A DNA stretch of 64,000 nt, taken from contig OX387200.1 in NCBI GenBank assembly GCA_947561715.1, positions 8,124,501 to 8,188,500 of the forward strand, written 5' to 3'. Below, piece by piece: positions 1-64,000 of the stretch. A model generated the notes under the pieces. It did no database searches. It had not been told where the DNA came from and saw nothing but the letters and a program-made list of their open reading frames with translations. Made by a program: the position numbers and the translations under genes. Positions within the stretch are counted from its first letter, which is position 1, and the number at the start of each line of letters is the position of its first letter. Source of the stretch: Ascidia mentula (taxonomy: Eukaryota; Chordata; Ascidiacea; Phlebobranchia; Ascidiidae).

Positions 1-3000
1 TGTCAGACAACGTTGATTGGAGTCGGGCGAGAGATCGAAGTGTTTTGGCCGTAAACAAACAAATCTCCGAGAGAGAACTTTGTTGTGCTTTCTAAGATCA
101 ACAGCGACCTCCATGAAGCTACCGGCGCGCCTGCACCTTCCAGCATTGGCATCCCCGTTCTGCAGTGGCGGAAAACACGCGAGAAACACGATCGATCAAC
201 TACCGGCGGTCGAATCCACGTCGACTTCGATTTGCTGCCTGTAGTTGATTGCCCAGCTCCTTCCGTTTTCTCCGCAACGGCTGGTAATAACCCGTGCGAC
301 GAAAGTAATGGAAAAAGGTGACGCGCAGGTTAACCGCAATGTTTTCTCAACGACAGATGAAGGTTCCGTTAAAAAAACATTCGGCCCTCGGTATTACAAT
401 AGGACTGCATTGTTAGTGTGTGACACCATACCACCGACGGGATTTTTACAATAAATACAAAGAGTAAAATGTGCGTATGGTGGTACGATCCGATGAGCAC
501 GTTCATGTTGTTTCCTGCTGGTGCACTGAAACTTAGTGACCCTCGCTTAAGAGTTGTAGGACAAGATAAGATACGTGTCGTACACTAACGCGCACGAACC
601 TTCCCACGGCCGCAATAACTAAAAATTATAGGGGTTGAAGAAAAGAAGCTAATGTGTACGCCGCATTGACGTATCTCCTGGCTTTCAAGTTTCAGTTTCG
701 CAAAACAAGCAAGTTTGAAAAACTTTCTGTCGCTGGTGCTGCCAAATCCATTAGTATTACTTCTGGCAAAAAAAAAAACATTTACATTAACGTTCTTGAC
801 ACTATTGGCCAATTCACTACCATAAAACGACTGCATTATTTCGGATCTACAACGACCGTGATACCTTGCCTGAAGTCCAACGCCTCACTAAACGTTGTTC
901 CAGCAACTTTCTTCTCGGAAAGTGTCCATTACCAGGAACACAAGAAAGCGTGCGTGCGGCAAGTGCGGTTAAGTATTCACTACTGCAAAACCACCAGTAG
1001 TTACTTCTGATGCAGGTTGACTTTTGCTGGCTGCTAGTCTGAGAAAAAACTCGCGGAGTAATCGAAGACGCACCTGCCAAACAACGATTACAAGTTCTCG
1101 TTGAGTTAAACGGATTAACCACCGCGTCACGAATGTGGAGGAGAAACGACTCCAGTCTGTCGCCTTGTGATGACACAACGCTGTGAGTGCGACATCTTTC
1201 ACAAGATCTTTTTCTTATTCACTATCCACAAATCCACAAATCCACAAAGTCCTAATGGCCCAAGGATAATGCAAAAGTTTACAGATGGTGGACAAAGGCA
1301 ACAAACCTCACATTTAGGTCCATACACAACTCCTCACCAACCGCGCAACGCTGCCTATGCACAACCGTACAGTCGAATGCACACAACTAATCAAGGTCAT
1401 GCAATCAAACAGTGCAGCAGCCGGACTGATTCCATATAATACGACCGGCTGTGTTGGAACGAAATCCGCAAGCAGTTCAATGGCTGTGGGGCTCTCGTAA
1501 TAAACCGCGATCTTTGCATTGGGGACCGCAATGGTGCAGCAGTTCGAAGCACTCGCTGCACCAACAGTGTTAAGGCTAAGCGGCTCGGTGTGGGCTAAAC
1601 AATGGCGCTCCGCGTTTCACCTTCTAATCGACGACCGCCGCGGGATAGTTCGAAGTTAATCCCCGCAACAACGATTTTATTTTGCTTAGCCCAAAGTTTT
1701 GCGAGCGCTTTTAGGCACGTACGCTTTAGTTATTAGTGGTAAAACTACACATGCTGCATCTGACAGTGTTTCTTCACATCCAGTTTAAGAAAACAAATCG
1801 TTGAACTCATGCGTGTTATTTGCCACATATAACTAAGCTATTTTTTAACCAACCTGTCGTACACTGACGCCAGTACAGCAACGGTATAAATAACGCTTTC
1901 AACTCTTTCACAGGCAATCAAGACTCGCCCGTTGCTTTTACAATCATGTCGTTCTGCTAGTGGCACAAACCGGTTCTCTCTGCCAACCCAACCCTGTGAC
2001 GAAACCCTATTGAAGGCAAATGGCCTCGACAGTTATGTAAACACGGTAAGCGCTGTAATCGCGACAAGGGGCAGGCGAGCAGCCTTTGCTTTGAATGTCC
2101 TGGTCTTCCGACCACCTGAAGTGTGACCTCCAAAAGTAACGGTCAGCCTGTCCAATAATTTGCCTCCTATATAGTTCAATCGGTGGTGGCCTTTCATGTG
2201 ATTACAGCCTTCTGGGTAAGGAAAGGCAGAAGGTAAAGGCGTGAAGACAGGGAAGGATTGCGATTAACCCCGACAAGCGTATGATCAAGGCGCGGCAATA
2301 CACTGTTATTATTATACTGGGCACGACGCACCTCCAACGATTCGCCGATCTACAGATAACACAGACACGCGCAATTAATTTAAAAATATATATGAAAGGA
2401 TTGGCCATGTATAGACGTGTAGGCAATGACGCGTCGAACCTACTGAATCATCGATTCAAATATATCGACTCTCGCAAGCCACTGGTTTGTGGCTGTACGT
2501 ACTTTTGCTAATGACGCTTCCTACATCAAGTGGCATTTCAGCTTTCGACCGCCGAAAGTTGTCAACATATGGGCGTTAAAACGTGATAGGACTTCTTTTG
2601 CTTCGAGCTTTACTTGCACTGCAAGACAAAAACGAACGCTCTGCAATTTGTGTCTGACGTCCACACCCAAGCTATCTTCACGTTTCAAAGGACTTGAAAT
2701 GCCGGCCGTTGATTTTTTATATAGGCTGATCACGGGTCACTAAACGAATTTGCAATGACGGTATTATATTTAGGAATCGGGGCACACCGGTTCGAGATCG
2801 AAAGAGGGCTAAATAATTGATGTTAGGCACTGGTACAAAAGCCACATGTGCCTACATCAGACTTCGACTGAGGAGATGTGCCGCTTGCTGCAGCCCGTCT
2901 GGCTCTGCTGCTCGCACTACAGGACGGAAGTCATTGGAATTGACGAATTACCGAGCATTTTGCCTTGTGACTGTGGCAGTGCGGCCGACTGAATATTGGC

Positions 3001-6000
3001 ATCCAGGTTTGATTTCAAGTTAACAAATAGGAACGTTCACTCAAAATGGGTTGAAATTTTTGCAAGTCATTCGTGCCGCGTGTTTCGTTACAAACAAATT
3101 TCGACAAGTGTCGCAATTTCTTTGAATATTATTATGTTAAACACCACGTTAGCATTATACAACTGAGTGCACGTAATACCCTTGAATAGCGCTGCTTTAA
3201 GACATTTGCTCAGAAAACCTAACAACTTATGCTGTCGCACTGCCAAGCACGTTTTCTTCATAATTCGGTCGGCTTTCAGTCAAACAACAAAGCCGTTCCT
3301 TGGTACAAGTTTACAGACTCCGAGGTTGCAAAATGCCTTGTGTTGGTCGTGGGATAATAATTTATCCCCGCCAGAGATCTGAAAGCTGGCCTCCAAGGGA
3401 CGCGAGATGATTTCAGTCTTGTTCGAACCGAGCATTAAGGCGGAAAGCTGCTGTAAGCGAAGGACAACGTGTGCGCTTCGGAACGGATGGCACACACAGA
3501 CAACACGTAATCATCAGGGCAATTAGTGCGCGCGTATCGCCGCCTACAAATGTACATATACGGGATGTGTGGGCCTTTGAGAGATGCTACGTTTCTGTGC
3601 TGGTCACATACAGAAAAACTAAAAAAACTTTAGTATCAATAAACTTAAAAAGTACCCCAAACCTTCATTGTTTGGCACCGAAAAACCCATTCGACAAAAA
3701 ACAAAGTTTGTCTGCATTTTTACAAAGTCAGCTGCAACACCTGCATTTCAAAATGTAATTTTCTCTGAAAATCCTGATGTTTACGGTTACACGAAATCAA
3801 CCCAAACCCGCTGTTCGATTTACAAACCATCTTGAGCTAAACTTTTCTGTCATACTTTTATCTGTGAAAAATCGCGATATTTAACCAGCACAAGTCCTGA
3901 AACCCGACTGAATGCGCACGACACGTCGAGTCTGCGCACATCTGTTCGCCTGGGGGCAAACAAATAAAGCGCGGTGACTGTGAGGGCGAACAGGTTGAGC
4001 CTGCAGTCACTCCCTGTAAAAGCTCCTAGAACACACACATTCAACCTCCAGCCCACTGCAGAAGGACGACGCAAATACCGCCGTATATAGCGACGTGGTG
4101 TATACGACTACAGCGTCAACATCGTAATATCCGGATGATGTGCGGTTGGGTGTTTGTGTCAAAAACACGTGTTTATCATCGAAAGCAAACCCTGAAAAAC
4201 AATTGGCAACGCTCGTGGAGGATAACATTTTTTTTTTCGCAGTCAAAGCAGCTTCACGGTTACGAGCTGTGTTTGCACAGTGCTACGTCACACTGCATTT
4301 CATGACCCCAATAGACAAAATACGTCGACGAAAGCAACAACATAATAATAAATGAAATAAATAAAACAGCCTCTTAAACAGATGCAGGAAACGACCAACT
4401 AAATCGTCAGAAGCATTCTTTTTACATTCAAAATGACAAATCACATAAAAAACGTAAATTCAAAATGTTAGTTCTTAAAACAAATTATCCGTATTTACTT
4501 TGGCGACTCCAGAAGGTTTTAACGCAACTATCAGGTTGAAACTTCACTCAAGGTGAAGCATGATGAGCAAAAACGCGGGCCGGCAACCCTTGTGACCGCA
4601 ACCCGGCAGCAACCATAGATAATCCCACGGCTACAGCGGCGCCAGACCATGCCGTGCAGCCGCCATTGACTCGACGCAGTCCAGAGCGGAAGCGATGCAT
4701 TGCCGAGCGGCCTGACGCTCAGTCGGCATTGGAAAAAGCATTGATACAAGCTGGCAACCAGAGGGCGTGAGAAAGTTGGCGCAATAAAAGAGAGAGGAGG
4801 TGGTTAGCAGCATAGGAGAGGGAATCTGGTCATGCAGTGAAGATTCCTACTTTTTGACCGGAGTTGAACTAGAATTTTGGCTTGATATTAGCAAAACTAA
4901 CAAAAAGTAACAGGGCATTCTCAAATATACATGAAAAACGTATCGCAATCAATACCCGCGAAAGCCTTTGAAAAGTGATGCTGTTTTACTTATATTCAGG
5001 CATTTCAACGACTGAATTTAACTGGTCTGAATATTGGTCGAATGATCTTGCCCAAAAAACAACAACCACTTGTGTCTGGGGTTCGACCTAACATCCAATC
5101 GTTTCCGGTGCGAGCATTACTGCAGCTTGTAGTTAAATCTAATATCGCTTTGCAATTAACAAACAATGGCTGTCGCTGCCAAAATAAAGACAATTATCAT
5201 GGCTATTTTAGCAGTTTTACGTCATTTGGAAGGACTGTCCCTCAGCGACCTCGTATAACTTTTCCTGACCGAGTCCCTAGGGTTTACGTCGTGCTTTGCG
5301 CAAGTGGGAACAAACCGTTTGAGAGCTTACTATCGCTGCTGGCTGTCTGCAGCACAAAGGCCACCATGTATATATATATATATACAATGGAAAGTCGACA
5401 GTGCAATTTACGCAACAAAATACTACTAAAACGCCACTAATGGAAAGAAAACAGAATGAAATCGGCTACAATGGTGACCCTTAACGCGGTCATCAATTTC
5501 TCATGTACTGACGCAAAATCTAATCCTATTTGATATTCGACTATTTTCACTTCATTATCAACAAATTCAAAGCAGCGGTTGCTTCTTACTGTGACACGAA
5601 CTGCGCTGCGTCGAACTGCAACGAGCCAACAGTGGTAATTATACCTCGCGTCTTCCCCGTCAACCCACAGACAACACGACCACGACTTCTAAAGCGACTT
5701 CACGCGCTGCAAGTACAGCTCTGACACGACAACTAAGAAGAGGTTTGGGGTGCGGAGGGGTAGAAGGCCACGGTTCACATCCAATGTGAGCTAAGCGTTT
5801 GGGGCCAGGGCGAGTAAGCGGAAACACATAGCCTGGGTTGGGGTCGCGGTTGAAACGTAAGTGAAACGACGCGGAAATTTAACCGGTTTAGACTCAACGT
5901 TAAGGTAGAATTGATTGGCAAAAAGCTACTTGTATATGCCTGGGGTTTGGTGCTCGCGACTGCTTTGCACACAATACACTTACTTGTAGGCTTACAGTAA

Positions 6001-7900
6001 AAATGCGCTCTTTTTGCAAACTGCTGCAGAAAGAAGGTCTGCATAATGACAATTGGCAACGTTAGTCAATGTAACATTGCATTAGTTTTCAATTAGGAAA
6101 TGCGTGGAGCCGCACGCAGCTATTTTATTGGCTCCATAATACGACGTCAATTAGAAAAACAACAATAGTGCGAATAAACATTCAACATTTAAGCCTTCCG
6201 TGTGCACGTTTAGTAATTATTTGAATGATCAAGGTGCTAACGTTCTGTAGTGACGCTTCTTTTGTTTTGAGGATAAAAACTTAGGCTTTGTGGCTCCGGG
6301 TATAATTTAGCTTGAGTGAAAATAGGCCATACTGACTCCTTCTGTGCTAAAGGTTGTTGAATACTGGTGCAGCCCCTTCAAATAGGATTTAAACGCATAA
6401 AATTTTCCACGATCGACATGTAAACCCTGTGCAATGCATTGATCTTTAGTGAAATTTGATTTCTGCTAAAAACGTACCAATTATGTCAAATTTTTCAAGA
6501 GACGCGCATTTCTTCGTTTACAATCCGATCAATTCCTGTAGCACTTGACATTTTGCACACTAAAAGATGCAAACCTGTTTACCTAAATATTTAAAATTTA
6601 ACTCATGTTGGAACACGCATACAATAAATGACTGCACAAAAAAGGGACATGTTTTAACTTGCCCAAACATACAGACGCAGTCACAACATACTCAACCCGA
6701 ATGCATACACATACATAACTCTGTGGTAAGCAACGTTATACGTACAATACTACACGCGGCAGTTTCGAGAACCAGCAGCTGGACAAGCCGAGCTAAATAT
6801 GATTTCCTGGACAGCGAGGCAGCGGAAAAACAATACGTTGAACGCGCGAACGATTTGACTGCTTTTCCCATACAAAGAACGGGCAGTGGATAAGCGTTTG
6901 GACAATGGACCGGTCTGACGTCACAGTGTGAGGGAATACGGTTCAGTGATAACTAGGCGGATGCTAGGCGCATTGGGTTGCTCGCATGTAGAAGTCTGTC
7001 TCAGCAGTTTATGTTATATCTTGTAACGTGATTAATAAGCCAGTCCCGCAGATTTCAGTGCTTGTCTGAATCTCGAACAACAATCTGTTGACGTCTTAGT
7101 TAAGATTAACAAAATTCGAGCAAAATGATTGACTCCAACAATTAAGCGTATGTAATAAAGTGGGTTACCCTCGAGCGCGCACGTTTTTCAACAAAACTCC
7201 GACCACATGTAAGAAACTAAAACATGTATACTAACCACTACAAAAAACACATCTGTATCTATTCCAGCGCTTACAGCATCCATACAGGGCCACAACCTAA
7301 CTCGTATCTCAGGCTAAATAATCCGTGCTATTTTCCAGCCTGCCCAACTAGAACAATACTCATACTGAGGCAAAACCACAACCCGATCGGCTTTTCTCGA
7401 AGGGCACCCAGTCGGTATGTACGTCTATAAACCGTCGACGAAATTATCCCTAGGCAATACAAAGCGAGTTGAAGCAGAAAAACTACCATTACCCGAAATA
7501 GCGTTACTGCGTCATTTTGATCATGGCTCTATGGCGTACGCCTGGGGAGTTACATCAGCGATAGGATACCTTCAAAGGTACACCATCGTTGTATAAGCGC
7601 TCGTGTTATTTCTGCGCATTGGTGTTTGTTTTCACGTATCCAATGACGTTGGAGTCTTAAGCCGGGGTTTTGGTCGATAAGTGTGTTTTTGACGGAAGCC
7701 GGTTTTGAAGTCAGGCGCGTTTGTGTCAACTGACCATTGTTAACAGTTTACTCGCTGGTTACGGACGTTTAAATTCGTCATCGAAAGTCAATGGACACGT
7801 TATATACAGGTCAATGAAAAAAACGACATTATTCTGAATAATGAACAAAATAGTGCCTTGGTGCCCAACGGATGACGGTGATTGTTTAGTCACCACTAAG
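1..7900. other. No recognisable gene
   Basis: I see no open frame with a recognisable domain and no convincing chain of exons on either strand. Frames here are short (at most about 130 codons) and overlap on both strands, as expected by chance. A TA dinucleotide run lies near 5370-5388. A GC-richer patch at 4560-4800 reads on the minus strand as a short frame ending in an Ala-rich stretch, but has no partner exons. The stretch could be intergenic or part of a long intron of the RhoGEF, whose C1/DH/PH exons I could not find in the window. Confidence 0.5.
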
Positions 7901-7952
7901 TGGAAGTCTTTGCTTGGCCGTTTGGTCAGCAAAGTCGTCTGATAGTCACACC

Positions 7953-8005
7953 AGCTGCACTGATGAGACCTTTTAGGTCGAAACAGTGGCGATCTGTCTG
8001 CAGCT
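7953..8005 (+). ncRNA. Type I hammerhead ribozyme (complete core)
   Basis: All conserved parts are present in order. The stem I 5' strand AGCTGCA (7953-7959) is followed by core CTGATGA (7960-7966), stem II GACC/GGTC with loop TTTTA (7967-7979), core GAA (7980-7982), stem III ACAG/CTGT closing a 7-nt loop (7983-7997), and the cleavage-site C at 7998 in a GTC triplet. The stem I 3' strand TGCAGCT (7999-8005) is a perfect 7-bp complement of 7953-7959. Predicted self-cleavage is just 3' of 7998. Very short stem III hammerheads of this kind are known from eukaryotic retroelements (Penelope-like elements, retrozymes, the schistosome Sm-alpha SINE). No retroelement body is recognisable around it. 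Confidence 0.85.
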
Positions 8006-8399
8006 TATACACAAAATAGTTCCTGTTACACATAACGAAAAACCTAACGAGCACAAAGCACCATTTAAATTTTCTTACACAAATGACTAAACGCACGATC
8101 TTCATCACGTTTAAAAGTTCTAATTTTAGCAAAATAATAATCATCCAACAATTTAACAAGAAAATAAGCATATAGCCCAAATTTAGGAAATTCTTCCGGC
8201 ATGCAATTTATCCAACTTCGAAAGAAACCTTTTTCGACAGAAAATCAATGACTTGGAATTTTTGTGTCACTATAAAAAATCTGTACTGAAACACGATCGA
8301 CCAACGCTACGACCCTTGAGCTGTAAGGCACGAAGTTTAGAAATTCCAACCAAGTCCCGATAAGCTTATCACACACTTTAAGTTGTACAGAAGTTGTCT

Positions 8400-10480
8400 G
8401 TTATAACAACCCCACGTCGATTTGTTATATCCACTGGACAACGCGAACAACAGCATTGGTCACTTTCTAGTAAAAGCCGTTTTCGAGAAATTGAAATACC
8501 TTTTGCTCGTTACATTTCAGAAAAGTGGGAAAAGCTGAATAAAATTCCTGGAAAGCAAACACTCGATTACACGTTACGTGACAAGTGGCGTGTCGTGTAA
8601 GTGTTGCACTTTTTAGACTCGAGCTGGAAAAATAGTTGCCAACAATACATATTTTCCTCGCTGTATTCTCAGCCCAGCACAACAAACTACAATGCTTAAC
8701 TAAATTAAGATGTTATTGGCCTTAACTATGGAAAAAAAATGCTATGAAACCTAGGCACAAATATTGATATTTCAGAAACCCGAAATTGCGTGGTACGAAC
8801 CCCTCCTATAGTTTGTCAGAAAACAGCATAGCAAAGAAGTAATTCCTTTGTGTCGACATACCTTTCAACCACAATATCCAATTTAATCACCACCTGCGCG
8901 TATATACAGGTTCCCCGCCAGGAAAACGCCAAACGCGCGCGTTTCCTTGTCACAACTGTCTGTAATATTCCGGTGAGAAAACGAGACGTCAACAAAACAT
9001 CACCACGCACGAAACGTTTGTGTCCCGCTGCTTTGGAACAAATACTTTGGTCAGACCATTTTTTTGCAACTGACGGCAATGTAGTTGAACTTACAGACTT
9101 AAGTGGAAGCCGTATAAACGGTTTACTGTAACTGCGTAATTGGACACAAATAATGGATGTTATTGAATGATCACTTTTAGCTGACAAGTCACTAACATTA
9201 TACTCGTGTTTTTTCAAGTACAGAAACATAAATAAACGCCGTCTAGCCGCAACAACAAATTTAATTACGTCGTATTGCTACAAAGACGTGCATCAAAGCA
9301 GACAAACCCGTGCATTATAACTGGTAAAAATTCGTCATGGCAATATGTTGTATGGGTGGATGTTGTAATTCATAATCACATTGTCGTCACAAATTGCTCC
9401 GGAGACAGACAAGACAACGCGTTCTCCGTCACAAACAAATACTTTTTCATCAACGTCAAAATCGCCTGGACAATAAATCGTTCTGTAGGAGACATTCGGG
9501 ACGTTTACTTCCTTGTGAATCGATTCAAAGAACGTAATTGCTGTTTATTGTAATGAATTTTCTGGAGGGATTTCCTCCAGGATTCAAATATGTTGTGTGA
9601 ATTTGGGGAGTATTACCAAGAAAATACCAACCTACATATAACAATAACACTCAATTTGCAATCAAATTTTGCATTTAACAAGTCATTTTACCAACGCGAA
9701 CGCAAGCGAAAGTCAAGCCAATGTCACGTGTGTTCATCGATCGTCACCGTTGTTCGTTCAGCAACGCAAGAGCACAAGAACAATGTTACATATGGCACAC
9801 CTTCTGTCGGGTTCACGACTTGGTCTCGTTATCATTTATTAAAAATATGGGGGCGAGTGGTGTTTACGTAAACTGTGCGTTGTATGTTTATTTATGTGAC
9901 GAAAATCCCAAGGCGCACGTCTTGCGTAGAAATACCATTAAATGGCAACCCGGAATGCATTGTTTTTTGCAAGTGTTGTCATGTGATGCTTCGTTAACAC
10001 ACGGAAACACATTTGATACAGATTGGAAGTTAATAAAAACGTACGTTAGGTAACAGTAGAGCTTTCTATTTGGGAGCAAACGAAAAACATGCAACTTATT
10101 TTTACCTTCCACGAGATATCCGCGAGTTTAACGTGAACAAGTATGTTTACGCGTCGCTCGGGTCATACAACTTGTCGGTAAGAGCATGATTACAAAATTC
10201 CACAGGGTAAAAGCAATGGGAAATTCCATAATAACGACTGACTCCACATTTGTGCGTGGCTGTTCAACCAATTTCTTTTTACTGTCGCATGCAGCAGTCA
10301 CATCACGTGTTGTACACATGCAGAAACCGGAAGTCAAACCATTAAATTCACCGTAAAATGCAATGATATCTAACTGCAAGGAAAGATGTACACGCCAGGA
10401 CGGGATGACGATGTTTTGAACAAAATACATCGGCCGTATGGGGTTTGTTACAAAACCCGCCTTGACAATCAAGGTCCGGT
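8400..10480 (-). other. Cluster of unassigned short cysteine-bearing frames
   Basis: Several short minus-strand frames look more protein-like than their surroundings: about 10370-10128 (after a good acceptor, contains FCMCTTRDVTAACDSKKK), 10112-9888 (cont. PCVNEASHDNTCKKQCIPGC) and 9540-9335. Each ends at a stop and I could not link them by splicing with kept phase. The plus strand of the same DNA also has short open frames, so strand and coding status are uncertain. I recognise no family. It may be a decayed gene, remnants of a mobile element or chance. Confidence 0.2.
9335..9540 (-). CDS. Possible terminal exon, unknown protein
   Basis: Read on the minus strand after an acceptor (aataaacag) at 9541, the frame gives 68 codons to a TGA. 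It contains YCPGDFDVDEKVFVCDGERV, then a hydrophobic beta-like stretch and a C-D-D motif. The alternating hydrophobic/polar pattern and two cysteines about 15 residues apart look like part of a small extracellular beta domain. No upstream exon with matching phase was found, so it may be a gene fragment. I do not recognise the family. Confidence 0.2.
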
Positions 10481-10489
10481 GCAGTTCCT

Positions 10490-11722
10490 ATAGGTATTCA
10501 CAACGTAAAAAGGGCATCAAAGGGTAACCACAAAGCGCCCTCGGCTTTACACTTTTAAGAGCTGGTTTCTTTCCGAGGTGACAAGAGGAAAAAAAGCTTT
10601 TCAGTCAGTGGTAACCAGTGACCGTGATATGATGCCAAAGATTAGTAAAAATTAAGAAAAAAGAGTCGCATAAATATGTCAAAAATTCTTGTGAGCACTT
10701 CTAAAGACAACTCTACAACTTGGAAGTAGAATCAAGGATATTGAGTGATCCACATCGATCACATAGTGATACCAATTAGCAGGAAGATGTAAGAGTCAAC
10801 TTCAATAGAGAACCGACAACGGGTGTGAGTCACTCGCGGTCCAGTGTTAAGATCTTCGGGTTCCTAGGTAGAAGCCTTAACACCTTGGGGCGTTTCGTGG
10901 TTTATGGTTGAGCAGATGAACGCGTGCCTTAATAACATCGGGTGGCTTGCAAATGTGTATTATGTATACAGTATATGACGTTTCGGCGTGTCTTGCGCCA
11001 TACTTACGATATCGAATGACCTTCTAAGCCGTGGCAAGTTTTAATTAAGCACGTTTGCTGTTGCTTATGCAGATGTTTGGTGATTTCTTTGAATAACAAA
11101 TTCAAATCATTTTTTAGCAGACGTTTCCAACACGGAGCAGAGTTTCGGATTTCGAAAACTTTAGATACTCATCATGTAAACTTTGTGTGGGTGCATGTAA
11201 ACTTTCGGAAACAAAATGACCTCACTGCAAGTATATAGTTTTTATGCTGCACGTTCATCAAATTCATGTAATCAAATACTCCCGTTATATTGTGTTACAA
11301 AAGCTGAAAGTGTTTGAAGCAAGCAACATACTGAACTGTTCAAACCTGGCAACCTTAAACAATAAGAAATAAAATTCGCGTGAATCTTCAGTGACATCAT
11401 CGAGGATGAGACAAAAGCCAAAAATAGAACACTGACAAAGGCAATCACCCGGCTTTGATGCGTCGGGTTACAACCGCCCCGATGAGGCAAGCGGGAGGGT
11501 TTCCAGCAGTGGTAGTGCGTGTATTAGGAATACAAATAATTGGTAGTAACACTGGTGGCGAGCCTGGCCTTGTTGTAAGAGGTTAAGAGCGCTTTCACCA
11601 TCATCATACATTTACGTTAAACTCGCGGCCGCCGATCGTGTTTATTTTCCACTAAAAGATTTCAACGACAGGTCGTTGTGTTGCTGAATGAAATTCCATG
11701 GTAAAACTACTATGGAACCTAC
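10490..11722. other. No recognisable gene; probable RhoGEF intron
   Basis: This directly follows the last RhoGEF exon I can place (donor at 11722 on the minus strand). I searched for the C1 zinc finger expected next in this family, at the phase left by exon 17, and found none. One acceptor at about 11662 would lead to a short in-frame extension and a stop after about 11 codons. That would give a transcript without catalytic domains, but I do not favour it without cDNA. Confidence 0.35.
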
Positions 11723-14700
11723 CTTCTTCTTCGGGCAGTGCGTGTCCGTTTCCAAATCTCAGCTCGGCCAGACTCTTCGCTTTGGGCTAAAAATTGGTAT
11801 ACAGTAATTAAACGCTCGCTCAGCAACGCTTAAGACACATAGCAACGCTTTTGCGTGCCAGAAAAACAGAAGTGCCATACACGACCTCAACCCACAATGA
11901 CTACTTCGATTTTGAACGAAATGAGTTTGGGATTGAAAGGAGGTAAAGTGTGAAGTGTGCTCTTGCATTGGTTTTGCTGCTAATTAACATGACGTCTCGA
12001 AATTGCAATAAAATACCACCTATGCACGTGTTCAATAGTAATACGCATTGGTCACATACGTAAGGTGTCTTACAACTTTCTCACTAACACCTAAAACCTG
12101 AACGGAAACAACAACATTACCTTGCGGTCGGTTTTTGCGGACCTGGCGCTATTTCTCATCCGGTTCAAGAAGCTCAGCTTGCGGGTGACTAGCTTCCTGG
12201 CTGGTCCCAGTTCTGGTTTTGGGGGAACAGGGGGACGTAGCGGGACGGGGGGTTGCTTCTCCGCGAAGTTGTTCGGGCTGTGGATTTTGCACGATGAAAG
12301 GGGGTTATAAATCCTGCGGTTAAGGTCATAATCGCCACTATGGCCTCGGTTTACGCTACATTCTTGACTATATTTATTGCGCAATTAATCCGGTCGATTT
12401 ATTAATTGTATGAGCTGGGCAAAACGTATGAAAACGTTTTGTCAGTTTTTCATAAAATATATGCGAATTTAACAGTGATGGAAAATGTCAATCGGAAAAT
12501 AATTCGTGCAGCAATAAAACTTGACCAGTGGAACAACATCACCTCACAGTGGAACTCAAATGAAAAAAACACAATTTCACGCAATCGCAGAGCAATTCTG
12601 TGTTAGTTGCATGCACATGCGCAAAACCTTGTCCTAGCGTTGTGACAACGAAATGAAAATGGCGTGCGTATCGTGTTTAAAGACTCACTCTGCGAGAAAC
12701 TCGGTTAGGGAAAGTTGCGCGGATGACGAAATCGACTCGCTGCTGCCGTCTGGCGGCGGAAGATCAGCCTCGCTAGCAATGCTACAAGCGACAAAACAGC
12801 ATGCAAAGCAAAGATTAGTTGAAAATTAGTGTTTGTGGTCGCTATAGATTGTTGAATGTAATGTGTGTGTTTTTTAACGCGTAAATACCCCTACAACAGC
12901 TACTTGTTCAAGTCTGCCAAGCTCACACAGCGTTGCTATTACAAACACGCCCTCAACAACAAACTTCAAATCTCTAATTGGAGTCAAATACATAAGGTTA
13001 ACAGCATAATTGATTAACGATCGAGCAAGTTGGTGCCCGACGAGAGCGTTTGGCTTACGTCATGGCGTGTAATCACCCAGTATGACGTAAAGAGTCGGGG
13101 AATTCCCCGAATTGATTGTGTCAAGTTTGTGGAAAAATACCACTACACCGGGTCACAAAGTTTTTTCCAAACTTGATCCACATATAAGTACGTGTAAAAC
13201 AGAAATATGTGCGAATTTTAATGATTAGGCGTGAACAGGGTCACCGCCTGTTATTTTCATCATAAAATTTAACTTAAAATACTACACGAAATCATGGCGT
13301 TAATATTCGCACAGATTTCTATGTTACATAGGCTTATATGTGGAACAAGTTTGGAAAAAACTTTGTGACCCGGTGTAAAAGTATATTCCAAGTTTGTGGT
13401 CGTTTGCGATGGGTGCGTTGTGAAAAAGCATGCAGTTGAGAAATGGTGTTTGTTTGGTTGGGTTGGTGTTTAGTGGTTGCAATACAGGCGGAGGCCAACA
13501 GAGTTTTACACTTGAAGCGAACTACGGTTTTCAGTGGACAATAACGAAAGGAAATAAATTTATTGGTTTTATTTTAACCGAAATTTTGAACGAAAAATTG
13601 TTGAGTTTAGGGGAACAGAGTTAAGATTAAAACCGAATGAAGCCGAGGAGCAACGACACAACCGACTTGCAACCACAAATTTCAAACACCAACCGACCCC
13701 AAATTCGTTTGAATCAATCGAAATTAGTTCGAGGCGAAATCTGCCGCCCTCCCCCGTGCTTTACTACAGATCACAGCCCGGGGGCGTGTCCCTGATTAGC
13801 ATGAAATACAAGTGGGCGTGGCTTACTGGTGAATATTTCGGAGATGCTGGAGCGCAAGACGTTCATGGCTGCGTGGAAAATAATTACTGAAACGTGATGA
13901 TGACGAGCACACTGAAAAAAATCTGGTCCCTGTTGTGTTTCAAGGAGGAAAAAGTAAAAGGCACCGTTGACCAAACTTACATGGGATAAATTATGTAAAA
14001 AAGAGCAGTTGTTTGGGAGTAAGGAGATTTTTTTGAGGTTATGAAAAATTACTTGTTTTCAAGTTATGAAAAATTACGAGTTCTGTTGCAATGCTCCCTG
14101 TGGCGCCACCTAGTAAAGGAATTGAACGTGAAGAATTAGCGGAAAAGGCACAACCGACCGCTGCATAACATGAGAAGAAACGGTGGAAAGTCTCGAGTAA
14201 TTATAGAGTAACGGAACATACAGAAGCAACAACTTGTGTAAAAGGAGCAAGTGAAGATGCGAGAATGGAAATTAATGCTGAAGAATTGGCACCCGGCTAT
14301 GAGACGGTGAAGGAAGTATTACACTGAGCTTAAAACACGTTACAGGGAATCTAGAGCAACAACCGTAACTCACCTCGGAATGACACCCTCGCTTATCGTA
14401 AAACGTCGATCTGAAAATACAAAACCAGTGAGCTTCACGTTGAGATCGGAACGACAATGGTAAGATTATTTGCATACTTTTGTCTGTAGATCAGCTTTCT
14501 AATTCAACGCAGCATTATTTATCATATTTATTCATGTTTGTTGCCTGTTTTTTCCACACATTTATTGATTTATTTATTGACATGAAAGTTTTTCCGAAAT
14601 TTAGTATGAAGTTTAGGAAAATATTTTATCGTTTAACAACAGGGGTAAATCGTTTGTCACTAGATTTCATAAAATATAGATGCAGTTATCTGTGTGAAAC

Positions 14701-17700
14701 ATATGGTAGTGTTCTGTCTACGTCAAGGGCGAAAAAAAACCTCCTTACCCGTTTCTGTGACATTCTGTTGATCAGCAACCAACTGACTTCCCAAACTTTT
14801 CGTTCTCCTTCCATCGACCTGCATTGTACAAGACTGCTCAGTTAAACACTGCGACGGATAAAAATAAGACCAGAAGCAACGGCCGCACATCGCTTGTGTG
14901 AAGTATTGGTGACTTTCACTCCACAATGCAGTCGGGTTGCTTAAAAAAAGGAATTAACACACTTAACCTTAGGAACATAACTAACGGTTTTGTAGATCTT
15001 TAATATGAACAGAATAGCCAATACAGTGCTGTGTCAAATCCATCGCACAGGATCGACTTTAACATCCCAACCATCCTTGGACAGATTGAAGGAAAGCGGC
15101 GCTTATCTTTCTTGGAAACTATCCACATCCAAAATTTTAGGCCGCTTTTAAATGCCGACACATCCTCTGTGCCACTACGACTTTTTAATATATAAACCGT
15201 GTATTTTATAATGTTTTTTTATTTTTATTCTTTTTATTTATTTATTTTCTTTACCGTGCACAGTGCCCTTAATTGTTTTTATCTATCACTACCACAGGCA
15301 ACTCCGTTCGACTCCATTATCAACAATTGCGCTTATTTAATTCCCCGCCTTTTTCTATAACCTCCCAACTTCACCGTACCATTTTTGCCGATCCGCTTTC
15401 ATTTGTATTGATAATGGTTGTAGAAACAATCGAAACGTTTACATGAAGTTTTCGAGCACTGTATTGGCTATTCTGTTCATATTAAAAAACACTTAACCTG
15501 ATGTAGGCTGCTGCATGGCAACCGTAACATTTATACTACAAATATTATTGTCAGAAGAGCCGTTTTGTGGTAACAAAAATGCCTGGCAGCATCAGTAATG
15601 AATTGTCAACTTCTTTAGGTCAAAACAATGTCGGCAGTTAAGACAGTTTTCGTGGGGCAGAAATTAAGGAGGCGTAAAAGGCGACAGACACTAAAACTTA
15701 CAGTTACTGCAGACCTGCTCACCTCTTCTGTGCCTGCGAAAAATACAACACACGTTAGGGCAAATCTAAGTAGAGGAATAAACTAAATGCATATGCGGAT
15801 TATTGGACTTTCACGGAAAAACATGTTATCATCACGTTGCTTGCGCTTGGAGATAGAGATATCATATAGACAGAAAGTAATTTAGTCAAACCGCCAAAAT
15901 TTGTTTTTCTCAAGGATATTTGTGGTCAAACAAGACATTCTCCGACCAAATGTTCTCTGCGAAACGTGTTGTCGTTATACGATAGCAAATCAATAATTGT
16001 ACATTCGCGATCGGAAATTCGCTATCGGAATAAAGTTAATACTTGCGTAAATGTTTATTTTCCACTCCAAAATGCAAGAAAAATATTTCTGCTTATTAAT
16101 TGGAAAATGTCGTTATAACGTTGTGGTTTTGACTCACCTTGCTGTTGGTTGTCAGTGGCAACCACAGAAAACAAAGCCATGTTGTGTCGTTCGGCCCGTC
16201 GCACAGCGGGTGATTTGGGCGTTTCGCCCTGACAACAAGAACACGAAATGAAAGCGGTTGCATAAATCAAATAACGGCACATATTTAACGTTTCAGGAAT
16301 GTTGAAAGATAACATTGACTGTTATCTGTGAAAACTGTTAAAGATAACATTGACTCTTAACTATATGGCTACGATTCTGACGATTTTTCGTTTTCACAAT
16401 TTTTATTTTGTATCAGAAACCTTATCGATTCCGAAACTGAAATGCGTGCGGTTAGTTGTTGGTGGAGGGAAAAATTGAGACAAGAAGTGCAATAAAATAC
16501 CTGTAAAACCTTTGAAACGGCTTGATCTCCCTCGCCGTGATAACTGAACCTAAAACAGTAGCGTAAGCCAACACTTGTAAGTTTATAGAAAGCATTGGCA
16601 AGTCGAATATGGTATATATGGTTATGTTCCTGCATATTCCTTTTTCTGCAAAAGGGGTGATTTGCGTTGTAGTCTGAAATGACGAACGGTAAACTGCGCG
16701 ACTGCTTTATTAAGAACCATTTGAAGTGTATTGCGCTGTGCTGCGACGCAAGAGCACTTGGGACACATAGGAAGATACGGTAAGTAGGGCAAGCAAAACC
16801 ATAACGCGCATATTTCTTTGGAGAGGTACTCGACCCAACCTTACGAACCGAATATCTGAAACACTGTCGCATTTCCTTTACTACGCACCTAGCTTTTTGT
16901 GTAGGCGAGGCCAGACCGTCGTCAGTTAAGTCCTCCACCGAATGCAAGCTGTGACGTCGTTGTAGTGACGTTGGCGAACGTTCTACGTCATCGACGTTCG
17001 TCTGGGAGTCCTAAAATTAAAGTCTTAATGTTGATACAATTAATTCACAATGGTAATTGAGTAATGCTGCACAGTATTTTAAACTTTGACCAGGACATAG
17101 GAATAATGGATCCATTAACGTGTATTAGACCTTGGCAAAGACATATCAGAAAGCTTGCAACTTATTAAAACAACAAAGCTTGTTAACCAGGGCTAGCTGA
17201 CCATTTGGCAAACGCAGGTAAATAAACTGCACCAATGAAGGTGTAGTTCAAGAAGTGTGGGAAAGTAAAAAAAAACAAACCCCTTGACCGGACGACCCTT
17301 GGTAGGTTTGTGAGGAATTGTATCCCATGTTTCCTGCTTGGGTTTGTTCTTGGATTTTGGTAGTGATCATCTGAGATACAAAGTCACATGTATGTTTTAC
17401 ACAGGTACAACATGGAGAAGTGAAATTGTACAAATAGCAAGCCAAACATTGTGTACATGGGAATACGGACTACTACTGTCTATGCTGGTCGGGCTTGTTT
17501 TCTCATTGCAAAGCCATTCTGTTCCTAGGTTCTTGAAGTTCACAAAACGTTTTTTCATATATTTGCACAATTCCTATTTTATCACAATAGAAACAAATTG
17601 TATTTGAGTATGAAGCTATTGATGGTAAAATCGATTATTTCTAGTGTTAATAATAAACCAGCTGACAAAGATTTGAATTCTGCTGCTTCATAGAAACAAA

Positions 17701-20700
17701 AATATATTTGGCATGTCAATTCAAACCCCCATGTATAAATGACTTTGGCTAAATGGTAATTTTGTTTATTTCCAATGTTCAAGCTAAAACACCCATAAAT
17801 TGTATTGCATATGTATAGTGTTTTAGTGTATGCATATATTGTATATATATATATATAGTTTTTTGTTGATAATTGGCATGTTTGTTGAAAAAATTTTCAG
17901 GACACAAATACACTTCCTATCATCCATATGTTGTAATATTCAGTAAGACTGTGTGTTACAAGACTTTAAATGGAAATCACACACACAAGTGAGGTAGCAA
18001 TATAATTCGCAAAAAAAGTTAAAGAGAACAAACAAATGCAAGAAACCTGTGCTTCGAGGTTTTCAGGGTTAAAATCGGCAGGCAGGGCTCTCCTGTTTCT
18101 CGGCATAACTGGAGTAGATGGAGTCTCATAACTTTCATTGAACGCATTTTCTGCAAAGTATGACATTGAAGATTAGTTACTCCACAGCATTTAAAGATAC
18201 CATTTGTTTAGGTTCAAATGACTATTTGATCACTGGTAAGTTTGTACGTTTTACGTTGCACTGAAAAAAAAATACTCCACATTGCCCAGAGCTTAACTTA
18301 TCCTACGTACAGCTGTAAGTTAACGGACAAAAGGAAAACCATTTTTATTTAGCAAGTGAAAAGTAAATGCCATAGTAAAGTTAACAAGAAATATCATGAA
18401 AGCTTTACTTAAATCAATTGATGAACATCCTCCGACAAAAAACTGCACAGAAGACATGACATCACATAACTAACTGCTTCCACCCTTACTATAATATTTG
18501 TTGTCCTACTTACAGTATTTGCACAGCTTACTGGAAACACCATGCAAACATTACATTTCCAGATAATAGCAGTTTTCACTTCGGATTTAATCAAAATATG
18601 GAAAACGTATGCGTCTGAATTTTAAGACCCTTAAAACTTTTGCTGTCATGAATTGATAACAAGTCTCATCAGCATCAGTAAAACTTTGCTAGTTTTGTAT
18701 ACTTCCACAGGTAACATTCAACACACTGACATGACAGCCACACAGCATGACTACATTGTCGGTTAGGCCCATGGCTGGGACTAGAATTGAAGGTTATGCG
18801 GTAAGGTGGGCTCTTCACTGAGAAGTGAAGAGATGGTTGAATTGGTAGATTAGGGATACAAGTGGTTGAGCGCCTGTTGTTGGAATATATTCCATTTTGC
18901 ACATCGACTACCAGGTGCAAACCAAATGCTGAATGAGTGTATGTTTGTAACATGGGGGAAAAATATAAAAAAATGTGGTAAATATTGTTGCTTGATTGGG
19001 TCAGTAAACTACACACATTGAGTGAATCCTTAAACTTAAATTGGTAAAGAAATTTTGGAACAGACTGTGGGTCAAGCATTCTGTTGCCAGCAATATTTTT
19101 TCATGAATAAAACACATTTGAAAAGTAGTAAACAAAAAATAAATTTCCAGTAATGGGGCATTTTGAATTCATTCCAAATATCTAAAATTTATATTTAAAC
19201 CTAAATTTGTGCCCATAAACCTTAAATAAATAGCACAACAAAAAACGATTATTAATGCTTCGTCAAACGTTGTTGTGGGCATTGGCTTGGGATGGAAATT
19301 CACTGAACAAACTGAGCAACAAAACCCATAAACAGAGCATTAAATAAATAAAAAAAGACGATTGATTTTATTTTCCTATGGCAGATCACAGGTGAGACTA
19401 AGAATGGTGGATTCGCTAAGCGGAACAAACAGGCCGTGGGTGACTGTGTCTGGTAATTGACTTTTGTGCCCTTTGCCACCAACAGGAACAGGGGAGAAAT
19501 TGCCAGTAAATAATTGATGTTAGGTTACTGAACTGTTTGACTCTAAAAAGTTGGTACCTTGGCTCATGGTGTTGGGAGTGGACCACATGTAGAATTTTAA
19601 ACTCGGAGTATTGAAAACTAAACCTGTTTTAATGGGTCTAGGTTTCTTACAAGTGGTAGCTTGTTAACAAGATTTTGACAAGACTTGCGTTCACAAGCAT
19701 CCAAAAACTTTTACACATGTGCAAAGGAAATTTGCTTTTTCTAGTATTAGTATACTTATTTTACCTCTTCCCATGAACTGAAAGCAAAAGCACCAAACTC
19801 AGTCCATTACCATGTGTGTATTCACAAGAATGACAAGCCTTATTTCAAAAGGTTGAACTTACCAGACAGGTATCCAGACAAGTCTTGGGCTAGGTCTGGG
19901 CAGGATGTGGATAATCTACTGCTTTCAGATCCTCCAGTCTACAAAAATACACAACGTTAATTCCATAGTGGCCTTATTGAAGTAAATACAAGAAAGCTGC
20001 ACAAGGCATTTATGCGCATAATGCAAGCAACAGTGTTGATGTTTTGCCGTCATGTTTCCCTAAATCTATTTTTTGCAACGAAATAATTCAAACAAGTCAA
20101 ACAAATGCAAATTTTCCATTTCCAAAATGTTAGATAATTTGTTATAATTTCTTATCTAAACACACTCTCCCATTTATTGCAACATTGGTTCAATCAGTCC
20201 CTAGCAAAAAAGCTAGTTTTTTCAGCCCTTAGCAAACACTAGCAATAAACTAATGAAACTGGCAACATATTCAATGAGCCACGATGTCACTTTTGACTTT
20301 AATTGACAAATAGTTTACCTCACGAAGTCTTTCAAGATCCCTGTGGCGTAGAAAATGTATTCCATCACTAATTTCTTTCAGGTGACTGAGATTGTCAGCT
20401 GATTAATGAACAAAATATCAACAATGTCAAAATTCAAAATACAAATAACCTTGAAAAAAGTGACTACAGGAATCAGCCTGTGCAAGTCAGTGACTGACAG
20501 ATCTGTCTTTACGAATGAATATTATATTCCTAGAACTTCCATTCATAAATTTGCCACAAAAAATATTTGGGAAAGTAACAGTTCGAAAATGTAAATTAAA
20601 ACTTTTATGCGTCTGGAATTAATTGGGCAACTTACTTAAAAACTCTCCCTTGTCCCGAGCAGCAGAGTTTGACGAATTCTTATTCCTACTTGCATAATCT

Positions 20701-23700
20701 CTCTCATTCAAGTCACTCCTGTAATCCACTGCATTGTAATCCGGGGAGTATGCAGCTCCAGGCAAATAAACTTCTTCATCTGTATAATCCTGATTGTAGT
20801 AAAAGCCGCCTGATTCTGGCACTGATGAGAGGATACTGTCGTCCATCTGATCTTCCCACATGTTACCTCGGTCAGACAGCTGGAATGGTAGTGCTGCCGT
20901 CGGCGGTGAGGTTTTACTCAAAGCCTCAAATTCAATATCTGCCATCAATAATGAATGAGCCATTGAAAGTGGCTGGATGAAGTTTTTCACTACATGTAAC
21001 TGGATTTTCTGGCACGCAACACATGCAGCAAACCTGCCTTAGTGTGATGAGATTAGCAGGAAGCAATTAGATTAAGCAAGGACCATAGAAAAAACTTAAA
21101 AATGCTTGCAAACTTGTCAAAACCTTTTTGCGGAAAAATTAAGCATTCTTCTCAAGGGGGGGAATTTAAACAATTAAGAAAAAACCTTTTCAACTCAACA
21201 CCCACTTGCCTGTAAATTGATTAACTTAGTATAATATTTAAATATCCATTTTTATAATGACTTACCAAGAGATGGCCAAAGGTTATTGTAGGACTCCGAT
21301 GTTGTTGAAATTGCTCCGAAGCTGTGTTGTTTGAGGTAAGTTGTCTTTCCAAGCGATTCTTTATTTTCCCACCGTATTACACCATGTGCATGAGGGCTTT
21401 TAAAATTAATTTGTGAGTGTTACTGATAAAATATATCAACACTAATTTTGTAAATAATATGTCTACAATGCTGACATTGTAGCCAGTTTTACATTAGTTA
21501 GCATTTAAGTAGTATGAAGTGTGTGGATAAAACTAAAAAATTCAGCGTAAAATTTTTAATGGTCACAAAAACCACTTATTTTGTTTATATAACATGGATA
21601 TATATCATTTATTTGGATAAAAAACAACTTGACCACATTTAACAGACATAACAAACAGCACCACGAAGGACTGTTTTACACAGGAGGGTAGTTGCAAATA
21701 TTTGGTAGTGGAACTCCTTTGGTTCCTTTATCCTGATATCAAGTTTCGAGTTGTGACCGGACAAAGTGCAAGAAAGAGTGTAATTATTCAGGCACTTAAT
21801 TTGGTTTGTGTCGAAACCCGAGTAATGTGGTTAGAGAAGGTAAACAACTACCAAGTGACAAAAGAAGAAAACTCTCTACTCCTGGTCAATTGCTACTTGA
21901 AACATGTTTTCCTGGTTTAGCTGAATAACATTTATTCTTCATGGGCACAGATTAGATTGCTGCAAAAATGCTATTTCAAGTTGATTCACAATTTTTCAAG
22001 TCTTTCTTGACAAAGGATGCAGAGCTGCATTAACTAAAATTAATATAATTGGTTGCGGAGCAAGAGGTTTTTTTTTGAAAATTTGAAAGTTCAAAATTGA
22101 ATGCATAAGTTGAAACACTATTAAAAAAACATCCGACAGTATTCCATTTGACATGGGGCTTATGGTTTTATTTAATCAAAAATGAAAGTATGGTGGCAAG
22201 TATTTTCTTTGCCTACACATTAAAGGAAGTATATACAGCGAAAGTTGGTAATTTATGACTGGGTATTGCTTCCTATTGCCTAATTAATCATTCTGTGAAC
22301 AGCTATAAGCCCCAGGCACCTCAGACCACAACAATTATGCTTTGCGACACTGCTTTACAAAGTGTACTGCCCTGAAACTGTAATTTGATGCAGGTGACAT
22401 TTACACATGCAACATCCACCAAAAACAAATGTGTTTGCTACTGTGTTTGTACATGTAGGACATAAACAGCACAATGTATAGTAATGCTAAAACCAAAGCA
22501 ATCAGATATCTTTAAATATTTAGTTTAAACTTAGCTACCGGTATGTAAATAACTCACTCAGTTATAAGATCTGCAAGTCCATCAAACTTTCGATCCCTGG
22601 CAATGTCCTCAGCATAATCGTTGTGTCGATTTTTTAATTTGAGGCATTCTCGTGCACCACTTTTGTCCAGGAGCAAAGTGACGAACGTTGACAATCCAAG
22701 GCGAGCGGCAAAATGAAATAAGGTTTCTCGAGGAATGTTAGCTGCACAAAAGAGGAGTAAAAACAATTAAAATAGCTTAGAATGCTTAGATTTGCATGTG
22801 CAGAAAAACAGCAATAATTAATGGATTAAACTCCAAAGTGAGTATATATTTAAAATTGTGCTTTTTCAAACAGATTTTCTGATTTTTAGCAAATTACACA
22901 GCGCCAAGAAATGCGCTCTTTAATATTCCATACAAAGAACATGCTTTACATACCAAACAAATATTTGACTTATCAACCCTGTTCACCCTACCACATGACA
23001 TGGCATGTTTAATGATGTGTGTCGCAATTATTAGGCAGTAATTTCAGACCACCCACATAGTGCAGTGTGTACCTGTGTCCGGATCGCCAAGCACGCTCCA
23101 GTTTGGAGGCAAAATTAGATGCTGAAATGCGCTGGTGAGGCGTTCGTCTAAGGTGGAGAAGTCCTCTTGTGCCAATGAGAAGTTGGGGCCTTGAATGTAA
23201 TCCCAGTCTTCAAGGCTTTCCAGGTTGTGTACACTGAATCATTAACAACTGATGTTATGACAAGAAATTCAAAATAAATTAGTAAAAAGTCAACACATAA
23301 ATACACATATTAAAACAAAGAAAAGACAGATTTTTTGCAGTAAGTTTAGATAATAAACTTAAATTTATTGCAAAGTGCCAAAAAATAATTTTTATCAACA
23401 ATCAAAGTACAGGATAACATAAAAATACTGCTTACCTATCAGCTAAATATCTTGCCAGGTAACAGGTTTGGTCCAGGTAGTAGGTGAAATTTTCAGCACC
23501 AATACACTTGCACTCACCGTTTGAAAACCTTACATACACTGCAATCTCAACCCTTTCCGGTGGTTCATGATCTGCAGCAATCGAAAACAGCTTAAATTTT
23601 ATGTATATTAAGGCACCAATTGATTTACTGAACAAACATGTCAAGGAAATTACTTAATGTACAAAATGAAACTAAAAATTTTCTCAAGAGAAGTGTTTAG

Positions 23701-25825
23701 GCATTCATTGTTTTCCTGTGTGTTTAAAAGTGTCAGCAATTACAATTGAACATCTGCACCACACCACAACATAAAAATGCTAGACCTGAATTGACTATCT
23801 CATACACCATTGCTGCAAAACCTATTTCTGCAACCTTTCATTATGCTACAACTGTGCAAGCAGCAATTGTAATGTTTGGAGCATTGGTCTGGAAAGCAGT
23901 AAAACTCAGTCAGTGCTTCCTGGATGGACCTTAGATCAAAGACTGATCAATTTGACATACAAGTGATACATGTGGTTGGTTTGGAGTTGTCACTGCTGGG
24001 TGTTTGCACAACAAATACAGTGTTGCAAAGTTTGATACTGTTTCCACTATCACAAAGAGGTGCTTTTTGGTGCAATCTATATTTGAAAGGTTGTTTTTGA
24101 ATGCCAATAAAAATGACAGTGATTAACTTATGATGAAACTCCTCACATTATAGACCTGCTTGTAACAATGTCAATGACAAATGTCTGTACTATCCCAAAA
24201 AGCATATAACACACCCATGTTCACACATACTCATCAAATGATTGCGTCAGCATCTTCTTTTTAAAACTTTCTGTGAAAACATCCCATAGGTCATGACATC
24301 AAATTTAAACTCGCTATACTGCAGGAAATGGTCTAAAATTACACAGTCAAACCACTTGAGTTTGACAAAACAGAAATAAAACATTTATCAACCTTTCTAT
24401 GTGAAGCAGGTGTCGATTGTCACATGATATATGTGCTGCGTAAAGTTTTCATTCTCTCGCAAACAAGTAGGCCCTCAAATATTGACATGTACTTTGGTCT
24501 GGCAACACAACAACTTACATAGCTAATACTTTCAGCAAACAGAAGGTGATTTTTGTCACATTAGCCGAGCAAATTTAATAAAAACCTTCATGGTTTTCGC
24601 AAAATCTCTGTCAACTACACATTTCTTCAAAAGTGGACTCACATTTGGCCAAACTTGCCGTGAGTGTTCATAAAGCTGTGAAAGCCGCTTTGACAACTCA
24701 CATTTAACCTCGCGGTGGTGTCAATGTATTGTCTGACACTAGATCAACAACAATCAATCGATTGTGCCTTCAGTGTGGGCAATGTTATGACAGTACACAA
24801 GGATACAGAAAATTTTTCACATGGCATGAATCCATTGAAGTGACACTTACAACAAGAACGGAATGTGCCAAGAGGGTTCAACGCCACATTTTGAGACACT
24901 TGTTAATGTTGGTGATGGTGTAATACCACCACGAAATACTGATGTTGCACAAATGAGTAATGTTACATCACAAGGAATTATTTTGTTTTAAATATTTTTA
25001 TCAATATTTTCAATAAACAGTTTTGTGAATGTCGTAAAAAATTCTGTAGGTTGTCATGCAACAATACAGGTTGTGTTTGGAACAATTATGAACAAACTAC
25101 TTGTCAATTGTTCATTCTGAGCAAAGTACATACTTATTCTTATCAGTCCCGTATTAATAGCTCTTCAAATACCAGTGATTGCATGGCATATCTTGAACAA
25201 ATATTTGTAATGTGGACTTGAAAGTAACAAAACTCTTTCTGTATAGAAGTGCTAACATTGTAGCAAGTACACATGTTTGAAAACGAGCACAAAAATTTAA
25301 AAAAATGGTTTCAAAACATTGTTTGTATCTAATATGTGCAAATACATATGTATATAACATATTTTGTTTTTACTATGTTGGGATATAATATAACAACATT
25401 AAAGGCACAATTAACCTGGTACAACAGCCTGGAATGCATTGTCTTCAAGCGATATTCTCGCCTCAGTGACATGTCGCTGCTTGGATCCTTTAAAGGCAAG
25501 GAAAGCTCGGATGTGTTCGGGCAATGTAAAGTTTTCGGGCAAGAACATGACAATCAATCCACCGCCCTGTTTAAATACAATACATGTTTAATCACGGATG
25601 CTAAGCAAATGGTGAATAGCAACTGGGCAAAAACAAAACCTTAACATTGAAACAATTAAAATCAACATGATAAAGTGTTGCTTGAATTGATAAAAACAGG
25701 ATTGTTTATAGATGTTACATTTATTTTGTTTGTAAGACAGATCACCATGTGCTTTTTGGCAACAATTTAAACCAATGACTTACATAAACAGGAGCAGATA
25801 TTGGAAGAAGCTCCATTCTAGTCAT
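11723..25825 (-). CDS. RhoGEF of the ARHGEF28/AKAP13 family, N-terminal part (partial)
   Basis: Seventeen exons with kept phase: 25784-25825, 25416-25566, 23436-23571, 23073-23233, 22558-22741, 21266-21396, 20636-20938, 20319-20398, 19863-19938, 18047-18150, 17281-17370 (least certain), 16889-17010, 16501-16549, 16138-16228, 14374-14410, 12121-12277, 11723-11786; 659 codons. Residues 1-110 match the family N-terminus (SAPVYG, then KGSKQRH and VVPDHE, as in the vertebrate APLYG..., GSHQRH, VPGH). Residues 161-224 match the ankyrin-like part (IPRETLFHFAARLGL). Residues about 505-520 carry RRHSLHSVEDL, like the phosphorylated RRSFSLEGL of AKAP13. Residues 586-638 have a PPVPPKPELG SH3-ligand motif and RKLSFLNRMRN, the basic segment that precedes the C1 domain. 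Family members activate RhoA through DH-PH domains, which are missing here, so the gene is open at its 3' side. The ATG at 25816 aligns better with vertebrate starts than 25825. I cannot tell which paralogue it is. Confidence 0.85.
13146..13375. mobile_element. 230-bp MITE with ~75-bp inverted repeats, TA target duplication
   Basis: The ends are mirror images. CACCGGGTCACAAAGTTTTT begins at 13146, and its exact reverse complement ends at 13375. Identity continues with scattered mismatches for about 75 bp on each side. A TA dinucleotide flanks both ends (13144-13145 and 13376-13377). No coding capacity lies in the short centre. TA duplication points to the Tc1/mariner superfamily. It sits in the intron between RhoGEF exons 15 and 16. 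Confidence 0.8.
14970..15488 (+). mobile_element. Penelope-like retroelement, 5'-truncated tail with inverted end
   Basis: An 11-bp direct repeat ACACTTAACCT flanks the insert (14959-14969 and 15489-15499), a likely target duplication. Inside, a plus-strand frame from about 15040 to a TAA near 15191 contains GKRRLSFLETIHIQNFRPLL followed by N-A-D and V-P-L-R-L-F. This resembles the C-terminal end of the GIY-YIG endonuclease of Penelope-like elements. A 32-bp perfect inverted repeat (14999-15030 against 15455-15486) places a flipped copy of the 3' tail at the left end, like the partly inverted pseudo-LTR structures of this group. The rest of the element, including the reverse transcriptase, is absent. 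It lies in the intron between RhoGEF exons 14 and 15. Confidence 0.6.
22558..23233 (-). other. RhoGEF ankyrin-like region (exons 4-5)
   Basis: Exon 4 (23073-23233) ends in LPPNWSVLGDPDT, matching the LPxEWxVLG signature that precedes the ankyrin-like block in both vertebrate paralogues. Exon 5 (22558-22741) encodes IPRETLFHFAARLGL, then LLLDKSGARECLKLKNR and a second helix pair ending in LADLITE. The spacing equals the vertebrate domain. This is the most diagnostic part of the gene model. Confidence 0.85.
25416..25825 (-). other. RhoGEF exons 1-2: start and TIG-like N-terminus
   Basis: Exon 1 (25784-25825) opens after acceptor ttttag and encodes 14 residues with two candidate Met codons (25825 and 25816). 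Exon 2 (25416-25566) encodes about 50 residues ending in VVP. The pattern Y-G at the exon 1/2 junction, then LPE, then KGSKQRHV, is the signature of the immunoglobulin-like/TIG-like region at the head of ARHGEF28 and AKAP13. Intron 1 of the CDS carries no recognisable element. Confidence 0.8.
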
Positions 25826-27170
25826 ATCTAAAATACAAGAAAATGCATTTTGTTAATGGTTGTTGTGGTTACTTTTTTTCCAATATTTGTGAAAATGTAC
25901 CAACTGGCCATTCAAATAACACAGGGTTCCTGTTTCGGTAAGACAGACAAGGAAAGCATGGTCCTGTCACATAGCTAACAAAATACTTTCATGGTGACAG
26001 AGAAAACACTTTGCGTTGCCACCAAGACAAGTGGTCTATTAAAGCACAATCAGGCTTTCAGGTTAAGATACCGTGACCCTTTGGTCGCCATTCCTAACAC
26101 TCTCAGTCCATTTTTCGCACAGTAGGCCAATAGTATGATAACTTTTTGATATACTTTCTACATTACAAAGGATAGGCACTAAATCAGTTTATTAAATCAG
26201 CAATTAACAAAAAAAAAACTTACTAGGTTACGGTTTTATCAAATTTTGCTATTAGCAATAAAGCCATAAAACTATGTATATACATTTATATAGCCACATG
26301 CACCTTTTTATAGCAGACACAATGACTGCTTTTCATTTTTACAGTTGTGTGTGGGCTTTGTTGCACACTGTTAGAAATATATCTGTTTTAAATATTAAAG
26401 CATGATTAACAGTGTGTCCACAATAAACCATAACTTATAAATACCCTAACTTTGTTGATACCATTGTGTTATTCCCTACCTCCACTGTATTGGTGAGCTT
26501 GCATCATCTTGTGGCTCCTCTCTGATGTAACTCAAGTTTTACAGGTTCTCAGTATTAACAGAAATTTTGCAAAACATTTCCTTTGTAGCCTTAGGGACTG
26601 TTAAATAAAATAATTTTAAACCAAATAAATACCATGTTGTAATATTTGTCAGTGTTGAAAATATCATTGCCATCATTTAGTTAGACACTGAAGCACATTA
26701 TAATGTGAAAACAGTTTGTCATTAATTTTATGTCAATCAGTAGACTAACTCATAGGAATCACAACATTTTGTGAAATTAGGTTGACAACACTTCCAAATT
26801 ACACATATTATTTGCCTGATAGTATATTGTTTTTTAAGTGTTACCACCTAATTTGTTACCAGCTGGATTGACAGTCACCACAATACAGAATTATCTTCAA
26901 TCTACAAGATCATTCTGTTAATACAAAGTCAAACTACGCCACACTGCCTGAAGTTTGCAGGAAAAATCACACAAAGTGCACAATTTTGTGACAAAGCTGT
27001 GCGCAAATAATTCAATTTCACCAGGTTTGGTTCAAGGCTTGGGCAAAAAAGTAAAGCAAAGTTTCGGTGTTGTGCAGTCATGGCGAAATAATTTAGTTTA
27101 TAGCAGGTCAACAAATGTTTTTTTATTATGTTAGCTAAAGAGAAGTCATAATTACAAACTTGACACTTAC

Positions 27171-27430
27171 AAATCTCGAAAAATCTGACCTCAAACGAAG
27201 GTTGAAGCGCTTAGTAATTTTCTTGGACTACAATCAGGCTAGGCTCCGTCTTCAATGTTCTCGAAATCACTGCAATTTAATCGCCGTTTTTGACTTCAAA
27301 ACAGTCGAAATAAGCAATCTTAGACTAACATATCTGTGAGGAAACCTAAAAGGAAATAAAAAACGTCGGCCCGAAACTTCTCTTTTTACTTTCACTATCT
27401 ATTCCCCCACTAATAACCCCAGAGCGGTCA
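27171..27430 (-). promoter_or_regulatory. Probable 5' UTR exon and promoter region of the RhoGEF
   Basis: A consensus donor (gtaagtgtca on the minus strand, complement of 27161-27170) ends an exon at 27171. No coding exon precedes the ATG exon at 25784-25827, which itself starts with an acceptor (ttttag), so the transcript must have at least one upstream non-coding exon, and this is the best donor. The transcription start is not defined. No TATA box is obvious. The right limit is a guess. Confidence 0.4.
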
Positions 27431-27778
27431 GCGCGGTTTACTGAACCCATCAACCCAAGAAGTACCCAACTAAATAATATCCCATGAGATCAAACAGAAT
27501 TTGGTGTTATTGTTAAACATATCCCATGATCGTTGGCAAATAAACATATGTTGGAGGTAAGTGGAGTCAAATGATTTTGGTGGAGTCTTTCAACTTAACT
27601 TTTTCATATTTTCTGAGATTGTTTAATAAAGCAACATGCACTATCACTACCAAGAGTAGGTCTATTAATGTAACAGATCGTTGACACCATGTGACAGACT
27701 ATATTCTGCAGCGCACCAACAATTCAAACCCTGGGTACTCTATACGAAAAGACCAGCGCTTTCAAAATGCTTTTACAT

Positions 27779-27784
27779 TTTATT
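27779..27784 (-). terminator. Candidate poly(A) signal of the giant VWA gene
   Basis: AATAAA on the minus strand, 333 bases past the TAA at 28117-28119. I saw no other AATAAA or ATTAAA between stop and this site on that strand. It leaves about 350 bp to the presumed first exon of the downstream RhoGEF. Confidence 0.4.
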
Positions 27785-28116
27785 GCCATGATAACAACAA
27801 ATAAAAAGAACAAAATCAGGGTCGGGTCAGTTCCGGTTCGGTTCGTTTAGGTCGATCATGCCAGGGTCGCTGACAACGCGCAAAATAAAGACACAACAAC
27901 AAAAAAGGTGAACAAAATGATCAAAAAACAACAAAAACACAAGTTCGCCGAAACGAACTTGTGGGCAGAAGTCGGGTCAGATTCGAGTCCAGTCCATCAA
28001 CGATTTTAGCGCAATAAAATAGCACAATAAGAAAAAAACAGAAAAAAAATCAATGCAAAAATGTACAAATGTTTAGCAAACATGAAAATTCAGTTCAGCA
28101 TTCGCAGTGGAACATC

Positions 28117-28599
28117 TTAACCAGGTCCAATGGTCGTGTCACTTGTGCCAAACGCAGCGTTCAGAGCTTGCTCAACCGCACTTGCCACGCCATTTTGGGT
28201 AGCGCTCACACGCACCACCTAGTGAGTAAATCGGAAAATAATCAGATTTTGCGTTAATATGTATTGTTACTTTACAAAGCCCATTCAATAAGTTTTCGAA
28301 AACAAGTCATGAAAATCCTGCACGGCTAACTAGTTTCACAACGTGTTACACTTTACTCTAATCTTTCATCTCGCTAGGATGGATGAGTGTATTATGTTAG
28401 CATATAGTCACCGCTGCAATACGGAACAACGAAACGCAATACTCACGGTTATTTTCGGCGTCTGTAAGTTGTATTTGTCCAGTGCTTGTCGAACCGTCTG
28501 CAAGATTGGCGTGGTTCCCTTCTCTGTGTGATCCACTTGAATCACTTTGACGTTGTAGTTACCGCTATCTTTCCATGAAGCCACGATCGCAACGTCACT
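28117..28599 (-). other. Cysteine-free C-terminal tail
   Basis: Exons 28447-28599 and 28117-28218 (TAA at 28117-28119) encode about 84 residues past the knot, with no Cys. Two beta-alpha-like halves are apparent: YNVKVIQVDHTEKGTTPILQ with a helix after it, and VVRVSATQNGVASAVEQALN. I do not recognise the fold. In known mucins and VWF the knot is at or very near the C-terminus. Confidence 0.75.
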
Positions 28600-31500
28600 C
28601 TGATAATGGTTTATAAAAGAATAAAGATAATGGTTTAAAATGTACAAATTAAACGTAATGCGTTGAAACCCAACGCATTGTTCAAAAAAAACACAGCCCG
28701 AAAAGGAACATGTGTGAAAAACTATGACCCAACATTTTCAATGTATGTTTAAACATTGATTAAAACACCATTGCCTTATTATACGCACCGTGTTGGCGGA
28801 TGGAGCCAGTTTAACTGATAAGGGCGGTACGACGTTCCAACCCCCGCACGCTCCATGGTCGGAGCAAGTACAGCTCGTAATGTTGACAAAGGTCAGAGAT
28901 TTCTGGAAAGCGAACGTTCGTTTAATTAATATTGAATCAGACCGTGATGACGTGTTTGCATTTGAAAAAACAGTCTTGTGAACATCAGGAAACTAAACTG
29001 GTTTGCTGATATAAGTTAGAACCGGAAACAAAACAAAGAATATCCAACTATGTCCAATATGAAGTCTTCCTTATTATGGAACGTTGCATACAAGCTTAAA
29101 ACAAATTCTTTACACGACATAGAACAGGTAAGTTTTGCTTAAGACTTTGGTTAGTGGCAAGTGCAAACAATAATGACACGTTTATACGAAAACAAGAGAC
29201 AAACGCGGTGGGTGAGACTTGCTATGTGTTTTACAGGTCTTCCGATATATTTGTTTTACAACCCTGGTTACGTTGGCAAATAGTCAGGGTGTCACTTACG
29301 CTGTTTCCATTGGAACATGTGGCAGGAACTGTGATGTTTTTGTAACCATTAGCTTGGCAACAGGAGCAGTGTCGTATGTAACTTCCAGTCGCTTCGTTGT
29401 AGTGAGAAGAGCTACCGCAATTGCCTTCGCACGTATTCAGAACCAAGGGTTGGTCGGTGACGCAACCAAGCATGTTGTACTTGCGTGAAGGTGTGGGCGC
29501 CGGCGAGCATTTCCACCTTGCCTCGAAGCCTGATGCGACAGGATGAAATATGCGTCGAAAATTTTAATGCTAGAACGTACCAAATTGCTGGGAAATTATC
29601 ACAAGGTAAAAGTTGTTTACAACGGCATGTTAACACAGAGTTTAACAAAGTTATTGTAATGTCGACGTGCTGTCGTCGGTTTTAAAAACACGAATGGAGC
29701 TTTATTATAACTATTTGTACTTGTACCGGATTGTCATACGTTTGAAATAATAAAAAAAGGATCTAACAATCTGACTTAGTTTTTTTTTTAAATAGGTTTT
29801 TCAGGCCTTCTTGAATCATAAGCTTACTACCAACATAATATAGTTCGATTTCAAATTAAATGGTATATGAAATGACAGGCGGGCCAAGATAGTGGTTTAT
29901 TATGTTCAAAACCTCCGCGTCACACAAGTCCCAATCGGTGGGGCGCACATTGAAACCCTACTTATAATTATCAGATTATAGCGGTGCATGTTCGCAATTT
30001 CTGCGCAGTGAACGAAAATCATAAAATTTTACAGTCATACTTACATTCAGCGCAACAGCCTTGTGCATCGTAAAACACTGTTCCCTAAAACAGAAAAATG
30101 GGGTTAAGTGTGTTAATGGGGTAGCGTTTTTGTAAGGATCCACCCTCACCCCGTTTTCCACGCATGCAGTGGTGTTGACATCCGGACAGAGGGTTTGGGA
30201 TGTGAGCGACACAGCGTAACCATCACTGCCTGTTACGCACTGGTAACTATGACAACGTAACCTGTGCACTTGACCCATCTAAATATTAAAAATTGTTGAG
30301 TACAAAATATGACTCAATATGTGCTTCAAACTTTTGTCCAAGTAATTAACTCCTTGTAGTATTTTGATATCTGGAGTATTTTTTATTATTGTCCATTCAA
30401 TAAGATTGTAAAAGATACACCAACGCGTTTTTAATCACGGGTGTGCAACCCATTGAGTTTGGTTACCTGTAAAATCATGGAGGCGTTGGTATGTGCGTCG
30501 ATAACCACAGACACGTTACATTGGGTCGGCCTGCACACTCCACAACACTTGCCAGCTATGACCTGCCTTCCGTAACCCTGAAACATGTGATAATGGGTGG
30601 GCATATAATGTGAACAGCCTATATTAGGTTTTTAATTTAGGCCTTATGAAAGCATTATTTGGAGGTTCATATGCCCAGTCCTTACCTCAGAGCAGTTATG
30701 ACACTGAGTGACGTTGCATTGAGCCTCGTAGAAACCATCCGGTCTTTTGTTATTCGAGCAAATACAAGTTTTGCACGGTCCTTCATTCCACGCTGTTCCG
30801 TTAGGCAACTTGATCTGGAACAAATAGGTGTTGGTAACAACAAAATCAGTCGTGATACCCTACATTGTTTACAAGATGCAAATCTAAGATTGTTTTACCT
30901 CGTGGGTGGAATTGGTGATGCAAACTTCCTGCGGCTCTGTGAATAAATATAGTAAAACACGAATTTAACGAGTTTTGTTGATTGGCTTAAACACGAATAA
31001 GCAAACGCAGAAAGTATAGGCCATTTAAAATGGGTTTGTAACGTCTTGATAAGAAAGCCATTTCCAGCTTATTTTGTCCCAAATCACCCAAGCCACAGAT
31101 CAAAATAAAATAAAATTTTGAGAATTGTGTTGTTAGTGTGTTGTTTGATCATAATGACATGACTAAAAAGTAACATACTGCAATTGCACTCCATGCAGCA
31201 GCCAACTTTTCCACACTGCAGTGTGTATCCGAATCCACATGTCCTGTTCACCACAGGGCAGTCGACATGCACGCTCTCAATCACATGGTTTTTATTTGCA
31301 TCCAGTTTGCAGGTAAGTGTATTGCATTGATCGTTGGGTTCCTGCCACGACTCGCTTACCTGGATCAAGAAGTTGTTTAAACAATAATTTAAACTTTAAA
31401 AAATTTAAAAAAATGGCAATTATGCCGTCATTTGTTATTAGATAGATTTGCGGAAACCTACATTATGGTACGTTTTGTTGGTTCCATTCCCGGAAATGCA

Positions 31501-34500
31501 CTGCTCCTGCTTACAATCTGGGCAACACACGCCTGCTACCGGCTGCTCGCGGTATCCCTGAAATTCACATTGAACGTCATTGCCAAATGTTGCCCTTTTT
31601 TCGGGCGCTAGATTACACCGCAAGTTACTGCAACCTTTCGTACTGAAATGTTTACTAAAAAGTAATCCCATGACCAAAAACACAGATATTATTTGTAACA
31701 CATTGTCACAAAAAGAGCGCTTACCGCTTTAAAAAAAAAAAAAAAATATTTCAATTTACTTGCCAAGAAAAAGTACTTACCATTGGACAAGATGTGCAAC
31801 GACCCGAGGTATCGTTACACGAAGGTCGACGGTAGCCGGTAGACGGTAATATTGCCTTCGTGCAAGTGCACTCTGTACACGGATCCCCCGGTGTGGTCCA
31901 CACCTCTCCAACAGGTTTGTAGATTGGACCGGATGGCCCAGAAACATTGCAAACAGGCCCAGGAACTAAATAAAAAATAAGTGTTTTTCAGTTTCCCAAA
32001 CACTCAAATCTTTACTAAATGAACAAAATCGTATAACAGTGTGGGTGTTTTGACCGCAACTTGTTTTGGAAAAGAATAACCTTGTTTACAAGCGATATTT
32101 TACCAAAGAACCTATGTATAGCTCTCAACTAATTTAGCCAAAGATGTAGGCCGTTGAAAATGGTAAAGGTTTCGCGTGAACTTAAAACTTACCGCAAGTT
32201 TTTACTGTGCAGTTGCAAATATCGAACCTGGTTTCTGTGACTTCTCCCTGAAGACAGTAAAAAAAATTAATTTAAAATGCTGGCCATATATAATTGCTGA
32301 ATCAATTTCGAAAAAAAAATTAACAAAACTGTTGGATACCTCTTTGAGGAAAACATCAGCTTGCACAAAAACGTGATCAGCCACCATGGTTTCAACAGTG
32401 AATTTGGCAATTGACAGCAAAGAATGCAGAGGTTATGTCTCAATAACTTACCGCATTGCAAACAGTCGTATTTGGATTACAGGGCGGACAGATGCACGCA
32501 TATTCGTCACAACAAGGTGTCGACACTTTCTGTGGCATTTGGGGCGGGATGCAGTTTGGGACAGGTAGTGGGCATTTGGAAGGGACGCATTGGCAGGTGT
32601 AAACCGGTTGACACCCAGTGTGGTTCAGGTTTTGCAACTCGACTTCTCTGTACGGACATGTGGTGTTGGGCCTGATCGCTGGACAGTTGGTGTGGTCGCA
32701 TCCTGTGCAACAACAATGATTTTACTAAAGTAGAAAGTTAATGTCTCTAATGTTTTAAAGAGTATGGTTTAGTGATTGCACCTGTTATTGTAGGCGTTTT
32801 AATTCTTTCAATAAGTTTCACTGAGTTATCGGCATTGCAAGATACCAAACAAGATACTTTGCCATGTGTCAAAGTCACCTATACAATTCTCAGTTAATAC
32901 TCTCTTCATTGTTTCTAAATTATCCCATAGTAATTTTCTGTATTAATACTGGTGTTCCCAGCGTAATACCCCACCCACCACAGGTGTAGTTTGGACAGCA
33001 AGCGTCAGATCCGTGCATGATCTGCAGTCTTTCGCATGGACCGCACTGTGGAGGAACTGGAACGTGAGCACACGATCTGTTGGTGCAAGTCACTTGTAGT
33101 GTGTCAGGCGCACACGTGCACACTTGGCAGTGGTTTGAAGAAGGAACCCAAACTTCCGAAATCTAAACAAAGTTGGTTTGTTGTAAAAGTCCTGTTTGTA
33201 CCAATTGACATTGTTATTCAAACATGTAGGCTACATATATATTATTTGCACGATACAGTTTCGACGCCTTTGTAGGACAAACTAAACATCAGTGTTGGAT
33301 GAACTTCTTGTGACAAACCTGAGTTCGTGTTAGATGATGTAATTATGTCTTAGTTTAGAGCAATATATTCCGGTTTATTTTACAAAACTTGATGTGCCTG
33401 AGAAAATTACCAGAAAATGTTCAGAATTCTTCACATGGGAAACGGCCACTTACATTCCTGTATATTCCCGCGACAGAGTCGAAGCACTTGTAACAAGTGT
33501 CCACGTGCTTGCAAGTACCGTCTACTACCACGTGGTTTGGCGGACAAGAGAGGAAGCAACCTTCCGCGTCCTCAGCGCTTTCTAGTGTGTCCGTTCCTTG
33601 CAGCAGGGAGTCGCAGTCTTTCTCGTATGGACGTTTGCGACATGAGTCGTATGTAAAACCAGGTGGACACGTGAATGCTAAAGAAAACAAACAACGTCCA
33701 CATTAACTGCATTCAGGATTACAAACTCATTCGGGCCAGTTTTATACTGACAAGAAACGCGAAAAGCAGCAGTCAAAAGCGGAGAGGTACACAGGGCGCC
33801 ACATAGCGGCTAAGAAAAACGTGTAAAGGTGCAGGTTTTTTGACGCAAAAAAGAAACAAAAGTTGTATAGCAACGGTGTATAGTTTGAAATCACAAGAGT
33901 TATATAATATAGCAGTCTACAATTTTATAAATACGAATCTTCAAAAAGAAAGGTATTAAGTAAGGTATATGAACATCGGACAACCAAATGCACCCGAATC
34001 GGGTTTTCTACAATTAAAGCGTCGTCTTACTGCATTTGGTGACACTTCGCCAGTTCACGCAAACTCCCGAATGTCGACAAGCTTCAGCAAACGAAGCGAT
34101 GGCATCGCATGCTGAGTAATTCTTCGTGCAAGTGTCCATCGTACAGGCTTGGAAGTAACGTTCTACGCAAGAGAGGGTTTCCATAAATTAACAACAAAAC
34201 CAACGGATACAACATCACAAAATTCAAGTTAGATAGAAACAATGACGTAAATATTACTACTGTTTTGGTATGGAACATGGAAGTTAATGGGCACAAGCTT
34301 GTATGTCAGCAGTAAATGTAACAGTGAACTCACGATAATCGACGACGCCTCTGCAGTTTTGAAATCCCGGCCACATGGTGATGATGTTGCACTGTTGATC
34401 AGAATCTTTTACGCACGTGTTCTTTGCCACCTGCTTCTGACAGTTTGCGGTTGACTGCAATTAACCAAAGAAATGAAAATAGCTTAATATGTTATTGTTT

Positions 34501-37500
34501 TTTACTATAATATGATTATAAGGAAATGTTGTTGCAACTTACCGATGGAACAGTCCAGTTGTAACCAAATGCAATGGGATCGGAAATTACAGTACCGTTT
34601 CTCAACATTAGGTCATTTGTACGCTGCTTGTCGCAGTTTCCTTGGGAGTAATGGTAAATTTATAAATGTATATATGTAAACAACATCTCGTAACAGACAA
34701 TATTTGTTAGGCTGATAGGACCTTAATAGGTCAAAACAGTGGCCATCTGTCTGCAGCTCACAGAATGTTTTTTTCAGATTTCATAACTAGTTTCTTGTTT
34801 GAAGCAATGTGAAGGCATCCAAAAGAAAACTTGGCAGAACTGCTTACCGCACATTCCCTCTGTTCTGCTATCCCAAGTATGGGCGGAGAGTGCAATTGTG
34901 ACAGTGTGTTCAGCCGGGGTAAACTTTACTTCCAGTTCTATGGTGGCGACTACCAGGTGGAAAGTACGCAAACCGACGACCTTCAGACTCATCTCGGATG
35001 ATGCAACCCCTTCACCATAGGGAAATCGTAGTGGGATTCCGTTTCTAGTCGCCTGTAACAAAATTGTAAGTTTGTGGTTTATTTTACGTTACTAAATGCA
35101 CCATTTCATCTCGGAAAAGATTCTTTGCGTTGTGACATAACAATGGCGTATTTGTTCTGTGGTGCTTAGGCGCATCGTGCCAATTTTTTTGGTAATTGTT
35201 TTACCCTTACTTGTAATGAATTAGTTTTATTACCCAGCTGCTGTGTCAGATGCTTGACTTAACAGGGTTGTATATGTACAGTACGTTGCTATTGTGGCAG
35301 CTACTGATGTTTATGCGAATTGTGCCGTTGGTACAATAGATTTTGTGTTGAAAGAATTTGTTTGTTCTGAAACCATGTCTTAGGTATTGTGTGTCTTTCA
35401 ATAGAAACAACATTTCATCCGAATTTGGGTCAATTTGAGAGCCCACTGAAATAGCGGCTCATTCGCAATTAAGTGCCAACTTGGTTTGACATGCGAGAAC
35501 GAAATACTTACCGTCAAGTCTTCATTGAGTTTGTACACCCGACTTCCCAACACCACTGTGATGGCAACTACACATGAGGTGGCTTCGGGATATTTCACAT
35601 TGCAAGGACCTGTTGTTTGAATCACTTCAAATCCCGACTGTGAGTTGGTAAGTTTTGAGTTCTTTGCCAACACATTACTGCAGCCCGGCTGGCTGGGGTA
35701 AGCGTAGTACAGGCCGTCAAAAGTGTGATAAGCGGGGTCAGCGGCGATGTTGCAGTAACCTGTGCAGATTGTGTTGAGTACAAGATAGAAGTCCCTTAAC
35801 ATCCGGAAAAGTTCAAATTGCCGATAGTAAAACCAAAAGTTTTATCGGTAACATTATTCAAAAATGACTTCGGTTAAAGGTTTCAAAAACCTAAAAGCCT
35901 TGATCTAAACCTAAAGCCGTGTAATAAAGGCCTATATACTAACATTGGCATTCCCACTGGCAATTGCAGTTGGCGTCATAGTAGAGCATGGGTGTCATCC
36001 CATTCTGGCAGTTTGGCATTGCGCCTTGGTCGCACATAAGCTGTTTGTTTACGAGCACCAAACTTCCGCTTGCAGTACAAATAATGTATTTGCACTTGTC
36101 GGTAACGTCAGGGTAGACCGTTTCATGCACGGCCAGTGCCTAATAAACAATAAGCAATTGGAGATTTAGACAACGCAAAAACACGCATTACTATCGGATA
36201 CCAAGGGAGCATCGCCCCACAAGGCCTTTATGCTATAGCGATCTCACCCGATCAATCGTAAAGATAACAGTCACAGCCAAGCTGCAACCGAAACACTTTT
36301 GCCAGAGCGCAATATCAGGGAACGTATTACTCATTTTAATTATTTATTTAGCATTTTCGTATACAAGGCCTGCAATATAATCCTACCACAATCTTTGGTC
36401 ACTTTATGTATAATCAGTGCACGATAATGGATCAATTTTTTTACTTTCAACTGCACAAAACAGGTCAATTTTTTTACTTTAAAAGGACGTTATCACAGAT
36501 GCGTAAAATCACATACCACAGAAGATTTTGACGTCTCATTGAAGTAAGGACAGATTATTGCAGTAGTTGTTTCCGGAGCTGCGGTAACAAGCAGATGTAA
36601 GTGCAATTGGTAACGCCCATATATACACAGATATAATGCAAAAGATTTAAAGGTTGTGATTTGCACAGCAGTGTTAATACACGTTTTATTCAATATATTA
36701 CAGGAGTCAGTTTTAAATTCACCCTGCACCAACGGAGAAGTAACTCTAACCTGTAGATGCGGTGCTGACGTAGGGCGCAGTGAAGGTGGTTTCACTTGTA
36801 ACATTTGGCCGTGGAGTTACAGTGGTTGTAATTGGAATAGTGGCTACAATAAAACAGAAAACCCTTCTGTGGTTACAAAAGTCATGTTGCAGTTTCATAC
36901 TACAAAGGATAGCAGGCGGCACTCTTACCTACTATGCGAAACATTTTACTAAGTGGTGTAGCCGCGGCCAGCACCTTATCGAGTCGCCACATTTACAACA
37001 AATCTGAATTTTCTTACTTGTTACCACAAGCTGGCAAATTGCTTGATTGAGAAGCTTTTTTGCTTGGTTTGTTGGGGAAGCTGCGTTTGGCACGGTTTTG
37101 GTCATTTTGAAATTAAAACCATTTGGCGCCATTTGCTTCATCAGGTTCCGACGGCTGTCCTTTGTTCCAAATGCCACGAACCGAAAGCCCTTTTGCCCAA
37201 GGGCGCCAACCACACCTTGTACCGCACCCAGTGTGTTCGGTCCAATAAGCGAGAGAACAATCTGGAAACAGTTTACAACACTTTTACAACATGTCATAAA
37301 ATGTAAGTTGGATTTTGCGAGTTAAATGACAGCATTTTCTGAAAACACTCAAAAATATGTGTTTTACGACTTTTACTACACGTAATGCACCCGAAGGAGC
37401 GTCACAAAAGGTTCAACTACATCTGTTTTTGTTTGTTCACGTCCTATTTAAATTTAGTCATTCTATGACGCCCCACAATGCCCTAAATCTGTCACACAGC

Positions 37501-40500
37501 CATATTTAAAACACTTTGCATTGCAACCTTGTCAACGGGCACACCGGCGGTGGTAGTAGTTCGTGCTTGCGCGGCGAGTTGGTGGTTGACGATGTCTAGA
37601 GCTGTTGCTATGTCGCTCCGTTTTTTATCAGCGTGCTTCCTTATATCGGTGATCGCCCTCACAAGAGAGTTCAAGTCTGTGGCGAACCCTCCGCTTAAAA
37701 GCTGCGAGAATATTGTGCAATAAAGTTGCTTCATTTTAGCAACCTCATTAACGACCCAACTTGACAATCTTGCATACCCTATATATGTGGACATAAGAAT
37801 ATCGTTGAAATTGACTATGTCAAAAGCAAAGGTTTTGTTACCAGCAACATAGGTGCTGTATTTAATGGAAACTACAGGACTTTAACTTGAACTGATGATG
37901 ATACCTGAGCTCCTGCGTCATTGAACGCAATGATCGCGACTCTGCTTTCGTCGGAGCTGATGTTAAGTCTCCGCACAAGAGCCGATAGCAAGTTGTCAAA
38001 GTAACGACCATCTGTGGGAGGCACCGACGCATCCACGAGCACAACAAGATCCATGGTATTCAGACACTGGTATAGTTTCGCTGAGAACAGTAACCAGTTG
38101 TTTACCGTTTTGTTGTATTGAGTTAAAAGACTTGAAATTCCCCACAAACGAAATTTTAAAGGTTTTATGTGATTGGAATCATGCATGGATTTCTTCAGCA
38201 ATGGATTGTTGCGTACACTACAAACACGATTATTGGGCCAATCTACTTGTAACTACTTTCCTGACAAGGTACAATTTACGTTCATTTCTTTACAATTAAA
38301 TAGGCTATTATTTCGGTTTACTTCATATTAAATAATTAACAATGCACAGACACGTAATAATAAACAACAACGTACTCGGCCCAGCCTGCGGTGGAGGTGC
38401 ACATGGTGCGGTACAACACTTAATGCTCGCACTGTAGTTATAACACCAGGAACCTTCGGCAGCTGACACATCAATATGGAAGCATTCGGGAAAGTTGGGG
38501 AGGTCGCATTTGAGATTGGACTGGAGTACGCTATGATCGCTCTGACAAAAAACAAACATTAGAACCGAGTCCGCTTGTATAGAGTGGTTTCATAACACAT
38601 GGTCGTGCTCTGTGTTGAAATTCTCTACGATTTAATACAAAAGCTAAAAATCTTGCAGTTGAGATAACGCGGGCTACATTGTATTTATAAGGAAACATAC
38701 CCTTTTGAAAGTATATTGAGAGCCATATGTAAAGTGGAAAAGTTTATTTGTTGGTGTTTACCTCGCATTTGATTCCGTGACCAGTGTATCTGGGTCTGCA
38801 TATATCGCTGAAGTTGTTGCCATACGACGCCCAGCGTTCAAAGTCGCCCAGGTTTTCGTGTGTTGGTGCAAAGTTGCTCACGGGCGCTGCCAAATGAGGT
38901 GAAAATGAAATTGTTGTGCGCACTCAGGTTTCACACAATCACAGCGACAAACTTTCGTGCAACCGTTATGATACATAATGCACTTTAAAGTTATATGTTG
39001 GGCGATACAACGACCATCAAGTACCTGTCCAGTAGCATTCGCACACTTCCGTGGTGGAAACTTCGGACGTTGTGATGGTGGAGATTCCAGGAGTTGTGGC
39101 TAGAAAGTTGGCACACGAAATTTAAAATATTCCGAATAACTAAAAAAATTCCATCAATTTGCGTCAGAAAGGGTTTTTTGGTGGCAATAATAGCACAAAG
39201 CAGATGTGTGCATTGTCAATGGAAATACCAATGGCGGAAGGACGAAAGAAATCATGAAGCCCTTATTCGTCATATGTACAACTGTCGAAATAGACTTACT
39301 CCTGAGGGAAGGAGGGACACATAAGGCGTTGAAGACGGAAGAGATCGGCGATGGCAAGTTCAAGTTTCGATAGGTGTTGACGTAGGTCACCAGTTCATGA
39401 TAGGATATCAACTTCTGTTCTGTCATGTTGGCTGCCAGCAAACCCACAGTTGCGATATACACTTCATTGCTTCGGTTGCTTCTAAGTTCGGCAAAGCGTC
39501 GCACAGGCTCTTGAAGTGAATCCTACAAAATGTTGTAACCAGAGGTCAACTAATTTTTGACTTTAGCACACATGTCTAATTCGCAATTCAAATAGGACCC
39601 GTGGCAATATAAGTGGTAACTTTTTGTTTTTATCCTGTATCTGTTGTTTAGTTTATTCTTAGTTGGAAATGAACAGTTTCTAAAGAGAAACAAACTCCCG
39701 AAAATAGAAAGTCAATAATATGAAACTTTAAGAAGTTTCAGATTTTAGTCAGCTGGTTTTATCATATACACATAGAAAATCGATTTCGCCTGCACTGTCA
39801 TCCTCTGTTTCTTATTCAAATAGAATGTATGCAATAAAACCAACGGACTTCAATCTAAAATTTATGAAAGTTTCACATTATTAACTTCCTATCGGAATAA
39901 ATCCGTGTCACTGGTAGTAATGACAATGCCAAAAATATGTGGAAAAAAATCTTTTAAATTAAATTATTCATAGGGTAACGCAGAAGTAATGCCATGCATT
40001 CGCATAGCAAGGCAGGATCGCCCCACTGCGCAGGCCCTTTATATTTGGCGATCACAGCTCTAATATTCTGATCATAAGGTTCACAGGCTTCGCAGCCTTT
40101 TCTTTGGGTAATATAGGTAACAAACAGCATATGGAACCTTTGATCTTGCATCGTTTATGAGCAACACTGCCCAGGGAACATCAGATCGCGCTCCTTTGTC
40201 CACTCTTAACACTTGGTCAAGCACAGCAGTGAGAGCTTGTCCGGTGTTGGTGACTCCTGGTATTTCCGTGATTTGATTTTTGGTCTTTTTTACCGAATCC
40301 CAGGTCGTTCCATTGTTCAACGTTGAAAGGATTTGGACTGTGGGTCCGTACGCCACAAATGCAACCTGGGATGGACTTTGTTTATAAGAGTGCGTTTAGT
40401 GTTTCTTATTACCGGGCTTAAACGAGGTATATTTGCGCCAAAGATTATTGTGTTGTCCAAACAGTCATGCTGCTATTTTTAAATAGTTGTGTTTTGATGA

Positions 40501-43500
40501 ATAAGGAAACAATTGGAAACAGGTGAACAAAGGCTGGCTGGGGGTATATGTATGATCAAAAAACCTTGTTGTTATGAACAATATTTATATTTCGTCTATT
40601 GGTAAATTTGGAAGAGACAAAAAGTTTTAATCGGTGTAAACTTTTGTGCTGCGGTCGTACGTGAGTTCTTGAAGGGGAAATGTCCAATGAGCCGAGCACA
40701 TTTTTGAGAAATTTCTTTACAGTGTTTAGTCGGAACACGCCAAGGGAAGTTGAGTCGACTACCACAACCAGGTCATGCACGTACAGACACTTTTGCGGAG
40801 ATGGCGCTAAAAGCAATGTAAAAGTTACATTATTATAAAGATTTTGATCATGCACAATATTTGTGTCGGTATCTCTAAATACAAAATATATTGACATTGA
40901 GCACTTGGTTATTAGCACTGTACAAAACCTTATTACTTGTAATTCCCACGTAAAATAGTTATCGCCACCACAACGAAGCATAAAGTGTACAACGAATACC
41001 CACTGGGAGGAGGTGGCAGCGGAGCAGTACACAGGTTGCTGAAAACGAAATCTTCTGCACTAGGTTTCCTAGATCGTGCAAGTGCCATCGACGTATTATC
41101 TGGACCAGAAACCGCATTCAGGTCGCTATACATTGGATAGTGCTCCACAGACAGACTCGGCATGGTTTGACGTAGTTGCTCAACTGTGACGTTGTGAAAG
41201 CCGACCACAACTACGTCACCTTGCACCACGTCGCTCAGGTGGACGTAGAGTGTGCTGAGTGGGCCAATCAAGTTGGTCTGTTAAAATAAATAAATCAGGA
41301 AGCATATCTTTCCGTCAACAGATAGACTTTACACATACGCCTAACTTTATGAAAACAATTTGGATCGATCATTAAAAACCATGGGATATAGGGAACATTT
41401 AACTTAGAAATGGGGGAATACAATTGGGTGAGTTAGTGGAAACCACTTCAACAAACTTTAGCTTTGAAATATCGACGTTAAATTTCGACTACTATAACAC
41501 ACATTTTGTGTAGTTGCAAATGTCAAGTCATAACTAACCTCATTGGGCTCCGTTGTCATTAACAACACTGACCACGTTGCGTTTCCGTCTACAATGGTGG
41601 CTGGCTTTATCACTTGATTGATGATCCTGTTGACAGCTTTCTTTGTATCAGGTTTATTTCCACGTGGCTTTTTGTTTATGGCATCGATTTTGGCCACGAC
41701 TTCATCCAAAGTGGGAGCGTCCCCGATGTTAGTTTGAATTTTAACGGCTTGGGCAAACAGAACAACTGCAACCTGACAAAAGAGAAAAGAAAAACAAACA
41801 GTGCTGTGAGTGTATTTGGAATTTTTTTGCGTCATTTGTGACAGATAAGAAATTGGAGTTTTGCTACAAAGCGTTTGAAATTGTGAATATGTAATGTCTT
41901 GTGGACACGAGAGGGCAACTTATTATCCCGGCACAACAAAGGCCGGTATACATTCGACACTTAATCGGGTTCCAATGCGTTTTACAAACCAACCTGTGTC
42001 TTGTTTTTCTGCACACGGAACTTCTTCACAATACTCTTCAGAAAGGTCTTCACTTCTTCTAGTTTGGCTGTCGTGTTAGCATCAGAGACATCGACTGCAA
42101 GCACTAAGTTAGGCGAATATGGGCAGACTGGCAATGGTGTTACTGGCGTGGTGAATTCTCTGGTGGTTCCTGTGGCCGCTGTGGATGCCTCGGTGGTTGC
42201 CGTGGTTCCTGTAAAAGCAGTGGTTTCTTTGGTGGTTCCTGTAAAAGCTGTTGTTTCTTTGGTGGTTCCAGTAAAAGCTGTTGTTTCTTTTGTGGTTCCT
42301 GTAAAAGCAGTTGTTTCTTTGGTGGTTCCTGTAAAAGCTGTTGTTTCTTTGGTGGTTCCAGTAAAAGCTGTTGTTTCTTTGGTGGTTCCAGTAAAAGCTG
42401 TTGTTTCTTTGGTGGTTCCAGTAAAAGCTGTTGTTTCTTTGGTGGTTCCAGTGACAGTGCTGGTTTCTAAAATGGCAGTAGCTGCTTTAGTGCTTGTTGT
42501 TAAGCAAAGTTATTTCAATAAGTCTACCAAACGGACGACAACTCTAACAATGTCGTCAAGCAACAACGGTTTAAAACGCCACCCTGATTGATATTGTACC
42601 AAGGTATCAATTGGCAAAATGGCATTAAACTTTCTTTTTTTGTTGATTTTTTCAAAAAAATACTGTTAAAATAAGTGCAGGTGATCCAAACTGTTCGATA
42701 TCACATAGATTTTCCTCACTGTGGCATTTTTGTGTTAAACAGACAGCAATACAAATGTTGTCAAATCTCACCGGTGGTAACATTGTAAGGTCTGGTCCAC
42801 GGTTCGCAAATCTCGTGTTGAACATGCCGAATGTGATTAGGGAGTTCATCCACAGAACTAAAGGTCATCACGCCGTCGCCATCGGTCATTGTGGTCAGTT
42901 TGTCGAAATATGGAATCACAGCCACCCCTGGGCCCACAGTAATCACACGAACCTCTCTTGCCTCGATCTTGCGGAATTCCTTCATTAAGTCTTGGTATGT
43001 GTCATGGGGCAAATGATCCAACAGCAAAACCACCACTTTTTGAGCGTTTCTGTGAGCGAGAAGTGTTTTTCAGTGACGCTAATTAACTTGAGCAAATTAA
43101 ACAAAAAGAACATGTGAATTTGCTATGTACGCTTGGTCATACAAAATTCCATTTTATTTGTTTTCCCTTGTTATACAACGTATGTGTATATAAAATTTAT
43201 TTCTAGTTACTGTGTATACGTTTTAGAATCATCTACTGCAGTTTTTCTTGATAAAATATGGGAATTTTTGTGGCAAAACATTTCCCCTCGAAAAATGCAC
43301 AAGTTTAAAAAAATCAAAAAGTACACCATGCCAATTATTAGCTCAGGTCATAGTTTAGTTTTGACTTCCAGAATGTGTAAAATGTATTCACTAGAAAAAG
43401 GTGACCACACAGCACAATTACACATATAATTGCACTTTGCCGGACTATAAGTATCATAATTATTTACCTACGAATGCCGTCACCCAATAGAAGATGGTAT

Positions 43501-46500
43501 ACGCTGTACTCAAGTGCAGGAATCAAATACGTGACGTCAGCCAAACGAGCAAGGCCTTCTGGAGATTGAAGATGCTGGTCGAGGGCTTTGAAAGCACTTT
43601 GCTTGTCATAAGCGTTGTGGAGGTTTATTATCAGTTGAGGGACCGGACCGAATTCAACCACAGCGAAACGAGTTTTTAGAACCTAAAGTGCATGGAAGAT
43701 TTCAATTCGCGCATGACACTGTATAGGCCACGTGTGTCTGAGATGTTACAAAAGGAAGCGGGTATTTAAACTATAGGGATATATTTTCAGACGATTTCGT
43801 TAAACCCTTGTTGAAAGCATGCACAAAATGGTCTTTACAGTGGTTGTTAGTTTGTATATATTTTCAGACAAACCAAATCAAAATTTCGGCAGCTTCGATT
43901 TCGTTAAACCCTTGTTGAAAGCTTGCACAAAATGGTCCCCAATCACACTTTTAATACAAACTTACAACCAATATAAAGACCAAATAAACATTAAACATTG
44001 CACAAGCAAATAACAAACAAAGTTTTGACTTACGTCCAGCTCTACGTGTCTGATCACGTCCTTCATGAAGGATCTCGTCAGAGCAGTCCCGTATGGCGTC
44101 ATCAGCATATGACGATCGACGAGGAAAACAATATCCATCACATTAGTACACACCCAAGGAGGAGGGGTTGTGCCGGCGGTGGTGACTTGGGGTGGGGTCG
44201 AAATCACAGGAGAGGTCGTGACCTCTGGCATCACCGGGATGCGGCATAGTGAAGTGTACATGAAAGATACCACTGGCATCACGAAGTAGGGAAGAAACCT
44301 TGCTCTGCGCGTGCAAAAAAAATGTGCATCAAAACTTGCAGTTTCGTGAGCTAGAATTTGCTTTTGGGTTTAGAAGAACAGACGACAAAAGAACTCGATG
44401 ATCTCACTTCTCGTTTTATTACATCTGTCGCTTACTATCAACAACAAACTTAAGGAAAATCGATTAAATTTATTTACACTTTTTACACATTTATGATCAG
44501 TGCATATTTCTGACTGTCTTGTCACACGTTGATGTTTGATTTCAACATTATTCATGTTGAAAAGTATTGCGCATAAAATACTCAACGTGGTGAACCAACC
44601 TGTAAGCATTTACGTAGCCGTAGTGGTTGACTACTTTTTTCCAAGGTACTGACGCTGCGTCATCCGTCACCACAGATGACACTATAATTCCTTCGCCAAG
44701 CAGGCCCTTTAACTCAAAGGCAGGAATAAACACGTCCGGGTATCTTCGCATAATAAAAACCACCATGCGTTTTACGTTTGGTCCCAGCGGTCTCCCATGG
44801 TTTTTAAACATGAGTTTTGCCGCGTTGATACCAGTCATCATTGACAGGGAGCCAGTTGTTGGGGTGACTTGCAGCTTGCTGTCCATAGCGCTCTTAAAAT
44901 CCTGGTAGGTCTTCGCCATTCCGTTCGTAATCGGTTCTGCATGCTTGCCTAAGCGCATTATTGACGCGTACACAAAGTCCGGACTGAACGCCACGCTCAT
45001 TCCAAACTTCGTCAGAAACCTCTTTACAGCCACGTCCGATACCATGCTGGCCGTCAAAGCATCATCAAGAAGAAAAACTACGTCAACCTTACAAGGGTAG
45101 GAAGGCGCGGGAGGCGACGGTGTTGTCGTAATGGGCGCCGCGGTAGTCACATTGACGTATTCACAGATCAGCTCAAGGGCTTCGTACTCCAAGTCCTCCA
45201 GTTGGTGGGGGTGGCGCACAGGAATGGTGCCGTACATAACTGTGGAGAGCTGGGCGGGGTTTGGTACGCTAATACCACCGATTAGGTAAGTTATGACTGT
45301 TACCCCGCGGCTCCGTGCTCCTTCGATCTCGGGCAGTAGGTCATCGAAGCTCTTGCGCGCCATCAAGAGGAAAATAACTTTGCGCGCTGTAAAAGCGATT
45401 TTTCTCGGGGTGCTGTTGATCACGTGATCCAAAACATAGCGCAGAGCTTTGCCAACGTTGGCTGGCGACGATTGGCCATAATGGTGCAAGCTGTTAATAG
45501 CGCGGACCGCTTGCGGCGCTGTGTAATACTTGGCAAGGTTAAAATCCACTTCTGGGCTCTCGCCGTAGCTCACAGCGGCAAAACGCGATCGGGCTTCATA
45601 GCCTTCCGCCAGCAGAGTAATCTGCCTTTGAATGAACGACATTGTCTCCCGACTGTCGGAGGCCGGCTCCAAAAGCATGGAGTCGTACAAAAACACGGAA
45701 TCGGTAGCGACACAAACTTTAGGCTGTGTAGGAGGGGTTGGCGGAGTTGGCGGCACTGGCGCACAAAACATGTTGGCCAAGTCATAAGCGGTATGCACAA
45801 GATATTTGGCCGGCCTAATAGGGAACTGGCGGTAGTTGAATTCCTCGATGGCATGAGACTCCAGAAAATTGGTTTCAACAGCAATAGCATGAAAACTGAC
45901 ATTGAGAGCGCGCATTCCGTCCCACACACTCTGTGGGATTGCGCCGGTTATAAGGCGGTTGACAATGATTATAATCTGCCGTTGAGGGTAATGTCGAGAC
46001 GAGTCAGTGTAGTTGAGCATGTCCAAAGCAGTCTGAAGATACGCACCCATATGTAGTGGGGTGTTTGGTACTTTTGCACGGACCAACTTAAGCGCCATCA
46101 ACAAGTTCACTTGGTACACCGGGCGGTTTAAGTAAAGAATTACACGAGATTGCTTGCCGCTTACTATAAGACCCGAGTGCGTTTGTTCTTTGCTGTAGTT
46201 GATGAGCGTATCCATTTTGGCGAAGTACTCGTAAAGGTACGTCTGCAAGGTGGCGTTGGAGAGTAGGGCCTCGTCAACAATGAAAACGACGTCCGCCAGC
46301 GGGCTGCAAGCAGGTGGTATTGGTGGCGTCACTGTAGTTGGCAGAGTGGGAGGTGGTGTCGAACCGGAATACTGACGACACAGCCGATCCACAATGCCCC
46401 TTTCCACCGAATCTATTTCGTCGTGAGATGCATTGACAAAAAGTAGAGACCCATTGCCTGGCGGGAAAGAGGACAGGCGGTCGAGGAGGGCAGCATCAGG

Positions 46501-49500
46501 GCCTGCCGACACTATATAAATGTCGCTGTTACGTGCACGTTGCAGAGCTTGAGTGAGCAGTGGGCCTTCCACAGGAGCGCGGTGCATGATGTTCACCACA
46601 AATTTACCGTACGACGCATAGCGGTCTGTACGCGAGGTGAATACGTTATCGGCGATGTATTGAAGAGCTTCTCCAAGCCTGAGGGGCCCGGAAGCATCTC
46701 CCGTGTATTCCAACCACACGATCGCTTCCGCTGAAAGCAGCTCCTCGTGATAGTCATTCAGGCCAAATGCGAGCGACGGTCGGTCTTTTCCACCGTACAG
46801 GACTGCTGCCACACGCACTGGAATCCCGATATCGAAGTTGTCCATTGTGTTGATGAGCAAATGACGGACTTCGGTTGCGTTGGTGACCAGCCAGAGTCGA
46901 TCGAGTAAGAACACAACGTCGGCTACTAGGTACGCGCATGGTACGTAAGGTGGTAGCACCGGGGCGTCCGTACAAATTGACTCGAAGACTTGTAGGCCTG
47001 AGTCAATGAGTTGGGACATGGTAAGAATGTGGGTGTGGTAACGTTTGCTTGTGATAAGAGTTCGTGTGTCGGAATTTACTGCCTTGGGAAAGCGAGAAAG
47101 GACGGAGATAACAATGCCGTTGGCATAGATTTGCGTCAGCATGGTTCGGTTGACTGGACTCGGCTTTCGCGCCAACAGAAGCTGCAAAAGCAAATGAGAT
47201 GTTTTCACTTAACGAGTCCTCCAGGAGAGAAGAATAAAAACTTCACGTATATTACGATGGTTAAGTAATCTTGTTCGTTTTTTGCTTTTACTATTAAACA
47301 AGTGCCTCAAAAACAATCATTCACATCAATGTTTTGAAATAAAAAACTTATTTACGTTTAAAGAATGTCTACTCACCACAATCGTTTTGTTCCCTGGTGT
47401 GGTGGCGTTCAACATTCTAATAGCATCGAAGATGGCCACGTTGGTATTGGCTTTTTCTGTGCTGGGCAGTTGGTCCACTGGGGGTCGTTGATAAATTGAA
47501 TCAATCAGAGCGAGAATACTTGCTTTGGTTTGAGTCGAATCGAAAGGTTGAACCACTTTGGTGGTCAGACCTTCTTTGATTATTGCCACCTGGGAAAAAT
47601 TTCATCTCAAGGCCTTGTTTCTGTTTCATACTTTAACAAGTCAACACTTTATCACATGGGGTCGAACTAATGATAATGTATTTTAACTTGTGTCAGAAAG
47701 GTGTGGATAACATCGGGCGTATGTTCTACATCCACTTGATGAAAGTGGACGATTGTGAAAAACTTTGAGTTCAAAACGTACCTGCACCGCTGTCGGTGAA
47801 ATATCTACCCGAGACAAAGCGTTGTGGAAAAACCTCCTGACAGCATCACGTTTTGACGGAGATGTGTTGTCGGCTAAAGCAGCATCCAACACGAACACCA
47901 CGTTGGATCTTTGATCACAAATGTATGGTGGTGTGGTGGTCGCTTGCGTGGTGGTTCCTGTAGTTCCGGTTGTCCCTGACCAATTGTTGCTTTTTTGTTT
48001 GGTTGATTTTTTTTAATTAATTAATTTGCATGCACACTTTTTGGTCGCTCTGTTTATTTATGTTGATCTTGCCAAAACGTTCCATAAAAAAGCTACAAAA
48101 CAAGCATCTATATTGACACATGCGGGATGACACAGATCAACAACCAAAAGTTGACTAAATCACCATAACATTTTACAATTGCCAATAACTTATGCTACAG
48201 CGATGCTATATACAGTTACTAAAGTTTGCTGTGCAAAAGCAACGTTCTAAAATTTCAAGTGTTCGTGTTCGTTACCTGTAGTTCCCGTATAAGGTTGTGT
48301 GGTTCCGGGTGTGGTGGTTTGTGGAAGTGTAACAATTGACGTTGGTGGCAGTATGTAGTACAAAGCTGTACACACCACATAACGGTAAGTAAGTTATTGG
48401 GAAACAAGTCGTCAACAACACAAACACTTACTGTCACACAAATCCTTAGACAGTTCTGTGATCAAATCCGGGTTCAGTAGACCTTTGTAACCACCTCCAA
48501 CTACGCGGTAACGTATGTCAGGATACACAGAGTCGAACAACGCGGTCAGCATCGCTAAATTCGGGTTGGGTGGCGCCAAAGCGCTTGCATTGGTAATTCC
48601 AGTATCCAGCCCCGTATGGCCATTTACACCGCCGTTAACTCCATTTACACCGTTAACCTGGCTTCCATTAATATCGTCTTTATCGCCGCCATGACCGTTA
48701 ACGCCATTGACCCCGCCGAGGTTTCCAGAGCTTTGAGAGACATTATCGCTGGAGACGATAAGGATATACATGCGTTTCCGCATACCGGTCGTGTTGAGGG
48801 CCTGGATCCCCTGCTTCAAGGAATCTATGCGCTGGTACTCGTCGGCGTCGATTACCATTACGAGGGTCTGGGCTACCACAAAGCGCCCGAAGAAGTCAAG
48901 CCCTGGTATGGCGAATGCTGCAGAAAAGTGAACATTGTTATGGACCTGTATGTAAGTATAGTGCATGTTTCGCCAGTTGAGGACTAATATCTGCAAAAAA
49001 ACTACTTGTTTTTAGTTGGCGGCCTTTATAGCCAAAATGTACATTTATCGAAGCACATATTGTCAAACGTCGAAATATTTAAAAGAGAACTGACCGTTAA
49101 GTTGTTCCGAGAAATGGTGCATGCTCAAACCAGCGTCTCTGTGACTGTCACCAGGAATTTGAAGCGCATCGACCTTTTGCCGGTATTGAGATGGCTGTGC
49201 GTTGTATTCGTTGGTGGCAATAAAATATGGCTTGAATGTGTGGACCGTGTTATCATACACTATCACGGTGGCCTGCAAACAACGCAATACTAACATAATT
49301 AAATAGTTTGTCATCACTCGCATATACAGCAGGAGAAGGGGTTAAGTCTTCTTTTCGCGTTTTTAGAAATTTAAATCAATTTTTGCAATATCCCGTGTCA
49401 GTCGTTGACATAAGTTTTTGTAGTTACTGCTTGTCCACTATTTGTGACAGACTGACTGCTTCAAATTTCTCGTACCACCTGATAAACCGAAGATAAGCTC

Positions 49501-52500
49501 GTGAAAGCTCGTGCCAATAAAGTTTTGATGCCCGCAGTTGGTTACAAACAGTGCACCATTTACGAAGTAAACGTACACACAAAAAAACGCACCAAACCCT
49601 AAACAAATATACTTACAGTAAGAGCATATGAAAAAATATAAATTATCACTTGCCAGCGTTTTGTCTTGGCCCATTTGGAACGTCTGCGAAACGTCTTTGG
49701 CAAATTGTTTCAGCGGTGATATATTGCCATTAAGCTGAGCTTTTATTTCCGACGAGCCGTCCAACAAAATAATCAAATCATTCTGTGCGAAGTCGCAACC
49801 GGTGGCTGAAAATCGACAACGAAATTGTGACGAAGTTTTTTCTTTTTGCGTTGCTTATAAAAAGCGATTATTGACGAATCGTGAATTCACTTACGTTGTG
49901 CTGTTGTGACTTTCGGTGTCGTTGTGGGGACAGTGACAGTCGCTGGGAAGTATTGCGGTTCTAAAGTACAACAGGGTATTTTGTGCGGTTAAATGTCGGG
50001 GAGGAAATTCAAAATCAGTTGGTAATTTTTATAAACTATGAAAATCATTGAAAAAACAAATGCTTAACATAAAAATGATTTAGTAAAGCTGTATTTCAAA
50101 AAGTCACAAACTTACGGCAAATTAGATTTCTGATATCGTCGGTTATGTTACTCAATATCCCAGTCACATTTAACACTTTGTCCGATTTAATAGCGGAACC
50201 CAAGGTGTCGCGGAGCTGCTTAAAGACCGCAGGAGTGGAGGGCGACTGATCGGGAACCAAAATAACCACAACTTCGGTTCCGTCAATCAGGGCCGCAGTG
50301 ATTGCTCGATCAACCGTGACGGCACCAGCATCCAGCGGCGGTGAATCCACTGACGTCACCTCTACTATGGCGACTTTGCGCACTCCGGGTCGTCCACCGA
50401 AATGTCCTGGTTTCGAAAAAAATATTGACGGAAATCAGAAACACTTTGTTTTAAACATTTCCTATCGGCTAATTGCTGTTGTGCGTGTTAAGACAGTGTC
50501 ACATCAGGGGCTGGATTCTGTCCACTTGAGAGATCCAGTTCTATTTTAAAACTGATGTTATAAATATAAAAGTAAACAATGCGGATTTATAAATATGGAA
50601 TATCGCATTAAAAGGCGGAGGATGAGTTTCTTACAGAGGCGGAGTGCAAATATATCAGGTTTTGGAATGAGATAACACCGAGTCTTTTGAAATATCATCC
50701 ACCAAGAACAAAAAGCGAAATAGATTTTTCAAACGACCCGATACACATTAAGCACAAAAACTGGGTTAGCAATTAATGCTCTGTTCAGACCATTTGCCGA
50801 TTAAACTTACGTTTGAATTTCTGGTTCAGCGCTTCTTGTATCAAAGGAGCGCTCCTTCCTCTGATGGTGTTGGGTGTTAGCAACTTCTTCACCAAATCCT
50901 GGAACTCGCTCGTGTTGGAACTTGCATTGAGTGGAAAACCGTTGGGGGAATTACCGTGAAGAACGTCGGCATATGTCGTCACTCCAATCTAATAAAAAAC
51001 AAAAACTTTATTATCGCAGAAAATTTTTTGCCCATTTTACTACCGCATTTTTATAAATTTATATCAATTGCTATAGTACCTGCGTATCATTGGGACCGAT
51101 TTTAAAGTTTTCTGCAAGTTTGCGGAGGAATTTCTTGAAAGCTTCGACGGGGGCATCGACCGGGGTTGTCCCGGGCGGGGTTTTTCTTGCCCCATCCAAC
51201 ACCACCAAGATGTCCGTCGGCTCCATGAACATACACACTACAACACACGATGATTAACTTGATGTTGAGGAACCGAGTTACGCACGTACACCCTCCGCCA
51301 TCTTTATTTACGATTGGAAATAAGTGCCAAATAATAAAAAGCAACGCGATTTGTGCGGTTTCTGCGATTATCGGCTGGGAATACGTTACCACAAAATAAG
51401 CTAACCAAAACTAAACGCCGTTTGCTAAATTTATCCGCGGTTCTTACTCGAATTTTGATAAGATATTAATAATGTGTAAAAACTGCGTGATCCTTCTGCA
51501 TATTTTATTTATCATCTGCCCACCTGGTTGAAATGTTGTGGTCCCAGGCGGTGTAGTTTCCACAGCTGAAGGTAAAAAGTTTATACATTATAAAACTAAA
51601 ATTTGTTATACAATGCTGATGTAACAGCATTAATTGAAACGCCAAACGCAATTTACTTGTAACTCCAGTGGCCGTCGGACGATACGTTGTGAATTCCGTG
51701 GTTGTTACAGGTTGATCTAAGTAAAATACAAGTGTTACAGAAGCGACTTTCTACAGCAGTAAAATTAAGCCTAATTATTTAGTTTCGGTAATGAAGTAAG
51801 TTATACAGAAATTTTCTCCATTGTGGTATCTTTTTCTTATTATTTACGAACTATTGTATATTTATGGGTTAAACTTACACACACAAATTAGGTCCCTCAG
51901 CACAGGCACCTCACTAGACAAATTCTGGAATCCCCCTGGTACCTCCACCACGTGACTGGGGGTGACAGCGGGTCCCACGCTGTTGACCAATTTTTGAAAT
52001 ACTGTGTTGTCAGTCGGACCGGGCGAAACAATGACTGGAATGACCACTACGTTGCCTTGTATGACCGACGCTGTTATAACGTTTGAAAGAGGTTGTCGGT
52101 CCAAAGATGGCGCGTCCTGAGTCGTCACAACAACTACCGCCACCTTGCGGCGATCCGGAGTACTTTCTGCATATGTTCGTGCAAGGATTCGCCATTAAAG
52201 ATTAAAATGGTGCTTGTTTACTGCAAGTTGTGAGAAATAGTGAAAAATCTTGTTATCAGATTTATAGTTTTAGCGCTACATAAGCAATATACCAACTTAA
52301 CTACTGGTAGTTATACACGATCTATTCTAACATTTATACTAGTTAGGCAGTATCAATGTGTCAACCACAAACTAACCGGCAGTGAGACGTCTCAGCGATT
52401 CTTGGATGAGCGGGGCGTTCGGCTGGCGCGGCCCCATGGGTGATTTGATTCCGTCAATAGCTTTGACGATTTGTTCCGTTGTGTTAAAGGCGTTCAAAGG

Positions 52501-55500
52501 GAAGCCGTTTGGCCAACTATCGTGAACCACGTTATCGTAAAAAGTCACTCCGACCTTTAAAAGTAAATTACTGAATTAGAATTTCAAGTTGCATTAAAAC
52601 ACTCGTAGAGGAAAGCTCGCTACTTTAGTTGCTTGGTTTCGATGACGAAGCGTAGACCGACTTATCAACAAAATCATAAAACAATTTAAGATACCCTTGT
52701 TTTGTTTGGAGCTATGGGGAAACTTTTCACAAGACTTTTTAATAGTTTCCTGTAGTCCATCGTCGGATTCGATCCAGGTTGATTGTTGGACCCATCCAAT
52801 ATAAACACAAGATCAGTCGGAGGCATGTACTGGCAAACTGCACAAGAAGAAAATAATCGCATCGTGGTTTTGCTCGTGTTACGAATGGAGTGGTCATAGA
52901 CTTTTGTCGTTCAATATCTCTGTTCCTTTTTCAACTTACTTTTTAAAATCTTCAAACCAAGGCCGTGAACCTACCCTGCCCTTATGCCCAATTAACCCCG
53001 ATGTCGTGCCCTTCAAAATCACTCGCCTCTAAGATCCATAACTATGCGTAAAGTTCGAAACGAATTGGTAAACAAAAGTACGTTTATGCCAGAAGATCAG
53101 TACATTTTTAATTGCAATATGCCTGGCAGCAACAGGAATTTCATATTGGTAAACAAAAGTTGGAAGACGAAACGAAAATTTCTCGAAAAATTTTTTATGT
53201 TAACATCTCATGGTTTTCGTTAACTTCTGCAATAAACCTGGTTGCGGTGTGGTAACTTCGGTCGTTGTTGCCGTGGTTACAGTTGAAGCCGTGGTGGGGG
53301 GTGTTGTAACTTCTATCGTCGTTTCTGCCTCCGTTGTTGTTGGTAGAACTGCAATGAATATATTAAAATTTCAATAAAAAACTACTATCGATTATCTTAT
53401 GCTGTTAATATTTCTATATGATTTGAACTGCATAATCGGGGCAAAACACAAGACAGGCGGACGGGTAATATGAGGTGATACAAACGGGAAAATATAAGGT
53501 TTAATATAAGTCTAAATACGTTTCGATAGTAGCTTAAAGGCTTTTGTGGTTCTGGCTAAAAGATAAAACATTATAAAACGAAATCAAATATATACACACA
53601 CAATACAATACCTCCGCAAACTAAGTCTCGAATGTCTACAGCATATGAAGGCAGCGAACTGATTCCATTAGTCACCGCTAAAATCATTCTTTTGTCAAAT
53701 TCCTCGCCCACCGAACTGGTAATTTGCTGTAATCTTCGGGGAAAACCCCCCACGCGAGGGGCCGCCAACACTACGATTTCTATGCCGGCGGCGGCATCGG
53801 TTGCCATGGCGGCGGCAAGGTCCGGAAAAGAGGCCGAGCGAAGCTCGATCACCGCCACTTTTTTTGCGCCCGGTCTGCCCCCGAATGCGACTGAAAATGC
53901 AGTTGTTTTAGTAGCTGAGTAAAGCCTTTTTAAATCAATCTGTTAGACAGCTCTTTGAAAGATGTTTTTATTTTTATCTGAAAGTTGTTTTATTTCGAGA
54001 CACAAACAAAAATACAAATTACTTGGGTTATCACGGGTTTTCGTGGTAATGAAAAGAAACAAAAGTGTTTTCACAAAATTTAGTTTGCAGCTAAATTGTG
54101 CTTGTTAACAAGTACAGCATCACCACATATTTACCGTCAAATTTGTGTTGAAGAGTCTCGTTGATCAATGGACCCAAGTCAAACGATTTCATCTGTCCGG
54201 GATTTTGCAGGTTGCCTATGGCATTTAACAGTCCTGGTTCAGTATTATAGGCACCGAGGGGAAATCCCATCGGAGAAGTCCCATACAGAGCATTGTCGTA
54301 CAGGTAAACACCAACCTACCAAAAGAGCTTGAGGTTTATTATTTGTGGTCTGCGTATTGGTAAACGGAAGACTTTTACATTCGGTTCCTCAAGACAACTC
54401 ATGTTTCAACAAGTCCATCAAAGTAACATGACGATTTACCTCCGTATCGTTTGGCCCCAACTTCAAGTACTTGGTAAAGTTGGCGAGCATCTGTTTGTGA
54501 TAAAGCATAGGGGTGTTGGTCCCGATGACCTTTGACCCATCAAGGAGGAATATAATGTCGGTGGGTGGAATATTTGAGCAGTCTGATAAAAAAGTGATAG
54601 TAAACCATTTTGTTAATAGTGCACCAGCATTGTAGTTTCTGTTGCAGTCGATGAAAAATTTGTAAATTGTCAAGAGAGCGGTACCAGTGTGTTATTAGCC
54701 GTTGATTTTTCGCAAATATTTTTTACACGCATTAAACTCATTCTAGGTTAGAAGCTTAACGAGAAGCAAAACTTGTCTCATAAGAAAATAAAGCTCGGGG
54801 GCGACATAGATTTTTTAACAGCAAACACATTTGAAACTAATACAACTAAAATCAAATGGCACGGATTGCAAGCAAAAGACTGTTTGTAACAACTGGCAGG
54901 GGTTTACAAGGAGGTGGTGCAGACGTTGTAGTTCCCACTGTCGTCACCACAGTCGTTCCAGCCGTGGTTTCCTTCGTCGTGCCAGTGGTAGTGGTTCCTG
55001 TAGTGCCCACTGTGGGGGCTTCGGTCGTTCCTGCTGTCGTTGTCGGTTCTGAAAATGGTCAATAAGTATAGGTTGATTAAAATAAACATTATCTTGGTTG
55101 TCTAGGGTTAATGTGTTCACCGAAAAATCACGGAAACGGGTGCTTATCTTAAAAATGTTGAAGGCACATCACTGTATAAACCATATAAGCAATATCAGAC
55201 ACAGGTATTCAGAAGAATGCGGAAAACCTCGTTTACTTACGCAGACAAATCAAATCCTTCAGTTTTCCTGCTTCTCCTGGTAGTCCTGGAAAGCTCGATG
55301 GGACTTCTAAAATTTCGTTGGAAGCTCTCCCAAGAAACCCAACACATGCTTGCAGCATATTCGGGGCGATGGCAGGTGTGACAGAAGGTGACACAAGGAG
55401 AGGAATAACACGAATGCCATTAGTCACGGCCTGCGTCAAAACACTTGATACTGTTGGTCCGATCTGCCCGGGAAGTGAGACGCAGGGAAGACGGACGTCA

Positions 55501-58500
55501 ATCACAACTATCTTTCGCACTCCGGGGCGCCCTCCGTTGGAGGCTAAAACGCGAAAGAAAGTGTCAGATAAAACCAAACAAGATGTATTTCAGATGACGA
55601 TGTGTTTTTGCTACATTCACATTCCCTTTGTCTTCTGGATGGAGGTCATTTCATGGAGTGCTTTCTCCAAAAGCATTTTTATCCACCATAAAGCGCTCAT
55701 TTATATAGGTTGAAATTATTATTCCCCACCCCCCCAAAAAAAGAAAAAGAAAAAAAGGGAAACCAAGCAAACAAGATAGTGGGCTAATGTTTTGCCAACG
55801 ACAACCAAAAGCTGCATCATTTTAAATTTTTGACAAGAAGGCTTGTCGTATCAGAAAAGGGCAACAAATGTGTTTGACCTATAATTGAAGGGATCCGAGT
55901 GGAACAGAATCTGACATTTACTAATTGTCGCACTTACGCAAGTACACGTCATTAAATGCTTGTTGTATGGGTATAGCGTATCCGAATGACGTTCTTCCTG
56001 GTGGCTGCAATCCCTTTATTGCCTTGTCCAATTCAGTTCGATTCTGATTTGCACCGAGTGGAAAGCCTTGCAATGTGTCCCCATACATATAAACTCCAAC
56101 CTGGTATAACGCAAAGTATGCTTAGGCAGGAAAATTACGCAATGCTATTTCATCGGAGGTGATGATAACGCCTTAGTTCAAAGTAACTTTTGAATTCTAG
56201 GTTCTGTTGCAGGACAATGGGTACAAATTGTAAGTTTAAAAAAATTGCAGTATGACTGTCGGCATTAAAAATATTTGGTAGTAATGAAAACACATAAATA
56301 TGAATATGTACGACAAACACCGGGATTTACCAATCCCACGTTTCGTAATGTTGTTGAGTATAATAAGCCAAACATTAACGTAAGCACATTTGCTGCTTTA
56401 CCTGTGTTTCGTTAGGTCCAATTGGAAACTTTTGGGTCATGTTCAGTATTAGAGTCTTGTAAAAGTCAAAAATATTACGGCCTGGATGCAAGCCCGCAAT
56501 CCCATCCACAAGGAAGATGACGTCAGCCGGTGGCATGTAGAAGCACTCTGAAAGTTAAAGTGTTTCAGAAACTTGCGCTTGGACAAATAAACATTACATT
56601 GACTTTTTGCTAACGGATTTTCTCAAGGATTTTTCGACAATACTTTTCTTTAGCTCCTACCTGGTATAGGTATAGGAGTTGTGGTGGGTGCCGGAGTCGT
56701 CGTGGTTGCTGGAAAGTAATGTGTATTTATTGTAAAAAGTGCGATTATTATTATTAGTGTGGAACGTGAATGAAATAAGCCCAGTATCTCAGGTATATGC
56801 CAATCTAAACTACGTATATTAACTGGTAGTACCTGTGGTTTCAGTAGTTGCAGTAGTTTCTTTAGTGGTTCCAGTAAAAGGTGTTGTTTCTTTAGAGGTT
56901 CCTGTAAAAGCAGTGGTTTCTTTGGTGGTTCCTGTGGTAGCAGTAGTCTCTGTGGTGGTTCCAGTGAAAGGTGTTGTTTCTTTAGTGGTTCCTGTAAAAG
57001 CAGTGGTTTCTTTGGTGGTTCCTGTAAAAGCAGTGGTTTCTTTGGTGGTTCCTGTGGTAGCAGTAGTCTCTGTGGTGGTTCCTGTGAAAGGTGTTGTTTC
57101 TTTAGTGGTTCCTGTAAAAGCAGTGGTTTCTGTGGTGGTTCCTGTGGTAGCAGTGGTCTCTGTGGTGGTTCCTGTAAGAGGTGTTGTTTCTTTAGTGGTT
57201 TCTGTAAAAGCAGTGGTTTCTTTGGTGGTTCCTGTGGTAGCAGTGGTCTCTGTGGCGGTTCCTGTAAAAGCAGTGGTTTCTTTGGTAGTTCCTGTGGTAG
57301 CAGTGGTTTCTGTGGTGGTTCCTGTGAAAGGTGTTGTTTCTTTGGTGGTTCCTGTAAAAGCAGTGGTTTCTTTGGTGGTTCCTGTGGTAGCAGTGGTCTC
57401 TGTGGTGGTTCCAGTGAAAGGTGTTGTTTCTTTAGTGGTTCCTGTAAAAGCAGTGGTTTCTTTGGTGGTTCCTGTGGTAGCAGTGGTCTCTGTGGTGGTT
57501 CCTGTGAAAGGTGTTGTTTCTTTAGTGGTTCCTGTGAAAGGTGTTGTTTCTTTAGTGGTTCCTGTAAAAGGTGTTGTTTCTTTAGTGGTTCCTGTAAAAG
57601 CAGTGGTTTCTGTGGTGGTTCCTGTGGTAGCAGTGGTCTCTGTGGTGGTTCCTGTAAAAGCAGTGGTTTCTTTGGTGGTTCCTGTAAAAGGTGTTGTTTC
57701 TTTAGTGGTTCCTGTAAAAGCAGTTGTTTCATTGGTGGTTCCTGTAAAAGGTGTTGTTTCTTTAGTGGTTCCTGTGAAAGGTGTTGTTTCTTTAGTGGTT
57801 CCTGTAAAAGGTGTTGTTTCTTTAGTGGTTCCTGTAAAAGCAGTGGTTTCTGTGGTGGTTCCTGTGGTAGCAGTGGTCTCTGTGGTGGTTCCTGTAAAAG
57901 CAGTGGTTTCTTTGGTGGTTCCTGTGGTAGCAGTGGTCTCTGTGGCGGTTCCTGTAAAAGCAGTGGTTTCTTTGGTAGTTCCTGTGGTAGCAGTGGTTTC
58001 TGTGGTGGTTCCTGTGAAAGGTGTTGTTTCTTTAGTGGTTCCTGTAAAAGCAGTGGTTTCTTTGGTGGTTCCTGTGGTAGCAGTAGTCTCTGTGGTGGTT
58101 CCAGTGAAAGGTGTTGTTTCTTTAGTGGTTCCTGTAAAAGCAGTGGTCTCTGTGGTGGTTCCTGTGGTAGCAGTAGTCTCTGTGGTGGTTCCAGTGAAAG
58201 GTGTTGTTTCTTCAGTGGTTCCTATAAAAGCAGTGGTTTCTTTGGTGGTTCCTGTGGTGGTTGCTGTTAACTCCTGGGTAGTTGCGGTGGAAGCAGTGGT
58301 AGATACTGTAGTGGCAATAGTAGTTTCAGGAGGTTCTGGAAAAAAATTGAAGGTAAGAAAAACATATGCTTTTGTTTTGCCATATCACGCAAAATAAATG
58401 CTGTAGGCACGTAATTGTAGATTTGAAATGTGATCTGGTGAACTTAATGCGCGTTTACTTGACTTCTAAAATCCGCCAAGCGCATACGTACATGATTATG

Positions 58501-61500
58501 AAGGTAGTATAGGGACGCCATGGATAAGAACCGAGAGCATTATGATTAAATTTTTGCCGGGTAAGCTCAATTTTCTACGATGTAGCTGTGCGAATTGTTA
58601 GTGGCATTTGTAACAGTGTTTTATATACATATATATCGATGGCCGACTGATTGCCAGTTACAAAGAAGGACAACACTTAAGCGGTCGTAGTGATCCACTT
58701 CATGTAAACGAAAGGGTGGCTGGAACACTGGGCGGGTTGTCTTCACTGACTTAATCAACGTACCAAGACAAACCAAGTCCTTCAGTTGATCCGCTTTGCC
58801 CGGAACACCAGGATAGCTGGACGGAACCTTTACCATTTCACTGGAAGCGTTTCCAAGATAATCAGCGCATGCCTGAACCAACATCGGAGGGATGACTGGT
58901 GTGACGTCAGGGGATACCAGTAGGGGAATAACGCGGACTCCATTGGTTATAGCTTGGGTGAGAATGCCTGACATGGTGGGTCCAAATGGCCCGGGAAGGG
59001 TTATGCATGGAATGCGGACGTCCATTACAACTATCTTGCGCACTCCGGTACGCCCTCCGTTGGAAGCTGTAAGAGACAATGAAATAGTCATAGTAAAAAA
59101 AGTTATAGTACACTAAAGAGGAACGAAAGTCAACGTTGTTTTCCAAAATGAAACAATTGTTTACAAATGCACGCTTGATTAACATAACTGACCCTAATAA
59201 TAAAAGTTCAAAACTACACAAAAGCCGTTGTACTGGTTCCATAAATTACAAATCTTCCAAATAAACTTCTGATGTTGCAAAACCCATTGTATGTGCGACA
59301 GGCGCAACATTTCTTTTATTTTATTGTGGCATGAAATACATAATCTCAATGCAGCCATTCGCCCAATGACTTAACGTTAAACATTTAACGCCTATTACAG
59401 ACAAGCATTTACATGGTCCTCAACCCAAAAGTGAAAGGGTTCAACTGATCGTTCCTCGTACTTACGCAAAAACGCAGTATTTAACGCTTTTTGTACAGGT
59501 GCTGTGTAGCCAAAGGAGGTTCTTCCAGGTGGCGACAAGTTGTTAACAGCGGCCTCCAGTGTACTGTGGTTCAAGTTTTCCTTGAGAGGAAATCCTTGCA
59601 AGAAATCGCCGTAAAGATATACTCCCACCTATCACATTTTTATGAGTAAAATTTATTGCCACAATTCTATACGAGTGTGTTTCGCCCACCTGTGTTTCAT
59701 TCGGCCCAATCGGAAACTTTTTGGTCATGTTTAGTATCAGGGTCTTGTAGTAATCGAAAGAGTTGGTGCCGGGAATCATGTCTGCAATCCCATCCACGAG
59801 GAAAATGACGTCAGCAGGAGGCATGTAGTAGCAATCTGGATTCACGACACCAATTAAAGGTACCAACACAAATTACAGAAACATGTATTAAAGTATTATT
59901 ATTTAGGTGCGAAAACTAGTAGACGGAAAAGAAAATTCAGAGCTACTATGCTAATATGTCATGCTTTAGCAGACGTTTGAAACACTACTGCGCATTGCTG
60001 CAACTCAGTCTTCTTTAAGAACTGATGATATACACACTATTATTGTTTTAGTTGTCCAACCAAGCAAATGGTATTTGTTACGCTTTTTACCTGGTAAAGG
60101 AGGTGGGGGCGTGGTAGGCGCAAGGGTAGGAACGAAAGCTGTAAAATAAAAAACTTATTTTACCTGTTGTGCCAAACTTGGTGTAGTTCAAAATAAACAC
60201 TACCTAACATGTGAAAGGGATGCTAAGGATTATAAAAGTGTCATAGCTATAAAATATATTTTTGAACCTTATACATTTAAACAATCATGAATATTTAGTT
60301 GCAGATTATTTACATCTCGCAATGCCAGTCGAAACTTCGGAAGATTTTAAAAAAAAACACCAGACCACATGAAAATATGAGTAAAACTTACGTATGGGTG
60401 TGCAAATAGACTCGCTGACATTTTTGAGTAACAACTCTCTAAAACTTGTTCCTTCGCCCACAAACACCGTCCCCGCTCCGGCGACCATCTTATCAAGAAT
60501 GCTGCGGTCCATTGATTTTACTCCGACTCCAACCAAATGGAAAGTGGTTCCGTTTTCATAAACTTTCTTGCGCGTCTCGTACAGTTTGGCCACCATCTCG
60601 TTATACTTCTCCACATCCTGAATTCAATGTGGGCCATAGTTGTGATATGAAAAATCAGGTTTCGAAGTCCAATTTTAAACAAGGAATGACAAGAATACCC
60701 AAAGGTGTGAAAACTGTAAGATTTTTCTAAACACTATAAGCAAGAGTGTTTCATCTGGGAGACGTGGACAAACATATGCCCTTTCACAATAGGATTTTAC
60801 GTAAGTTCACGAGCTGATAGCGTTGGAGCAATGCATTTTGTTACGTGTTTCATAGCGATGAGTAAAATGTTTGATTTTGTCAAATAAGTGGAATAAAAGC
60901 AGCTTGTGTAACACAGCCGCGCATATTGAGCAACAACGTAGCATCACAAAACCACCAAATACTTGTGGAAAATTCCAATCACTTTCCACAATACAGCTTA
61001 CCTTTGTGCGGCCATCTGTAACGACAACAACCACCAGTGGAACGGTCGGTCGTCTTCCTATTTCTTTGCTGTTTCCTAGCCTATCGTAAATGCGAATAAG
61101 AGCTGTGTAGAGGTGGGTGGTGCCTTGGAGAAGTCTAAGGTTATTGATCGCGTCGATAATTCCGCTCTTGTTCCGAATGTAGGTGCCGAGACTAAACTCG
61201 ATGTGTGAAGTGCCCCCAAACTGCAGCATCCCAATCTGGAAAAGAATTTTTTGGATGAACACACGTCACAACACGCAAGTCCAGAATTTTATTGCAAAGA
61301 AGGTTAAAGTAAATTCTTTTTGGTCAGGGTTCTCAACACACACAACAGAATATCCGACCCTACTGAAAACAGTTGTTATTAACATATATATTTCTCATAG
61401 TTTAAAGACATGGTTTTAAATGAGTACAGGCATACGTGCATAGGGATAAGGTCGCCCAGGCCAAAAAACTTAGTGACAAGCCAAATAGCAATTCTGTTTA

Positions 61501-64000
61501 TCATTTGGGACAGTTCGTTTTGCTTACTCTTGCTTCGTCGTTGTTTACGTTGAACTGCTCCAATATTCCGTTAAGGATGTAAATTAGAGTCTGCAAACCT
61601 CTTTGTCCCATGCTGAACGAGGTGTCGAGCACAAAAATGATGTCCACTTTGCAACCGGCAGCTGCAAAGGAGTAGACAACTTTTTAGACCGAGGTAGCAA
61701 CAGTAATGGTGGATTTTGAAAGTACAAGTGCATATAATTTACTTACCAAAAACGTAGTTTTAAATATACCAACAGAATGAAAGTTTTGCGCATTTTTAAC
61801 TTTGCGGCCAAGCAAAATATAACAGTTATTACCGACATATGTTGTAGCAGTTGCTATCTCGGTTGTGCCTGTTGTTGCCGTCCCCGTGGTTGCTGTGATA
61901 GTCGTGGGAGCTGGACATACAAACAGCCAATTATTTTGTAACATAACTCTGCATCGGGAAAATATATATGACAAACGACCAATATGTAATTAATGGAAAT
62001 TTTGTTGTTGAAGACAACATAGTGATTGACTCACCTGTTGTCGTCGCCCCGCTTGTGGTGGTGATGATAGCTGATAAAAAAACGTAATGCTTTTGTGAAA
62101 TATTGAGTAACTTTTCAATTTTATTCAGTTCGGTTTACATCCTGATACGTATGATATTTTTAACAGTGTTCGATCGTTTATTTATTTAGCATTTCTGTCA
62201 TAAACAAAACAACACAGTTTGGAAATTATCTTTTAAAAAAGTTTTTTTTAGGGATATTTAACCAACGAACATAAACGCCAAGTTATCGCTATCGGTTTAA
62301 AAAGTCACCTGCGCAAATGGAATCTTTTATCTGGGGCAAACGCGCTTCAATTTCCCGCAATCCTCCGGCAGCCACGAACAAGTCGCTAGCGGGAACACTG
62401 CCGCCCAGATTGGATACAAACTCGGCCATTGGCTGAGTTAAGGGTAGTCCGAGGCCCGGAGCGACTCCCAACACAATCACTTTGGCTCCGATGTCCTGGG
62501 CGCGGATAATGTTGACGGGAAGAGGTGTACTCGTGGATGCTGCGCTCTTCTTGGTCGCGAGGATCACATAGACCTGCGTAACATTGGTACGCGGCTTTCC
62601 TGTAGAAACAGAATTATAGTCGTTGCTTGTTCTTGAGGTCATGCTTTGTTGTCAGGTGCAGGTTTTTTTTAATACTAGGTTTAGATTAAAAGTTAAAGAC
62701 AATATTTAAAACTACAACGTGGAAACGTTTTTTTTGTGCAGTGTTAACTAATTTTTATGAGATCAAAAACAATGGAAAAAGATTTAAACTTACGACTGGA
62801 TAAACGGTTCAAAAACTGGGAGAAAGCGTTAGCTGGGTTCGGATTTTGGGAGTTGGAAACTTTTATGGCGTCGATGGCGGCTTTCGTTTGCTGAAGGTTT
62901 CGCGGTCCAAGTTCAAACGTTCCGTCATCAAGAAGATTGGAATCAAATCCGATTACTGAAAGCTGGATAACAGATATTAAAGCTACTGAAAAAGAAGCTA
63001 TAAAAATCAGCACATGCAACGCGATCATTTCGGTGACTTCTCAATCAACTTACCTCAACGTTATTGCCGGATAACACAAAACTTTCGGCTAATTTCTTCA
63101 GAACGCGTTTCAAGTCGTTGTCGTTGTTTCCCTTTGTCAGCCAATCAGAAGTGTCCACCAAAAACGTGATGTCCAGAGGTCCGTAGTCGCAAACTGCCAA
63201 AGCTTGCTGGTTAATTTCAATGCTGTGATTTTAAAACGCTTTCGAAGAGACCTTACAGTTTTCGTTTACTCAACGTCTCTAATGGTTTCTATTTAAATCA
63301 ATGTCGACCTCTAAATTCTCGTTAGTTGTGGATTGTTTAGTCTACTCGGCATGTATTTTCTCGCAGAAATATTGCAGCAAAATCTTACCTGGTCTCGTTC
63401 CCGTTGTAACCTGGACGGTCGGCGTCGTTGTTGGCACTGCAAGAAGCTTGCAATAAGTTTCTACCAACAAACAAAAACATCACAGTACCTGGGTAAGAGG
63501 TGACCTCAGTCGTGGTCACTGCAGTGGTCACGATGTAACAGAACATATCTGCGAGCTCGGACGCCATCACAACCGGATCGTCGACGTTCTTGAGGCGCAA
63601 CGTCATTCCTTCCAAAACCCGCATATACTCATCCACTCTTACTTGGTCGTAGCCAGAAAACGTGTTTTTAAAGTAGCCGACCATGAAGCCATAGCCCTGC
63701 CCTTGTAGGCGCTTGATCTCACCAAGCACACCGCCTTCTTTCGAGCTTCCCAAGGCTCGATCTGAGTCAGGGAGTCGGGTGAGGATGAGAAGGAACATTT
63801 TGGTGTAATGTGTGGGACGAAGGTTGCGATTGAAAACAATCTCAGAAGCGTACTGAATTGCTTTAAGCAAGTCGAAGTATGTTTTGTTTCCGGCCTGTGT
63901 AATGACGGGTCCAGCAGCAGTTGTGTTGAAACGATTTAATAGGAGAGTCTTGTTGCTTCCGGTCCCAGTGAAATAAACAGGCTTCTTAATACTTTCACCC
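28117..64000 (-). CDS. Giant multi-VWA, mucin-like, VWD/CTCK protein (5' end beyond window)
   Basis: Seventy-nine exons on the minus strand join with unbroken phase into 5,840 codons plus TAA (28117-28119). The 5' part lies beyond 64000. Order N to C: at least 18 VWA domains with Thr/Pro linkers, a roughly 500-residue Thr array (56833-58335), a shorter array of the same unit (within 41994-42466), a CysD/WxxW domain, VWD, C8, TIL, several VWC-type modules, a cystine knot and a short tail. VWA domains usually bind matrix proteins. VWD, C8, TIL, VWC, CysD and CTCK are the parts of gel-forming mucins and VWF, where CTCK drives dimerisation and VWD multimerisation. A secreted matrix or mucus polymer is therefore likely (inference). 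Exon lists are in the module entries. No known family member with this full order comes to mind. Confidence 0.85.
28789..30278 (-). other. Last Cys-rich exons and C-terminal cystine knot (CTCK)
   Basis: Exons 30150-30278 and 30045-30084 (ends GCCAEC across the junction), then 29300-29529 and 28789-28902. The knot shows LGCVTDQPLVLNTCEGNCGS, HCSCCQANGY, VPATCSNGNS and, in the next exon, VNITSCTCSDHGAC. This matches CxGxC...CxCC...C...CxC of mucin, VWF and Norrin-type knots, which dimerise the chain. Confidence 0.85.
30467..31965 (-). other. VWC-type modules, second group
   Basis: Exons 31781-31965, 31462-31557, 31179-31359, 30899-30936, 30686-30814 and 30467-30577. Repeated pattern: W-x(n)-C-x-E-C-T-C, G-Y-x-R, then VAGVCCPDC or IAGKCCGVC. 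At least three modules. The exon 31179-31359 starts with GTAAGC, itself a donor-like string directly behind the acceptor. Confidence 0.8.
32193..33162 (-). other. VWC-type modules, first group
   Basis: Exons 32979-33162, 32452-32702 and 32193-32247. Motifs CQVCTCAPDTLQVTC, DACCPNYTCGCDHTNC, TPCCDEYACICPPC and ICNCTVKTC give the CxxCxC...CCxxC spacing of VWC modules, here drawn out and tandem. Confidence 0.8.
33454..33677 (-). other. TIL-type domain
   Basis: A single exon encoding TCPPGFTYDSCRKR, then GCFLSCPPNHVVVDGTCKHV and TCYKC. This is the trypsin-inhibitor-like cysteine pattern that completes a VWD-C8-TIL unit. Confidence 0.8.
34031..34454 (-). other. C8 domain
   Basis: Exons 34334-34454 and 34031-34162. 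The cysteine pattern ANCQKQ, NTCVKD, QQCNI, QACTMDTCTKNYSACDA, EACRHSGVCVNWRS, TKC is that of the C8 domain that follows VWD in VWF and mucins. Confidence 0.85.
34543..35759 (-). other. VWD domain
   Basis: Exons 35512-35759, 34848-35052 and 34543-34640. It opens with CYCNIAADPAYHTFDG, the counterpart of GDPHYxTFDG, and later has EGMCGNCDKQRTND, the counterpart of GLCGNFDG...ND. The intron between the last two exons (34641-34847) contains the decayed hammerhead copy, antisense to the gene. Confidence 0.85.
34712..34757 (+). ncRNA. Decayed hammerhead ribozyme copy
   Basis: The segment lines up with the intact copy at 7953-8005: CTGAT, stem II GACC/GGTC, ACAG-TGGCCAT-CTGTC and TGCAGCT are kept. 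The core has changed (CTGATAG in place of CTGATGA, AAA in place of GAA) and the 5' half of stem I is gone. It should not cleave. It lies in an intron of the giant gene, on the opposite strand. Confidence 0.7.
35944..36843 (-). other. Thr linkers and Cys-rich segment before VWD
   Basis: Exons 36751-36843 and 36517-36578 encode Thr-rich spacers and a short C-P-Y-F motif. Exon 35944-36139 encodes a cysteine-rich module (CKYIICTASG, LMCDQG, NCQNGMTP, CNCQWECQC) like the VWC/TIL-type modules that precede VWD domains in mucins. Confidence 0.7.
37018..38080 (-). other. VWA-18
   Basis: Exons 37905-38080, 37528-37701 and 37018-37261 (phases 1-0-0-1). Start MDLVVLVDASVPPTDG, middle KRSDIATALDIVNHQ, last GFRFVAFGTKD and end NQAICQL. 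It is the last VWA, set between CysD and the VWF-like C-terminal half. Confidence 0.85.
38376..39099 (-). other. Mucin CysD/WxxW-type domain
   Basis: Exons 39025-39099 (Thr-rich linker, then CECYWTG), 38762-38886 and 38376-38541. The order C-x-C-x-W-T, then NLGDFERW, ICRPRYTGHGIKCE, LKCDL and WCYNYSASIKCC follows the CysD (Mucin2_WxxW) domain of gel-forming mucins: WT, GDFE, C-P-x-IxC, VxCD and CxDYxVxxxC. The second W of the WxxW C-mannosylation motif is not seen. Such domains mediate non-covalent mucin contacts. Confidence 0.75.
39300..40806 (-). other. VWA-17
   Basis: Exons 40661-40806, 40138-40365 and 39300-39522 (phases 1-0-0-1). Start LVVVVDSTSLGVF, middle VAFVAYGPTVQ and TNTGQALTAVL, end VFNALCVPP. 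Metal site incomplete. Confidence 0.85.
41004..42466 (-). other. Short Thr array and VWA-16
   Basis: Exon 41994-42466 begins with eight copies of the same TGTTKETTAF unit as the large array (42209-42450), then a linker and the VWA start LVLAVDVSDANTT. Exons 41539-41772 and 41004-41277 complete the domain (phases 1-0-0-1). The last donor is gtgggt, chosen because only that cut keeps the frame into the next exon. Confidence 0.8.
42772..44304 (-). other. VWA-15
   Basis: Exon 44034-44304 finishes VWA-14, encodes a Thr/Pro linker and opens VWA-15 with MDIVFLVDRHMLM. Exons 43468-43682 and 42772-43049 complete it (phases 2-0-2-1), with KVVVLLLDHLPHD as strand four and HVQHEICEP at the end. The acceptor at 44304 follows a run of T; a second AG six bases on gives the same frame. 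Confidence 0.8.
43781..43936. repeat. Local duplication in an intron
   Basis: ATATTTTCAGAC (43781 and 43858) and a following block of about 40 bp, GATTTCGTTAAACCCTTGTT onward (43793 and 43898), occur twice with one or two changes. It lies in the intron between exons 44034-44304 and 43468-43682 of the giant gene. No function is apparent. Confidence 0.6.
44600..47181 (-). other. 2.58-kb exon: end of VWA-10 and VWA-11 to VWA-14
   Basis: One uninterrupted exon of 2,582 bp encodes the end of VWA-10 and four further VWA domains, whereas all others use three exons. Domain starts: ADVVFLLDRLWLV (VWA-11), ADVVFIVDEALLSN (12), TDSVFLYDSMLLEP (13) and VDVVFLLDDALTAS (14). Each lacks DxSxS. Pro/Thr linkers such as PVPPTPPTPPTQP separate them. 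The donor (ACAG|gttggt) is usable but not strong. Reading through it adds about 17 residues before a stop. Confidence 0.9.
47181..48365 (-). other. Linkers and VWA-10, first two exons
   Basis: Linker exon 48276-48365. Exon 47782-47975 starts with a Thr linker and then NVVFVLDAALADN (degenerate metal site). Exon 47376-47588 follows, ending in GNKTIV. The domain is completed by the head of the next exon (LLLARKPSPVNR, from 47181 downward) and ends in VFESIC. Phases 1-0-0. Confidence 0.85.
48432..49960 (-). other. Linker and VWA-9 with Asn-Gly insertion and a GC-AG intron
   Basis: Linker exon 49895-49960, then exons 49654-49805, 49095-49272 and 48432-48917. Start LIILLDGSSEIK. The first exon ends at a GC donor (CTG|gcaagt), which keeps the phase-0 junction seen in all paralogues. 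The last exon is longer than its relatives because of a low-complexity insert of VNG units (about 48610-48719). The domain ends in LSKDLCD. Confidence 0.8.
50116..51716 (-). other. Two linkers and VWA-8 (type A)
   Basis: Linker exons 51657-51716 and 51524-51565, then exons 51080-51237, 50811-50988 and 50116-50406. Start ILVVLDGARKTPPG, middle IGVTTYADVLHG and NGFPLNAS, last GGRPGVRKVAIVEV, end IRNLIC. Confidence 0.85.
51879..53348 (-). other. Linker and VWA-7 (type A)
   Basis: Thr-rich linker exon 53238-53348, then exons 52695-52837, 52377-52554 and 51879-52166. Start LVFILDGSNNQPG, middle VGVTFYDNVVHDSWPNGFPL, last DRRKVAVVVVTTQD, end LRDLIC. Phases 1-0-1-1 as in its neighbours. Confidence 0.85.
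53612..55048 (-). other. Linker and VWA-6 (type A)
   Basis: Thr-rich linker exon 54908-55048, then exons 54440-54582, 54135-54315 and 53612-53890. Start IIFLLDGSKVIG keeps D-x-S but not the final S. The middle exon has VGVYLYDNALYG and GFPLGAYN. The last has GGRPGAKKVAVIEL and an Ala-rich helix, ending in IRDLVC. Confidence 0.85.
55241..56708 (-). other. Linker and VWA-5 (type A)
   Basis: A linker exon 56661-56708 rich in Thr and Pro is followed by exons 56402-56547, 55938-56100 and 55241-55543 (phases 1-0-1-1). Start VIFLVDGIAGL, middle VGVYMYGDTLQGFPL, last SNGGRPGVRKIVVIDV, end LKDLIC. It is the closest paralogue of VWA-4 and shares exon lengths with it (146, 163 and 303). Confidence 0.85.
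56833..58335 (-). repeat. Thr-rich mucin-like tandem array (about 47 x 30 bp), single exon
   Basis: A 1,503-bp exon, phase 1 to 1, encodes about 500 residues built from a 10-residue unit in three main flavours: TGTTKETTAF, TGTTTETTAT and TGTTKETTPF. Thr makes up more than half of the residues and no Cys occurs, as in PTS domains that carry dense O-glycans. The array sits between VWA-4 and VWA-5. Higher-order duplications are visible: blocks repeat at an offset of 240 bp (57541 and 57781) and of 690 bp (57248 and 57938). A long plus-strand open frame across it is a by-product of the period. Confidence 0.9.
58764..59835 (-). other. VWA-4 (type A)
   Basis: Exons 59690-59835, 59466-59628 and 58764-59066 (phases 1-0-1-1). 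Metal-site region VIFLVDGIADM is degenerate. The middle exon has VGVYLYGDFLQGFPL and the last SNGGRTGVRKIVVMDV, features shared with VWA-5 and, more loosely, VWA-6 to VWA-8. It ends in LKDLVC. Confidence 0.85.
60392..61661 (-). other. VWA-3, the only one with an intact metal site
   Basis: Exons 61528-61661, 61002-61235 and 60392-60617 (phases 1-0-0-1). It has VDIIFVLDTSFSMG (full DxSxS), GTTHLYTAL (the MIDAS Thr loop) and VVVVVTDGRT (the MIDAS Asp). The domain closes with SESIC. This is a canonical ligand-binding VWA fold, unlike its neighbours. A Pro-rich linker exon follows at 60091-60138. Confidence 0.9.
61833..62070 (-). other. Two Thr-rich linker exons
   Basis: Exons 62035-62070 and 61833-61910, both phase 1 to 1, encode almost only Thr, Ala, Gly, Ile and Val (for example AIITTTSGATTTG). 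These are likely O-glycosylated spacers. Being symmetric, they can be added or lost without breaking the frame. Confidence 0.75.
62309..63193 (-). other. VWA-2
   Basis: Exons 63054-63193, 62794-62962 and 62309-62599 (phases 1-0-1-1). The first strand reads LDITFLVDTSDW, so the DxSxS metal site is incomplete (fifth position W). The last exon carries VYVILATKKS and a closing helix ending in KDSICA. Confidence 0.8.
63389..64000 (-). other. VWA-1 (C-terminal part) and linker
   Basis: Exon 63489-64000 (open at the window edge) encodes the second half of a VWA domain: LLILTRLPDSD as the fourth strand, GYGFMVGYF as the fifth, and a final helix ending ELADMFC. It is followed by a Thr-rich exon (63389-63436, phase 1 to 1). 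The metal-site start of this domain is outside the window. Confidence 0.8.

What the first reader, a model, noticed from the sequence alone, without database searches (positions are those of the whole stretch)
7953..8005. Complete type I hammerhead ribozyme with a minimal stem III
Every conserved core base is present, all three helices pair perfectly, and the cleavage triplet is GTC. The four-pair stem III is typical of hammerheads carried by eukaryotic retroelements (Penelope-like elements, retrozymes). A second, decayed copy lies elsewhere in the window and a Penelope-like tail is nearby, so the genome probably holds a family. The host element here is not recognisable.
Basis: partly seen in the sequence, partly recalled or inferred. 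Interest (0 to 1): 0.8.

Follow-up and report, generated by a model that had tools for sequence, protein, structure and literature searches.

The report
Penelope-marked hammerhead retrozyme in an animal
The ribozyme sits in a truncated copy of an abundant 285-base jumping element whose insertion scars match those of the Penelope retrotransposons in the same genome, which suggests what moves animal retrozymes and how.

Summary
The hammerhead is real: complete core, three stems, and no comparable hit in 100 shuffles of the window. It lies in a 5'-truncated copy (7858-8015) of a 285-bp non-coding element that forms tandem arrays, one ribozyme per unit. A pattern at the ribozyme's 3' junction matches 1,242 places in the 196-Mb host genome (control 1). 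This is a non-LTR retrozyme, a known kind of animal element whose mover is unproven, Penelope-like elements (PLEs) being the published suspects.

The new part is the footprint. Insertions end at two fixed sites: A, about 17 nt past the ribozyme cut, and B, about 45-50 nt past it, like the PLE "tail". Of 53 loci examined, 26 are head-to-head with both edges resolved, and all 26 pair A with B. The same rule holds in 21 of 23 head-to-head PLE pairs by target duplication, and by eye in the other two. Likeliest mechanism: a PLE protein cuts both target strands and both ends prime on one retrozyme RNA, probably a ribozyme-made circle copied repeatedly. No PLE with a matching tail was found, no RNA data exist, and a linear multimer template is not excluded.

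The parts
7858..8015 (+). Single 5'-truncated retrozyme unit (158 bp of a 285-bp unit), ending at site A
   Evidence: 97.5% to the L004 unit
7953..8005 (+). Type I hammerhead ribozyme, predicted cut after 7998
   Evidence: direct reading; 0 hits in 100 shuffles
8011..8015 (+). 3' terminus at site A (unit positions 13-17, microhomology with the target)
7845..7854 (.). Left copy of the target duplication, ACAAAATAGT; 7855-7857 (GCC) is unexplained filler
   Evidence: sequence printed
8011..8020 (.). Right copy of the target duplication; the inferred target is GAAC|AAAATAGTTCCT|GTT (right copy 8013-8024, GTT 8025-8027)
   Evidence: sequence printed; the 12-bp reading is inferred from the motif
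34712..34758 (+). Decayed hammerhead relative with a broken core

Best explanation
A non-autonomous, non-LTR retrozyme of 285 nt moved by Penelope-like machinery. Its transcripts are cut by the hammerhead and (inferred) closed into circles. A PLE protein makes a staggered cut of about 12-13 bp and uses both target 3' ends as primers on the retrozyme RNA, one at site A and the other at site B. Reverse transcription runs past the ribozyme cut, often several times round. The two cDNA arms are joined head to head; if only one arm is kept, a one-ended 5'-truncated copy results, as in this window. Shown here: copies, unit, termini, A/B pairing, target duplications, and the same pairing in PLEs of the genome. 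Inferred: the PLE protein, the circle, and one RNA serving both primers.
For: 285-bp unit with one ribozyme each in tandem arrays; 1,242 junction matches against 1 for the control; 26 of 26 resolved head-to-head insertions pair A with B, of 53 loci examined; target duplications, 22 of the 26 being 12-15 bp; a natural empty site for L022; PLE pairs: 21 of 23 with 12-15 bp duplications and one arm longer than the other by a tail; copies cross the ribozyme cut and 4 of 81 arm 5' ends lie within 9 nt of it, 5.4 expected; units alike within an array, 1.8 against 5.3 differences; published PLE protein cuts and extends both strands and starts at two adjacent sites that bound the tail (PMC11167929).
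Against: No PLE with the retrozyme's tail sequence among those read. The AAC side of the retrozyme's target motif is not seen in the pooled PLE targets (A at -3 and -2: 5 and 8 of 21, against 21 and 21 of 25). In vitro the published PLE showed no difference of start site between strands, needed no ribozyme cleavage and no circle was reported. No RNA data. One genome only; LINEs not tested as control.
Confidence: 0.7

Rival explanations
1. Same element and same PLE machinery, but the template is an uncut linear multimer transcript of a genomic array, not a circle.
For: Frangieh et al. 2024 propose multi-copy transcripts and saw insertion without ribozyme cleavage in vitro. A homogeneous source array would also give uniform copies.
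Against: Units within an array share variants, and in L079 both arms carry the same ones (some of these also mark L080, so partly a subfamily); PLE F1 arrays show 0 differences in 512 bp within arrays.
Confidence: 0.2
2. The retrozyme is moved by a LINE, by ordinary twin priming.
For: 5' truncation, target duplications and 5' inversions are LINE-like.
Against: Two fixed 3' termini with strict pairing match the PLE tail, not a single 3' end. LINEs of this genome were not examined.
Confidence: 0.07
3. A satellite repeat spread by unequal exchange, with no retrotransposition.
For: Tandem 285-bp repeats.
Against: Dispersed copies with target duplications, an empty site, constant ends.
Confidence: 0.01
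4. A fragment of a PLE terminal repeat or a chance hammerhead.
For: PLE terminal repeats here also carry hammerheads.
Against: 0 hits in 100 shuffles; the 285-bp unit repeats on its own and has no ATG ORF over 46 aa.
Confidence: 0.02

Closest known systems
Metazoan non-LTR retrozymes (Cervera and de la Pena 2020, PMC7229834; parts 1-4 of 6 read)
   Same: Type I hammerhead, about 170-400 nt unit in tandem copies, low GC, non-coding, target duplications longer than 4 bp
   Different: The two-site ends and their pairing are not described in the parts I read; there the mover is open, LINEs or PLEs, with PLEs a strong candidate. Circular RNA shown there, not testable here
Penelope-like elements of the Penelope/Poseidon type (Frangieh et al. 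2024, PMC11167929, parts 1-3 of 4 read; Arkhipova et al. 2013, PMC3846280, passages and Discussion read)
   Same: Hammerhead upstream of the start sites, two start sites bounding a tail of roughly 30-40 bp, tandem and head-to-head copies, target duplications
   Different: The retrozyme encodes no protein; its ribozyme has a looped four-pair stem III. The 2013 paper calls the tail optional on one inverted repeat and explains inversions by self-priming; the strict pairing here suggests priming by both target strands
Plant LTR retrozymes (PMC7761336 passages; PMC7229834)
   Same: Hammerhead-bearing non-autonomous element with circular RNA as proposed intermediate
   Different: Plant ones have LTRs, type III ribozymes and 4-bp target duplications

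Membership tests
Metazoan non-LTR retrozyme | Type I hammerhead with complete core | tested here: met
   Rfam below gathering score
Metazoan non-LTR retrozyme | Unit of about 170-400 bp in tandem copies | tested here: met
   284-285 bp; L004/L022, L031, L079
Metazoan non-LTR retrozyme | Non-coding, GC under 50% | tested here: met
   47.4% GC, longest ATG ORF 46 aa in a dimer
Metazoan non-LTR retrozyme | Target duplications longer than 4 bp, no LTR | tested here: met
   7-15 bp in the 26 two-ended loci
Metazoan non-LTR retrozyme | Self-cleaving, circular RNA in tissue | not testable with these tools
   no RNA data
PLE-type insertion | Two 3' termini bounding a tail | tested here: met
   A and B in the retrozyme, same in PLEs of the genome
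PLE-type insertion | Head-to-head copies with the tail on one arm | tested here: met
   26 of 26 resolved retrozyme loci; 21 of 23 PLE pairs by target duplication
PLE-type insertion | Autonomous partner with matching tail sequence in the same genome | tested here: inconclusive
   none among PLE loci read; of 150 listed GIY-YIG matches only L045-L074 and the outer edges of 19 pairs were read
Penelope-like element | Encodes RT and GIY-YIG endonuclease | tested here: not met
   no ATG ORF over 46 aa in the unit; it is not itself a PLE

The most novel reading that the evidence does not exclude
Bilateral rolling-circle target priming: one ribozyme-made RNA circle is engaged at its two tail sites by the two 3' ends of one staggered cut, and this single mechanism builds both PLE and retrozyme insertions. 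It would explain the PLE tail, the head-to-head arrays and why PLEs keep a hammerhead.
Probability: 0.4. Interest if true: 0.85.

Novelty: new member of a known kind. Interest (0 to 1): 0.62.

Why it matters
The literature I read leaves open which enzyme moves animal retrozymes, naming PLEs as strong or likely candidates, and calls the role of PLE hammerheads 'still a mystery' (PMC7229834; PMC7761336 passages). A shared, strict terminal signature of retrozymes and PLEs in one genome is footprint evidence for the PLE link and gives a simple rule to check elsewhere: A at one edge, B at the other. The pairing suggests that both target strands prime on one RNA, which an in vitro PLE assay can test.

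Tried and rejected
Rfam at the gathering threshold gave nothing, and the Rfam type I model listed 7 places in the genome, all below cut-off and none of them the 99%-identical copies, so counts rest on DNA and pattern searches. The search for an autonomous partner failed: blastn of the unit against PLE loci, a tail motif search and a translated comparison found, beyond weak hits, only retrozyme relatives lying near PLEs (L064, L074). L046/L053 looked like a partner at first, but the similar stretch reads as a decayed retrozyme relative with a changed core. The host species was not identified: the mitochondrial COX1 reads AGR as Ser and TGA as Trp, an invertebrate code; a paper search by assembly size did not help. 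PMC8557442 and PMC4209133 are not held.

Rows set aside before counting. Of 53 retrozyme loci: 26 two-ended and resolved, 16 one-ended A, 4 one-ended B, 7 unresolved (L014, L015, L023, L087, L089, L090, L091; of these L015 and L091 show one clear B edge and a second inverted piece without a clear end, and L087/L089/L090 are near-identical with an edge that cannot be aligned past unit position 7). L004-L006 and L037 were left out because they overlap L022, L036 and L001. Five of the 20 loci fetched (L075-L079) were chosen because they looked inverted. Edges of five two-ended loci (L022, L027, L033, L036, L086) were entered by hand from the alignments. The script gives L036 as A/A; I count its outer edges, A and B with a 12-bp duplication, because a folded-back copy of its left flank lies between. 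PLE pairs were picked by eye as head-to-head neighbours in the list. In one search the script chose a wrong repeat for L111/L112 (one search gives the 13-mer), which slightly taints the PLE motif table. L103/L104 has a length difference of 65, its shorter arm ending upstream of the usual A. L125/L126 has no target duplication and L047 none of 7 bp or more (6 bp by eye). L068 dropped out of the comparison (15 loci named, 14 measured).

Full report
Observation. The hammerhead at 7953-8005 is present as described, with a predicted cut after C7998. A strict structural search finds it alone in the window and finds none in 100 dinucleotide shuffles. Rfam does not report it at gathering thresholds and gives only weak hits of two other hammerhead models otherwise. 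The isolated sequence has a better non-hammerhead fold. A second, broken copy lies at 34712-34758.

The element. The host assembly has 195.8 Mb in 79 contigs; its mitochondrial COX1 uses AGR for Ser and TGA for Trp, as in invertebrates. A 161-bp query around the ribozyme gave 48 matches: the window itself, 41 that cover the query up to about position 115-122, and 6 shorter ones; only the best 40 of 1,786 candidates were scored. Arrays in L004/L022, L031 and others show a repeating unit of 284-285 bp with one ribozyme each. The unit has 47.4% GC and no ATG ORF over 46 aa. A 21-base pattern at the ribozyme's 3' junction has 665 + 577 matches with up to two mismatches; the reversed control has 1 + 0. 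The window copy is a single 5'-truncated unit with a 10-bp target repeat. L022 has a natural empty counterpart in a duplicated flank (98.4% and 94.7% identity), where the 12-mer occurs once, with one mismatch. As a circle the unit is predicted to be strongly self-paired (-90.1 kcal/mol, z -3.1 against 200 mononucleotide shuffles).

Ends. I examined 53 loci. Outward-facing 3' ends fall at two places: A, unit positions 16-29 at maximum extension and mostly 16-20, and B, 41-55. Twenty-six loci are head-to-head with both edges resolved, and all 26 are A/B; 20 are one-ended (16 A, 4 B); 7 are unresolved. If each edge chose its site independently, 26 of 26 would have a chance of at most 0.5^26, about 1.5e-8. 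Target repeats in the 26 are 7-15 bp long, 22 of them 12-15. Oriented with A to the left, the 25 targets with a repeat of at least 8 bp tend to read AAC, repeat, (G/T)TT: A in 21 of 25 at -3 and at -2, C in 15 of 25 at -1, T in 19 of 25 at +2. Of the 20 one-ended copies 18 were tested: 11 have GTT 5-13 nt past the edge, against 23% of random flank positions. The A-to-B stretch is 86% conserved over 44 bp in a diverged relative (L064) that is 69% alike over 210 bp elsewhere.

Penelope-like elements. The GIY-YIG family has 150 matches in the genome, 382 candidates having been seen. For 19 head-to-head neighbour pairs I fetched both outer edges and added four pairs from loci already held. In 21 of these 23 pairs a target repeat of 12-15 bp bounds the two ends, and one arm is longer than the other: by 27-44 nt in 17 pairs, by 65 in one and by about 70-79 in three of a 3.49-kb family (distances also). 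The other two pairs (L125/L126, L047) look the same by eye but lack such a repeat. The extra stretch corresponds to the PLE tail. Frangieh et al. 2024 (parts 1-3 of 4 read) found that a purified PLE protein cuts and extends both strands and starts at two adjacent internal sites that bound the tail, with no difference between strands in vitro. The A. vaga study (passages and Discussion) had noted the tail as optionally present on one of the inverted repeats and head-to-head as the most frequent arrangement, explained by self-priming. The strict pairing seen here fits priming by both target strands better. Six paper searches listed no paper whose title or abstract start states this; I read only the papers named, and the library holds open-licence papers only.

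Target motif in PLEs. The pooled PLE targets share C at -1 (10 of 21), G at +1 (9 of 21) and T at +2 (12 of 21), but not the AA before it (5 and 8 of 21, with one wrong row). So the families seen may differ in target preference, and the retrozyme's partner may not be among them.

Template. Copies run through the ribozyme cut, and 4 of 81 arm 5' ends lie within 9 nt of it, 5.4 expected if uniform. A monomer cut at both ends and started at A would give only about 17 nt. So the template was a circle or an uncut multimer. Full units within an array differ by 1.8 changes on average (22 comparisons) and units of different loci by 5.3 (254 comparisons; 24 units in 12 loci). In L079 both arms carry the same variants, several of which L080 shares. 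PLE F1 copies show no difference in 512 bp within an array (11 comparisons) and a mean of 14.1 between loci (80 comparisons, minimum 3). This favours a circle but does not prove it.

Limits. The partner PLE is not identified; PLE loci were sampled, not exhausted; LINEs were not tested as a control; the rule comes from one genome; there are no RNA data. The element itself is a new member of a known kind; the footprint is the interesting part.

Noticed in passing
G000 C67:6134028-6146916 (L057-L061), C52:9243979-9259647, C2:19799061-19806556: Whole PLEs stand in head-to-head tandem arrays with regular spacing (2,870 bp and about 3,493-3,500 bp), like the retrozyme arrays.
   Followed up: partly
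L097-L132 and L045-L074 (PLE families): PLE hammerheads read by eye have a palindromic, loopless stem III (AGCT, ACGT, ATAT), as expected of dimeric ribozymes; at least five families with different tails are present.
   Followed up: partly
L036 (C67:9117729-9121273): A retrozyme insertion whose left flank (about 0.9 kb) is copied again inside it in inverted orientation, a fold-back rearrangement within an A/B insertion.
   Followed up: partly
L038-L044, L064:499-734, L074, L080:149-277: Diverged retrozyme relatives with intact-looking hammerheads; several keep a tail motif like TATTATTGGCTC or ATTATTATGGCTC.
   Followed up: partly
window 56850-58255 and 42202-42452: Tandem arrays of a 30-bp unit inside long open frames that read as Thr-rich repeats (TTKETTAFTG) on the minus strand.
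   Followed up: no
window 44548-47208, minus strand: An 886-aa open frame that by eye looks like several von Willebrand A-type domains; no family search was run.
   Followed up: no
L002:1-692: A tandem array with a 9-bp period near one retrozyme copy.
   Followed up: no
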